From Syntrophaceae bacterium (GTDB taxonomy: Bacteria; Desulfobacterota; BSN033; UBA1163), in contig JACAEX010000075.1 of the NCBI GenBank assembly GCA_013388635.1, positions 1 through 50,233 of the forward strand: a DNA stretch of 50,233 nucleotides, given 5' to 3'. The position numbers and the translations under genes are program-made. A model generated the notes under the pieces. It made no database searches. It was given only the letters and a program-made list of their open reading frames with translations, and was not told where the DNA came from. Below are positions 1-50,233 of this stretch, one piece after another (the stretch's first letter is position 1; every line of letters starts with the position of its first letter).

Positions 1-52
1 CAAATCGGCTCGCCCCGACCACTTGCCACGGCGTCGGGTCCGTCTTCGCCAT
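1..52 (-). CDS. Possible N-terminus of an unidentified protein, cut by the window edge
   Basis: An ATG on the minus strand at 52 opens a frame that runs off the left edge after 17 codons (MAKTDPTPWQVVGASRF). The stretch is GC-rich and has coding-like composition, while the 53-211 gap next to it looks non-coding. No convincing ribosome binding site is visible and 17 residues are too few to identify a family. It would be divergent from the nfnA promoter. This is only a possibility. Confidence 0.3.
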   Translation of the reverse strand, partial: MAKTDPTPWQVVGASRF

Positions 53-211
53 CTCTATCCTAACCAGAAGAAAACCTAATTTCTAACCTGTCAGTCTTGT
101 TACCCCAGCGCCATCAGTACCCTATGCCAACACCTCAGATAATGCCTCATGAATCTCGGATATCCCAAAGGACGACTCCGCAAGTGTAGACGTGAAGGAT
201 TCGTTAAATGG

Positions 212-240
212 TTGACATTGGTTCTTTTTTAATTTATATA
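212..240 (+). promoter_or_regulatory. Sigma70-type promoter for nfnAB
   Basis: A perfect -35 box TTGACA (212-217) is followed, after a 17-base spacer, by TATATA (235-240). The spacer is T-rich. The next gene (nfnA) starts at 287, leaving a short leader. From 53 to 211 I see no gene or recognisable element. Confidence 0.75.
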
Positions 241-286
241 TTGGCCGACTTTGTGAAAAATTTATCAGAGAAGGGAGGGGGGGAGT

Positions 287-1120
287 TTGTACAAAATCAT
301 ATATAAAAGGGAGATGGCTGAGAAGACCGTGTGCCATTTTAAGGTGGAGGCTCCGAGAATTGCTCGGAAGGCGAAGCCAGGACAGTTTGTTGTGCTAAGA
401 GCCAATGAGACCGGAGAGAGAATTCCTTTGACCATGGGAGGAACAGATCCGGCTTCAGGGACGATCGACCTGATCTTTCAGGTTGTGGGAAAGACCACTG
501 CTCTCTTAAGGACCTTCAATGTAGGTGACTCCATCCAGGATATCATCGGCCCATTGGGCAGGCCGACACATGTTGAAAACTTAGGAACGGTGATCTGCGT
601 CGGAGGCGGGACAGGCGTGGCCGTGATGTATCCGATCACCAAGGCTTACAAAGAGGCGGGGAATCATGTGATCGCCATCATCGGAGCTCGGACCAAAGAC
701 CTCCTGATCCTCGAAGATGAGATGCGTGCAGCCAGTCATGACCTGAGGGTGACCACGGATGACGGGAGTTATGGACATCATGGATTCGTGACCGATGTGT
801 TGAAGAAGATCCTGGATGAGCGGAAGGATGTCAAATTGGTCGTCGGGATTGGGCCGGTGCCGATGATGAAGTTTCTGTGCAAGATGACAAAGGAGTATGG
901 GGTCAAAACCATGGTCAGTTTGAATCCCATCATGGTCGATGCCACTGGCATGTGTGGAGCCTGCCGGGTCACGGTGGGAGGCAAGACAAAATTCTGCTGT
1001 GTGGACGGGCCTGAGTTTGACGGCCATGAAGTCGACTACGATGAGCTGGTGAAACGGCAGAGGGCCTATCTTGCAGAGGAGAAGGTATCGATGGAACAAT
1101 TTGTTGCGAGGGGAAGGTAA
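287..1120 (+). CDS. nfnA: NfnA/SudB-type ferredoxin:NADP oxidoreductase small subunit
   Basis: Small subunit of an NADH-dependent reduced-ferredoxin:NADP+ oxidoreductase, a soluble flavin-based electron-bifurcating transhydrogenase. The 277 residues match the family length. An FAD-binding barrel with the RIPLTMG motif (about residues 46-52) comes first. An NAD-binding Rossmann segment with GGGTGVAVMYPI (about 105-116) follows. Near the C-terminus a cysteine cluster (GMCGACRV then KFCCVDG, about 221-241) would hold the [2Fe-2S] centre. The TTG at 287 is chosen because a strong purine-rich Shine-Dalgarno (271-283) lies just upstream and the protein then begins MYKIIYKREMAEK, as in homologues. 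The partner gene nfnB starts 10 bases after the stop. The same family includes sulfide dehydrogenase (SudB) and dihydroorotate dehydrogenase electron-transfer subunits, but the NfnB neighbour favours Nfn. Confidence 0.88.
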   Translation: MYKIIYKREMAEKTVCHFKVEAPRIARKAKPGQFVVLRANETGERIPLTMGGTDPASGTIDLIFQVVGKTTALLRTFNVGDSIQDIIGPLGRPTHVENLGTVICVGGGTGVAVMYPITKAYKEAGNHVIAIIGARTKDLLILEDEMRAASHDLRVTTDDGSYGHHGFVTDVLKKILDERKDVKLVVGIGPVPMMKFLCKMTKEYGVKTMVSLNPIMVDATGMCGACRVTVGGKTKFCCVDGPEFDGHEVDYDELVKRQRAYLAEEKVSMEQFVARGR

Positions 1121-1130
1121 GGGGGGTGCC

Positions 1131-2540
1131 ATGTCAGAGAAAGAGAAGAAGGAGAAGCCAAAAGTTCCAAGGCAAAAGATGCCCGAGCAGGACCCAAAAG
1201 TCAGGGCAAAAAATTTTGACGAAGTTCCCTTTGGCTACACCCCTGACCTGGCACAGCTCGAGGCGAGCCGGTGCCTTCAATGCAAAAAGCCAAAATGCAT
1301 CGAAGGCTGTCCGGTGGAGATCAACATCCCGGGCTTTATCAAACTCATCTTAGATGGGGATTTTACCGGTGCGGCTCGGAAATTGAAAGAACGAAACAGC
1401 CTCCCTGCAATTTGTGGAAGGGTCTGTCCTCAGGAGGATCAGTGTGAGAAGTTCTGCATTGTCGGGAAGAAAGATCAACCTGTGGCCATCGGTCGATTGG
1501 AGCGATTTGCTGCGGATTGGGAGAGGACGAAGGGAGAGGTCTCCATTCCTGAAAAGGCGCCTTCTACCGGTAAGAAAGTAGCGGTCGTGGGATCAGGCCC
1601 GGCCGGTTTGACCCTGGCAGGGGATCTGATTCTCAAGGGACATGAGGTTACGATCTTTGAAGCCCTCCATAAACCAGGGGGCGTCCTGGTTTATGGCATC
1701 CCGGAATTTCGGCTTCCCAAGGCGATTGTCCAGGCTGAGGTGAATTACTTGGAGCGACTGGGTGTGAGAGTGGAATGTAATTGTGTGATCGGAAGGATCG
1801 AGACTGTGGATGAACTGCTTCAGGAGTACGATGCTGTATTCTTAGGCTTGGGCGCAGGCCTTCCCCAGTTTTTGAATATCCCCGGTGAGAATTTCTGCGG
1901 GATCTACTCAGCCAATGAATATCTGACCCGATCGAATTTGATGAAGGCCTACCTCTTTCCCCAATACGATACACCCATTGCGAGAGGAAAGAACGTTGCG
2001 GTCTTTGGAGCGGGAAATGTGGCCATGGATTCGGCAAGGACAGCTCTGCGATTGGGTGCGGAAACGGTTCGGATCATCTACCGCAGATCGAGGGATGAGA
2101 TGCCCGCCCGTATCGAAGAGGTTCATCATGCAGAAGAGGAAGGCGTCCAGTTCTATCTCCTTACAGCACCGGTTCGATTCTTAGGAGACGATAACGGGTG
2201 GGTGACCGGTGTGGAGTGCCTGAGGATGGAGTTAGGAGAGCCTGATGAGTCAGGAAGGCGCAGGCCGATTCCCATCAAGGGTTCGGAATTCCAATTGGAG
2301 TGCGATATGGCCGTGGTGGCGATCGGGGCAGGTGCCAATCCGCTTCTTCCCACACAGACACCGGGTCTGGAACTGAATAAGAGAGGGTATATTGTCGCTG
2401 ATCCGGAGACCGGAAAGACGTCTAAGCCAGGGGTATGGGCAGGAGGAGATATCGTCACTGGATCGGCAACCGTGATCTTGGCCATGGGAGCAGGACGAAA
2501 GGCTGCCAACTCGATCCACGAGTACTTGATGAATAAATAG
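1131..2540 (+). CDS. nfnB: NfnB/SudA-type, GltD-like FAD/NADPH oxidoreductase large subunit
   Basis: Large subunit of the Nfn transhydrogenase, expected to carry the bifurcating FAD, NADP(H) and two [4Fe-4S] clusters and to exchange electrons with ferredoxin. The 469 residues show an N-terminal cysteine domain (CLQCKKPKCIEGC at about 48-60 and ICGRVC about 110-115), an FAD dinucleotide fold (GSGPAG about 154), and a second nucleotide fold (GAGNVAMD about 294) followed by YRRSRDEMPA, the usual GltD-family signature associated with NADP(H). The C-terminal GGDIVTGSATVILAMGAG closes the FAD domain. ATG 1131 is preferred over in-frame upstream codons because it follows a G-rich ribosome binding site and gives the normal family N-terminus. 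The same module occurs twice more in this window, inside the NuoF fusions at 5264 and 25506. Confidence 0.9.
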   Translation: MSEKEKKEKPKVPRQKMPEQDPKVRAKNFDEVPFGYTPDLAQLEASRCLQCKKPKCIEGCPVEINIPGFIKLILDGDFTGAARKLKERNSLPAICGRVCPQEDQCEKFCIVGKKDQPVAIGRLERFAADWERTKGEVSIPEKAPSTGKKVAVVGSGPAGLTLAGDLILKGHEVTIFEALHKPGGVLVYGIPEFRLPKAIVQAEVNYLERLGVRVECNCVIGRIETVDELLQEYDAVFLGLGAGLPQFLNIPGENFCGIYSANEYLTRSNLMKAYLFPQYDTPIARGKNVAVFGAGNVAMDSARTALRLGAETVRIIYRRSRDEMPARIEEVHHAEEEGVQFYLLTAPVRFLGDDNGWVTGVECLRMELGEPDESGRRRPIPIKGSEFQLECDMAVVAIGAGANPLLPTQTPGLELNKRGYIVADPETGKTSKPGVWAGGDIVTGSATVILAMGAGRKAANSIHEYLMNK

Positions 2541-2570
2541 AATAGACAATCGATCGACTGCTGATCAAAT

Positions 2571-2592
2571 GGCGGGACCAAATGGTCCCGCC
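2571..2592. terminator. Hairpin between convergent nfnB and the PhnD-like gene
   Basis: Ten-base perfect inverted repeat GGCGGGACCA / TGGTCCCGCC with an AA centre. It lies 30 bases after the nfnB stop and in front of a convergent gene. There is no strong T-run directly after it, so it may be a bidirectional or Rho-assisted stop rather than a classical intrinsic terminator. Confidence 0.6.
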
Positions 2593-2656
2593 TTAACCAT
2601 CCTGAGAAGCACCCCTTAACGGGTCTCTTTTTTTGTAGCCTCCACGAATTGGCAGA

Positions 2657-3463
2657 TCACCAAGTATAAGTTTTGGGATCGATCTTCCCCCTCTTCATCA
2701 GGTCGATCGTGGGCTCGAGCAGGGAAGGATCGAACTCCCTGAAGAACCTGACTCCAAAGACATTTGCATTCTTTAACGCAGCGAGTTTGATCCTGACCAG
2801 ATCCTCGGAGGAGACCGCCTTGTTTGCACTGAGCACTAAATCCGGATGCCGGTACTCGGAGACCCCAGGGTAGTCGAAATGGTTGATCCCTTCAAAGTTG
2901 GCTCTCCTCTCTTCCCACCACGATTTCTTCACAAAGGCGCACTTCGCCCTTCCGGTCTTAACGGCATTGACAGCTGCTGTGGGGTTATCCATTGCTATTT
3001 CGGCCTTTCCACCTGTTGCAGCCTTTGCCGCTGATTCTCCAGCGCTTGTCCCTTTGGCATAGGCCACAGCAGAACCCGCATTCTTAACGATGGTCTTTGG
3101 ATCTGTCCCGGCTGAAGAAGGAGCGATGAGCACGGAGGTGTAGAATTCTTTCCCGTTAACTCCCTGGACAATGGGGACTGAGAGTCCACGGCGAAATAGC
3201 ATGGCCTGTACGAAGCTGCCCACAAAGACGAGCGCGGGTTTCCTTTGGGAAAAGGCCTCTATGATTTCTGGCCGGGACTGGGCAATCCGGGGCTGAATAG
3301 TCAATCCACTGGACTGGGAAAGGGCCTCTGCAATCGCCTTTGCTTTGGGAGCCCTCTCTGCCCAGTCGGGCGGGTAGTAGAGAGTGAGTTCAGCTGCCGA
3401 GGTGACCACAGGGATGGATAGGAAGATGAGCAGGAAGAGGAACAAGATGATGATTCTTTTCAT
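2657..3463 (-). CDS. PhnD-like periplasmic substrate-binding protein
   Basis: Probable exported substrate-binding protein of the phosphate/phosphite/phosphonate-type ABC transporter family (PhnD-like). The 268 residues begin with a clear signal peptide (MKRII followed by a Leu/Ile-rich core, cleavage probably near VTSAAE). The body has family-like segments such as ALVFVGSFVQAMLFRRG, KGTSAGESAAKAATGG and CAFVKKSWWEER. I chose the ATG at 3463 rather than 3469 because AAAGGAGG lies 7-8 bases before it but only 1-2 bases before the earlier ATG. No permease or ATPase gene is adjacent, so it is a stand-alone binding protein. The true ligand cannot be told; similar proteins are often annotated as phosphonate binding but may bind other oxyanions or serve as sensor components. 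Confidence 0.7.
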   Translation of the reverse strand: MKRIIILFLFLLIFLSIPVVTSAAELTLYYPPDWAERAPKAKAIAEALSQSSGLTIQPRIAQSRPEIIEAFSQRKPALVFVGSFVQAMLFRRGLSVPIVQGVNGKEFYTSVLIAPSSAGTDPKTIVKNAGSAVAYAKGTSAGESAAKAATGGKAEIAMDNPTAAVNAVKTGRAKCAFVKKSWWEERRANFEGINHFDYPGVSEYRHPDLVLSANKAVSSEDLVRIKLAALKNANVFGVRFFREFDPSLLEPTIDLMKRGKIDPKTYTW

Positions 3464-3716
3464 GACCATACCTCCTTTGGGGTTCTACGCAGAAGATTTA
3501 TTCTCTTTGTTCCCAGTTTATTGGAACTGTGCCAATTTTAGTGAGAAAAGCTTCAGAACCAGGGATAGGCATATTCCGTGCCAAAGTACAGTGTCTTGCT
3601 AATGCTGCTATTTGACTAAGGAATTTAGTATTTTTGAAGAAGGGTTAAAGGAGGAGAAGGCCCAATTTTGTCAATCGTGAAAGGGCACTGGCCATTTCTA
3701 TATCACCTGGTCCATT

Positions 3717-4559
3717 CTATTCCTGGACCAGACTCCGAATCACCTTCATATTCTTCAGATCCTCGACGGTATCATTTCTCGGAGTCTCCATGATTCCGGG
3801 AAGGTGTTTCAAGAGAGGGTGGTTGATGAGGTAACGGAATCCTTCGAGCCCGATATACCCCTCGCCGATATGCCAGTGTCGATCCTTTCTCGATCCAAGA
3901 GGTGTCTTTGAATCGTTGAGATGAAGGAGGTGAAGTTTCTTCAACCCGATCCTCTGATCGAAAGATTGGAGCGTGCTCTCAATGCCGTCCTTTTTCGAGA
4001 GATCATATCCCGCCTGAAAAGAGTGGGCCGTATCGAGGCAGATGCCCATCCTCTCCTTTTCCTCAACTCCGAGGATGATCCTCTCGATCTGTTCAAAGGT
4101 ATTTCCGATTTCTGTTCCCTGACCGGCTGTGTTCTCCAATAGGAGGATGACCGGATTTTTCACCCTTTGAAAGGCCTGATTGATCGCCTGAGAGACAGAT
4201 TCAATGGCCTCTTCTTCTGAGGATTCCAATCGATGGCCGATATGGATGATCAGGTACTGAGCACCGAGTTGCTCAGCTCTTTTTAGGTCTGTGGCGATCG
4301 AGTCGATCGATCGTTTGTAGAACTTCGATTTTTGAGAGGCAATATTGGGAAGGTAGGGCAAATGAAGAAAGAGGGGAAAGAGAGCGGATGACTGGATGGA
4401 GGCATGAAATCGCTCAACCTCCTCTCGATCCAACGGCTCGTACTTCCATCCCCTCGGATTTCGGGAGAAGAACTGGATGGTTTCACAACCCCGGAGCTCA
4501 GCCCTCTCGACTATCCTTGAAAACCCTCCTGAAATGGAGATGTGGAATCCAAATCGCAT
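3717..4559 (-). CDS. nfo: Endonuclease IV (AP endonuclease)
   Basis: Cytosolic DNA repair enzyme that cleaves 5' to abasic sites using a trinuclear zinc centre in a TIM barrel. The 280 residues match the family. Metal-binding segments are visible in order: FHISISGG at the start, LHLPYLPN (about 66), IIHIGHRLESS (about 106), LLLENTAGQG (about 145), CLDTAHSFQAGYDL (about 180), LLHLNDSKTPLGSRKDRHWHIGEG (read as two motifs, HLNDSK and DRHWHIGEG) and the final IMETPR. The gene is monocistronic on the minus strand, with its own promoter at 4600-4627, divergent from the formate dehydrogenase operon. Confidence 0.93.
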   Translation of the reverse strand: MRFGFHISISGGFSRIVERAELRGCETIQFFSRNPRGWKYEPLDREEVERFHASIQSSALFPLFLHLPYLPNIASQKSKFYKRSIDSIATDLKRAEQLGAQYLIIHIGHRLESSEEEAIESVSQAINQAFQRVKNPVILLLENTAGQGTEIGNTFEQIERIILGVEEKERMGICLDTAHSFQAGYDLSKKDGIESTLQSFDQRIGLKKLHLLHLNDSKTPLGSRKDRHWHIGEGYIGLEGFRYLINHPLLKHLPGIMETPRNDTVEDLKNMKVIRSLVQE

Positions 4560-4599
4560 CCTGGTCTCTTGAATTGGAATGGATGAAAACTTAGGATTA

Positions 4600-4627
4600 A
4601 ATATAATAGTCCATCGATCCCTGTCAA
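4600..4627 (-). promoter_or_regulatory. Promoter for nfo
   Basis: On the minus strand TTGACA (4627-4622) is followed after 16 bases by TATATT (4605-4600). It is back to back with the plus-strand promoter at 4641-4669, with only 13 bases between the two -35 boxes. Confidence 0.6.
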
Positions 4628-4640
4628 CAAGGGTATCTTC

Positions 4641-4669
4641 TTGACAAAGAAGGGAGATTGATTTACGAA
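4641..4669 (+). promoter_or_regulatory. Promoter for the NAD(P)-linked formate dehydrogenase operon
   Basis: TTGACA (4641-4646), 17-base spacer, TACGAA (4664-4669), about 120 bases before the NuoE-like gene. The -35 is perfect; the -10 is weaker. The same TTGACAAA-type -35 recurs before the cytochrome operon (11132), nuoA (22721) and the TonB receptor leader (43883). Confidence 0.55.
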
Positions 4670-4789
4670 TGAAACATTTTGAACCCTTCGACTCGGAGTT
4701 TCATTCCTAAGAGTTATCGGTTACTTACCCGGGCCATTGAATCACCTTAGAAGATTCAGGAGATTTGAATCGTAAAGAGGAGCGGAGAG

Positions 4790-5251
4790 ATGCCGGAGTC
4801 ATGCGATTTAGCGAAGATGGGGCCTCTTTTGGAAAAGTACAGAGGCCAGGATGGGATGCTCATCCCGGTCCTGCAGGATGCCCAGGCCCTTTATGGCTAT
4901 CTACCAGAGGAGGTTTTGGTTTGCATCGGTCGGGAACTGAAGATTCCGTTAAGCCGGATCTACGGCGTGGTCACATTTTATGCCCAGTTCTACCTGACCC
5001 CTCGAGGACGGCATACGGTGAGGGTCTGCAGGGGAACGGCCTGTCATGTCCGTGGGGGCAAGCAGATCCTCAAGGCAGTTCAGGAGTTTTTGGGCATCGA
5101 AGAGAACGAGACCACGCCAGATTTCAAATTTACCTTCGAGACCGTGGCCTGCCTTGGGGCCTGCGCGCTTTCTCCAGTTCTTCTGGTCGATAAAAAGTAT
5201 TACGGGAAACTGACCCCGACGAAGGTGGAACAGGTGTTGAAGCAGTACTGA
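4790..5251 (+). CDS. NuoE-like [2Fe-2S] thioredoxin-fold subunit of formate dehydrogenase
   Basis: 24-kDa-type (NuoE/HndA/HylE-like) electron-transfer subunit, 153 residues. An N-terminal helical part (LIPVLQDAQALYGYLPEEV) is followed by the thioredoxin-like [2Fe-2S] domain with ligands in VCRGTACHVRG (about 83-93) and VACLGACALSP (about 125-135). ATG 4790 follows GAGGAGCGGAGAG. The NuoF/GltD fusion starts 12 bases downstream and the Sec formate dehydrogenase after that. The protein is therefore inferred to be part of a soluble NAD(P)-dependent FDH rather than of complex I, whose operon lies 18 kb away and lacks a NuoE. Sharing with complex I cannot be excluded. Confidence 0.85.
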   Translation: MPESCDLAKMGPLLEKYRGQDGMLIPVLQDAQALYGYLPEEVLVCIGRELKIPLSRIYGVVTFYAQFYLTPRGRHTVRVCRGTACHVRGGKQILKAVQEFLGIEENETTPDFKFTFETVACLGACALSPVLLVDKKYYGKLTPTKVEQVLKQY

Positions 5252-5263
5252 AGGAGGCGAGCG

Positions 5264-8200
5264 TTGAAGCTAAGATCTGATCGGGATTTGGTTGCGCTAA
5301 GAGAAAGCATCCTCAGGGAGAGAGATCCGAACAAGACCTGTGTGACGATCTGCGGCGGAACAGGATGTCGGGCCTGGGGGGGTGAGGAGGTCCGGTTGGC
5401 CTTCATCGAGGAGATCCGGAAGCAGGGCCTGGAAGGGAAAGTGGGTGTCATGAGAACAGGCTGCCACGGCTTCTGCGAACGAGGGCCTGTGGTCGTCATC
5501 CTGCCCGAGGAGATATTCTATCAACAGGTGGCGGTTGGCGATGTACCAGAGATCGTCTCGAAAACGCTCCGCGAAAGACGGGTGGTCGAGCGGCTCCTTT
5601 ACACGGATCCTGCCACAGGCCGGGTGATCACGTATGACCACGATGTCCCTTTTTACAAGGGGCAGACGCGTTTGGTCTTCAGCGACAATGGCCGGATCGA
5701 TCCTACGGAGATTCGAGACTACATTGCCCGGGGAGGTTACTCCGGCCTGAGCAAAGCCCTCTTCTCCATGACTCCGGAGCAGGTGATCGATGAGGTTGAG
5801 AAGTCAGGCCTGCGCGGCCGGGGAGGAGCTGGTTTTCCAACCGGAAGAAAGTGGCGTTTTACCCGGAGCTCGCCCGGAGAGGTAAAGTATATCGTCTGTA
5901 ATGCCGACGAAGGAGACCCGGGCGCCTTCATGGATCGAAGTGTCTTGGAGGGGAATCCACATCTCGTCTTAGAGGGAATGCTCATTGCTGCCTACGCGAT
6001 CGGAGCCCATAGCGGCTATGTCTATGTCCGGGCTGAATATCCCCTTGCCGTCCAGCATCTGAAGATCGCACTCGAGCAGGCGGAAGAGATGGGTCTGATC
6101 GGAGACCAGATCCTGGGTTCTGATTTCAGTTTTCATCTGAAGATCAAGGAGGGAGCAGGGGCCTTTGTCTGCGGCGAGGAGACAGCCCTTCTGGCATCGA
6201 TCGAAGGCAAGCGCGGGATGCCCCGGGCACGGCCGCCATTTCCTGCTGTCTCAGGGCTTTGGGGAAAACCTACGAACATCAATAATGTGGAGACCTATGC
6301 CAATATCCGCTCCATCATCCTCAACGGGTCATCAGCCTACGCGGCCATCGGGACTCAGGGGAGCAAGGGCACGAAGATCTTCTCCCTGACCGGCAAGATC
6401 AACAATACCGGTCTGGTCGAGGTGCCCATGGGCACCACGCTCCGGGAAGTGATTTTTAATATCGGCGGAGGAATTCCGCGGGGTCGCCATTTCAAAGCGG
6501 CGCAGATGGGAGGGCCTTCTGGCGGATGCCTGCCTGCGCAGTATCTCGACCTCCCCATCGACTATGAGTCCCTGACCCAGGTAGGTTCGATGATGGGCTC
6601 GGGTGGCATGATCGTCATGGACGAAAAGACCTGCATGGTGGACATTGCCCGTTTCTTTCTCAGCTTCACCCAGGAAGAGTCTTGTGGCAAATGTGTGCCC
6701 TGTCGGATCGGTACGAAGCGGATGCTCGAGATCCTCACCCGGATCACAAAAGGCGAGGGAAGAGAAGAAGATATCGATCTCCTGCTCGAGATGGGCCGGA
6801 TCATCAAAGACTCGGCCCTCTGCGGCCTGGGCCAGACCTGCCCCAATCCCGTGCTTTCTACGATCAACTACTTCCGGAACGAATATGAGGCCCATATTCG
6901 TGACCGATACTGCCCTGCTGGGGCCTGCGAGGCCCTGGTCTTTGCTCCCTGCGAGAATACCTGCCCGGTGCGGTGCGATGCCGCGGGGTATACCGCCCTG
7001 ATCTCTGAGAGAAGGTATGAAGAGGCGCTGAGCCTGATCCGACTGACCATGCCTTTGGCAGCGGTCTGCGGCAGGGTCTGCACTCATCCTTGCGAGAATA
7101 TGTGCAAACGGGGAGAGATCGATCAGCCGATCGCCATTGCTTCGCTCAAACGATTCGCATCCGACTGGGAACTGAGCTCAGGCTCCATGGCGCCCCCCGT
7201 CTTTCTTGAGAAGCCGAAGGCCGAACGCGTGGCGATTGTCGGTGCAGGACCTGCCGGGCTCAATGCCGCATATCACCTGGGACGTCGGGGTTATCAGGTT
7301 TCGATCTTCGAGGCCCTGCCTCTTCCAGGAGGCATGCTTTCCGTAGGGATTCCGGAGTACCGATTGCCGCGAAGGAATTTGATGAACGATATCCGATTCA
7401 TCTGTCAGCACCATGTTGAAATCAAGACGGGTAAGGCGCTCGGCAAGGATTTTAACATCGACGATCTCTTTCATCAGGGATATAAGGCCATCTTTCTGGC
7501 GATGGGCGCTCACAAGAATCAGAGAATGAGTATCCCAGGGGAGGACGGCCCTGGCGTTTTGCCAGGAGTGGACTTCTTGCGCAGGGTCAACTTGGGAGAG
7601 AAGGTGGAGGTGGGAAGGAGAGTGGCTGTGATCGGCGGAGGGAATGTGGCCTTTGACGCGGCACGCACAGCCCTTCGTCTTGGCGCCAAGGAGGTCTCCA
7701 TCGTTTATCGCCGCACGCGTGACGAGATGCCTGCAAATGATGAAGAGATTGAGGAGGCTGAACACGAAAAGATCAAGCTCCTTTATCTCATCGCCCCTGT
7801 CGAGATCGTCAGGGAGAACGGCAGGGTGAGAGGGCTGTTGTGTCAACGGATGGAACTGGGCGATTTTGATGCGAGCGGAAGGCGACGGCCGATTCCCATC
7901 AAAGGTTCGGAGTTCTTGATGGAGGTGGAGACCGTCATCCCGGCCATTGGCTATGTTCCGGATCTCTCCTGTCTTCCTCTGGATGGTGGTTTTAAGACGA
8001 CCAAGGCTGGAACCCTTCAGGTCGATCCGATCACCCTCGCAACAGATCTTCCCGGTGTATTTGCCGGAGGCGATCTGGTCACAGGGCCATCCACGGTTGT
8101 GGAGGCCATGGCCAGCGGCTATCGCGCGGCCATTTCCATCGATAAGTACTTGAAAGGACAGGATCCCCGACGGGATCGGGCCTACCAGGCGCTCAGGCGG

Positions 8201-8380
8201 GTCGATGTGCCAAAGGCTGAGGGAGAAGAAGAGGCAGCCACCTCAAAACCGAGGGCCAAGATGCCTGCGATGGATGTCAATCGCCGGGTCTGCACGTTCG
8301 AGGAAGTGAACTTAGGATTTGATGAAGAGACTGCCGTTCGTGAGGCAAAACGCTGTCTGCGCTGTGACCTCGAACGGTGA
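5264..8380 (+). CDS. NuoF-GltD fusion: diaphorase subunit of formate dehydrogenase
   Basis: A 1038-residue two-part flavoprotein. Residues about 20-110 form a [2Fe-2S] ferredoxin-like domain (CVTICGGTGC, then GCHGFC). A full NuoF follows: FMN/NAD motifs GRGGAGFPTGRKW (about 184) and CNADEGDPGAF (about 212), an SLBB segment, and the N3-type cluster SCGKCVPCRIGT (about 472) with a distal CGLGQTC. From about 560 a GltD/NfnB module begins, with PCENTCPVRC and VCGRVC (two [4Fe-4S]), FAD fold GAGPAG (about 660) and NADP-type fold GGGNVAFD (about 791) followed by YRRTRDEMPA. The TTG start at 5264 has AAGGAGG six bases upstream. The single chain could pass electrons from formate to NAD through FMN and to NADP or ferredoxin through the GltD FAD; that is inference. 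It overlaps no neighbour; fdhA1 starts 17 bases later. Confidence 0.88.
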   Translation: MKLRSDRDLVALRESILRERDPNKTCVTICGGTGCRAWGGEEVRLAFIEEIRKQGLEGKVGVMRTGCHGFCERGPVVVILPEEIFYQQVAVGDVPEIVSKTLRERRVVERLLYTDPATGRVITYDHDVPFYKGQTRLVFSDNGRIDPTEIRDYIARGGYSGLSKALFSMTPEQVIDEVEKSGLRGRGGAGFPTGRKWRFTRSSPGEVKYIVCNADEGDPGAFMDRSVLEGNPHLVLEGMLIAAYAIGAHSGYVYVRAEYPLAVQHLKIALEQAEEMGLIGDQILGSDFSFHLKIKEGAGAFVCGEETALLASIEGKRGMPRARPPFPAVSGLWGKPTNINNVETYANIRSIILNGSSAYAAIGTQGSKGTKIFSLTGKINNTGLVEVPMGTTLREVIFNIGGGIPRGRHFKAAQMGGPSGGCLPAQYLDLPIDYESLTQVGSMMGSGGMIVMDEKTCMVDIARFFLSFTQEESCGKCVPCRIGTKRMLEILTRITKGEGREEDIDLLLEMGRIIKDSALCGLGQTCPNPVLSTINYFRNEYEAHIRDRYCPAGACEALVFAPCENTCPVRCDAAGYTALISERRYEEALSLIRLTMPLAAVCGRVCTHPCENMCKRGEIDQPIAIASLKRFASDWELSSGSMAPPVFLEKPKAERVAIVGAGPAGLNAAYHLGRRGYQVSIFEALPLPGGMLSVGIPEYRLPRRNLMNDIRFICQHHVEIKTGKALGKDFNIDDLFHQGYKAIFLAMGAHKNQRMSIPGEDGPGVLPGVDFLRRVNLGEKVEVGRRVAVIGGGNVAFDAARTALRLGAKEVSIVYRRTRDEMPANDEEIEEAEHEKIKLLYLIAPVEIVRENGRVRGLLCQRMELGDFDASGRRRPIPIKGSEFLMEVETVIPAIGYVPDLSCLPLDGGFKTTKAGTLQVDPITLATDLPGVFAGGDLVTGPSTVVEAMASGYRAAISIDKYLKGQDPRRDRAYQALRRVDVPKAEGEEEAATSKPRAKMPAMDVNRRVCTFEEVNLGFDEETAVREAKRCLRCDLER

Positions 8381-8397
8381 GGAAAGGACCGAGAGGG

Positions 8398-11088
8398 ATG
8401 AAAGAGGTGATACTGAAGATCGATGGTCGTGAAGTGAGAGCCGAAGAGGGGATGACCATCTTTCAGGCGGCAAAAAAAGTGGGGATTGAAATCCCCCATC
8501 TCTGCTACCGGGAAGGCTTGGCCCCGACCGCGGCCTGCCGTCTCTGCGTTGTGGAGGTCGATGGGTCAAGAACACTCGTGGCTTCCTGCGCCTATCCGGT
8601 GGCCAACAAGATGGTCGTCCGGACAGATACTCAGCGGGTTCAGGAGGCTCGAAAACTGGCGATCGACTTTCTGCTCTCAGACCATCCCTATGACTGCATG
8701 ACCTGCGAGAAGAGCGGCTCCTGCCGACTTGAGAAATACGCTTATGAATTTGGCATTCGAAAATCGCGCTTCGAGGGCGAAAGGCATGACTACCCGATTC
8801 GAGGCCGAAATCCCTTTTTTGAGAGGGATTACAATAAATGTATTCTCTGCGGAAGGTGTGTGACCGTCTGCCACGAAGTCCAGTACTGTGAGGCAGTGGA
8901 CTACTCCGAACGGGGGTTTGCCACCAAGATTGCCGCCTTTTTCGATCGTTCGATGCAGGAGACCCCATGCGTCTTCTGCGGAAACTGTGTGAGCGTCTGT
9001 CCGGTGGGAGCGCTCTCAGAGAAGGCCGGCCGTTTTAAGGGCCGGGAATGGGAGCTTCAGAAGGTTCCGACCATCTGCTCCTATTGTGGCGTCGGGTGTA
9101 CGCTGGTTCTGAACGTCAAAGATGGAAAGGTCCTAAAGGTGACCTCGGATAAGGAGTTGGGGATCAATCGGGGCTGGACCTGTGTGAAGGGAAGGTTTGG
9201 CTTCGATTATATTCACAGCCCGGATCGCCTGACAGAGCCGCTCATCAAAAGAGATGGGACGTTTCGCCAGGCCTCGTGGGAGGAAGCACTCGACGCGGTG
9301 GCCGAGGGACTGAAGAATATCAAATCCAAGTACGGGGCCGATGCCATCGGTTTCCTCGTCTCTGCCAAGTGCACCAATGAGGAGAACTACCTTCTCCAGA
9401 AGGTCGCCCGGGCTGCCATCGGGACGAACAACGTCGACCACTGCGCCAGGCTCTGACACAGTTCCACGGTCGCCGGTCTGGCGATGGCTTTTGGAAGCGG
9501 GGCCATGACCAATTCGATCGGTGAGATCCGGAATGCCGACTGCATCTTTGTCATCGGTTCGAACACCTCGGAAAATCATCCGGTCATCGCCTTGGAGGTC
9601 AAGGCCGCGGTGAGGCAGAGGGGAGCCAAGGTCATTGTGGCAGATCCCCGGAGGATCGATCTCGTCAATTTTGCCCACCTCTGGCTGCGGCATCATCCAG
9701 GGACGGATGTGGCCCTGCTCAACGGAATGTTGAATGTCATCATCTCCCATGGTTGGGTCAATCAGAGCTTTGTCAACGAGCGCACAGAAGGATTTGAGGC
9801 CTTGGCTGAATCTGTAAAGGATTATGTTCCGGAGAGGGTCGAGAAGATCACCGGAGTGCCAGCAAAGGATATAGTCGAGGCGAGTCGACTCTATGCCCAG
9901 TCGGCCAATTCATCCGTTCTTTATGCGATGGGCATCACCCAACACGCCACTGGCACCCATAATGTCCTGGCCTTGGCAAACCTGGCCATGGTTACGGGCC
10001 AGATCGGCAAACCCTTCTCAGGGATCAACCCACTCCGGGGACAGAATAATGTCCAGGGCGCCTGCGATATGGGGGGTCTGCCCAATGTCTACACTGGCTA
10101 CCAGCGTGTCGATGATGAGGCTGTGCGGCAGAGGTTTGAGAAGGCCTGGGGCATAGCCCTCTCACCCCGACCTGGCCTGACCTTGATGGAGATGATGAAA
10201 GGGATTGCTGAGGGCAGGATGAAAGCCCTTTTCATCCTGGGAGAGAACCCTGTGCTTTCCGACCCGAATGCGGAGAAGGTGAAGGATGAACTGAAGCGTC
10301 TCGACCTCCTGGTCGTTCAGGATATCTTCCTCTCGGAGACCGCAGAGCTCGCCCATGTGGTCCTTCCGGGGGTGAGTTTTGCTGAGAAGGATGGAACCTT
10401 CACAAACACAGAGCGTAGGGTGCAGCGTATTCGCAAGGCGATCGAACCGATTGGAAACGCAAGGCCGGACTGGAAGATCATCTGTGATCTCTCCTCCCGG
10501 CTGGGTTATCCGATGAATTATGATTCTCCTCAACAGATCATGGAGGAGATCGCCTCTGTAACCCCCTCCTACGGAGGAATTCGCTACGAACGCTTAGAAG
10601 GCCTGGGACTCCAATGGCCGTGTCCATCGATTGATCATCCAGGGACTCCTTTCCTCCATAAGGACCGCTTCACCCGCGGCAGGGGAAAGTTCCACATCAC
10701 GCCTTATGCCGCTCCGCCAGAACTTCCTGACCAGGAATATCCCTTCCTTTTGACGACCGGACGGGTGCTCTACCACTACCATACCTTGATCAGCCAAAAG
10801 TCGAAAGGCCTGGCCGAAATCTATCCAGAGGGCTTGGTAGAGATCAATCCCGATGACGCCCGGCGTCTCGGAATCAAGCCGGATAACGGACTGGTGGAAG
10901 TTGCTTCCCGCCGGGGCAAGGTCAAAGCCAGGGCAAAGGTGTCGGATAACCTTCCTCCAGGGTTGGTTTTCATGACCTTCCACTTTAAAGAGGCGGCAGC
11001 CAACCTTCTGACCATCGATGTCTTGGACCCGATTGCCAAGATCCCGGAGTTCAAGGTCTGCGCAGTCAGGGTGAAAAAATTGGGATAG
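8398..11088 (+). CDS. fdhA: Selenocysteine formate dehydrogenase catalytic subunit with NuoG-like N-terminus
   Basis: Mo/W-bisMGD formate dehydrogenase, 896 residues when the in-frame TGA at 9454-9456 is read as selenocysteine (U353). The order is: a plant-type [2Fe-2S] domain ([22 protein letters not shown]), a His/Cys cluster region ([13 protein letters not shown]), two [4Fe-4S] motifs ([28 protein letters not shown]), the Mo-domain cluster ([12 protein letters not shown]), then DHCARL-U-HSSTVAG, the classic active-site context. The downstream frame continues without a break to the MGD-binding C-terminal domain (VVDP-like KVIVADPRR and [13 protein letters not shown]). ATG 8398 is chosen over GTG 8377 because it gives the family start [13 protein letters not shown]. 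It forms a soluble NAD(P)-linked FDH with the two genes upstream, able to oxidise formate or reduce CO2. It is a close paralogue of fdhA2 at 20466. Confidence 0.93.
9469..9485 (+). promoter_or_regulatory. SECIS-like hairpin for fdhA U353
   Basis: GTCGCC-GGTCT-GGCGAT: six pairs (one G-U) closing a five-base loop, with the loop starting 18 bases after the TGA at 9454-9456. The loop GGUCU matches the apical loop I recall for the E. coli fdhF SECIS. The position agrees with bacterial SECIS elements, which lie within the coding region just after UGA. Confidence 0.7.
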
Positions 11089-11131
11089 GATCAAATCCTC
11101 TTCTGTCTCCTGATGCTCTCCTATTTTTTCC

Positions 11132-11160
11132 TTGACAAAAAGATGGCGCATGGTTTAGGA
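11132..11160 (+). promoter_or_regulatory. Candidate promoter for the cytochrome-Hdr-Fdh operon
   Basis: TTGACA (11132-11137) with a 17-base spacer to a poor -10 (TTAGGA, 11155-11160), preceded by a T-run (11114-11119) that may help end the upstream transcript. It sits 69 bases before the hexahaem cytochrome start. The -35 is strong and the -10 weak. Confidence 0.4.
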
Positions 11161-11228
11161 AATGGGAAGCCAAATTAAAAAATTCACAAAGACATGGATC
11201 CCTTGCCTTCATTTTTTGGACAGGGTTT

Positions 11229-12053
11229 ATGAAATACCGAGCTCTTAGCTATTGGTCCTGCCTCGCTTCCCTTTTCCTCATTATTCTCCTTTTCAGATCG
11301 GCCTGCTGGGCTTCAACATTAGACAGAGAAGCCCTTCCCGTGCGTTCCTGGTGGATCAATATGGAGAGGTTCTTGTCATCTCCTCACGGCCGCCTCTCCT
11401 GTTCGGGATGCCATTCCTACATTGAAGAGAAGGGCGTCAAGCATCCAGACCCAAAACTCCTCGGCAAGGCCTCAACGCTTCTCTACGATTACAAGAGATG
11501 CGAGAAGTGCCATCCTGAGGAGCATCAGCGTTATCTTAAAGGGGCCCATGCCAAAGCGCTATCGGAGAAGAAGAAGGATGCGCCCACCTGTGGGCACTGC
11601 CATGTCACCCATTATGCGGCCGCGGGTCAATCTCGCCTCGAACTCGGGAAGTGGATGACCGGGATGTGCGGGACTTGCCACCCGGTCCAAAAGAGGAGCT
11701 ATCTCGAAAATTATCACGGCAAGACTGCCGTACACCTGAGGTATGAGGCATCCGCCTACTGCACGGACTGCCACGGTGCCCATACCTGCCTTTCGTTAAA
11801 AAAGAGGGAAGAGGCTCTCGAGGCGTGCAGGAAGTGTCATGCCGATGCCGGTATACGATTTACAGAATTCGTGATCCATGCCTCTCGAGAAGGGTTGAAG
11901 AAAGAGGATATCGAGAAGGTGGAAAAAGTGAGGATCATCCGATGGATCGAGATCAGCTTCGGCATCTTCGTCTTCGGGGTTTTGGCCTTCTTCTATTCCC
12001 ATACCCTGATATGGACGCTCAGAAAGATTCACGAGAGGCTAAAGAAGGGTTGA
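11229..12053 (+). CDS. Exported hexahaem cytochrome c with C-terminal membrane anchor
   Basis: 274 residues with six CXXCH haem c motifs: CSGCH, CEKCH, CGHCH, CGTCH, CTDCH and CRKCH, spread from about residue 58 to 202. A hydrophobic N-terminal segment (about 8-28, ending ACWAS) would be a signal peptide. A second hydrophobic stretch near 240-260 followed by basic residues anchors the protein in the membrane with the haems outside. The next gene, a cytochrome b/c fusion, starts five bases after the stop, so the two are almost certainly co-translated and act together. Its role is inferred as electron exchange between the periplasm and the membrane cytochrome b module. It is similar in kind to NapC/NrfH-type or Tmc/Hmc-associated cytochromes, but I cannot place it in a named family. 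Confidence 0.8.
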   Translation: MKYRALSYWSCLASLFLIILLFRSACWASTLDREALPVRSWWINMERFLSSPHGRLSCSGCHSYIEEKGVKHPDPKLLGKASTLLYDYKRCEKCHPEEHQRYLKGAHAKALSEKKKDAPTCGHCHVTHYAAAGQSRLELGKWMTGMCGTCHPVQKRSYLENYHGKTAVHLRYEASAYCTDCHGAHTCLSLKKREEALEACRKCHADAGIRFTEFVIHASREGLKKEDIEKVEKVRIIRWIEISFGIFVFGVLAFFYSHTLIWTLRKIHERLKKG

Positions 12054-12057
12054 GGCA

Positions 12058-14208
12058 ATGGCAGTGAAGGATATCCAGAACGAGGTCTACTGGAGGTTTC
12101 ATGCCTTCCACCGGTTCATCCACCTGGTGATGATGATCACCTTCGTCGGCCTCGCCTTGACAGGACTTCCCCTCAAGTATCCCGATGCCTTTTGGGCAAG
12201 GGGGCTGGTCAGCCTGTGGGGAGGCGTGAAGGCCGCAGGCCTCTTCCACCGCTGGTTTGCGGGTATCACCTTCGGTTATTTTCTTCTCCATCTCCTCTGG
12301 GTTCTCTATTACCGCTTCATCTTGAAGGGAGATCTTTTGGGAGCGAATTCCATGATCCCCTCCAAGAAGGATTTTCAAGATCTCCTCCAGCACATCCGAT
12401 ACTTTTTCGGCAAAGGCGATCCGCCCAAATTTGGGAGGTTCACGTATTGGGAGAAGTTTGACTACTGGGCTGTCTTCTGGGGAATCGCCTTTATCGGGGG
12501 TTCGGGCCTCCTGCTCTGGTTTCCCGAATTCTTCTCCCGGTTTCTGCCAGGCCTCTTCTTCAATATTGCGTACACGATTCATAGCGATGAGGCCTTGCTC
12601 GCGATGGGATTCATCTTCGTGGTCCACCTTTACAACGCCCATTTCCGATCGGGTGTCTTCCCGCTGGATCGATCGATCTTCACGGGCAAGATCGAGGCCA
12701 GGGAGATGAAGGAACGCCATCCTCTCGAATGGGAACATCTCAACCAGCATCCTGAGAAGAAGGCCAAGCTCAGGGTGCGAAAGGATCTGCTCGCTCTCTT
12801 CCTGATCATTCTCTTGAGCGGACTCCTCCCCTCTTTCTCCTCTGCCCAGGGAGTGACAGAGGAAGAGATCATGGAGGCAGAGAAGAAGTTCTGCTGGAAA
12901 TGTCATCGTCAGCCGAACTTGAACAGCACAGAAGGCGTGATGACCTCCATCCTTCTTTGCATGAACTGTCATCGGAAGAAGGATGTGGAAAAGAAGGTGG
13001 ATGGGAAACTGGTCTCTCTCTTTATCGATGAAAAGGAGTACGGGAAGACAATCCATCGAAGGATCGCCTGCATCCAATGTCACGTCGGGATTGCCACCTC
13101 CCCTCACCGGACGACATCGATGGCGTGTGCCTCCTGTCACGGATTCCATGGCGAGGCGACCGCTCATGATCCTCATCGCCGTGTCAACTGTGAGGCTTGC
13201 CATCACGAGTCAAAAGAAGTGATGAGAGATCCGAAGACCGGAAGCATCGTCCTGAGAATGGTGAAAGACGGAGTTCCGATCCAGATGACGTCGCATCGGC
13301 TGACCGATTTCAGGGATAAGAGGGCATGCGAAAAATGTCATTTTGAGAAGAATCAGCTGGGGGCGCCGGTCCGCGTCCTTCCCGCCAAGAGCGTGATCTG
13401 CATCGGATGCCATAGCGCTACGATCGGCGCCGGAGATCCGATCTCCATCCTTGCCCTCCTGTTATTCGGGGTGGGCATCGTTCTGACGATCTCCTTCTGG
13501 TTTCAGGGGACCGTGGGTGACCCATCCTTCTCCACCCATGAAAAGATCTCCTATATCGCTGAGAAGATCTGGCAGGTCATCTTCTCGAGGAGGATTCTCA
13601 CTCTCCTCAGGGTCCTCGTGGTGGATGTCCTCCTTTTGAGAAGAATCCTGAAGGAGAGTTTGAGTCGATGGACGATCCACAGCCTGATCTACCTTCCCCT
13701 ATTCCTCCGCTTCTTCATCGGCTTGGTTCTCCTCTTCCTTTCCAAGGCCTTTCCGATGAGTCCTAAGACCGCCGTTCTCCTCGACAAGAACTATCCTCCC
13801 ATGGCCTTCGCCTACGATCTCTTAGGTCTATGTATTATCATTGGAACTGGCGCGGCGATGATGAGGCGTTTTCAAAATCGAGCACAGAAGGCCATACCAG
13901 GAGGACAGGATTATATCGTCATCGGTCTGATCGGAGCTATCTTGATCACAGGGTTTTTGGTGGAGGGGATGAGGATCCTCCTGACCGGGATCCCGGCCTT
14001 TGTTGCGATGGCGTCCTTTCTCGGGTACCCGCTCTCACTCTTTCTCAACCTCTTCCCCATTCGCTGGGAAGGGCTCTATCCGTATGCCTGGTATGCCCAT
14101 GCGATTCTGACCGGGGTGCTGGTCGCCTACCTTCCCTTCAGCAAGATGTTCCACATCCTCATTGATCCTCTTGTCTTCGTGGTGAAGGCGTTCTCGAGGG
14201 AGAGATGA
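12058..14208 (+). CDS. Cytochrome b / heptahaem cytochrome c / NarI-like cytochrome b fusion
   Basis: A 716-residue membrane protein of three parts. Residues about 1-225 form a four-helix dihaem b-type cytochrome (FdnI/cytochrome b561-like; conserved His in HAFHRFIHL, HRWFAG, HLLW, HLYNAHF). After another hydrophobic segment (about 240-262) there are seven CXXCH motifs between about 280 and 452: CWKCH, CMNCH, CIQCH, CASCH, CEACH, CEKCH and CIGCH. The last 260 residues hold about five more membrane helices resembling the NarI/DsrM/HdrE cytochrome b type. The next gene is a DsrK/HdrC-like Fe-S protein, as expected for a NarI/DsrM-type partner, and overlaps the stop by four bases (ATGA). The likely role is to carry electrons between quinone or periplasmic haems and the cytoplasmic Hdr proteins. 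I do not know a characterised protein with this exact order. Confidence 0.78.
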   Translation: MAVKDIQNEVYWRFHAFHRFIHLVMMITFVGLALTGLPLKYPDAFWARGLVSLWGGVKAAGLFHRWFAGITFGYFLLHLLWVLYYRFILKGDLLGANSMIPSKKDFQDLLQHIRYFFGKGDPPKFGRFTYWEKFDYWAVFWGIAFIGGSGLLLWFPEFFSRFLPGLFFNIAYTIHSDEALLAMGFIFVVHLYNAHFRSGVFPLDRSIFTGKIEAREMKERHPLEWEHLNQHPEKKAKLRVRKDLLALFLIILLSGLLPSFSSAQGVTEEEIMEAEKKFCWKCHRQPNLNSTEGVMTSILLCMNCHRKKDVEKKVDGKLVSLFIDEKEYGKTIHRRIACIQCHVGIATSPHRTTSMACASCHGFHGEATAHDPHRRVNCEACHHESKEVMRDPKTGSIVLRMVKDGVPIQMTSHRLTDFRDKRACEKCHFEKNQLGAPVRVLPAKSVICIGCHSATIGAGDPISILALLLFGVGIVLTISFWFQGTVGDPSFSTHEKISYIAEKIWQVIFSRRILTLLRVLVVDVLLLRRILKESLSRWTIHSLIYLPLFLRFFIGLVLLFLSKAFPMSPKTAVLLDKNYPPMAFAYDLLGLCIIIGTGAAMMRRFQNRAQKAIPGGQDYIVIGLIGAILITGFLVEGMRILLTGIPAFVAMASFLGYPLSLFLNLFPIRWEGLYPYAWYAHAILTGVLVAYLPFSKMFHILIDPLVFVVKAFSRER

Positions 14209-15080
14209 AGGTCGCAGGCTGGCTCAGATCCTTATCAAAGATCATCCATTTGAAACGGTTCTCCCGGACGTGGATGGGGAAGCAGTTGACGATGGTCCAG
14301 CTGATGGAGCTGGACGCGTGCATGCATTGCCGGACCTGTAGTTCTCAGTGCTCTGTGGCCGTGGCCTTTGAGGGGATCCCGAACATCAAGATCCTTCCCT
14401 CAGAGAAGATCGCGTCGATTCGAGCTCTGGCATCAGGAGATGGATTGACTGAACGAGATCTGAGGGAGCTTCAGGAAGGTGCCTATCTGTGTACGAACTG
14501 TTACCGATGCACAGTGGTCTGTCCCGCGGGGATCGACCTCCAGAAGTTATGGTTTCGTGTGAGGGAGATTCTCCTCCAGAGGGGAACGCCAGAGTTTCTC
14601 CTCCTCTCGCCCCTCTCATTTTATCGGGGGTTGATGAAGGAAGACATGGACCAGAGGGATTATGAAGAGCCTTTGATCCGAGCGAGGGAGGCCATGGCTG
14701 CCGGATGGGAGCTGATCCGTGCAAAGGAGAAGGCCCTGCCCCTGACGCCAAAGGATAAAAGATTTCAGGATAAGCTCGGTCTTTCTGCCCAGGCCAAGAC
14801 CTTCTCAGTCTGCTTTGGCTGCAAGACCTGCACCACGGTCTGCCCGGTGGTGGCCAACTATGAGGATCCCCAGACCGCCCTGGGCCTTCTGCCCCATCAG
14901 ATTATGCATGCCTGCGGGCTGGGGATAAGGGACCTGGCCTTTGGTTCAAATATGCTCTGGGACTGTTTGACCTGTTATCAGTGTCAGGAACAGTGTCCCC
15001 AGGGGGTTTATGTCACCGACGTGCTTTACGAACTCAAGAACCTGGCGATGAGAGAGGTCAAGGAGAAGACGTGGCGATGA
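14205..15080 (+). CDS. Double HdrC-like iron-sulfur protein
   Basis: 291 residues with two HdrC/DsrK-type units in one chain. The first has CMHCRTCSSQC (about 39-49) and CTNCYRCTVVC (about 100-110); the second has CFGCKTCTTVC (about 204-214) and CLTCYQCQEQC (about 257-267). Each unit could carry two [4Fe-4S] clusters. There is no signal peptide, so it is cytoplasmic and membrane-associated through the preceding cytochrome b. It overlaps that gene by four bases and is overlapped by hdrB (ATG 15077) by four bases, indicating tight translational coupling. Expected role: shuttling electrons between the membrane cytochrome module and HdrB/HdrA. No CCG domain is present here; that is supplied by the next gene. 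Confidence 0.82.
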   Translation: MKVAGWLRSLSKIIHLKRFSRTWMGKQLTMVQLMELDACMHCRTCSSQCSVAVAFEGIPNIKILPSEKIASIRALASGDGLTERDLRELQEGAYLCTNCYRCTVVCPAGIDLQKLWFRVREILLQRGTPEFLLLSPLSFYRGLMKEDMDQRDYEEPLIRAREAMAAGWELIRAKEKALPLTPKDKRFQDKLGLSAQAKTFSVCFGCKTCTTVCPVVANYEDPQTALGLLPHQIMHACGLGIRDLAFGSNMLWDCLTCYQCQEQCPQGVYVTDVLYELKNLAMREVKEKTWR

Positions 15081-15946
15081 AGTTTTCATTATTTCTCGGT
15101 TGCACGATTCCAGCGCGGCTCAACCAGTACGCCTCCGCCTCAAGGGCGGTTCTGGAGGAGCTGGGCGTGGAATCGGTCGAGATCGGGGAGTTTAACTGTT
15201 GTGGATACCCTTTGAGGAATATCGATTTCAAGGTCTTCCTTCTGTCATCTGCTCGTAATCTGGCCCTCTCTGAGAGGAGAGGCCTCCCAATCATGGCCCT
15301 CTGCCAGTGTTGCTATGGCAGCCTGAAGAAAGCCGACCACCTTTTGAAGGAGGATGCTTCCTTACGCAACGAGGTGAATGCGAGCCTTGAAAGGGAGGGC
15401 CTCAGGTATGAAGGAGGGATTGAGGTCAAGCACCTCCTCCAGGTTCTTCATCAGGAGGTGGGGATCAAGGCGATTAAGGAGAGGATCGAAAAGCCTTTCA
15501 AGGGGCTCAGGATTGCAGCGCACTATGGGTGCCATGCCCTCAGGCCAAGTCGGGTCGTCCAATTTGACGATCCGGTGGCTCCCTCCTTGTTCGATCAACT
15601 GATCGAAGCGACGGGCGCCGAGGCCGTGGACTGGTCGATGAAAGCCGACTGCTGTGGTGCTCCACTCTGGGGAGTAAACGATGGGCTTTCGATCGATCTG
15701 ACCCTGAAGAAATTGACGGACGGAAGGAGATCAGGCGCTGATTATCTCTGTACTGCGTGCCCCTACTGCCACATCCAGTTCGACAAGGTTCAAAAGATGA
15801 TTCTCTCTCAAAGGGACCTGAACCATCCGCTTCCGTCGATTCTCTATCCGCAGCTTCTCGGCCTGAGCCTGGGGATCGATCGCAGGCTCTTGGGACTGGA
15901 GATGAATGAGATTTCTCTCAAGGGGATCGAGGAACGGCTGGCATAA
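15077..15946 (+). CDS. hdrB: HdrB-like subunit with two CCG domains
   Basis: Heterodisulfide reductase subunit B-like, 289 residues. Two complete CCG (CX(n)CCGX(n)CXXC) motifs are visible: LGC, FNCCGYP and CQCC in the N-terminal half, and YGCHA, DCCGAP and CPYC in the C-terminal half. In methanogens these bind two noncubane [4Fe-4S] clusters that reduce CoM-S-S-CoB; in bacteria the disulfide substrate is generally unknown. ATG 15077 (overlapping the hdrC-like stop) is preferred to upstream codons because it gives the standard MKFSLFLGC start and follows AGGAGA at 15061. Confidence 0.88.
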
Positions 15947-15978
15947 TCGTTTCGTCGTCGGACTTGATCGAATTTGGC

Positions 15979-15995
15979 ACGAGCGTTTCGCTCGT
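15979..15995 (+). other. Intercistronic hairpin between hdrB and hdrA
   Basis: Perfect seven-base stem ACGAGCG-TTT-CGCTCGT in the 70-base gap before hdrA. There is no T-run, so it is not a clear terminator. It could separate mRNA segments or affect hdrA translation, whose start lies 22 bases after it. Confidence 0.45.
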
Positions 15996-16016
15996 TACAA
16001 AGGTGCAGGAGAAGAA

Positions 16017-19000
16017 ATGGGAGATAAGAAGATCGGTTCGGTCGCGGTAGTCGGTGGTGGGATTGCCGGAATGCAGACGGCCTTGGATCTGGCCAATTCC
16101 GGCTACTTTGTCCACCTGGTGGAAAGGTCATCCTCCATTGGGGGGGTGATGTCCCAGCTGGATAAGACCTTTCCCACCAACGACTGTTCCATGTGAATCC
16201 TCTCGCCCAAACTGGTCGAGGTCGGCCGGCATCTCAACATTGAACTGTTGACCCTCTCAGAGGTGAAGAGCGTCTCCGGAGAGGTGGGTCATTTTGAGAT
16301 CAAACTGCTCCAGCAGCCTCGTTATGTGGACCCCTCGAAATGCATTGCCTGTGGTCTCTGTGCTGAGAAATGCCCGACAAAGGTTGACAATGAATATGAT
16401 GCAGGCCTCGGCAAACGGAAATCGATCCATGTGAAGTATGCCCAGGCCGTTCCCCTGAAGTATGTCATCGATCCGGTCCACTGCACCTTTCTCACAAAAG
16501 GGAAATGCAGGGTCTGCGAGAAGCTCTGTCCTGCCAAGGCGATCAATTTCGAGGATCAGGAGAGGGAATTGACCATCGAAGCAGGAGCGATCATCCTCGC
16601 TCCCGGATGTGAGGTGTTCAGACCCGAGGTCTACGATATCTATGGTTATCAGAAGTCGCCGGATATCGTCACCAGCCTCGAGTTTGAGCGGATCCTCTCT
16701 GCCTCTGGCCCTTTTGGAGGACATCTGCTCAGACCCTCCGATAAGAGGGAGCCGAAAAAGATCGCCTGGATCCAGTGCGTGGGTTCGAGAGATGTGCATG
16801 AGGGAGCCAAGGCTTACTGTTCAGCGGTTTGCTGTACCTATGCGATCAAAGAGGCCATCGTCGCCAAAGAGCATGCGAAGGGTGGCCTGGATACGGCCAT
16901 CTTCTTCATCGATATGCGCACCTACGGCAAGGATTTTGAGAGGTACTACAACCGCGCAAAGGAGGAGGCAGGGGTCCGTTTCATCAAGTCGAGGATCACC
17001 CATATCCTGCCGGTTCGAGAGACCGGAGAACTCTCCATCCGCTACACGGATGAGTCAGGCCGAAGGGTGGAGGAGGGCTTCGATCTGGTCGTCCTATCCG
17101 TAGGATTCGGGGTGGCAGAGGGAGCCGTGGATCTGGCCAGGCGATTGGATATTCAGCTCGACCCATACGGTTTTGCCTCAACGGGTAGTTTTGAGCCTGT
17201 TCAGACGTCGAGGCCCGGGGTCCTGGTCTGCGGTGCTTTCCAGGGGCCAAAGGATATTCCCTCCTCTGTGATCGAATCGAGCGCCTCTGCTGCCGTGGCA
17301 GCAAGCCTCTTGGCTGAGACCCGTTGGTCGAAGACGAAGACCAAGGAAAGACCTGAGGAGATTGACGTTCGCGGTGAGCCTCCGAGGATCGGGGTCTTTG
17401 TCTGCCGCTGCGGTACCAATATTGCCGGGGTCTTGGATGTCCCAGCGATTGCGGAATATGCCCGTCGACTTTTAGGTGTGGTCCATGTGGAGGAAAATCT
17501 CTTCAGCTGCTCTCAGGACACCCAGGAAAAGATGAGGCAGGTGATCAGAGAGCAGCGATTGAACCGAATCGTTGTCGCCGCGTGCAGCCCCCTCACCCAT
17601 GAGGCCCTCTTTCAGGAGACCGTGGCCAATGCAGGGATCAATAAGTACCTCTTTGAGATGGCGAACATTCGGAACCAGTGTTCCTGGGTTCACAGCGGCG
17701 ATAAAGAGGCAGGGACAGAGAAGGCCAAGGATCTGGTCCGCATGGCTGTGGCCAAAGTGGCCCTCTTTGATCCTATGGCCGACCCCCTGATCAAGATTAA
17801 TCAAACTGCCTTGGTCATCGGCGGCGGCCTCTCCGGCATGAGCGCTGCCAAGAACCTGGCAGCCCAGGGTTACCATACCTATCTGATTGAGAAAGGGGAT
17901 GCCTTGGGAGGTCAGGCCAGGAATCTCTATCAGACCTGGAGAGGGGAGGATGTTCAGAAGAACCTTCGCGGTCTGATCGAAGAGATTGAGTCGCATGAGA
18001 AGATCGAGGTCTACCTCAACAGTGAGTTAAAACAGGTCGATGGATTTGTCGGGAATTTTAGATCGACCATCCAGACCGGTGGAAAAGAGATCGTTCTGGA
18101 ACATGGCGTTGCCGTGATTGCGACCGGTGCTTCAGAGCTGAAGCCGGACCAGTACCTTTATGGCCGAGATCCGAGAGTCGTTACAGGCCTTGAGCTCGAT
18201 AGGAGATTGATCGATCAAGACGCTTCTCTGAAGAGGTTGCGTTCAGCCGTCTTTCTCCAGTGTGTGGGATCTCGGATCAAAGAGAGGCCTTACTGCTCGA
18301 AGGTCTGTTGCACCCATTCCATCTTAAACGGTCTCAAGTTGAAGGAGGTCAACCCTGAGATCGATGTCTTTGTCGTCTATCGGGACATGCGGACCTACGC
18401 GCTCCGTGAGGATCTCTATCGTGAGGCGCGGTCGAAGGGGATCGTCTTCATCCGTTATGACGCCGAGAAGGAAGTCGTGGTCACCGAGGATCAGGGTGAT
18501 CTCCGGGTGCTCTTCAACTCGGATGTCCTGAACCGGCAGGTCGAGATCCGGCCTGACCTTCTGGTCCTGGCAACCGCCATCGTGCCTCCAAAGGAGAACC
18601 CGGTGGCCAGGCTGTTTAAGGTCCCGGTCAATCAGGATGGTTTCTTTGTGGAGGCTCATGTGAAATTGAGGCCCATCGATTTTGCTACCGACGGGGTCTT
18701 TGTCTGCGGTCTGGCCCATTCTCCGAAGCCGATCGATGAGTCGGTTGCCCATGGCCTGGGCGCTGCAGCCCGTGCGGTGACCCTTCTCTCCCAAAAAGAG
18801 ATGTTCGGGAATGCGATCACAGCCCAAATCAATCCGGAGACCTGTGTGGGCTGTCAAGGGTGCCTCGAGGTCTGTCCCTATGAGGCCATTCAATATTTGG
18901 AGGATAAGAGAATCTGCGAGATCAACGAAGTGATATGCAAAGGTTGTGGCGCCTGTGCAGCCACCTGTCCCTCTGCGAGCGCACAGCTCAAACGTTTCAC

Positions 19001-19046
19001 CAGCAGGCAGATCTATGCCCAGATTGAGAAGGCACTGGCCGCATAA
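16017..19046 (+). CDS. hdrA: Selenocysteine HdrA, tandem (double) flavoprotein
   Basis: Heterodisulfide reductase subunit A-like flavoprotein of 1009 residues when TGA 16194-16196 is read as Sec (U60). The context NDCSM-U-ILSPKL matches the known Sec/Cys position of HdrA. The order is: FAD fold (GGGIAG about 13) with U60, [4Fe-4S] motif [12 protein letters not shown] (about 104), further cysteines (CRVCEKLCP), CVGSRD and CCTYA motifs, then a linker [11 protein letters not shown] (about 462) and a second HdrA copy with its own FAD fold (GGGLSG about 603), CVGSR, CCTHS, and a C-terminal ferredoxin pair [12 protein letters not shown] and [12 protein letters not shown]. This is the candidate site of flavin-based bifurcation. 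The ATG at 16017 has GCAGGAGAAG upstream. It is followed, after a repeat-filled gap, by mvhD and the second FDH. Confidence 0.92.
16202..16220 (+). promoter_or_regulatory. SECIS-like hairpin for hdrA U60
   Basis: CTCG-C-CC-AAACT-GG-T-CGAG: four pairs, one C-T mismatch, two C-G pairs and a five-base loop, the loop starting 13 bases after the TGA. The architecture (4 bp, single mismatch, CC/GG, 5-nt loop) is the same as that of the nuoB hairpin at 23267-23285. Confidence 0.55.
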
Positions 19047-19210
19047 ATCGGAGATTCGATGCACGGGCGAAGGATCCCGGAGGGATCAATCCGAAACAAG
19101 CACGAAGGTTCAAAATATAAATGTTCCGAATAAAAAGTTTAGAATTTAGATATTTGAATTCTGGATTTGTTTCGAATTTTGATATTCGGATTTCGGATTT
19201 TATTGCTACA
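19047..19210. repeat. Intergenic repeat, copy A (hdrA-mvhD gap)
   Basis: About 150 bases closely matching the nuoD-downstream gap at 25324-25495. Shared pieces include ATTCGATGCACGGGC, a small hairpin around CCCGGAGGG, AATCCGAAACAAGCACGAA, and a tail of TTCGGATTTCGGATTTT. It is AT-rich with no open frame, and unlike the coding DNA around it. Shorter, more degenerate relatives lie at 34664-34740, 36309-36400 and 39310-39420. The function is unknown; all sit in gaps between co-oriented genes or around 39 kb. Confidence 0.7.
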
Positions 19211-19230
19211 CTCTTGAAGGGAGTTTCTTA

Positions 19231-19683
19231 ATGACGGAGGAGTTTCGACCCCAAATTATTGCATTTTTGTGTACCTGGTGAGCTTATGCCGCTGCTGACC
19301 TGGCTGGGGTCAGTCGCATGCAGTATTCGCCCTCGGTCCGGACGATCCGGGTGATGTGCGCAGGGACGATCTCGCCCCATTACATCCTGAAGGCACTCCA
19401 GGCCGGAGCGGATGGCATCTTCGTGGCTGGCTGACGGATGGGGGAATGCCATTACCAGTCTGGTAATGTGATGGCCAATAAGAGGATGACCCTCCTCCAG
19501 AAGTTACTGGAATTTTCGGGTCTTCATGCGGATCGCCTTCGCGTCCGATGGGTCTCGTCTGCCGAGGCCGCAGAATATGTCCGGGAGGTCTCGGGGTTTG
19601 TGGAGGATATCAAGAAATTGGGGCCTAATCCTTTGAGCGTGAAGAGAGCGATGAGGTCGGTACGGAATGAGCAAAAAGATTAA
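19231..19683 (+). CDS. mvhD: MvhD-like iron-sulfur protein with two selenocysteines
   Basis: MvhD/FlpD-type adaptor that passes electrons to HdrA, 150 residues. Two in-frame TGA codons are read as Sec: U17 (19279-19281) in FLCTW-U-AYAAADLAG, where the family has CNWC-S/A-YAGADLAG, and U68 (19432-19434) in FVAG-U-RMGECHYQSGN, where the family has GCHPGDCHY. Both replace conserved [2Fe-2S]-region cysteines. The frame stays open from ATG 19231 (GAAGGGAG seven bases upstream) to TAA 19683 apart from these two codons, and each is followed by a strong hairpin. Hydrogenase subunits MvhA/MvhG are absent; instead fdhB overlaps the end by 17 bases, so the adaptor most likely links Hdr to formate dehydrogenase. 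A caller that stops at TGA would miss the first 68 residues. Confidence 0.92.
19295..19313 (+). promoter_or_regulatory. SECIS-like hairpin for mvhD U17
   Basis: CTGACC-TGGCTGG-GGTCAG: six perfect pairs and a seven-base loop, loop beginning 19 bases after the TGA at 19279-19281. Confidence 0.65.
19450..19468 (+). promoter_or_regulatory. SECIS-like hairpin for mvhD U68
   Basis: CATTACC-AGTCT-GGTAATG: seven perfect pairs and a five-base loop, loop beginning 22 bases after the TGA at 19432-19434. It is the cleanest of the hairpins in this window. Confidence 0.72.
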
Positions 19684-20461
19684 AGAGACTGTGAGGACCC
19701 TTCTGGTTGAGGGAAAGATCAGAGGCTTTCTCGGATTGATCGAAAGGGATGGCCACGTGATGCCCCATCTCTTTGGTGATCCCCAGGAGCTTGAACACCT
19801 CTCTCTCGGTGATCACGGGAGGGCCGGGGATGCCCGTTACCCCCTCAATCAGATCCTCATCCAATTGATGAGGGCGTATCCTGAAGAGACCTTTGCCGTT
19901 CTTGTCCGTGGATGTGATGAGAGGGGGCTGAGGGAGCTTTTCAAATGGCAACAGTTGCGAGAGGAGAAGGTCATCCCGATCGGATTGGGTTGTCCGGAAG
20001 AACTGGCCAGGGCCTGTGAGTGTGAAAAGCCTTTTCCGGATAATCTGTTGGATGGCCCAAAGGGGGAGAAGGTTGAGGGTCAGAAGGTGGCTCGGGTCAA
20101 CGCCATGGACATCGATGCCAGGCTTCGGTTCTGGAAGGCCGAGTTTGACCGTTGTATCAAATGCCTGGGCTGTCGCAACATCTGCCCGATGTGTTTTTGC
20201 AAGGAGTGTACGCTTGAGGAGGCGAACCTGATTGATTCAGGCGAGATTCCTCCAGCCAATCCGACCTTCCATCTGGTCCGGGCCATCCATATGGTGGGCC
20301 GTTGTATTGACTGCGGTCTGTGCGAGGAGGCATGTCCAGCCGATATTCCCTTGAGGACGCTGTATAAGAAGGTTGCCGAGATCGTGTCAGAAGAGTTCGG
20401 CTACAAAACCGGTTACACCGTTGATGAAAAGTCCCCTTTTAATATAATCGAGGTAAAATAG
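19667..20461 (+). CDS. FdhB/FrhB-like iron-sulfur electron-transfer subunit
   Basis: 264-residue protein resembling the beta subunit of F420-type hydrogenase/formate dehydrogenase (FrhB/FdhB) with two ferredoxin-type motifs: CIKCLGCRNICPMCFCKEC (about 163-181) and CIDCGLCEEACPADIP (about 210-225). The N-terminal part (IRGFLGLIERDG..., RGCDERGLRELF) is the FrhB-like region. Family members often carry FAD and join the catalytic subunit to Hdr; that role is inferred from its place between mvhD (17-base overlap) and fdhA2 (four-base gap). No F420-specific evidence can be read. Confidence 0.82.
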   Translation: MSKKIKETVRTLLVEGKIRGFLGLIERDGHVMPHLFGDPQELEHLSLGDHGRAGDARYPLNQILIQLMRAYPEETFAVLVRGCDERGLRELFKWQQLREEKVIPIGLGCPEELARACECEKPFPDNLLDGPKGEKVEGQKVARVNAMDIDARLRFWKAEFDRCIKCLGCRNICPMCFCKECTLEEANLIDSGEIPPANPTFHLVRAIHMVGRCIDCGLCEEACPADIPLRTLYKKVAEIVSEEFGYKTGYTVDEKSPFNIIEVK

Positions 20462-20465
20462 ATCA

Positions 20466-22517
20466 ATGGAGTTCAAGACCGTTCTGACCACCTGTCCTTA
20501 TTGCGGCTGCGGCTGTGGGTTGCTGCTCGAAATCCTGGACGGAAGGCTCATAGGGACGCTTCCATCCAAAACCAGCCCTGTGAATCAAGGGAGGTTGTGT
20601 GTGAAGGGCTGGAGCGTTCATGAATTTGTCACAAGCCCGAACCGTCTGATCCGACCCTTGGTGAGAAAGGCCGATAGGCTTGTGGAGTCGTCATGGGACG
20701 AGGCCCTGGACCTTTCTGCCCGGCGACTCAAAGAGATTAAAGAGAGGCATGGCCCTGACAGCATTGCTGTGCTGACCTCTGCCAAGTGCACCAATGAGGA
20801 GAACTACCTTCTGCAGAAATTGACCCGGGCAGCGATCGGGACGAACAACATCGATCACTGCGCCCGTCTCTGACACTCCTCCACGGTGGCCGGGCTGGCC
20901 GCTTCATTTGGCAGTGGGGCGATGACCAACTCCATAGAAGAGATTGAATCTGCCGATTGCATCCTGATTTTTGGCTCCAACACCTCGATCGCCCATCCCT
21001 TGATTGCCACCCGCGTCTTTCGTGCGAAGGCAAGGGGCGCCAAGGTCATCGTGGCCGATCCGCGAAAGATCCCGATCGTCCTTCAAAGCGACCTCCATCT
21101 TCAGCATCGACTTGGAACGGACGTGGCTCTGATCAATGGTCTGATGCATATCATTCTGAAAAACGGATGGGAGAGAAAGGCATTTATCAGTGAACGGACG
21201 GAGAACCTTGAGGAGTTCAGAAAGGTCGTGGAGAAGTATTCCCCGGATCGCGTTTCTGAGATCACCGGTGTTCCGGTGAAGGATCTGGAGACGGCTGCTC
21301 AGTATTATGCCAAGGCGGAGCGAGGAAGCATCCTGTACACGATGGGCATCACCCAGCATACCACAGGTGTGGATAATGTGAAATCCCTTGCCAATCTCTC
21401 GATGCTCACCGGGAACATTGGCAGGGAGTCGACCGGTGTCAATCCCCTCCGGGGACAGAACAACGTCCAGGGCGCCTGCGATATGGGCGGGCTGCCAAAT
21501 GTCTACTCCGGCTATCAGCCCGTGACCGATCAGGCCGTCAGGCAGAAATTCGAAGAGGCCTGGAGGGCTGAGCTTTCGGCCAGGGTCGGATTGACAGCCA
21601 CGGAGATGTTCCCGGCGGCCCTCGAGGGCAGGGTCAAGGCCATGGTCATCCTGGGTGAGAATCCTGTTCTGAGCGATGCTGACAGCCATCATGTGGAAAA
21701 GGCGTTGGAGGCCCTCGATTTTCTCCTGGTCATCGACATCTTCAATACGCCGACCTCTGATCTTGCTCACGTGGTTTTAGCCGGAGCGTCCTTTGCAGAG
21801 AAGGAAGGGACCTTCACCAATACGGAGAGAAGGGTTCAGATGGTTCGAAAGGCGATCGAACCTCCAGGGGATGCCAGGGTCGACTGGAGAATCATCCAGG
21901 AGCTTTCGAACCGTCTTGGATACTCAATGGATTACGACTCCCCTCGGGCTGTCATGGAAGAGATAGCGAGGGTCACTCCCTCCTACGCTGGCATCCGTTA
22001 TGATCGACTCCAGGGCGATGGCTTACAATGGCCCTGCCCCAGCACAGATCACCCGGGGACCAAATTCTTACACCAGGGCAAGTTTACGAGGGGGAAAGGA
22101 CTCTTCAGTGCGATCGAATACAAACCGCCTGCTGAAGTGGCGGATGAGGCATATCCGTTCCAGCTGACAACCGGAAGGATTCATGTCCATTACCATACGG
22201 GCACGATGACGAGGAATTCTCCTTCGTTGGAACGGGAGGTCAACGAATGCCTTCTCGAGATCAATCCCGAGGATGCCCGGGAGCTTGGAATAGGCGAGGG
22301 TGATCGCGTCCTGGTCTCCTCGAGGCGGGGTTCTGTCTCAACGAGGGTAAAGTTGACAGAGACGGAGAAGAGGGGAACGGTGTTCATGCCATTCCATTTC
22401 TTTGAAAGCAGGGCGAATATCCTGACCAACCCAATGTTTGATCCTGTTGCCAAGATCCCGGAATTCAAGGTCTGCGCTGTAAAGATCGAGAAGATGGAGA
22501 CTGGATCAGCCCGTTAA
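20466..22517 (+). CDS. fdhA: Selenocysteine formate dehydrogenase catalytic subunit, Hdr-linked
   Basis: Short FdhA of 683 residues without the NuoG-like N-terminal domains. It starts MEFKTVLTTCPYCGCGCGLL, the [4Fe-4S] motif of the Mo/W domain. TGA 20871-20873 is Sec (U136) in DHCARL-U-HSSTVAG. A catalytic-site Lys/Cys context ([13 protein letters not shown]), KVIVADPRK and the MGD-binding C-terminal domain (QLTTGRIHVHYHT) are all present. It is a close paralogue of the catalytic part of fdhA at 8398. The gene ends the Hdr operon: fdhB is directly upstream and a new promoter for nuoA follows. It is expected to oxidise formate (or reduce CO2) and pass electrons through FdhB and MvhD to HdrA. 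Confidence 0.93.
20886..20902 (+). promoter_or_regulatory. SECIS-like hairpin for fdhA2 U136
   Basis: GTGGCC-GGGCT-GGCCGC: six pairs (one U-G), five-base loop starting 18 bases after the TGA at 20871-20873. Same position and geometry as in fdhA1, although the bases differ at several sites. Confidence 0.65.
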
Positions 22518-22531
22518 TCGATTTCAAGTCC

Positions 22532-22548
22532 TACCCAATGATTGGGTA
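22532..22548 (+). other. Small hairpin after fdhA2
   Basis: TACCCAA-TGA-TTGGGTA, seven pairs, 15 bases after the stop of fdhA2. It has no T-run and is not a textbook terminator, but it is the only hairpin noticed between the Hdr-Fdh operon and the nuo promoter. From 22549 to 22720 I see nothing else. Confidence 0.35.
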
Positions 22549-22720
22549 ACACCACTCCTCTCCCGAGCAAACTGGAAACGGCAATGCCCTGTTTTAAATG
22601 GAAATGGTCGAAATAATGTGTTAATAATTTCACGAATTGGTCGATGAATATGAGTCTTACGTCAGAAAATATTAATGAAAATAAGTCGTTATATGTCAAA
22701 CGAGGTGTACAAAATTTTTC

Positions 22721-22749
22721 TTGACAAAAGGGGGACAATTTTGTAGCTT
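22721..22749 (+). promoter_or_regulatory. Promoter for the nuo operon
   Basis: TTGACA (22721-22726), 17-base spacer, TAGCTT (22744-22749), 43 bases before nuoA. The -35 is perfect and the -10 moderate. Confidence 0.5.
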
Positions 22750-22791
22750 TTTGCGGAAAGAAGAAAGTTTTCACAAATATAGGGAGTCACT

Positions 22792-23148
22792 ATGTTAATC
22801 GAATATCTTGCCATTCTAATTTATATTGCCATTGCCATTGGCTTTGCTCTGTTTGCGGTCGTCGCTTCTCATCTTTTGGGCCAGAGAAAACGCACCGCCT
22901 TAAAAGAGGCTCCATATGAATGCGGCATGACCACGGTTGGATCATCCTTCAGAAGGATTCCGATTAAGTACTACATTATTGCCATGCTCTTTCTGCTCTT
23001 TGATATTGAAGTCGTCTTCCTCTATCCATGGGCCGTTGTCTTTAAACAGATGAAGAGCTTCGCATTCATCTCCATGGCCGTCTTCATCGGAATTTTACTC
23101 ATTGCTTATATCTACATCTGGAAAAAAGGAGCGTTGGAATGGGAATAG
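22792..23148 (+). CDS. nuoA: NADH-quinone oxidoreductase subunit A
   Basis: Membrane subunit of complex I, 118 residues, three membrane helices. The family pattern YECGMTTVGSSFRRIPIKYY (about 43-62) and FDIEVVFLYPWA (about 73-84) are the conserved loop and helix-2 signatures. First gene of a co-directional operon with nuoB-N; nuoB starts inside its last codons (10-base overlap). Confidence 0.95.
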   Translation: MLIEYLAILIYIAIAIGFALFAVVASHLLGQRKRTALKEAPYECGMTTVGSSFRRIPIKYYIIAMLFLLFDIEVVFLYPWAVVFKQMKSFAFISMAVFIGILLIAYIYIWKKGALEWE

Positions 23149-23648
23149 AAACCTACCTTGAAAAGACCCCTTTTATGCCTGTCCTGGATAAGGTCGTCAA
23201 CTGGGGTCGAAAGTATTCGATCTGGCCGGTCACCTTTGGCCTTGCCTGATGCGCCCTGGAGATGATCGTCACCAGTTCGGCGACGTGGGATATTTCTCGT
23301 TTTGGTTCAGAGGTCTTCAGGCCTTCTCCCAGACAGGCAGATCTGATGATCGTTGCCGGGACCCTCACCAAAAAGATGGCCCCGATGGTCAAGCGGATCT
23401 ATGAGCAGATGCCAGAGCCCAAATGGGTGATCGCCTACGGGGCCTGTGCCTGTTCAGGAGGGGTCTTCAAGACCTACAATGTGGTCCAGGGCGTTGACCA
23501 GATACTTCCGGTCGATGTCTATGTGCCCGGGTGTCCGCCAAGGCCTGAGTCGCTGCTCACGGCGATTGTGAAACTCCAGAAGAAGATTGAAAAGGAATCC
23601 CTTGCAAACCGAAAGGATGTTCCGAGCACCCTGGAATTGGAGAGATGA
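23139..23648 (+). CDS. nuoB: NADH-quinone oxidoreductase subunit B with in-frame TGA (candidate selenocysteine)
   Basis: Complex I subunit that binds the terminal [4Fe-4S] cluster N2. Read from ATG 23139 (overlapping the nuoA end by 10 bases, as usual) through TGA 23247-23249 to TGA 23646-23648, it gives 169 residues. The TGA is codon 37 in VTFGLA-U-CALEM; the family has GLxCC here (E. coli C63, C64). The other ligands are C38, C103 in YGACACSGG and C132 in VPGCPPRPE. The 38-103 and 103-132 spacings (65 and 29) equal those of E. coli NuoB (64-129 and 129-158), so U37 sits exactly at C63. A hairpin follows at 23267-23285. If the TGA were a stop the protein would lose all its ligands and complex I would be dead, yet the rest of the frame and operon are intact. 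Alternatives are a sequencing error (TGC or TGT to TGA) or a recent nonsense mutation. Confidence 0.85.
23267..23285 (+). promoter_or_regulatory. SECIS-like hairpin for nuoB U37
   Basis: CGTC-A-CC-AGTTC-GG-C-GACG: four pairs, one A-C mismatch, two C-G pairs, five-base loop with GU. The loop begins 24 bases after the TGA at 23247-23249. It has the same plan as the hdrA hairpin and the CC/GG-closed loop seen at most other Sec sites here. The stem is short, so by itself this is modest evidence. Confidence 0.5.
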
Positions 23649-23660
23649 GAGGGAGAGGCG

Positions 23661-24149
23661 ATGGTCGAGAGCAACCTGACCGTTAAGAAACTGAATGAAA
23701 GATTTCCATCCTCTGTCTTAGAGGTGAAGACCTTTCGAGGGGAGGTCACGGTTACCGTTTTAAAGAGGGACATCCTCGAGATCTGTAAGTTTCTCCACTC
23801 TGATCCTGATCTTCAATACCATTTTCTCGTCGACCTCTGCGGGTTGGACTTCTTTCCCCAAAGCCCCCGTTTTGAAGTGGTCTATCTCCTTTGCTCCATG
23901 AAGGAGTATCAAAGACTGAGGTTGAAAACGAGAGTCGGTGAGAATGAATCGATCTCAAGTGTGGAATCGGTCTGGAAGGCGGCCAACTGGTTGGAGCGGG
24001 AGGTCTACGATCTCTTCGGGATCCCTTTTGAAAACCATTCTGATTTGAGAAGGATCCTGCTCTGGGATGGTTTTGAGGGTCATCCCCTGAGGAAGGACTT
24101 CCCGGTCGAGGGACCGGATTTCGACAAACCCTTTGTCTTAGAGGTTTGA
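23661..24149 (+). CDS. nuoC: NADH-quinone oxidoreductase subunit C
   Basis: 30-kDa-type peripheral subunit of complex I, 162 residues. Conserved region ANWLEREVYDLFGIPFENH-S (about 111-129) followed by RRILLWDGFEGHPLRKDFP is the family signature. It starts 12 bases after nuoB and ends one base before nuoD. NuoC and NuoD are separate genes, not fused. Confidence 0.94.
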   Translation: MVESNLTVKKLNERFPSSVLEVKTFRGEVTVTVLKRDILEICKFLHSDPDLQYHFLVDLCGLDFFPQSPRFEVVYLLCSMKEYQRLRLKTRVGENESISSVESVWKAANWLEREVYDLFGIPFENHSDLRRILLWDGFEGHPLRKDFPVEGPDFDKPFVLEV

Positions 24150-24150
24150 A

Positions 24151-25323
24151 ATGGCAGAAAGAAGATTCATGACCATCAATATGGGACCCCAGCACCCGGC
24201 CACGCACGGGGTGTTGAGGCTCGTATTGGAGTTGGACGGGGAGGTGATCGTTAAGGCAACCCCCCATATCGGACATCTTCACCGGGGTGTGGAGAAGTTG
24301 GCTGAGAGCAGGACCTATCATCAGGTGATTCCGCTCACCGACCGTTTAGATTACACGAATGCGATGGGCAACAACCTGGCCTATGTGCTGGCAGTCGAAA
24401 AGCTCCTGGGAATTGAGGTTCCTAAGAGGGCTCAGTACTTAAGGGTGATGATGGCTGAGCTTCAGAGGATCGCGGCTCATCTGATCTGGCTTGGCACCCA
24501 TGCCCTGGACATCGGTGCCATGACCCTTCTCTTCTACAATTTTCGAGAAAGGGAGGAGGTCCTGGGAATCTTTGAGGCGGTCGCAGGCGGAAGGCTCACC
24601 CCGACCTACCTCAGGATCGGGGGGGTCTCGAAAGACCTTCCCGACGGAATCGAAGAGAGGATCAAGACATTCGTCCGGGCCTTTCCGGATCACGTCAAGG
24701 AATATGAGACCCTGCTCACTCAGAATGTGATCTGGCTAAAACGGACCAAGGGGGTGGGGATCATCTCCAAAGAGGATGCGATCAATTGGGGCGTGACCGG
24801 ACCGACGCTCAGGGGCTCGGGCGTAAGATACGATGTGAGAAAGGCCTTTCCCTACTCCGGTTATGATGAGTTCGATTTCGAAATCCCGTTGGGTTCCGTC
24901 GGAGATGTTTATGATCGGTACATCGTTCGCCTGAGAGAGATGGAATGGTCGAACTCAATTGTGGAGCAGGCCCTCGAACGGCTGCCCAAAGGTCCGATCC
25001 TCGCAGATGATCCCAGGGTGACGCTGCCGGCAAAGGATGCGGTCACACAGGACATCGCTGCATTGATCCGGCAGTTCAAGATCGTCTCGGAAGGCTTCAG
25101 TCCTCCGCCAGGCGAGGTCTATGCGAGTGTGGAGGCAGCCAAGGGAGAGCTGGGATTCTATATCGTCAGCGACGGATCGAATCATCCCTTCCGTGTCAGG
25201 ATTCGACCGCCCTCCTTTCTCAATCTGAGCGCATTGCCGAAGATGATCGAAGGAAGTCTGATCGCGGATGTCATTGCAGCGATCGGCAGCATCGATATCG
25301 TCCTGGGAGAGATCGATCGGTGA
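24151..25323 (+). CDS. nuoD: NADH-quinone oxidoreductase subunit D
   Basis: 49-kDa-type subunit of complex I, 390 residues, forming the quinone site with NuoB. It begins with MGPQHPATHGVLRL (about 11-24), whose His is the quinone-pocket residue of the family, and contains PHIGHLHRGVEKL, YTNAMGNN, RGSGVRYDVRKAFPYSGY and the C-terminal VLGEIDR. The gene is intact. It is followed by a 182-base gap filled by a repeat instead of nuoE. Confidence 0.95.
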   Translation: MAERRFMTINMGPQHPATHGVLRLVLELDGEVIVKATPHIGHLHRGVEKLAESRTYHQVIPLTDRLDYTNAMGNNLAYVLAVEKLLGIEVPKRAQYLRVMMAELQRIAAHLIWLGTHALDIGAMTLLFYNFREREEVLGIFEAVAGGRLTPTYLRIGGVSKDLPDGIEERIKTFVRAFPDHVKEYETLLTQNVIWLKRTKGVGIISKEDAINWGVTGPTLRGSGVRYDVRKAFPYSGYDEFDFEIPLGSVGDVYDRYIVRLREMEWSNSIVEQALERLPKGPILADDPRVTLPAKDAVTQDIAALIRQFKIVSEGFSPPPGEVYASVEAAKGELGFYIVSDGSNHPFRVRIRPPSFLNLSALPKMIEGSLIADVIAAIGSIDIVLGEIDR

Positions 25324-25495
25324 ATTTGTAAATTCGAAATTCGATGCACGGGCTAAGCATCCCGGAGGGATCAATCCGAAACAAGCACGAATGTTCAAAA
25401 TATGAATTCTGAAAAGGTAGAAAGTTTGGAATTTAGGGATTAGGATTTCGGATTTGTTTCGGATTTCGATATTCGGATTTCGGATTTTTACTTAG
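25324..25495. repeat. Intergenic repeat, copy B (after nuoD)
   Basis: Closest match to the gap at 19047-19210: same order of ATTCGATGCACGGGC, CCCGGAGGG hairpin, AATCCGAAACAAGCACGAA and a tail rich in TTCGGATTTCGG units. It lies exactly where nuoE and the start of nuoF would be expected. The next gene starts at 25506. Confidence 0.7.
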
Positions 25496-25505
25496 AGGGG
25501 TCATC

Positions 25506-27458
25506 ATGACAGATATCCTTTTTAGCAGCTGGGGCGGCGTTATCACCGACAACCGTGGAAAGCCTGAAGCTGAGAGACAGGCGCCCCCGGGTCTTAACCT
25601 GCCTCTTGAGTTTGATAAGGAGAGAAGGATCAGGGCCTTCTTCGGATGGGATGGGATCGCGATCAGGGACGCCGAGGTGAACATCGTCGATCTCACTCGC
25701 GCCTATCTCGAGGCGGTCCAGAATGAATCCTGTGGAAAATGCACTCCTTGCCGGGTGGGGACCCGGATCATGGCCACGATCCTGAATCGGATTGCGGAGG
25801 GTCAGGGTAAGCCTGAGGATCTGGATCAATTAAAATATCTGGGCAGGATAATCCAGAAGAGTTCCAAATGCAATCTCGGACAGACCGGTCCAAAGCCGGC
25901 ACTGGATGCGATTGAATATTTTGAAGACCAATTCTCCGGTGCCATCCAGTTGCAGAAGAAGATTCCCCGCCAGGAATATAAGGTCAAGGTAACCGCGCCC
26001 TGCGAAAGCGCCTGCCCCTCCCATCTGCCGATCACCCGTTATATCGAACTGATCAAAGAGGGAAGGTTCGAAGATTCCCTTGCGGCCATCCGGCAGGCGA
26101 CGTGCCTGCCCGGTGTTTTGGGAAGGGTCTGCGTCCGGCCCTGCGAGGACAATTGCCGCCGGGGAAATGTCGATGAATGTCTCTCCATTAAATGGCTGAA
26201 ACGATTCGTCGCAGATTACGAACTGAAAAAGAGGAAAGAGCCCCTCTTAGAGAAGCAAGGGGTTCGATCGGAGAAGGTGGCTGTGATCGGCGCAGGCCCG
26301 GCTGGCCTTTCTTGTGCCTACTACTTGGCCCTGAAGGGCTATCCGGTGACGATATTCGAAAGGCATGGCGAACCTGGCGGAATGGCAGCCATGGGAATTC
26401 CTGACTATCGACTTCCGAGGAATGTCTTGAGGTATGAAGCAGAGATCGTGGAACGTCTGGGTGTGGAGATCCGTTACAACACCCAGGTGGGAAAAGACAT
26501 CACCCTCTCTCAAATGTTCGAGCAGGGGTATAAGGCCATCTTCATCGGCGTGGGAGCCCAGACCAATACCCCCATGGGTGTGGAGGGAGAGGAGAAAGGG
26601 TATAAAGGGTTCATCCCTGGTGTTTATTACCTCTTGGAAATCAATCTCGGAAGAGATCCCTATCCCGAAGGCAAGAAGGTGGTGGTCGTGGGCGGTGGCA
26701 ATGTGGCCATCGACTGCGTCCGATCCTCCTTCCGCATTGGCAAAACCGATGTGAATTTGGTTTATCGGAGGACGAAGAAAGAGATGCCTGCCGATCGTGT
26801 GGAAATCCACGATGCAGAGGAGGAGGGCGTGAAGTTCCACTACCTCTGCAACCCGGTCCGGATCGTTGAGAAAGAGGGAAAGGTGGTTGGGGTGGAATGC
26901 ATCCGGATGGAGCTGGGGGAGCCGGATGAATCGGGAAGGCGACGGCCCGTGCCCATCAAGGGATCTGAATTCTTCATTGAGACCGATATCCTGATCCCGG
27001 CCATCGGCCAGGCCATCGACCTCTCTTTCCTTGAAGAGAAGGATGGGGTGAAGACGACGAAACGATCGACCATTGCCATCCAGGAGGGGACGTTCATGAC
27101 AAGCCGTCCGGGGATCTTCTCAGCCGGCGATTGTGTGACCGGACCGGATGTCCTGGTCCGTGCCGCAGGCCATGGAAAGAGGGCTGCGGATAAGATCGAC
27201 CTCTTCCTCCGGGGGATGGAGGTGAAGGAATCGGAAGAGGAGCGCCTCGAGGCGCTGATGGAGAAGATCAAGGTCTATCGAAAGGAGGAGAAGGTCGGCA
27301 TCTCCGGCGGGACGAAACGGGAGGTATTGAGGATGCTTCCTCCTGATTCGAGGAAGTGGGTCTTTGACGAGGTGGAGGAAGGACTTTCTATTCCATCGGC
27401 CCGGAAAGAGGCAGAGCGCTGTCTCCGATGCGTACGAGTAGGGTTATTTGCAATGTAA
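25506..27458 (+). CDS. NuoF C-terminal Fe-S domain fused to a GltD-like FAD/NAD(P) module
   Basis: 650 residues replacing NuoE/NuoF in the nuo operon. Residues about 1-140 match only the C-terminal part of NuoF, with the N3-type cluster SCGKCTPCRVGT (about 74-85) and a distal CNLGQTGPKP. The FMN/NADH domain (GRGGAGFP, CNADEGDPG) is absent. From about 165 a GltD/NfnB-type module follows: PCESACPSHLP, VCVRPCEDNC ([4Fe-4S] region), FAD fold GAGPAG (about 263), nucleotide fold GGGNVAID (about 397) and YRRTKKEMPA. The C-terminal CLRCVRV resembles the cap of the 5264 fusion. It is inferred to be the electron-input subunit, taking electrons from NAD(P)H via FAD, or from ferredoxin through its clusters, and passing them to NuoG. 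Start ATG 25506 has AGAGGGG upstream; no upstream extension is possible because of the repeat. Confidence 0.85.
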   Translation: MTDILFSSWGGVITDNRGKPEAERQAPPGLNLPLEFDKERRIRAFFGWDGIAIRDAEVNIVDLTRAYLEAVQNESCGKCTPCRVGTRIMATILNRIAEGQGKPEDLDQLKYLGRIIQKSSKCNLGQTGPKPALDAIEYFEDQFSGAIQLQKKIPRQEYKVKVTAPCESACPSHLPITRYIELIKEGRFEDSLAAIRQATCLPGVLGRVCVRPCEDNCRRGNVDECLSIKWLKRFVADYELKKRKEPLLEKQGVRSEKVAVIGAGPAGLSCAYYLALKGYPVTIFERHGEPGGMAAMGIPDYRLPRNVLRYEAEIVERLGVEIRYNTQVGKDITLSQMFEQGYKAIFIGVGAQTNTPMGVEGEEKGYKGFIPGVYYLLEINLGRDPYPEGKKVVVVGGGNVAIDCVRSSFRIGKTDVNLVYRRTKKEMPADRVEIHDAEEEGVKFHYLCNPVRIVEKEGKVVGVECIRMELGEPDESGRRRPVPIKGSEFFIETDILIPAIGQAIDLSFLEEKDGVKTTKRSTIAIQEGTFMTSRPGIFSAGDCVTGPDVLVRAAGHGKRAADKIDLFLRGMEVKESEEERLEALMEKIKVYRKEEKVGISGGTKREVLRMLPPDSRKWVFDEVEEGLSIPSARKEAERCLRCVRVGLFAM

Positions 27459-27543
27459 CGGGCTGGTGAATCGTGAATGGTGGATCGTAAAAAGAGTATT
27501 CCGAATCACGAGTCACGAATCACGATCCACGAGGTTTGATCAG
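27459..27543. repeat. Intergenic inverted repeat before nuoG
   Basis: The 85-base gap contains GTGGATCGT (27480-27488) and its complement ACGATCCAC (27522-27530), plus tandem TCACGA units between them. It would form a nine-base stem in the mRNA. It is non-coding, and nuoG starts 14 bases after the 3' arm. Confidence 0.55.
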
Positions 27544-30171
27544 ATGATAAAACTGAAGATTGATGGAAAAGAGTTGACCGCAAGGCCGGATCAGACGATT
27601 CTGGAAGTCGCCAGGGAGAATGGGATCTATATCCCGACGCTCTGTTATCACGAAAGGTTGAGCCTGATCAAATCGTGCCGTCTCTGTCTGGTCGATGTGG
27701 AGGGCTGTGATATGCCCATGGCCTCCTGTGCCACACCTGTGGTGGACGGCATGGTGGTCCAGACCCGGACCGAACGTGTGGAGAGGATGAGGCTCGAGGC
27801 CTTGAAGCTCTTGCTGGTCAACCATCCGCTCGACTGTCCGGTATGCGATGCCGGAGGAGAGTGTCAGCTTCAGAACCGCACTTTCGAATTCGGAATCAAG
27901 GAGAATCAATTTCCTCCTGAGAGGGTTGATCGGCCATCGAGGGAGTATGGCACCCCTTTGATCCGGCAATGGACCGAGCGTTGTGTGATGTGCCTCCGCT
28001 GTGTCCATGCGTGCATCGATATTCCGGGTGCTGATGTCCTTGATGTGGTGGACCATGGATTTTCCTCCCATATCGAAGCGGTAAGGAAAGAGAACTGCAT
28101 CTCCTGCGGGGAATGCCTCCATATCTGCCCGGTCGGTGCCCTGACCGAGAACCTGAGCCCGATCAAAGGAAGGAGATGGCAGCTCGACAGAGTCCAGACG
28201 ACCTGTACCTTCTGCGGGTGCGGATGCCAGCTGGAACTCAATAGCCTTGCCGATAGGAAAGTGGTCAAGGTGACCACCAAAGGGGAGGCCGGTGTCAATC
28301 AGGGCAGCCTCTGCGTCAAAGGGAGATTCGGTTACGACTTTGTCAACCATCCGGAGAGGCTGCAGAGACCTCTGGTCAAGAGGTCCGGAGTTTTTGTAGA
28401 GGCCTCATGGGAAGAGGCCCTCGCACTGGTGGCGACAAGACTTCGAGAGGTGAAGGAGAAATATGGAGGCCAGGGCATCGGTGGCATCTCTTCTTCCAGG
28501 GCTACGAACGAGGAGAACTACCTCTTCCAGAAATGGATGAGGGCCTGCATCGGGACAAATCATCTTGACAACGGAGCCGGATTGGCCAATGGCTCCTCCC
28601 TCTACAGCATGCTGGCATCGACAGGATGGCCGGCGATGACTCACTCGATGGATGATGTCGCTCAAGCCGATCTCATTCTCATTGTGGGCGCAGATCCCTA
28701 TGAGGATAACCTCATCTTCAGCAACAAGATGAGGCAGGCGATAGGCCGTCATGACGCCAAGATCATCCTGGTCGATCCTCGGAAGACACAATGGGAGAGG
28801 TGGGCCGACCTCTGGCTCAGACCCCTGCCCGGAACCGATCTGGTATGGATCAATGGTCTCATCCGCCTTCTGATTGAGAAGGGAGGCTACAGTAAAGAGT
28901 TTGTCGGATCGAAGACAGAAGGCTTTGAAGCCATGAGGCTCTCTTTGGAAAGATTCTCCAGGGAGTTTGTGACGAAGGAGAGCGGGATCTCTTCCAACGA
29001 TTTGGAGAAGGTGGCGGGCCTCTATATGGCAGCCAAGAAGAGGGCGATCGTCTTTGGCTCAGGTGTCACACAACATCTGAGCGGAGCGGAGACGGTGAAG
29101 GGTCTGTGCAATCTGGCGCTCCTGACCGGCGAGACTGAGAGAGAAGGGGGAGGGCTTTACCCGATGCTCACTCAGAACAATGCTCAGGGCGCCTGCGATA
29201 TGGGCGGCCTGCCCGAATTTCTCCCCGGTTACGAGCGGGTGGATGACGAGAAGGCTCGAAGGAGATTTGAAGAGATCTGGGAGGGGAGCATTCCAGAAAG
29301 ACCGGGCCTGAGCTATACGGAGATCTTTGAAAAGATCCACGAGGGAAAGATCAAGGCCCTCTATGTCTTCGGCGAGGACCCCTTCCTCACCCTTCCCAAT
29401 CTTGAGCGTCTGAGGAACGGGCTCCATCACCTGGAGTTTCTGGTTGTTCAGGACCTCTTCATGACCCACATCGGAAGTTATGCCGATGTTATTCTCCCGG
29501 GGGTGAGTTTCGCTGAGAAGGAAGGGACCTTTACCAACATGGAGAGAAGGGTCCAAAGGGTGAGGCAGGCGATCTCACCGGTTGGTGAGGCCAGACCCGA
29601 CTGGAAGATCATTTCCGATCTTTCGACCGCGATGGGCTATCCCATGAAGTATCAAACTCCTGCCGAGGTGATGGAGGAGATCGCCTCTTTGGTACCTTCC
29701 TACGCCATGATGACTTACGCCAATCTTGAGAAGGGAGGCGTTCAGTGGCCTCTGGAGAACGGGAGAAAGAAGCGATTCCTGGCGGTCGAGTATCGAGGGG
29801 CCGCGGAGCAGCCGGATGAAAGATATCCGTTGTGGATCATCCCGAGGGGTTTTCATTACCACTATGGGATCGGGACGACGACCAAGAGGGCAAAGGGCCT
29901 GGCCAAGGTCTTTCCCGATTCCTGTATCGAGGTCCATCCAGAGGATGCAAAAAGGGCCGGGATTGGAGAAGGGGATAAGGTCAAGGTCATCTCTCCGAGA
30001 GGGGAGGTGGAGACGATCTGCCGGATTTCGGAGGACCTTCCGAGAGGGGTGGCCTACTTTGCCACCACCTTCTTCCCGGTCTTTGTGAACAATCTCCTAA
30101 CCTCAGGCCAGGATCGATCCGGTTTGCAACCGGAATACAAGGTCTTTATTGGAAGGGTGGAGAGGCGGTAG
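27544..30171 (+). CDS. nuoG: NuoG, formate-dehydrogenase-like with the Sec position replaced by Ala
   Basis: 75-kDa-type subunit of complex I, 875 residues from ATG 27544 (MIKLKIDGKELT). In-frame upstream starts would extend into the repeat and are rejected. The domains are a plant-type [2Fe-2S] (PTLCYHER, SCRLCLV, ASCATPV), a His/Cys cluster (CPVCDAGGECQLQ), two [4Fe-4S] motifs (CVMCLRCVHAC, CISCGECLHICPVGA) and the Mo-domain cluster (CTFCGCGCQLEL). The large C-terminal domain is clearly FdhA-like ([26 protein letters not shown]) and full length. Where FdhA1/FdhA2 have DHCARL-U-HSS it has DNGAGL-A-NGSS, so formate chemistry is not expected. It relays electrons from the preceding GltD-fusion to NuoI/NuoB. 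Confidence 0.9.
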   Translation: MIKLKIDGKELTARPDQTILEVARENGIYIPTLCYHERLSLIKSCRLCLVDVEGCDMPMASCATPVVDGMVVQTRTERVERMRLEALKLLLVNHPLDCPVCDAGGECQLQNRTFEFGIKENQFPPERVDRPSREYGTPLIRQWTERCVMCLRCVHACIDIPGADVLDVVDHGFSSHIEAVRKENCISCGECLHICPVGALTENLSPIKGRRWQLDRVQTTCTFCGCGCQLELNSLADRKVVKVTTKGEAGVNQGSLCVKGRFGYDFVNHPERLQRPLVKRSGVFVEASWEEALALVATRLREVKEKYGGQGIGGISSSRATNEENYLFQKWMRACIGTNHLDNGAGLANGSSLYSMLASTGWPAMTHSMDDVAQADLILIVGADPYEDNLIFSNKMRQAIGRHDAKIILVDPRKTQWERWADLWLRPLPGTDLVWINGLIRLLIEKGGYSKEFVGSKTEGFEAMRLSLERFSREFVTKESGISSNDLEKVAGLYMAAKKRAIVFGSGVTQHLSGAETVKGLCNLALLTGETEREGGGLYPMLTQNNAQGACDMGGLPEFLPGYERVDDEKARRRFEEIWEGSIPERPGLSYTEIFEKIHEGKIKALYVFGEDPFLTLPNLERLRNGLHHLEFLVVQDLFMTHIGSYADVILPGVSFAEKEGTFTNMERRVQRVRQAISPVGEARPDWKIISDLSTAMGYPMKYQTPAEVMEEIASLVPSYAMMTYANLEKGGVQWPLENGRKKRFLAVEYRGAAEQPDERYPLWIIPRGFHYHYGIGTTTKRAKGLAKVFPDSCIEVHPEDAKRAGIGEGDKVKVISPRGEVETICRISEDLPRGVAYFATTFFPVFVNNLLTSGQDRSGLQPEYKVFIGRVERR

Positions 30172-30213
30172 AGGGAGCGCGGGGATCGGTTGCTTCGGTA
30201 AAGGAGAAAAGGG

Positions 30214-31233
30214 ATGCAGCTCTTGTACCATCTGATTGAAATCATCGTTAAGTGCGTCGTGGTCTTCGGCTGCCTGATGCTCTGCGTGGCCTATATGACC
30301 TGGCTGGAGCGGAAGGTCCTGGGCCATATTCAGATCCGTTATGGTCCCAATCGCTGCGGCCCTTTTGGATTGCTCCAGCCTTTCTCCGACGGGATCAAGG
30401 CATTTTTTAAAGAAGACCTGATTCCTGGAAGAGCGGATAAGGTGGTCTTTGTACTCGCTCCGATGATCGCTATTGTCACGGCCATCAGCATCTTTGCGGT
30501 GATCCCTTTCGGAAACCAGTTTACCATTCCCGGAACGAACTGGGTGGTCAAGCTCCGGCTGGCCGATATCGACATCGGACTTCTCTATATCTTCGGCCTG
30601 GCCTCCATCGGCGAGTTCGGGATCGTCTTGGGCGGTTGGTCCTCAGGAAATAAGTATGGGCTGACAGGGTCTCTGAGGGCGGCGGCCCAGATGATCAGCT
30701 ATGAGGTAGCCCTCGGTCTTTCGATCATCGGCGTGATCATTCTCTCCCAGAGCCTGAGGCTGACCGAGATCGTGAACCTTCAGGCAGGGGGTTTCTGGAA
30801 CTGGAACGTCTGGTATCAGCCGGTGGCCTTCATCCTCTATATCATCTGCGGTCTGGCGGAGATCAATCGGACTCCATTCGACATGCCGGAGGCCGAATCG
30901 GAATTGGCCTGCGGGTTTAATATCGAATACAGCAGCATGAAATTTGCCCTCTTCTTCATGGCGGAGTATGCCCACATGATCACCATGGCCGCGGTCGCGG
31001 TGACGCTCTTCTGGGGAGGATGGCAACCCCCTCTTCCTTTCTTGAGTTTTATCCCGGGTGTGGTCTGGTTCTGTATCAAACTTTTCATCTTCGTCTTCTT
31101 CTTCATCTGGCAGCGGGGCACCTTCCCGAGACTCCGATACGATCAGATCATGAAGTTCGGCTGGAAGATTCTGTTCCCCCTAACACTGGTCAATCTGTTG
31201 ATCACAGCCTTAGTCATTTCTTTGAAGGGGTGA
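30214..31233 (+). CDS. nuoH: NADH-quinone oxidoreductase subunit H
   Basis: Membrane subunit of complex I, 339 residues and about eight helices, linking the peripheral arm to the proton-pumping arm at the quinone site. Signatures: WLERKVLGHIQIRYGPNR (about 30-47), LQPFSDGIKAFFKED, and EINRTPFDMPEAESELACG (about 218-236). It starts 42 bases after nuoG with AAAGGAGAAAAGG upstream, and is intact. Confidence 0.95.
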   Translation: MQLLYHLIEIIVKCVVVFGCLMLCVAYMTWLERKVLGHIQIRYGPNRCGPFGLLQPFSDGIKAFFKEDLIPGRADKVVFVLAPMIAIVTAISIFAVIPFGNQFTIPGTNWVVKLRLADIDIGLLYIFGLASIGEFGIVLGGWSSGNKYGLTGSLRAAAQMISYEVALGLSIIGVIILSQSLRLTEIVNLQAGGFWNWNVWYQPVAFILYIICGLAEINRTPFDMPEAESELACGFNIEYSSMKFALFFMAEYAHMITMAAVAVTLFWGGWQPPLPFLSFIPGVVWFCIKLFIFVFFFIWQRGTFPRLRYDQIMKFGWKILFPLTLVNLLITALVISLKG

Positions 31234-31247
31234 GAAAGAGGTAGGCG

Positions 31248-31661
31248 ATGATCATTCCGTTGCTGAAAGGATTGAAATTGACTCTGGGTCGGTTCTTCTC
31301 CAGACCGATCACCATCCAATATCCGGAACAGAAGGTCCCGCCCGCTCCCCGATGGAGAGGGATCCAATATTTTGACAAGGATGAGCAGGGAAAGACCAGA
31401 TGTGTGGCCTGCGGCCTCTGTATGGCTGTCTGCCCTTCTCAATGCATCTATATTGAGACAGCCGAGGATGAGAAGGGAAAACGTTACCCCCTCACCTATG
31501 AGCTGGATGCCTCCCGCTGCATCTTCTGCGGTTTTTGTGAGGAGGCCTGTCCGGTGAAGGCGATCTTTATGGGGAAGACCTATGAATGGGTAGAGGGAGA
31601 CCGAAGATTGTTTCTCATGACGACGGAGAAGCTCCTGGAGGAGAAGAAGTTTAACCCATAG
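31248..31661 (+). CDS. nuoI: NADH-quinone oxidoreductase subunit I
   Basis: Peripheral-arm ferredoxin-like subunit, 137 residues, with two [4Fe-4S] motifs CVACGLCMAVCPSQC (about 51-65) and CIFCGFCEEACPVKA (about 91-105) for clusters N6a and N6b, which feed N2 in NuoB. An N-terminal amphipathic segment (LLKGLKLTLGRFF) is family-typical. All eight cluster cysteines are cysteine codons, in contrast to nuoB. Confidence 0.95.
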   Translation: MIIPLLKGLKLTLGRFFSRPITIQYPEQKVPPAPRWRGIQYFDKDEQGKTRCVACGLCMAVCPSQCIYIETAEDEKGKRYPLTYELDASRCIFCGFCEEACPVKAIFMGKTYEWVEGDRRLFLMTTEKLLEEKKFNP

Positions 31662-31729
31662 ATAAGAAACGCATAGCGCACAGGGCATAGCGCAAAGCGG
31701 AAAGACCTAGATTCATCCGGAGTCAGACC
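31662..31729. repeat. Small direct repeat before nuoJ
   Basis: The 68-base gap contains two copies of GCATAGCGCA (in 31672-31695) and a third partial GCAAAGCGG. Similar GCATAG-rich stretches occur at 39278-39291 and, on the opposite strand, near 41470. It looks like a dispersed short intergenic repeat. Confidence 0.45.
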
Positions 31730-32260
31730 ATGGCTGAAAACATCGGGACGTTATTTCAGTGGTTGATCTTCTTAGGGGTGGCCTTTATCTCCATCCTCGC
31801 CTCTTTGTTGCTCGTCACCCGAAAGAACCCGATCCACAGCGCCCTGTTCCTGGTGCTCAACTTCCTCTGCGTCGCCGTGCTTTACATCCTGCTCTACAGT
31901 CAGTTCATCGCCATCATCCAGGTGGTCGTCTATGCCGGTGCGATTGTGATGCTGATCGTTTTTGTCATCATGCTGCTGGATCTGGAGGTGGAACTCCGTT
32001 CTGGGTTGAAATTCAGCTATACGAAGTTGATCGGGGGCTTTTTGGCCCTGTTCTTCTTTTTGGGAATCTTTTATGCGGTCGTGGCCAAATCTCCTACGGG
32101 AAAGATCGGGTCCTCTTATACATCGGAGAATATAACCAACAATGTGAAGGCCGTCGGCGAGGTGCTCTTCACTCAATATCTTTTTCCCTTCGAGATTGTT
32201 TCCATCCTTCTCGTCGTGGCCATGGTGGGAGCAGTCATCTTGAGTAAGAAAAGGGCGTAA
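31730..32260 (+). CDS. nuoJ: NADH-quinone oxidoreductase subunit J
   Basis: Membrane subunit of complex I, 176 residues, five helices. Conserved NPIHSALFLVLNFLCVAVLY (about 31-50) and VVYAGAIVMLIVFVIMLLDLE (read as VVYAGAIVML plus helix) around residues 66-86 form the pi-bulge helix region. It is directly followed by nuoK 12 bases later. Confidence 0.94.
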   Translation: MAENIGTLFQWLIFLGVAFISILASLLLVTRKNPIHSALFLVLNFLCVAVLYILLYSQFIAIIQVVVYAGAIVMLIVFVIMLLDLEVELRSGLKFSYTKLIGGFLALFFFLGIFYAVVAKSPTGKIGSSYTSENITNNVKAVGEVLFTQYLFPFEIVSILLVVAMVGAVILSKKRA

Positions 32261-32272
32261 AAGGAGCGTGCC

Positions 32273-32590
32273 ATGTGGGTTGTTCCAGCCATTCCCCCTG
32301 CCTTATTTTTAGTGTTGAGTGGAATCCTTTTCACCATCGGGGTGATCGGGGCTTTGACCCGGCGAAATGCCATCGTCGTCTTCATGTGCATCGAATTGAT
32401 GCTCAATTCCGTCAATCTCAGCTTCATCACCTTTTCGCGATTCCTCCGGTCTATGGATGGGGTACTCTTTGCCTTTTTTGTGATTGCGGTCGCAGCCGCG
32501 GAGGCAGCGGTTGGGTTGGCCATCTTTGTGATGCTCTATCGTTCCAGAGAGACGATCAATGTAGATGAAATTAATTTACTGAAGTGGTGA
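32273..32590 (+). CDS. nuoK: NADH-quinone oxidoreductase subunit K
   Basis: Small membrane subunit of complex I, 105 residues, three helices. The conserved glutamates in [12 protein letters not shown] (about 38-49) and [11 protein letters not shown] (about 73-83) used in proton transfer are both present. ATG 32273 follows AAAGGAGCGTGCC. Confidence 0.95.
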
Positions 32591-32604
32591 GTTGGGAGTT
32601 CAGG

Positions 32605-32631
32605 GTTCGGAGTGAAAACAACTCTCCGAAC
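32605..32631 (+). other. Intercistronic hairpin between nuoK and nuoL
   Basis: GTTCGGAG (32605-32612) pairs with CTCCGAAC (32624-32631), eight perfect pairs around an 11-base loop. TTCGGAGT/ACTCCGAA units repeat further in the same gap. It may modulate mRNA processing between the small and large membrane subunits. Confidence 0.5.
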
Positions 32632-32671
32632 TCCGAACTAATTACTCGGAACTGAATATAAGGAGTTATTC

Positions 32672-34663
32672 ATGTTTGAGTATGTCTGGTTGATCCCCCT
32701 GTTCCCTGCAATCGGATTTGTCCTTAACGGTTTCTTGGGCAGACGTTTAGGGAAAGGCTTTGTGAGCTGGGTGGGGCCCTCAGCCATCGGGCTCTCCTTT
32801 CTCACCGCGATCTTCATCTTCTTTGAGCTGATCGGAAGACCGCCTGCAGAACGCCATTTTGAGAAGGTGATCTTCGATTGGGTGGTCTCGGGTAATTTCC
32901 GCACGGTGATCGGCTATCAGATCGATCCGCTTTCCATTCTGATGGCACTGGTGGTCACCGGGGTCAGTTTCTTCATCCACATCTACTCTGTCGGATACAT
33001 GCATGATGATCCCGGGTATCCCAGGTACTTCACCTACCTCAACCTCTTCGTCTTCATGATGCTCAACCTGATCCTGGCCAACAACTTCCTATTGATGTTT
33101 GTCGGATGGGAAGGCGTCGGCCTCTGTTCCTATCTCCTGATCGGGTTCTGGTTTGAAAAGGATTCTGCCTCCAATGCGGGGAAGAAGGCCTTTGTCGTCA
33201 ACCGGGTCGGTGATTTTGGCTTCATTCTGGGGATGTTTCTCCTCTTTACCAGCCTTGGAAAGCATGGGATATGGACGTTGGATTTCACCGAGGTCTTTGC
33301 CAATGCGAACAAACTCGATCCCGCTACGGTGACGACGATCACCATTCTGCTCTTCATCGGGGCCTGTGGAAAGTCTGCACAGATCCCCCTTTATGTCTGG
33401 CTTCCCGATGCCATGGAAGGTCCGACACCGGTCAGCTCCCTGATCCATGCGGCTACGATGGTGACTGCGGGCGTCTACATGGTCGCCCGGTGCAATGTCC
33501 TCTACAGCATGGCCCCGGTCTCCATGGCCATTGTTGCGATCGTGGGTGTGGCCACCGCGATCTATACGGCCTCCATCGGATTCTGTCAGACCGATATCAA
33601 AAAGGTGCTTGCCTATTCGACGATCAGTCAACTGGGTTACATGTTTTTGGGCGTGGGCGTGGGAGCCTACAGCGCAGGCATCTTCCATCTGATGACCCAT
33701 GCCTTCTTTAAAGGCCTCCTCTTCCTTGGCGCGGGAAGCGTGATGCATGCCCTGAGTGGCGAACTGGACATGAGAAAGATGGGGGCTCTGCGAAAGAAGA
33801 TCCCGATCACCTTCTGGACCTTCTTCATCGCAACCCTTGCGATTGCCGGCATCCCTGGCCTCTCTGGATTCTTCAGCAAGGATGAGATCCTCTGGCAGGC
33901 ATTCTCCAGCTCTCATGGCCATTTCCTTCTCTGGCTGGTGGCGGCCGTGGCTGCCGGGATGACCGCCTTCTATATGTTTAGGGCTTTGTTCATGACCTTT
34001 TTTGGTCAGTCCAGGGTCGATCCCCATGTGGCCCATCATATCCACGAGTCGCCGAAGATCATGACGGTCCCATTGATGATCCTCGCCTTCCTTTCGATCG
34101 TCGGTGGTTATGTGGGCGTGCCGCATGTCTTAGGAGGGGCCAATCATGTCCATGAGTTTCTTGCGCCGGTTGTGGGAGGGGGAGCGGAGTTAGGAAAGGC
34201 TCATGCAGGGATCTCACTCCTCTCCCAGGCCTGGGCATCGAGTGGAGAGGCGGGTGGTCATTCTGCTGCCCTGGAACTCCTGATGATGGTGATCTCGGTG
34301 GTCATCGCACTGATCGGCATCGGGATCGCTTATCTCTTCTATATCAAGAATCCAGCCCTTCCCAAACTTTTGGCCGAGAGGTGGAGGGGACTCTACAGAT
34401 TGGTCTACAACAAATATTATGTGGATGAGCTCTATGAGATCCTTTTCATCAACTCTCTTAAAAGTTTAGGCACAGGGCTCTGGAGAGGGTTTGATGACTT
34501 TGTGATCGATGGGACGGTCAATGGCATTGCCTATCTCATCGGCTGGCTCTCGGGCTCGATCAGAAGGGTACAGACCGGGCTTGTTCAGAACTATGCGTTT
34601 GCGATGATCCTCGGCGGGGTGATCATTGCTGGATACTATCTGATCCGGGGGATCTTCTATTAA
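32672..34663 (+). CDS. nuoL: NADH-quinone oxidoreductase subunit L
   Basis: Antiporter-like proton-pumping subunit, 663 residues, with the long lateral helix at the C-terminus. Signatures include FVGWEGVGLCSYLLIGFW (about 142-159, with the conserved Glu), WLPDAMEGPTPVSSLIHA (about 243-260), YSTISQLGYM and HAFFKGLLFLGAGSV. It follows AAGGAGTTATTC. The length is slightly above the E. coli protein. Confidence 0.95.
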   Translation: MFEYVWLIPLFPAIGFVLNGFLGRRLGKGFVSWVGPSAIGLSFLTAIFIFFELIGRPPAERHFEKVIFDWVVSGNFRTVIGYQIDPLSILMALVVTGVSFFIHIYSVGYMHDDPGYPRYFTYLNLFVFMMLNLILANNFLLMFVGWEGVGLCSYLLIGFWFEKDSASNAGKKAFVVNRVGDFGFILGMFLLFTSLGKHGIWTLDFTEVFANANKLDPATVTTITILLFIGACGKSAQIPLYVWLPDAMEGPTPVSSLIHAATMVTAGVYMVARCNVLYSMAPVSMAIVAIVGVATAIYTASIGFCQTDIKKVLAYSTISQLGYMFLGVGVGAYSAGIFHLMTHAFFKGLLFLGAGSVMHALSGELDMRKMGALRKKIPITFWTFFIATLAIAGIPGLSGFFSKDEILWQAFSSSHGHFLLWLVAAVAAGMTAFYMFRALFMTFFGQSRVDPHVAHHIHESPKIMTVPLMILAFLSIVGGYVGVPHVLGGANHVHEFLAPVVGGGAELGKAHAGISLLSQAWASSGEAGGHSAALELLMMVISVVIALIGIGIAYLFYIKNPALPKLLAERWRGLYRLVYNKYYVDELYEILFINSLKSLGTGLWRGFDDFVIDGTVNGIAYLIGWLSGSIRRVQTGLVQNYAFAMILGGVIIAGYYLIRGIFY

Positions 34664-34757
34664 AGAGGCGAAAATTCGAAGCACGAATCTGTTTTGGGTT
34701 TCGATATTCGTATTGCGGATTTAATTTGACAAACCTGAACAAAAAGGGGTCGAGTTC
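34664..34757. repeat. Degenerate intergenic repeat between nuoL and nuoM
   Basis: Short relative of the 19-kb and 25-kb repeats: AAATTCGAAGCACGAATC followed by TTTCGATATTCGTATTGCGGATTT. No hairpin of note and no open frame. Confidence 0.5.
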
Positions 34758-36308
34758 ATGACTATTCTGGGCATTCCCATTCTATCCTGGTTGATCTTCT
34801 TCCCTTTGTTCGGCGCCGTGGTTCTCCTCTTCATCGATAAGGAGAAGGTCGCTGCCCTTCGGGTGGTCACCCTGATCTTCTCGCTCATCGAATTCATCAT
34901 CTCTTTGCCACTCTTTTTCGCTTTCGATAGTACGACTGCGGCCATGCAGTTCGTCGAGGATTACTGGTGGATTCAATCCTACGGAGTCAGTTATAAGCTC
35001 GGCATCGACGGCATTAGCCTGCTCCTCGTTCTATTGACCACCTTTTTGACCGTTCTCTGCATTCTCTGTTCCTGGAGGGCGATCACCTTCAGGGTAAAAG
35101 AGTACATGATCTCGTTCCTCTTCCTTGAGACGGGGATGATCGGTGCCCTGGTCGCTCTCGATCTGATCCTCTTCTATGTCTTCTGGGAAGTGATGCTCAT
35201 CCCCATGTACCTCCTGATTGGCGTCTGGGGTGATCCCAAGAGACGAATCTATGCAGCGATCAAGTTCTTCCTCTTTACCATGGCTGGAAGCGTTCTGATG
35301 TTAGTGGCGATCCTGGCCCTTTATTTCATCAATCTCAAGGCGACGGGGAAGGCCACGTTCGATGTCCTTGAACTCTACAAACTGGGGATCCCGATACAGA
35401 CTCAGTACTGGCTTTTCGGAGCCTTTGCCCTGGCCTTTGCGATCAAAGTGCCCATGTTCCCCTTCCATACCTGGTTGCCCGATGCTCATACCGAGGCGCC
35501 CACAGCGGGGAGCGTGATCCTCGCAGGGGTTTTGCTCAAGATGGGAACCTACGGATTTATCCGATTTGCCATCCCCCTGTTTCCGAATGCCGCCTTCGAT
35601 CTTCTGCCTTTGATCTCTGCGCTGGCGATCATCGGAATCATCTACGGAGCTTTGGTCTCCATGATGCAGCCCGATCTCAAACGGTTGGTCGCCTTCTCAA
35701 GCGTCAGCCACCTGGGGTATGTGATGCTCGGGATGTTTGCCTTCAATATGCAGGGAGTCCAGGGTTCGATCTACCAGATGCTCAACCATGGCATTAGCAC
35801 GGGGTCTCTCTTTTTGATTGTGGGAATGATCTATGAACGTCGACATACCCGGATGATCGCTGATTTCGGAGGTCTGTCGAAGGTGATGCCGATCTACGCC
35901 ATCTTCTTTATGATCGTGACCCTCTCGTCGATCGGCTTACCGGGGACGAATGGATTTGTGGGAGAGTTTCTGATCCTTTTGGGTGCTTTTCAATCCAACG
36001 TCGTCTACGGAGTTTTAGCTGCCACAGGCGTGATCCTCGGCGCAGCCTATATGCTCTGGATGTTCCAGCGGGTGATGTTCGGGAAGATCACGAAACCCGA
36101 AAATGAGAAGCTCAAAGACCTCAACGCACGGGAGATCGTCACCCTCATTCCTATGGTGATCATGATCTTCCTCATGGGGATCTATCCCAAGCTCTTCTTC
36201 AGCAAGATGGATGCCACGGTGGAGAATTTTTTGAAGGATTTCAAGGGAAGGGTTGAGATGAAGGCTGACCTTCCCTCACCGAAGATGATAGCAGAGATTA
36301 AAAAATAG
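34758..36308 (+). CDS. nuoM: NADH-quinone oxidoreductase subunit M
   Basis: Antiporter-like proton-pumping subunit, 516 residues. Signatures: [20 protein letters not shown] (about 138-157, conserved Glu), [20 protein letters not shown] (about 240-259), YSS-type [14 protein letters not shown] and [12 protein letters not shown]. It has AAAAGGGGTCGAGTTC before the ATG. It is intact. Confidence 0.95.
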
Positions 36309-36425
36309 AAATTCGAAATCCGAACCACGAATGTTCCAAATTCAAATGTTTTAAACCTAATATAAGTTTAGAATTTTGAAAATTTGAATTTAGGATTTGC
36401 CGCTAAGCAATTTGGAGGATTCTTA
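36309..36425. repeat. Degenerate intergenic repeat between nuoM and nuoN
   Basis: AT-rich gap with AAATTCGAAATCCGAACCACGAATG and a tail AATTTGAATTTAGGATTTG, related to the repeats at 19 kb and 25 kb. The nuoN ribosome binding site GGAGGA lies at its right end (36414-36419). Confidence 0.5.
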
Positions 36426-37877
36426 ATGAAACTGCCAGAGATTGACCTGTGTCTCATCGCACCGGAGATCATCGTCGCTGCCTTCGGATTCTTTGTCCTT
36501 TTGGTCGATGTCTTTTTCTCAAAGAGAGAGAACAAGGCTTACCTCGGGTGGATCAGCCTGGTCGGGATTTTCTTCGCAGGGGCTCTCGCGGTGACGCAGG
36601 CGGGGTCTGTGAAATCCGGTTTTGAGGGGATGTTCATATCGGATGGTTATGCCCTCTTCTTCAGGATCACCTTTCTGATCATTGCCTTTTTGACCGTCCT
36701 GATCTCCATGGGATACACGCAAAGAGAAGGGATTGCATTCGGCGAGTATTATGCCCTGATCCTTTTTGCCACCCTCGGGATGATGCTGATGGCTGCCGGG
36801 ACTCATCTCGTCATCATCTTTCTGGGGCTTGAGACCATGTCGATCTCGATCTACATCCTGGCAGGAATGATGCGTGAGGATAAGAGATCAGTGGAGGCGG
36901 CGCTCAAATATTTTCTCTTGGGCGCCTTTGCCACAGGGTTTCTCCTCTACGGGATCGCCCTGATCTACGGTGCCACAGGCTCCCTCTATCTCAAAGACGT
37001 GGCCTCCTATATTGCGTCGAAGAATCTCTTGAGAAATCCTATGCTTCTCATGAGCCTTGTCTTCCTGACCATCGGTTTTGGCTTTAAGATCGCCTCAGTT
37101 CCTTTCCATATGTGGACGCCCGATGTTTATGAAGGTGCTCCGACTTCGATCACTGCCTTTATGGCCACTGGTGTGAAGGCTGCGGGTTTTTCAGCCCTGG
37201 TCAGGGTCTTCTTCTCCGCCCTGCCAGGCTTTAGGCCAGATTGGACATCGATCATGTGGCTGATTGCAGTGGCGACCATGACCGTGGGGAATATTGTGGC
37301 GATCTCCCAGAGCAATATCAAGAGGATGCTTGCCTATTCGAGCATTGCCCATGCCGGGTACATTTTGGTTGCCTTTGTTGCGGGAAATGATCTGGGGGTC
37401 TCAGGGATCCTCTTCTACCTCATGGCCTATGCCTTTATGAACATCGGAGCCTTTACCTGTGTGATCCTCCTTGGAAAGAAGGGGGAGGAGAATACCTTGA
37501 TCCGCGATTATGCAGGGATTGGGTTCAAGTATCCCCTTCTTTCGGCCGCGATGACGATCTTTCTTCTCTCCATGGCCGGCATTCCTCCGCTCGGCGGGTT
37601 CATGGCCAAATTCTATGTCTTCAGTGCTGCGGTGAAGGAGAAATTCTACTGGCTGGCCATCCTCGGGGTGCTGAATAGCGCCGTATCGGTTTATTATTAC
37701 CTCAGGGTAACGGTGCTGATGTATTTCCGAGAACCCGAGCGAGAGATCACCGGCCTTCAATTTTCGCCTGCCGCAGTCGCCGCATTGGTCCTGGCTGTGA
37801 TCGGAACCCTCTACATGGGGATCTTTCCTTCTAACGTCCTCTCCTTCGCACAGAAGTCAATCGCAGGTTTGATGTAA
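36426..37877 (+). CDS. nuoN: NADH-quinone oxidoreductase subunit N
   Basis: Antiporter-like proton-pumping subunit, 483 residues. ATG 36426 has GGAGGA seven bases upstream; the earlier in-frame TTG (36384) lies within the repeat and is rejected. Signatures: FLGLETMSISIYILAGMMR (about 134-152), FHMWTPDVYEGAPTSITAFM (about 221-240), MLAYSSIAHAGYILVAF and MAGIPPLGGFMAKFYVF. It is the last gene of the operon; no terminator with a T-run is obvious after it. Confidence 0.95.
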   Translation: MKLPEIDLCLIAPEIIVAAFGFFVLLVDVFFSKRENKAYLGWISLVGIFFAGALAVTQAGSVKSGFEGMFISDGYALFFRITFLIIAFLTVLISMGYTQREGIAFGEYYALILFATLGMMLMAAGTHLVIIFLGLETMSISIYILAGMMREDKRSVEAALKYFLLGAFATGFLLYGIALIYGATGSLYLKDVASYIASKNLLRNPMLLMSLVFLTIGFGFKIASVPFHMWTPDVYEGAPTSITAFMATGVKAAGFSALVRVFFSALPGFRPDWTSIMWLIAVATMTVGNIVAISQSNIKRMLAYSSIAHAGYILVAFVAGNDLGVSGILFYLMAYAFMNIGAFTCVILLGKKGEENTLIRDYAGIGFKYPLLSAAMTIFLLSMAGIPPLGGFMAKFYVFSAAVKEKFYWLAILGVLNSAVSVYYYLRVTVLMYFREPEREITGLQFSPAAVAALVLAVIGTLYMGIFPSNVLSFAQKSIAGLM

Positions 37878-38100
37878 CTTCTGACTCCTTCTGATTCTGC
37901 TTCACGAGTTGTAAGAGCAAAAGCTTGACCTGACGTATGCTGTACAACTTGATATCAACTTCTTCCTGAAATCTTCTATTTCATTATTTTTGAAAAAGGT
38001 GTATATTAGAAGCGTAAAGGAACCATGCGGATATGCCTCGACCCCATATGAATAATTCATTCTGAAATTACTAAGGAGTCCATAATTGACAAGACATAAC
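37878..38100. other. Intergenic stretch after nuoN
   Basis: AT-rich DNA with no open frame, tRNA-like structure or clear terminator that I can see. It leads into the palindromic element at 38101. Confidence 0.5.
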
Positions 38101-38222
38101 GTCATTCCCGCGAAGGCGGGAATCCAAGCTCCGTCCCTGTGTAGGCAGGGAACCAGGAACGTGTAAAACTGGGTTCCTGTTTTCACAGGAAACCCTGGAT
38201 TCCTGGTCAAGCCAGGAATGAC
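38101..38222. repeat. Palindromic REP/MITE-like intergenic element
   Basis: A 122-base unit with imperfect terminal inverted repeats (GTCATTCCCGC...GGAATCC at the left; GGATTCCTG...CCAGGAATGAC at the right). Internal short palindromes such as CCCGCGAAGGCGGG and GTTCCTG-TTTTCA-CAGGAAAC also occur. This type (GTCATTCCCGCGAAGGCGGG...) is a widespread bacterial intergenic palindrome. It has no coding capacity. It sits directly before the HTH gene and may have displaced that gene's original neighbour. Confidence 0.75.
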
Positions 38223-38325
38223 AAAGCAAGGCGAGTGTGTATATGGTTATGGACTGATTAGTAATTTTCAACTACGTCCCGTCCGTGCCCGTCCGACAAC
38301 GGTACAAACAGATTGGAGGCAAATT

Positions 38326-38610
38326 ATGAGCGGGACCATTGTTAATTCTTCTGGGAACGTATTTATCGATCTCGGGTGTTCACCGGATGAAGCCACAATT
38401 CTTCAGATGCGTGCGGATCTTATGGCCGATCTCCGGAAGTGGATCAAGGCCAAGAAGCTCACGCAGGCCAAGGCCGCGGAAGTCCTCGGTGTTAGTCAAT
38501 CCAGGGTTTCAGACTTGATCAGAGGCAAATGGGAAAGATTTAGCCTCGAAATGCTTATCACCCTTGCGACGAGAGCCGGCATGCATATCACTCTCAAAAA
38601 GGCGGCATAG
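38326..38610 (+). CDS. XRE-family helix-turn-helix protein, antitoxin-like
   Basis: 94 residues from ATG 38326 (GGAGG seven bases upstream). The HTH is LTQAKAAEVLGVSQSRVSDL (about 45-64), followed by IRGKWERFSLEMLITLATRAG, which resembles HigA/COG5606-type antitoxins. Such proteins usually sit behind a RelE/HigB-like toxin gene, but the DNA upstream is the palindromic element and nothing toxin-like is present on either side. It may therefore be an orphan antitoxin or a stand-alone regulator. The ATG choice removes a 36-codon extension that would run into the repeat. Confidence 0.75.
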   Translation: MSGTIVNSSGNVFIDLGCSPDEATILQMRADLMADLRKWIKAKKLTQAKAAEVLGVSQSRVSDLIRGKWERFSLEMLITLATRAGMHITLKKAA

Positions 38611-39054
38611 CGGGATGTTTGGGTGTCGGGGCTACACGGGCTCTTGCCCAAAGTCCTGATTTAAAGATCCGGGATCGTAAATGTGAGCCTTCGATATATA
38701 GCGCTAACGAAACCCGTTGATATAAATCGGTTCATTTCAGTAACCACCAACCCCATCATTCTATCTGAAACAGATCTTATTACCCTCGGGATGGTTCCTT
38801 TTACCTGATTTACCACTCCCGATAGACATTTCTTCGGCTGCTCTCCGTACCTGAGCAGGACTTCTATATTCTGAATCGCAGCAATCAGGTACTCCTGAAT
38901 CTCCACCCGCCAGAGTCTCCTCCATCGCCCCGATCAAAACCATGCCACGCCTCCTGGCATTTATCCTCAGCTGAATCTGGACGAACCGCTTGTAGTGTAG
39001 ACCTGACACCTTCTACCTTCTAACAGCCGGTGGACCACCGGCTCCTGATCATCC
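38611..39054. other. Gene-free stretch with a 27-base direct repeat
   Basis: 444 bases without a convincing gene. A 27-base sequence occurs identically at 38963-38989 and 39051-39077, the second copy overlapping the 3' end of the zinc-ribbon gene. Between them lies a palindrome AGCCGGTGG/CCACCGGCT (39025-39043). The minus-strand open frame at 38661-38906 lacks family features and is not called. Confidence 0.55.
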
Positions 39055-39255
39055 TCAGCTGAATCTGGACGAACCGCCCGATGGACCGCAGGTAGAAGTC
39101 GATTCCGATCCCTTGGAAAAGAACCCTGAGAGAATCCTTTCAGGTTTCTCCTCTCCGCAGTGGGGACATCGCAGCGACTCACCTGCCTCGCTCACCTTCT
39201 GAATCTTCTCAAAAACCTCTCCGCATTTCCGGCATCGATATTCGTAAATAGGCAT
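39055..39255 (-). CDS. FmdB-type zinc-ribbon protein
   Basis: Small putative regulatory protein of 66 residues. It starts MPIYEYRCRKCGEVFEKIQ with AAGGAGGG upstream, has CRKC (about 8-11) and CPHC (about 32-35) forming a zinc ribbon, and ends in a Ser/Gly-rich tail. The family (FmdB, CxxC_CXXC_SSSS) is named after the regulator of amide/formamide use but its function is generally unknown. The last codons lie within a direct repeat also found 88 bases downstream, perhaps a duplication end point. Confidence 0.8.
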   Translation of the reverse strand: MPIYEYRCRKCGEVFEKIQKVSEAGESLRCPHCGEEKPERILSGFFSKGSESTSTCGPSGGSSRFS

Positions 39256-39397
39256 ACATCCCTCCTTTTTAATAGCATAGAGCATAGCGGAAGACGATAG
39301 GAACCAAACATAAACAAATCCCAATGACCGGAATCCGAAATCCTGAACAAACCCGTTTGGGTAATTTGTGAATTGACATCTGAAATTTTCTTGGGAT

Positions 39398-40402
39398 TTA
39401 GGATTTGGGATTTGAAATTACTTCATATCCTGCTTCTTCGATCGCCTTGTCGATTCGATCGGATGGGATCGCCTTCGTATTCTCAAAACGGACCTCTCCG
39501 CTTTGAAGATCTACCTGGACATTCTGAATCCCTTCCAGTTGACTCAATGCTCTTGTAACAGACATCACACAGTGCTGACAGCTCATCCCCTTCACTCTTA
39601 TGATGGATGGCATGGTATTTCCCTCCTCTTCTGGTTTTGTCTCCTTGACCTCCGGAGCCGTCATGACCTTCCCATTTTCCTCATTCTCAACTTCAGCCTC
39701 AGCGTGAACCTGTTTTCTCTCAATCAATCCCCTCTTCTTTAGATCCTCGTACCAGAGGGTATGTCGCTCCTTCACATAATCCAGATCCACCTCTCCTGTG
39801 AATATCGATTTCGTCAGGGGCCGATTCACCTTGAAGATCAATGCAGACAGATGGGCCAACACTCCGATGAGAAAGAAGATCGTCCCAAAGGTATGCGTCA
39901 GCGTCATCGAAGTAACCAAAGGCGGAGGGAGATAGACGCCTGGCAGATTCTTGATGACCTTTACCAATCCGGTCAGAACCAGGACCGATCCGACACCGCC
40001 TAAATAGGCATAGGCAAGCCGTTGCTCAGGAAGATATTTGTCCGATTTGGGCTCGTTCCCCAATCCGAACATGCTCAGAATGGTCACGAAAGAGGCCTTC
40101 AGATCTCCCCTTCTCGGCAGAAGGCCCCGATGCCCAAGCCATCCATGATAGAGGGCGTGAAAGACCATCACGGAAACAAAAACGATCCCTGAGAGATAAT
40201 GAATCTTCAGGTTGATGAAGAAGTCTCCTGCCCAACCCAGGCCGGGAATCTTGGTCACCATGAATCTTTTGTACATGGGAAGCTCACCGAATCCGGAGAA
40301 GATCAGCATGAGACCGGAGAGAGCGAGAAGCCAATGCTCTGCGAGCTCAACGAAAGTGTGGCGAAGAACAGCCCTTCCTCCTTTCACGATTCTCTCGTTC
40401 AT
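39398..40402 (-). CDS. Cytochrome b (FDH gamma-like) fused to a heavy-metal-associated domain
   Basis: 334 residues from ATG 40402 (AAGGAGGAGAGG upstream, overlapping the Fe-S gene stop by four bases). The first 240 residues are a four-helix dihaem cytochrome b like formate dehydrogenase gamma (RHTFVELAEHWLLALSG, HYLSGIVFVSVMVFHALYHGW, HTFGTIFFLIGVLAHL). After a charged linker (about 245-265) comes a 70-residue HMA domain with the metal site VKGMSCQHCVMSVTRAL, the fold of copper chaperones such as CopZ. Such a fusion is unusual. The Fe-S partner is encoded just upstream; no molybdopterin catalytic subunit is near. The protein could move electrons between quinone and the Fe-S protein, with the HMA domain binding a metal or acting through its dithiol; the purpose is unknown. 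Confidence 0.8.
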   Translation of the reverse strand: MNERIVKGGRAVLRHTFVELAEHWLLALSGLMLIFSGFGELPMYKRFMVTKIPGLGWAGDFFINLKIHYLSGIVFVSVMVFHALYHGWLGHRGLLPRRGDLKASFVTILSMFGLGNEPKSDKYLPEQRLAYAYLGGVGSVLVLTGLVKVIKNLPGVYLPPPLVTSMTLTHTFGTIFFLIGVLAHLSALIFKVNRPLTKSIFTGEVDLDYVKERHTLWYEDLKKRGLIERKQVHAEAEVENEENGKVMTAPEVKETKPEEEGNTMPSIIRVKGMSCQHCVMSVTRALSQLEGIQNVQVDLQSGEVRFENTKAIPSDRIDKAIEEAGYEVISNPKS

Positions 40403-41391
40403 GACCTCTCCTCCTTCTCCCTCTGCCTTCGATGAAAGAGGGCAAGACCAAGGGCACCTACAGCTCCGATGATCGGGCCGATCAGAAAACCCTTTGCCCA
40501 TCGATTGGCCTCACGGAGCGGATTTAGAACCTTTCCCATGAGCAGATTCGATTTGGCCTCTTTCAATTTAGAATCGATCTTTTCAAATGGGATTCTGCTC
40601 ACATAGAGCGTGGCAGTTCCGCCATTTTCCTTCTCTCCGTAGATGAATCCGTTGATCTCCCTGGCCCTCTCATGGGCCATCCTTAAGATCTCCTCTCTCC
40701 TTCCAAAGGAAAGAGGCTTTTTTGATCCCGGTCTCCTTTCACACGCCTCAACACAGGCTGGCGGTTGGCCATTTTTGATCCGATCGTGGCAGAGGTCGCA
40801 TTTATACATCACCCCTCCGCCAGCGGGCATGGGTTGGAGCTTAAGATAGATACCCACGCCGCTCTGCCTCTGCGGGATATGCCAGGGACAGACAGCCTTA
40901 CATTTGGCTCCTCCCAAACAGAGATTGGGATTGATCACGACCGAACCATCCGCGTACTTGTTCAGGGCGCCAAAGGGACAGAGATGGGCACAGGGAGGAT
41001 TGTCGCAATGCATACAGCGACGGGGGACAAAGACCTTCTCTCCCTCGACTTCTACTCTCTGAACGGTCGTCCAGTTGTAGGGGGTGAGCTGGTCGATGAC
41101 ATCCCTCTTTTTCGACCAGTCGTCATGCGTCTTTTGGGGCCAGAGATCCTTGATCGGCTCTTTCGGGGTCGGGAATCTTCTCTCGTTCACCGCGCGGCAA
41201 GCCTCCACACATTTGGGCATGGGCTCGCTCGTGCATCCATCGCACCGGGTCAGGTCGATGAGTGTGGCATAGGTTCCAGATTTCGCCCAAGCCTCCTTTG
41301 CCATCCCCGAAGCAACGGCCACCCCCAAAGCGGTCACCATCGCTCCGTTCTTCAAAAAGGACCTTCTTGATAATTCACTCTTCTCTTTCAT
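40399..41391 (-). CDS. Tat-exported four-cluster ferredoxin (HybA/FdhB-like)
   Basis: 330 residues. A twin-arginine signal (RRSFLKNGAMVTALGV, about 9-24) is followed by four [4Fe-4S] motif groups: CDGC...CVEAC, CMHCDNPPCAHLCPFGA, CLGGAKCKAVCP and CDLCHDRI...CVEAC. A C-terminal hydrophobic helix (about 297-318) before RRQREKEERS would anchor it. This matches the electron-transfer subunit of Tat-exported molybdoenzymes or hydrogenases. It is followed by the cytochrome b-HMA gene (four-base overlap) and preceded by a CsoR-like regulator. A catalytic alpha subunit is missing from this locus. Confidence 0.85.
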   Translation of the reverse strand: MKEKSELSRRSFLKNGAMVTALGVAVASGMAKEAWAKSGTYATLIDLTRCDGCTSEPMPKCVEACRAVNERRFPTPKEPIKDLWPQKTHDDWSKKRDVIDQLTPYNWTTVQRVEVEGEKVFVPRRCMHCDNPPCAHLCPFGALNKYADGSVVINPNLCLGGAKCKAVCPWHIPQRQSGVGIYLKLQPMPAGGGVMYKCDLCHDRIKNGQPPACVEACERRPGSKKPLSFGRREEILRMAHERAREINGFIYGEKENGGTATLYVSRIPFEKIDSKLKEAKSNLLMGKVLNPLREANRWAKGFLIGPIIGAVGALGLALFHRRQREKEERS

Positions 41392-41514
41392 CGACTCATC
41401 TCCTTCACAACTTCACGCATCTTTTCTTCCTAAGGGCAAAATCCATCAAATTTACGATTCATATAAAAAGACGCTATGCACTGCGCATGCCCTCTGCGCT
41501 TTCTGCCCTTCGTC

Positions 41515-41796
41515 CTACGCCCAATCGATATATCGGGAGATCGCCTTCTGGAAATCCCTTAAAGTTTCCCCCTGTTTGAGAGCGGGGTCCCTCTGAGTCT
41601 TCTCCAGACATTCTTCCATGTAGGTCTGGACAATGACGGCCCCGACCTTTTTGATGGCGGCCGTCACCGCGGCCACCTGTGTCAAAATATCAGGGCAGGG
41701 AGTCCCCTGTTCTACCATCCTCTGAAGCCCACGCATCTGACCTTCGATCTTTCTTAACCTCGACAGGATATCCTTTTTCGGGCCTTCGCTGCTCAT
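41515..41796 (-). CDS. CsoR/FrmR-family repressor
   Basis: 93-residue DUF156 protein starting MSSEGPKKDILSRLRKIEGQ; ATG 41796 is chosen because upstream in-frame codons run into the operator. The family's first cysteine is present (GTPCPDIL) and so is the second (MEECLEK), but the copper-ligand His four residues before the second Cys (HxxxC in CsoR) is Tyr here (YMEEC). CstR-type persulfide sensors also lack that His, so a sulfur-species sensor is as likely as a Cu(I) sensor. It probably controls itself and the Fe-S/cytochrome b-HMA genes downstream. Confidence 0.82.
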   Translation of the reverse strand: MSSEGPKKDILSRLRKIEGQMRGLQRMVEQGTPCPDILTQVAAVTAAIKKVGAVIVQTYMEECLEKTQRDPALKQGETLRDFQKAISRYIDWA

Positions 41797-41798
41797 AC

Positions 41799-41817
41799 TA
41801 TACCCCCCTATGGTATA
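41799..41817. promoter_or_regulatory. Candidate CsoR-type operator
   Basis: Palindrome TATACC-CCCCTAT-GGTATA, read on the plus strand, ending three bases before the regulator start codon and overlapping its ribosome binding site. The G/C-rich centre with flanking TAT(A)CC arms resembles the operators of CsoR/CstR repressors, so autoregulation is likely. Confidence 0.6.
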
Positions 41818-41960
41818 ATTAACTTTAATCCCTCCTCCGCCCTTTGTCAATAGGAAAATCGATCCGGTTGCAATCCCTTACTCCTCCGTGAAAACTTCCC
41901 AGGATCGGGCGGGGATGTTCCCACCCGATGGCAGCCTTTCTCCACGCTTCAGTGAGGCAC

Positions 41961-42623
41961 TTACCTTTTCTTCAGGGTGGGTTCGGAGTAGTAGGCAGTG
42001 ACCATCTCGTTGCTGTGGTCGGTGTCGGTCTGAATCCCAATGGCGAGCAGCCCGATGGGCTCTTTTCCGAAGGCGGTCTTGAAATCCTGATGGAGATTTC
42101 TCCTCTCGGCCACCCACCTGCCCACCTTTTCCTCTCCCGATTCCAAGACAAAGACCTTGCAAAACCTCTCTCCCGGATGGTCGAAGACATGGCCTTTCGG
42201 AAGATGGCTCGCCCAGATGTATTCGATTTTGAGGCCAGAAGGCTCTGCCCATCTTCCAAGCCCAAAACCTTTCCCTTCCCCAAAGACGACCATCACCCGG
42301 GCTGCCGCATCAAACCGATCCCTTCTCGTCTCGATGGCGGATCGGACCACGTTCGAGACCTTCCATCTCCAGGAGAGGATGGGAAGGTTCTTCTCTTTCT
42401 CCTTCACCTCTCTAAAAAGGGAAGCCCGGCCACCCAAGCTCTCGGCCTTGATGACCCCCTTTCCGGCCTTCGAATATTGTGTGGCCGGGACGGCAAAGTA
42501 GGATACCAGCCTCCATCCTTTTACCGGTGTCTTCTCGTCCGCGGTTTCCTCTGGGGGGGAGGGTCCAAAGGGAAGTTGTAAAAAGACCAAAAGGGAAGCC
42601 AAAAGAGTCAATAAGTTCTTCAT
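41961..42623 (-). CDS. Exported DUF3047 protein
   Basis: 220 residues with an N-terminal signal peptide (MKNLLTLLASLLVFLQLPFG). The body shows DUF3047-type features: WRLVSYFAVPATQYS, LSWRWKVSNVV, DRFDAAARVMVVFGEG, IEYIWAS, and the C-terminal LAIGIQTDTDHSNEMVTAYY. The function of this family is unknown. It has GAGGA upstream of the ATG. It is probably monocistronic; the gap to the CsoR gene on its left is 164 bases. Confidence 0.75.
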   Translation of the reverse strand: MKNLLTLLASLLVFLQLPFGPSPPEETADEKTPVKGWRLVSYFAVPATQYSKAGKGVIKAESLGGRASLFREVKEKEKNLPILSWRWKVSNVVRSAIETRRDRFDAAARVMVVFGEGKGFGLGRWAEPSGLKIEYIWASHLPKGHVFDHPGERFCKVFVLESGEEKVGRWVAERRNLHQDFKTAFGKEPIGLLAIGIQTDTDHSNEMVTAYYSEPTLKKR

Positions 42624-42801
42624 GGTGCGATCCTCTTATTCCTCTTGCTCACATCTCATTATACACCGTCTGCTAAAAATGGCATTGAAAAATAGAGACA
42701 GACCTGATAAATTTTAAACGTTTAATGGAAAAAAGGCGACTAAAACAGGGAAGGGGAGCGACATAGACTCGCGCTCTTCCCCGGTTCAAGTGAGGAGGAT
42801 C

Positions 42802-43662
42802 ATGAAGCTCTTTGTCTCGCTCTGGGCCTTCCTGTTACTCCTGTTTTCTTTAGCCCATGGCTCTGATGCCAATGAGATTCCTTCTTCTTATCAAGCCCTT
42901 ATCCATCGGCTCTCTCAGGATGGATTTGATTCTGAATTTTTGTCCAAACTGTTTGCTGACTCCCGGGCAGGGCTACTTCCGGAGTTGACCACCCTCTCGT
43001 TGACGTCGAAGGAGACACCCGAATTCTATGCCCAATTCTTAAGTCGAGAATCGATCCTCCTTTCCAAGAGGTTCCTCCATCAAAATCAAAAGATACTGAG
43101 GCGAACGGAGGATCTTTTCAATGTGGAGAAGGAGGTGATCGTCGCCATTCTCCTGGTGGAATCGAGATTCGGGGAGAATGTTGGGAGATTTCGGGTCATC
43201 CCAACCCTGGCCAGCATCGCCCTCCTCGATTCTGAAGATGCCCTTCAGAAAAATTACCTGCTCATTCGGGGGATGAATCAGGAAATCTCGTTCGAATCGA
43301 TCGAGAGTTTGGCAAGGAGGAAGGCCCAATGGGCCTATCATGAGCTGAAATGCTTTTTGAGGATTATTCGGCATGAGACGATTGATCCACTGGAGGTCTA
43401 TGGCTCTTATGCCGGAGCCCTCGGGATGCCTCAATTCGTTCCATCGAGCTACCTCGCGTATGCTGTAAGCAAGAACGGGTTTAAAAGCTGGCTTTCCGAC
43501 AAGGAGGAGGCGATCTACAGTATCGGAAATTATCTAAGATCCCATGGCTGGAAAAGAGAGCTTCCGACGAGAAAGAAGAAACAGATCCTATGGTGCTATA
43601 ACCGCAGTGAGCCCTATATCGAAATCATTCTCCAGGTCGCCCAGAAGTTAAGACAGAAATAG
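42802..43662 (+). CDS. MltB-type lytic murein transglycosylase
   Basis: 286 residues from ATG 42802 (GAGGAGGA upstream). Signal peptide about 1-22 (ALLL-type core ending AHGSDA). The catalytic glutamate lies in AILLVESRFGENVG (MltB has AIIGVETRYG) and the family motif YAGALGMPQFVPSSYLAYAV (about 214-233) is clear. It cleaves peptidoglycan in the periplasm. No lipobox cysteine is visible after the signal, so it is probably soluble. Its C-terminus lacks a peptidoglycan-binding domain. Confidence 0.85.
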   Translation: MKLFVSLWAFLLLLFSLAHGSDANEIPSSYQALIHRLSQDGFDSEFLSKLFADSRAGLLPELTTLSLTSKETPEFYAQFLSRESILLSKRFLHQNQKILRRTEDLFNVEKEVIVAILLVESRFGENVGRFRVIPTLASIALLDSEDALQKNYLLIRGMNQEISFESIESLARRKAQWAYHELKCFLRIIRHETIDPLEVYGSYAGALGMPQFVPSSYLAYAVSKNGFKSWLSDKEEAIYSIGNYLRSHGWKRELPTRKKKQILWCYNRSEPYIEIILQVAQKLRQK

Positions 43663-43882
43663 ACTCAATCCCAATCTCGCCCCCAGAAATGATGAGAGAA
43701 AGGTGAGGTGCACTTGAATTCGATGCCCCTGTCTTACGGATTGAAATGCATCATTCTAAGTAGCCTTTGGGATAGTTTCAATATGATTCATTTTTCCGCA
43801 TTCTATTTCAGCCTTGCCTTTCAAATTTCCTCTCCGTTGCTTCCTGACTCAAAAGGGATTGGATGCTAAGAATAAATTTTCC
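43663..43882. other. Intergenic stretch after the transglycosylase
   Basis: 220 bases with no gene, strong hairpin or repeat that I can see. It is bounded on the right by the promoter at 43883. Confidence 0.5.
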
Positions 43883-43911
43883 TTGACAAAAGATTTGAAA
43901 TCGATTACAGA
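43883..43911 (+). promoter_or_regulatory. Promoter of the structured leader before the TonB receptor
   Basis: TTGACA (43883-43888), 17-base spacer, TACAGA (43906-43911). The two terminator-like hairpins start only about 12 bases after the -10, so transcripts from here would meet them at once. Confidence 0.55.
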
Positions 43912-43922
43912 AGACCCTGATT

Positions 43923-43977
43923 AAAAGCCACGAAGGTTCGGGGCCAGAAGGCCTTCCTTTCGTGGCTTTTTATTTTT
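43923..43977 (+). terminator. Terminator-like hairpin 1 in the leader
   Basis: AAAAGCCACGAAGG (from 43923) pairs with CCTTTCGTGGCTTTT (to 43970) and is followed by a T-rich run to 43977. A smaller GGCC-AGAA-GGCC hairpin lies inside. It has the form of an intrinsic terminator but comes directly after a promoter and before no gene, so it may be an attenuator or the end of a small RNA. Confidence 0.7.
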
Positions 43978-43987
43978 GATCGAAGTC

Positions 43988-44039
43988 AAAACCATGGAGG
44001 TTTTAAGTTCTGTAGAAACAGGACCTCCGTGGTTTTTTT
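43988..44039 (+). terminator. Terminator-like hairpin 2 in the leader
   Basis: AAAACCATGGAGG (43988-44000) pairs with CCTCCGTGGTTTTTTT (44024-44039); inside is a second stem GTTCTGT-AGAA-ACAGGAC. The outer stem resembles hairpin 1 (CCACGAAGG versus CCATGGAGG), suggesting a duplicated attenuator. Confidence 0.65.
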
Positions 44040-44326
44040 CTTTGAGGAGAGGTTGGCGGAGGCGGTTATGGAAAAAAACCATAGCTAAATGGTCCGGGAC
44101 GGTTAGATTCTGGCACGACCCGGTTAAAGAGAAGGATAGTGACAGAGAGGAGGTGAGCACGAAAAACACTAAGGAACGAAGGCTAAAAATTCAGGACAGG
44201 GCGTGACCATCGGCCTGAAACGAGGAACACGCCCCATCCCCGGGAAAGCACTGCCAAAGCAATGCCCCCTAAAAATCATCTTAGCACAAGAAAGGGGGTG
44301 AGAAAAGATCGAAGAGGAGGTGTTTT
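44040..44326 (+). other. Structured leader preceding the TonB-dependent receptor
   Basis: Non-coding stretch with several stems: TATGG-AAAAAAA-CCATA (around 44070), GGGCGTG/CACGCCC (44197-44234 region, seven pairs around a 22-base insert) and GCACTGC-CAAA-GCAATGC (about 44250-44267, one mismatch). It does not fit the cobalamin, TPP or c-di-GMP riboswitch patterns that I can recall. A riboswitch or other RNA controlling metal-uptake genes is possible. The receptor's ribosome binding site GAGGAGG lies just before 44327. Confidence 0.45.
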
Positions 44327-46381
44327 ATGAAAAGATTGGTAGGGCATTTGATTTTAACCATTTTCAGTTTGATTCTCTGTATCGCTACTGGGTTGGCTGA
44401 GGAGGCAAAAAAAGAGATAACGCTTGAGGAGATCGTTGTGACTGCGACCAGAACGGAGCGTGCCCTTGAGGAGGTTCCAGGCAGGGTTGATGTGATCACA
44501 AAAGAGCAGATTGCGCAGTACATCGGAAGCGCAAACAAGGTCGATGACGTACTGCGGTATATCTCTGGCCTGACGGTCGTCAGAGGAAACGGGATCTACA
44601 GCCTTGGAGCGAGTACCACGCTCCGGGGCCTTTCAAATGAAGGGGCCAGAACCCTGGTATTGATTGACGGGGTGCCCATCAATAAGAGCGACACCGGAGA
44701 GGTCAATTTCAACCGGATCAATATCAAGGATATCGAGCGGATTGAGATTTTTAAAGGTCCTGCCTCCTCGCTCTACGGTAATAATGCGATGGGCGGGGTC
44801 ATCAATATCATTACCGCCAAACCGGATAAACCTCTCAAGGGCGCCATCAGCAGTTTTTATGGCACCTATGATACCTATGGAAGCGATATTGAATTATCGG
44901 GTCGTCCCTTAAAGGGAGACTCGGGTTTCTATGCAAAAGGATCTGCTCATTACCTCAATAGCGATGGATATGTCTCCACGCCTCGTGAAAATCGGACCCG
45001 ATATACTGTAAAAAGATTTGTGGAGGAAGGGATCGGAAGCCTCAGCCTGGGGTACGATTTTGACAGTCTGAACTCCATCGGACTGAAAGTGGATTATTAT
45101 AATGATAAACGCGGGGAGGGCACGAAATATTTTGCCCACGATGGTATTCATCGTGATTTTGATACCTGGGCCTATTCTCTTCGTTATCAGGGCGCCTCAG
45201 GAGATATCAAATGGCAGGCCAAGGCGTTCTGGCAGAACGAGAATTACCAGCGGGTGAGCGAAAGTCTGAGGGGAACGACGTATACCAGATTTGATGTCGA
45301 TTCGGATCGAACTGACATGGGTATTGACGGCAGCTTTTCAACGCAGATCTTTCCGAATCACCTGTTGACGGTCGGCGGAGATATCCGGGAGGGGAGTGTC
45401 GATGCCTCGGATATTTACAGGACCTCGCCGGATCGGGCCGACAATGAAGGCAGTCTTCGAATCTACGGCCTTTGGCTTCAGGATGAGGTGTCTTTCTTTA
45501 AGGAGAGACTGCTTATGGTGGGGGGGCTGAGGTTCGACCACGCGAAATTTTTTGACGGGAGTTTCTTTTCAACCGTTTCACCATTCAATCGACTCAACGG
45601 GAGACAGGATGAAAACAGTTGGAGCGCGATTTCTCCCCGTCTGTCGGCGCGATACAAGTGGACACCTGAATTGAGCACCTATGCATCCTATGGCAGGGGA
45701 TTCCGTGCCTCCATTCTCGATGACCTGTGCAGATCAGGAATCATGTGGGGGATATATAAGGTGGCTAACCCCGAGCTGGACCCGGAGAAGATCGATTCAT
45801 TCGAGGTCGGTCTCGATTATTCACCCCTTAAAAGGGTCAAGATCGGTTCATCCGTCTATTATTCCATTGGAAAAGACTTCCTCTATTATGTTCCCACTGG
45901 AGATTCGCTCAGCGGAAGACCTCTTTACAAGAGAGAAAATATTGACAGGGTCATCTCTTATGGAATGGAAATTGACGCACGTTTTTACCTCACCAGGGAT
46001 ATTACCACGTTTCTGAATTATACACACAGCAAGGCTGAAATCGACCGGTTTGAGCAAAAACCAACGATTGAGGGGCAAACGCTGACGCGCACCCCGAAAC
46101 ATCAGGTCAAAGGGGGGATCACATGGCTCAACCCTTACGTCAATATGAACTTCATGGGCCGGTATAAAAGCAGCCAGTTTGTCTATACCAATGAGATGAC
46201 CCAGACCGTTGATAGGGTCGACGGATATGTGACCTTTGACGCCAAAATATGGAAAGAGGTTCTGAAAGGCCTGACCCTCTCAGTGACCGCTGAGAATCTG
46301 TTTGACAAGAAATATATGGAGAGCGCGGACGATAGATCTCCAGGTCTATTTGTGACGGGTGAGGTGACCTACCGATTCTGA
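44327..46381 (+). CDS. TonB-dependent outer-membrane receptor
   Basis: 684 residues, gated beta-barrel for uptake of a scarce solute. Signal peptide about 1-24 (ending TGLAEE), TonB box EEIVVTATRTE (about 35-45), plug domain with VLIDGVPINKS and YGNNAMGGVINIITAKP (about 150-166), then a long barrel ending in the terminal aromatic VTYRF. BtuB/CirA-like in organisation. The substrate cannot be read from the sequence; the absence of a cobalamin riboswitch and the FmdE-like neighbour suggest a metal complex (for instance Mo or W) as a hypothesis only. No TonB/ExbBD or ABC genes are in the window. Confidence 0.88.
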   Translation: MKRLVGHLILTIFSLILCIATGLAEEAKKEITLEEIVVTATRTERALEEVPGRVDVITKEQIAQYIGSANKVDDVLRYISGLTVVRGNGIYSLGASTTLRGLSNEGARTLVLIDGVPINKSDTGEVNFNRINIKDIERIEIFKGPASSLYGNNAMGGVINIITAKPDKPLKGAISSFYGTYDTYGSDIELSGRPLKGDSGFYAKGSAHYLNSDGYVSTPRENRTRYTVKRFVEEGIGSLSLGYDFDSLNSIGLKVDYYNDKRGEGTKYFAHDGIHRDFDTWAYSLRYQGASGDIKWQAKAFWQNENYQRVSESLRGTTYTRFDVDSDRTDMGIDGSFSTQIFPNHLLTVGGDIREGSVDASDIYRTSPDRADNEGSLRIYGLWLQDEVSFFKERLLMVGGLRFDHAKFFDGSFFSTVSPFNRLNGRQDENSWSAISPRLSARYKWTPELSTYASYGRGFRASILDDLCRSGIMWGIYKVANPELDPEKIDSFEVGLDYSPLKRVKIGSSVYYSIGKDFLYYVPTGDSLSGRPLYKRENIDRVISYGMEIDARFYLTRDITTFLNYTHSKAEIDRFEQKPTIEGQTLTRTPKHQVKGGITWLNPYVNMNFMGRYKSSQFVYTNEMTQTVDRVDGYVTFDAKIWKEVLKGLTLSVTAENLFDKKYMESADDRSPGLFVTGEVTYRF

Positions 46382-46505
46382 TCTCCGCCGGCTGAGGATC
46401 TATGAGAGAAAATGAAACTGTCCAGGAGGCGAGGGGAAAGAATCTTCCTAACAGGAAAGAGCTCAAATGAATCAGGGTTAATAAATCAAACAAAAGGGAG
46501 GCATC

Positions 46506-47591
46506 ATGGCGAGGAAAGATATTTCGTCGGCGATGATCGTATGCCTGATCGCAACCTTTGCGGGTCTTGCCTATCCAACAAAGATTCAATGTTCCTCCTA
46601 TGAAGATGTATTTGTGCTTGGTACGAAAGCAGCGAATCAGGCGATAAAGCGGCTGGGGACTGGATACGGGGAGAGGATTCTTCTGATTACCAATGCGGGC
46701 CATGTCCGAATCGGAGGCATGGACAGTTCGCCGGTCTTGGATGCCCTCGTAAAGGCCACCGGTGCCACTCAGGGAAAGGGAAATCTTTTGTCTCTCCATG
46801 ATGCCCCGGATAAGCCCCTCTTCTTCTTTTTCTACGATGCCACCCATGGCGAAGCGGTCTATATCGAATCGCAGGGGTTTCCGGGCACTCCTTTTTCAAA
46901 GGAGGCCTTCGAGAAAGGGCTCCTTGCCCTTTCACAAAAGCCGGAGGTTTTTGAGCAGAAGGTAAAGGATAAGGTTTTCGGGGGGAATGAGTTTCGTCTT
47001 TTGATGATCACCTGGCTCTGGGATAGGGGGATATCCATGGAACTCCGAAACGCCATTCTCTTTCATGATCACTTCTGTCCAGGTGTCACCAGCGGTTATT
47101 ATATTGCCAAATATCTTTGTAATGAATTCCCGGTTTCGAAAGGGGAGAGCTATTACATCATTGCAAGTCCCCCCTATTGCAAAGACGACGCCCTCCAGGC
47201 GATCCTGAATGCCACAGTGGGAAAGCGATCAATGGCCGTGATTCCCCTTTCCGAGTCAGACATGGCATGTCTTTCTGCCGAGGCAAAGGATGCCGCGGGA
47301 ATATATTTTCGCTATAACAGGAAGGAAAAGAAGGGCAATGGGATCGTTCTTGGTTTTTTATGGGACAGGCTGAGAAGCGCTGCTGGCTTCACAACAGGTC
47401 GGAAGGCATCTCTGACAGATACCCTAAAGCTCACCCAATGGATGATCGAGCATGAAGATGAGTATAAGAGCTATATCCGGGTGATCAAGGAAATTCCGCT
47501 TGAAGGCGGCTTAACCCCAGAAGATTTTGCCCGACCGGATGTCAATCCCTATCTGAAGCTCGGCCTGTGGGAGGGAAGGTGCTCGCAATGA
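46506..47591 (+). CDS. Exported FmdE-like protein
   Basis: 361 residues. An N-terminal hydrophobic segment (about 8-24) suggests export. The first half (VLGTKAANQAIKRLG..., ILLITNAGHVRIGG, FFFFYDATHGEAVY) is not recognised. The second half holds the FmdE motif FHDHFCPGVTSGYYIAKYL (about 180-198) and YYIIASPPYCKDDALQ, giving a Cys/His metal-binding site. FmdE was named after formylmethanofuran dehydrogenase operons, but free-standing members are common in anaerobes and of unknown role. It follows the TonB receptor by 124 bases with AAAGGGAGGCATC before the ATG, so a linked role in metal capture is inferred. It converges on selD with five bases between stops. Confidence 0.78.
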   Translation: MARKDISSAMIVCLIATFAGLAYPTKIQCSSYEDVFVLGTKAANQAIKRLGTGYGERILLITNAGHVRIGGMDSSPVLDALVKATGATQGKGNLLSLHDAPDKPLFFFFYDATHGEAVYIESQGFPGTPFSKEAFEKGLLALSQKPEVFEQKVKDKVFGGNEFRLLMITWLWDRGISMELRNAILFHDHFCPGVTSGYYIAKYLCNEFPVSKGESYYIIASPPYCKDDALQAILNATVGKRSMAVIPLSESDMACLSAEAKDAAGIYFRYNRKEKKGNGIVLGFLWDRLRSAAGFTTGRKASLTDTLKLTQWMIEHEDEYKSYIRVIKEIPLEGGLTPEDFARPDVNPYLKLGLWEGRCSQ

Positions 47592-47596
47592 AAGGT

Positions 47597-48637
47597 TCAG
47601 AGGATTCGAATCCTTCCGGGATGGGCTTCCACCACCTGACCTACCATAGAGGTATCTACATGCCCTTCCTTTTTTAGAGCATCTACTAAATTTTCTGCCT
47701 GGTCAGAAGGCAAGGAGATCAAGAGCCCGCCGGAGGTTTGAGGATCGTAAAGGATGTCCAATAAAAGCTCAGACACACTGGATTGAGCCTCTACCTTACA
47801 GGAAAAAAATTGACGGTTTGAGTGTGCTCCTCCTGGAACCAATCCAATCTTTGCATATTCCATGGCCTCAGGGAAGATGGGAATCGACTTGGATTGAATG
47901 ACCAGCCCCACCTGACTGGCAGTTGCCATTTCTAAGGCATGGCCAAGGAAGCTGAATCCTGTGATATCGGTGCAGGCATGAGCTCCAAATTTTATCATCT
48001 GTTCTGAAGCTGTTTTATTAAGGGTCACCATGCTCTCCACGATCTTCTGGACAGCCTCTTCTGAGGCCATCTGGCCCTTGAGGGCTGTAGCAATAATCCC
48101 TGTGCCGAGAGCTTTCGTTAAAACCAATTTGTCCCCCACTTTTGCCTTGGCATTGGTTAGAATCTTTTGAGGATGAATCAAACCGGTGACAGCCAAACCA
48201 TATTTGATCTCCGGGTCTTCAATGGAATGTCCTCCCACCAGGGCCACGCCCGCTTCCTTCATTTTTGAAAGGCCTCCAAGAAGGATCTCCTTCAGAATGG
48301 ATGGCGAGAGGGTCTTGATCGGGAAGGCCACTAAATTCATCCCTGTCAGCGGCGTCCCTCCCATAGCATAGACATCGCTTAAAGCATTGGCCACAGCTAT
48401 TTGGCCAAAGGCAAAGGGATCGTCCACAATCGGTGTGAAGAAATCCACGGTCTGAACAAGGGCCACTTCATCACTCAATTGATAGACCCCTGCATCATCC
48501 GAGGTATCCAATCCGACCAGAACCTTCGGATCTTTCGGAATCGGCAACCCTTTCAGAATCTGATCCAGATCCTCTGGACCCACCTTAGCTGCTCAACCCG
48601 CCTTCTTAACCTTTTCCGTCAGCCGAACCTTTTCCAT
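47597..48637 (-). CDS. selD: Selenide, water dikinase, itself containing selenocysteine
   Basis: Makes selenophosphate from selenide and ATP, the selenium donor for Sec-tRNA. Read from ATG 48637 through TGA (48595-48593) it is 346 residues with Sec at position 15: KKAG-U-AAKVGPEDLDQIL. This matches the catalytic Cys/Sec and Lys (E. coli C17, K20; here U15, K18). The rest has the AIR-synthase-like ATP-binding features: GLDTSDDAGVY, VQTVDFFTPIVDDP, ANALSDVYAMGGTPL, GGHSIEDPE and TSGGLL. A caller stopping at TGA would start at 48583 and miss the active site. The start lies inside the upstream DUF3343 gene (32-base overlap). It supports Sec decoding at the six other TGA codons in this window. Confidence 0.94.
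48564..48578 (-). promoter_or_regulatory. SECIS-like hairpin for selD U15
   Basis: On the minus strand TCCAG-AGGAT-CTGGA, five pairs and a five-base loop, starting 19 bases after the TGA. It can extend by one more pair if the loop is narrowed. Confidence 0.6.
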
Positions 48638-48878
48638 CTTGATGTTCCCATTTTCCCGATGGATCCCTTGTATAACACTCCAGAACCGATATCCCATTCT
48701 CTCTGAGAATAAACAGAGCCTCTGCTTCTGAATCTCCAGGTAATTCAATGGCGACCCCGCAATCCGAGCTGATCTCTCGCGGTACGGGGGTAAGATCAAT
48801 CTTGATCCCTCTCCCTTTAAGAAGTTTTTCCGCTTTCATGACTCGATGAATCGACTCAAAAAGAAAGACGCACTTCAT
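48606..48878 (-). CDS. DUF3343 protein, putative Se/S carrier-like
   Basis: 90 residues starting MKCVFLFESIHRVMKAEKLL. The pattern FxFxSxHxVxxAEKxLK and PREISSDCGVAIELP with one central cysteine (about 40) fits the DUF3343 (putative selenium/sulfur carrier) family, whose members often neighbour selD and class V aminotransferases. Its end overlaps selD by 32 bases, so they are co-translated. The C-terminal tail (KWEHQDGKGSADGKG) comes from the frame overlapping the selD start and may not be functional. The ribosome binding site is weak. Confidence 0.78.
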   Translation of the reverse strand: MKCVFLFESIHRVMKAEKLLKGRGIKIDLTPVPREISSDCGVAIELPGDSEAEALFILRENGISVLECYTRDPSGKWEHQDGKGSADGKG

Positions 48879-48910
48879 GGCCTGATCAGATAATCGGCTT
48901 CTCTCACCCC

Positions 48911-48959
48911 TAACCCCCCTCTGTCCCCCCTTATTTTAAGGGGGGATGAAGGGGGGTTA
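48911..48959. repeat. C-run/G-run palindrome upstream of DUF3343
   Basis: TAACCCCCCTC...CCCCCCTTA, TTT, TAAGGGGGGA...AGGGGGGTTA: an almost perfect inverted repeat of 23-base arms. This style of C/G-tract palindrome is common between genes in many anaerobes. It may act as a terminator or structural element and has no coding potential. Confidence 0.65.
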
Positions 48960-49071
48960 TAAAGAACCAATAAATATTTTACCATATATTCCCTCGTCTT
49001 TTCATAGATATTCCAGTCCTCTTTCATAACTCAAAAGATTGCTCAAAAAATGAGGGCCCCGTCTAACGGCG

Positions 49072-49167
49072 ACGGTTAAGATGCCCGTTTCATCATTCGG
49101 TTACGTTGTCGGTCTTAAGACCTTGACGTAACCCTTTAACCCTAAACCAAACGGGCTTCTTAACCGT
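49072..49167. repeat. Nested inverted repeat between the Csd-like and DUF3343 genes
   Basis: Outer arms of 19 bases (49072-49090 and 49149-49167) match with one mismatch; the inner arms GGTTACGT (49099-49106) and ACGTAACC (49126-49133) enclose the palindrome GGTCTTAAGACC (49111-49122). A further GTAACC/GGTTA series surrounds it. It does not fit a tRNA (no acceptor or T-loop pattern) and holds no gene. It may be a small mobile palindrome (MITE-like) or a structured RNA/terminator after the Csd-like gene. The rest of the 48879-49224 gap shows only the palindrome at 48911. Confidence 0.6.
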
Positions 49168-49224
49168 AACCTAAACACCCGGAGTCTTTTCATATTTCCT
49201 TGATGACGTAACCTTCATGAAAAA

Positions 49225-50233
49225 TTATTTGGAAATCAGAGAGACGGCTTGGATAGCGGACTTAATCTCCTCTTCGGTGTTAAAAGCACTCAGGCCAAAT
49301 CGGATTGTTCCCTCTGGAAAGGTTCCAAGGGTACGATGAGCGGCAGGCGCACAATGAAGTCCTGGTCGGCAGAGGATGCCAAATTCTTTTTCTAAACGAA
49401 AAGCCCCTTCTGAGGGAGAAAGACGGGAAAAATTAAAAGAGAGCGTGGCAATCCGATCATCCAGGTTTTCAGGACCATAAAGTTGTACGTGAGGAATTTC
49501 TTTTAATCCCTCAATCAGTTTTTGGGTCAGGTTCATCTCATCTTGACGGATCCGCTCCACTCCTTTTCCTAAGACAAACCGAATGCCCGCGAGAAGCCCG
49601 GCAATACCAACCCCATTAGGTGTTCCGCTCTCAAAGCGATCCGGCAAAAAGTCCGGCTGCTGCTCAAATTCAGAACGACTTCCTGTCCCGCCTTGTTTCA
49701 GGGGGGTCATTTCTCTTTCATTAATGCGCTCACCAATCACCAGCCCTCCTGTTCCCTGGGGTCCATAGAGGCTCTTGTGTCCGGTGAAGGCTAATAGATC
49801 GATCCTATCCTTTTCAACATCGATGGGATAGGCACCGGCCGTCTGGGCGGCATCCACTAAAAAAAAGAGATTATATTTCCTCGCTATCTTCCCTACTTCT
49901 CTGACGGGGAGAAGCGTTCCTATTACATTGGAGGCGTGATTGAGGACAATCATTCGTGTTGTGGATTGAATTTTCTTTTCGACTTCATTCGGGTCTAAAG
50001 TCCCATCTCCGAAACAAGGAACAATCGTCAACTCGATTCCTTTTTTCTCCAGATCCCTGAGAGGTCTCATCACTGAATTGTGCTCCATACTGCTTGTGAT
50101 GACATGGTCTTCGGGTTTTAATAAACCTTTTAAAGCTAAGTTGATCGATTCAGTAGCATTCAGTGTAAAAACGATTCTTGATGAATCTTTGACATGAAAC
50201 AAAACGGAGAGGGCTTCCCTGGCCTCATAAATA
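49225..50233 (-). CDS. Class V aminotransferase, cysteine desulfurase/selenocysteine lyase-like (5' end cut off)
   Basis: PLP enzyme of the SufS/CsdB (TIGR01977-like) group; 335 residues seen. The frame continues upstream off the window edge (YEAREALSVLFHVKDSS), so the TTG at 50202 is not the real start. The PLP lysine lies in FTGHKSLYGPQGTGG, preceded by FLVDAAQTAGAYP, and the catalytic cysteine in CRPGLHCAPAAHRTLG. It frees sulfur from cysteine or selenium from selenocysteine. The DUF3343 and selD neighbours on the same strand suggest it delivers selenium to SelD; that is inference. Confidence 0.88.
   Translation of the reverse strand, partial: IYEAREALSVLFHVKDSSRIVFTLNATESINLALKGLLKPEDHVITSSMEHNSVMRPLRDLEKKGIELTIVPCFGDGTLDPNEVEKKIQSTTRMIVLNHASNVIGTLLPVREVGKIARKYNLFFLVDAAQTAGAYPIDVEKDRIDLLAFTGHKSLYGPQGTGGLVIGERINEREMTPLKQGGTGSRSEFEQQPDFLPDRFESGTPNGVGIAGLLAGIRFVLGKGVERIRQDEMNLTQKLIEGLKEIPHVQLYGPENLDDRIATLSFNFSRLSPSEGAFRLEKEFGILCRPGLHCAPAAHRTLGTFPEGTIRFGLSAFNTEEEIKSAIQAVSLISK

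Follow-up and report, generated by a model that had tools for sequence, protein, structure and literature searches.

The window analysed here is a stretch of 50,233 nucleotides, whose minus strand carries a cassette of three genes, all of them confirmed, for a CsoR-like regulator, a Tat-exported ferredoxin and a cytochrome b fused to an HMA domain. All features of this cassette lie on that strand and are given in the order of their transcription. A sigma-70-like promoter (TTGACA-17-TAAAGT; 41822..41850) precedes csoR, and TTGACA together with an AT-rich second hexamer recurs upstream of csoR in relatives. Between its -10 box and the csoR start lies the predicted operator TATACCATAGGGGGGTATA (41799..41817) with the inverted TATACC/GGTATA, which also recurs 5' of csoR in relatives. 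The csoR-like gene (41515..41796) encodes a repressor of 93 amino acids and is followed by the gene of a 330-aa ferredoxin (40399..41391) with a Tat signal, four cluster motifs and a C-terminal hydrophobic helix. The third gene (39398..40402) codes for 334 amino acids, namely an FdnI-like cytochrome b (residues 1-225; PF01292, 62 bits), a linker and the HMA domain (residues 264-334; 55 bits). Ferredoxin and cytochrome genes overlap by ATGA, and the start of the latter is most likely in this overlap, at 40402, and not at 40501, where the longer open reading frame begins. Inside the cytochrome gene, a Shine-Dalgarno sequence AGGAGG (39622..39627) stands 8 nt upstream of an internal ATG at 39613, from which the HMA domain is predicted to be made as a free CopZ of 71 amino acids (39398..39613; MPSIIRVKGMSCQHC...). 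A scan of the cassette found no terminator-like site between its genes; a terminator-like hairpin, recognised by consensus match only, was placed 3' of it (39315..39337). An FmdB-like zinc-ribbon gene comes next (39055..39255). The genes flanking the cassette differ among relatives, the FmdB-like gene being often found 3' of it (e.g., in L011, L079 and L123); it is probably a syntenic neighbour outside the mechanism of the cassette.

A search for cytochrome b-HMA fusions and their neighbours revealed the same three genes, HMA domain included, in all ten named relatives (Syntrophaceae, Deltaproteobacteria and Thermodesulfobacteriota MAGs). Within the window's own family, matches were obtained in 14 of the 17 genomes, comprising 13 cytochrome-HMA fusions, one of them cut inside the HMA domain by a contig end, and a single case (G302) of HMA alone. 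The first-pass annotation had allowed for an assembly fusion, with the HMA domain absent from all close homologues; since the fusion is kept in frame in ten of ten named relatives and in 13 distinct genomes of the family, an origin in assembly or annotation was ruled out.

At the level of the phylum, a relative of the cytochrome (E below 1e-30) is present in 34 of 297 genomes, and the ferredoxin adjoins it in each of the 30 loci inspected; plasmid-borne relatives were not detected at 1e-30. Pairs that lack HMA or csoR are found across the phylum, and the comparison of 31 neighbourhoods gave no other widely shared gene around it. Outside the csoR-bearing group the pair is not flanked by conserved genes; the group to which the window belongs has csoR as a conserved neighbour. 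In relatives from families f21 and f22, csoR and the pair are present and the fused HMA domain is absent, with no separate HMA found near these pairs either. In the tree of the concatenated pair, csoR-bearing forms of f1, f21 and f22 group together, and the HMA-bearing forms are placed among them.

Histidines H23, H68, H170 and H184 of the cytochrome are invariant and align with FdnI, where we take them to match the heme ligands (1kqf). In the structural model of the cytochrome-HMA protein (mean pLDDT 84.7) the linker is disordered and the HMA fold is modelled with confidence; the Foldseek matches of this model were 1kqf_C and CopZ. The HMA domain has the CopZ-type fold with the motif GMSCQHC (GMxCxxC), and its best matches are Cu(I) chaperones and domains of Cu-ATPases, in concordance with its earlier designation as copper-chaperone-like. 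The C-terminus of FdnI is cytoplasmic and the HMA domain follows the C-terminus of the cytochrome, so that by analogy it should be located on the cytoplasmic side of the membrane. The ferredoxin is marked for export by a twin-arginine signal (SRRSFLK, with R9 and R10 invariant). The delivery of Fe-S electrons directly to the HMA dithiol, initially suggested for this locus, is therefore unlikely, as homology to FdnI places the two on opposite sides of the membrane.

The cluster cysteines of the ferredoxin number 15, not 16. Its motif III reads C[FLMV]GGAKC[KR]xxCPW in all 35 aligned relatives, and in each of them, as in the window (C158-GGAKC), the second cysteine is replaced by glycine (Gly161). 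In the alignment to FdnH this residue falls on a cluster cysteine, and it presumably corresponds to NarH Trp220, the residue at the [3Fe-4S] cluster of that protein. We therefore predict, close to the membrane, a cluster that is either [3Fe-4S] or oddly ligated. The ferredoxin model (pLDDT 62), which shows the C-terminal hydrophobic helix (residues 293-329) at low confidence, is too poor for placing this cluster. It should be added that the extended signature C[FLMV]GGAKC[KR]xxCPWxIP[QE]RQxG occurs in every relative of this orphan module that was examined and could be used to search for the module.

The window genome contains no PF02583 gene besides the csoR-like one, which also applies to nearly all genomes of the family, and the operator pattern, with up to one mismatch allowed, has a single match in the whole window genome, at csoR. 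We also considered other genes as being under the same operator; only csoR matched, and extra matches in relatives stayed at the level of the reversed control. With a sole CsoR-family gene and an operator occurring once, the regulator is, as judged from sequence, private to the cassette. CopA (C15) is encoded elsewhere in the window genome, outside this operator control. The protein was earlier described as an unusual member of the CsoR family, which the PF02583 match (92 bits) and the arrangement C34-Y59-C63, lacking the Cys-His-Cys Cu(I) site of CsoR, bear out. Both cysteines are constant, and the position of the copper ligand is occupied by Tyr in the window, by His in five members and by Asn in L039, the latter as in the solved CstR-like chain 7mq1. 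The missing copper-ligand His is thus real in the window, but it is not a constant feature of the family. Taking Tyr-for-His as proof against copper was rejected as too weak, since regulators of both types serve the same cassette. In L011 (2969-3250), csoR belongs to the His-bearing clade, although the ferredoxin and cytochrome of this locus group with those of Tyr-bearing relatives, which hints at an exchange of csoR between cassettes.

Two candidates for the effector of this regulator are Cu(I) and sulfane sulfur; of these we favour copper, given that the partner kept throughout the family is CopZ. In the alternative reading, persulfide or polysulfide would be sensed by a CstR-like two-cysteine repressor, the pair would couple the quinone pool to sulfur chemistry in the periplasm, and the HMA domain would buffer thiols or metal in sulfide-rich cells. 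This is the most serious of the alternatives, albeit on balance an unlikely one. It draws on Tyr and Asn at the ligand position, and on the existence of CsoR-family regulators of sulfur metabolism besides CstR (TTHA1953, PMC10318464). A persulfide role of the regulator is possible, moreover, because a paralogous His-bearing csoR in G081 (L122:3253-4660) precedes a YeeE/YedE (PF04143) sulfur transporter and because the pair of L039 is followed by a gene for a periplasmic rhodanese; a rhodanese is also encoded upstream in L037. The cassette of the window itself contains no sulfurtransferase or other sulfur-handling gene. Against the sulfur reading, these rhodanese and transporter links are single cases, the constant partner in the window's family is CopZ and not a sulfurtransferase, the HMA domain bears a Cu(I) motif, and the ligand position is His in five members. 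As a separate observation, sat-like and PAPS-reductase-like genes come next after the transporter in G081, the genome of which has no redox pair.

Returning to the copper reading, the way in which the chaperone is joined to the cytochrome deserves attention. The linker is 40-54 amino acids long, comes in ten different lengths and is only 34% identical, the cytochrome core reaching 83% and the HMA domain 72%. Its frame is never broken among the fusions, though the other frames hold many stops, and half of the sampled linker codons are one step from a stop. Given that the frame is kept across ten linker lengths, the fusion itself seems to be under selection. Within this otherwise unconserved linker, all 13 distinct fusions have an in-frame start codon before the HMA domain (10 ATG, 2 GTG and 1 CTG), preceded by a purine-rich Shine-Dalgarno sequence, i.e., a conserved translational signal for the chaperone alone, as in genes of the CopA(Z) type. 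The information content amounts to 2 bits at positions -10/-9 and at the second and third base of the start codon, as compared with about 0.5 bit per base in the linker. The summed Shine-Dalgarno energy is -141.9, a value that no synonymous recoding out of 2000 reached (-99.3 +/- 10.4); this comparison overstates the significance, since related sequences are taken as independent. In single sequences the energy is not significant, owing to a linker rich in Glu and Lys. In the window, the internal site has a predicted energy of -12.5, as against -11.7 for the start of the cytochrome itself, and is thus the stronger of the two.

The conserved start codon, as well as two natural deletions, are independent of this energy test. 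Two genomes, G302 and G167, have lost the pair and carry a stand-alone CopZ gene behind csoR. The first codons of the ferredoxin remain in G302 (L079), followed by the Shine-Dalgarno sequence and the CopZ start (ATG at 2648), whereas in G167 (L123) csoR is separated from CopZ (ATG at 4343) by about 80 bases. The gene surroundings of both loci agree with those in relatives carrying the whole cassette, and these two are the only stand-alone HMA genes in the 17 genomes of the family. As the deletions spared CopZ together with its start, it is kept, and presumably made from the corresponding start, in the absence of the pair. Selection in this part of the gene points to two putative products, and it is very probable that one gene gives both the cytochrome b-HMA protein and a free CopZ. 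Neither the internal start, which should give the free chaperone, nor the two relatives with CopZ alone behind csoR had been noticed in the first-pass annotation.

The tether might also be passive: a former csoR-ferredoxin-cytochrome b-copZ operon would have lost the stop codon of the cytochrome, the free CopZ would do the copper work, and the pair, merely co-induced, would serve an unrelated periplasmic reaction. Such a history would agree with the strong internal start having been retained, with CopZ occurring without the pair in G302 and G167, and with the pair occurring without HMA or csoR across the phylum. Nevertheless, a fusion of no consequence should have been lost in some lineages, while the frame of this poorly conserved linker, so close to stops, is intact throughout, and no relative showed the presumed precursor, in which a separate copZ would come after the pair. 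We therefore regard a passive tether as improbable.

As for the electron partner, the initial view that the pair stands alone was upheld, since the search for a catalytic subunit beside it gave none in approximately 30 loci, including the window and its relatives. That the pair represents the beta and gamma parts of an exported molybdoenzyme (of the formate dehydrogenase or thiosulfate/polysulfide reductase type) with a catalytic subunit encoded elsewhere in the genome is very improbable: the subunit types do match FdnH and FdnI and every pair-bearing genome tested has some PF04879 protein, but no catalytic gene is adjacent, the Fe-S protein bears a Tat signal itself and is one cluster cysteine short, and a search of G206 and G245 (96-97% complete) recognised no exported molybdoenzyme in trans, as their PF04879 proteins are without a Tat signal and look cytoplasmic. 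The formate-dehydrogenase-like genes of the window are on the other strand, at least 17 kb away, have no Tat signal and possess partner genes of their own.

Some further redox genes were observed along the way. Each of the two formate-dehydrogenase-like catalytic genes of the window (8377-11088 and 20466-22517) is interrupted by an in-frame TGA where selenocysteine would be expected, and both adjoin Nuo- and Hdr-like genes. A separate redox cluster (11229-15946) consists of a c-type cytochrome, a 716-aa protein starting like cytochrome b and two HdrC/HdrB-like genes. In G251 (L028:1236-2537), another cytochrome b of this orphan pair has a C-terminal domain that by eye resembles a GNAT acetyltransferase, without a start codon at the junction.

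We propose that the locus is an autoregulated chaperone cassette, induced by a thiophile and combined with a quinone-linked redox pair. Thiophilic stress, most likely an excess of cytoplasmic Cu(I), would be the signal. The CsoR-family repressor would sit on the one operator and shut off its own transcript until its two-cysteine site is loaded, whereupon the transcript of the cassette would be made. This transcript would give the quinone-linked pair, i.e., the exported Fe-S protein and the FdnI-like cytochrome b, with the CopZ-like domain tethered at the cytoplasmic end of the latter, and the same CopZ would be released in free form through the internal ribosome-binding site. The free CopZ would deliver Cu(I) to CopA, which is encoded separately, and the tethered one would keep Cu(I) at the membrane, next to the cytochrome; the pair would pass electrons between menaquinone and an acceptor in the periplasm, which might be copper. 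We hold this full copper reading as the leading one, while rating its chance as slightly below even. Counted against it were Y59 in place of the copper-ligand His, CopA being outside the operator, the opposite membrane sides of the Fe-S protein and the HMA domain (the latter placed by homology to FdnI), the f21 and f22 relatives having csoR and the pair without HMA, and the csoR paralogue before a sulfur transporter. In its most specific form, menaquinol, via heme b and the exported Fe-S protein with a [3Fe-4S] cluster, would drive a Cu(II)/Cu(I) step, the same gene would give tethered and free Cu(I) chaperones by internal initiation, and the whole would be under a private repressor; we find this version rather unlikely.

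If a copper-dedicated redox module were true, it would be the first function assigned to a widespread orphan Fe-S/cytochrome b module. The pair is here tied to one repressor and to a chaperone with testable metal chemistry, and its inducer can therefore be sought directly; a known but functionless respiratory module thereby gains a testable link to copper or sulfur stress.

The suggestion that the system may be undescribed does not hold for the pair as such, which has been reported as the C-tail Fe-S protein/cytochrome b module, widespread and of unknown function (PMC10924467). Shared with it are the Tat-exported, tail-anchored multi-cluster ferredoxin beside an FdnI-like cytochrome b and the lack of a conserved neighbour, whereas the dedicated csoR-like repressor with its operator, the CopZ fusion and the internal start are additions of the window, none of which appears in that paper. 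In the literature searched, we found no paper on a cytochrome b-HMA fusion with CsoR; the known parts, an orphan redox module, a chaperone fold and a repressor family, occur here in an arrangement that we did not find described. With formate dehydrogenase-N (FdnGHI; 1kqf) the pair has in common the cytochrome fold, the four heme-ligand histidines and an FdnH-like Fe-S subunit, and it differs in being without a catalytic subunit, in the Tat signal of its Fe-S subunit and in 15 instead of 16 cluster cysteines, the four [4Fe-4S] ligand sets of the enzyme not being complete here (Gly161).

The regulator shares with CsoR and CstR the DUF156/PF02583 fold, two conserved cysteines and a G-rich pseudo-palindromic operator that overlaps the promoter, though it has Tyr in place of both the His of CsoR and the Asn of CstR. 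Fe-S proteins that reduce copper do exist, namely CcoG and the CopZ of Archaeoglobus fulgidus (PMC7558416); the candidate likeness is Fe-S electron transfer tied to Cu(I) chaperoning, while the architecture is unrelated and the Fe-S subunit of the window is periplasmic. As in CopZ/Atx1 chaperones, the HMA fold bears GMSCQHC and stands alone in two relatives, but in the window it is fused to a membrane cytochrome and probably also free from the internal start. E. coli copA is one gene that gives two proteins (Meydan 2017 and Drees 2017, as cited in PMC7558416), CopA and the free chaperone CopA(Z). There the chaperone arises by a programmed frameshift from the N-terminus of an ATPase, while here internal initiation is predicted at the C-terminus of a cytochrome, which would constitute another route, besides frameshifting, to a free copper chaperone from the gene of a membrane protein.
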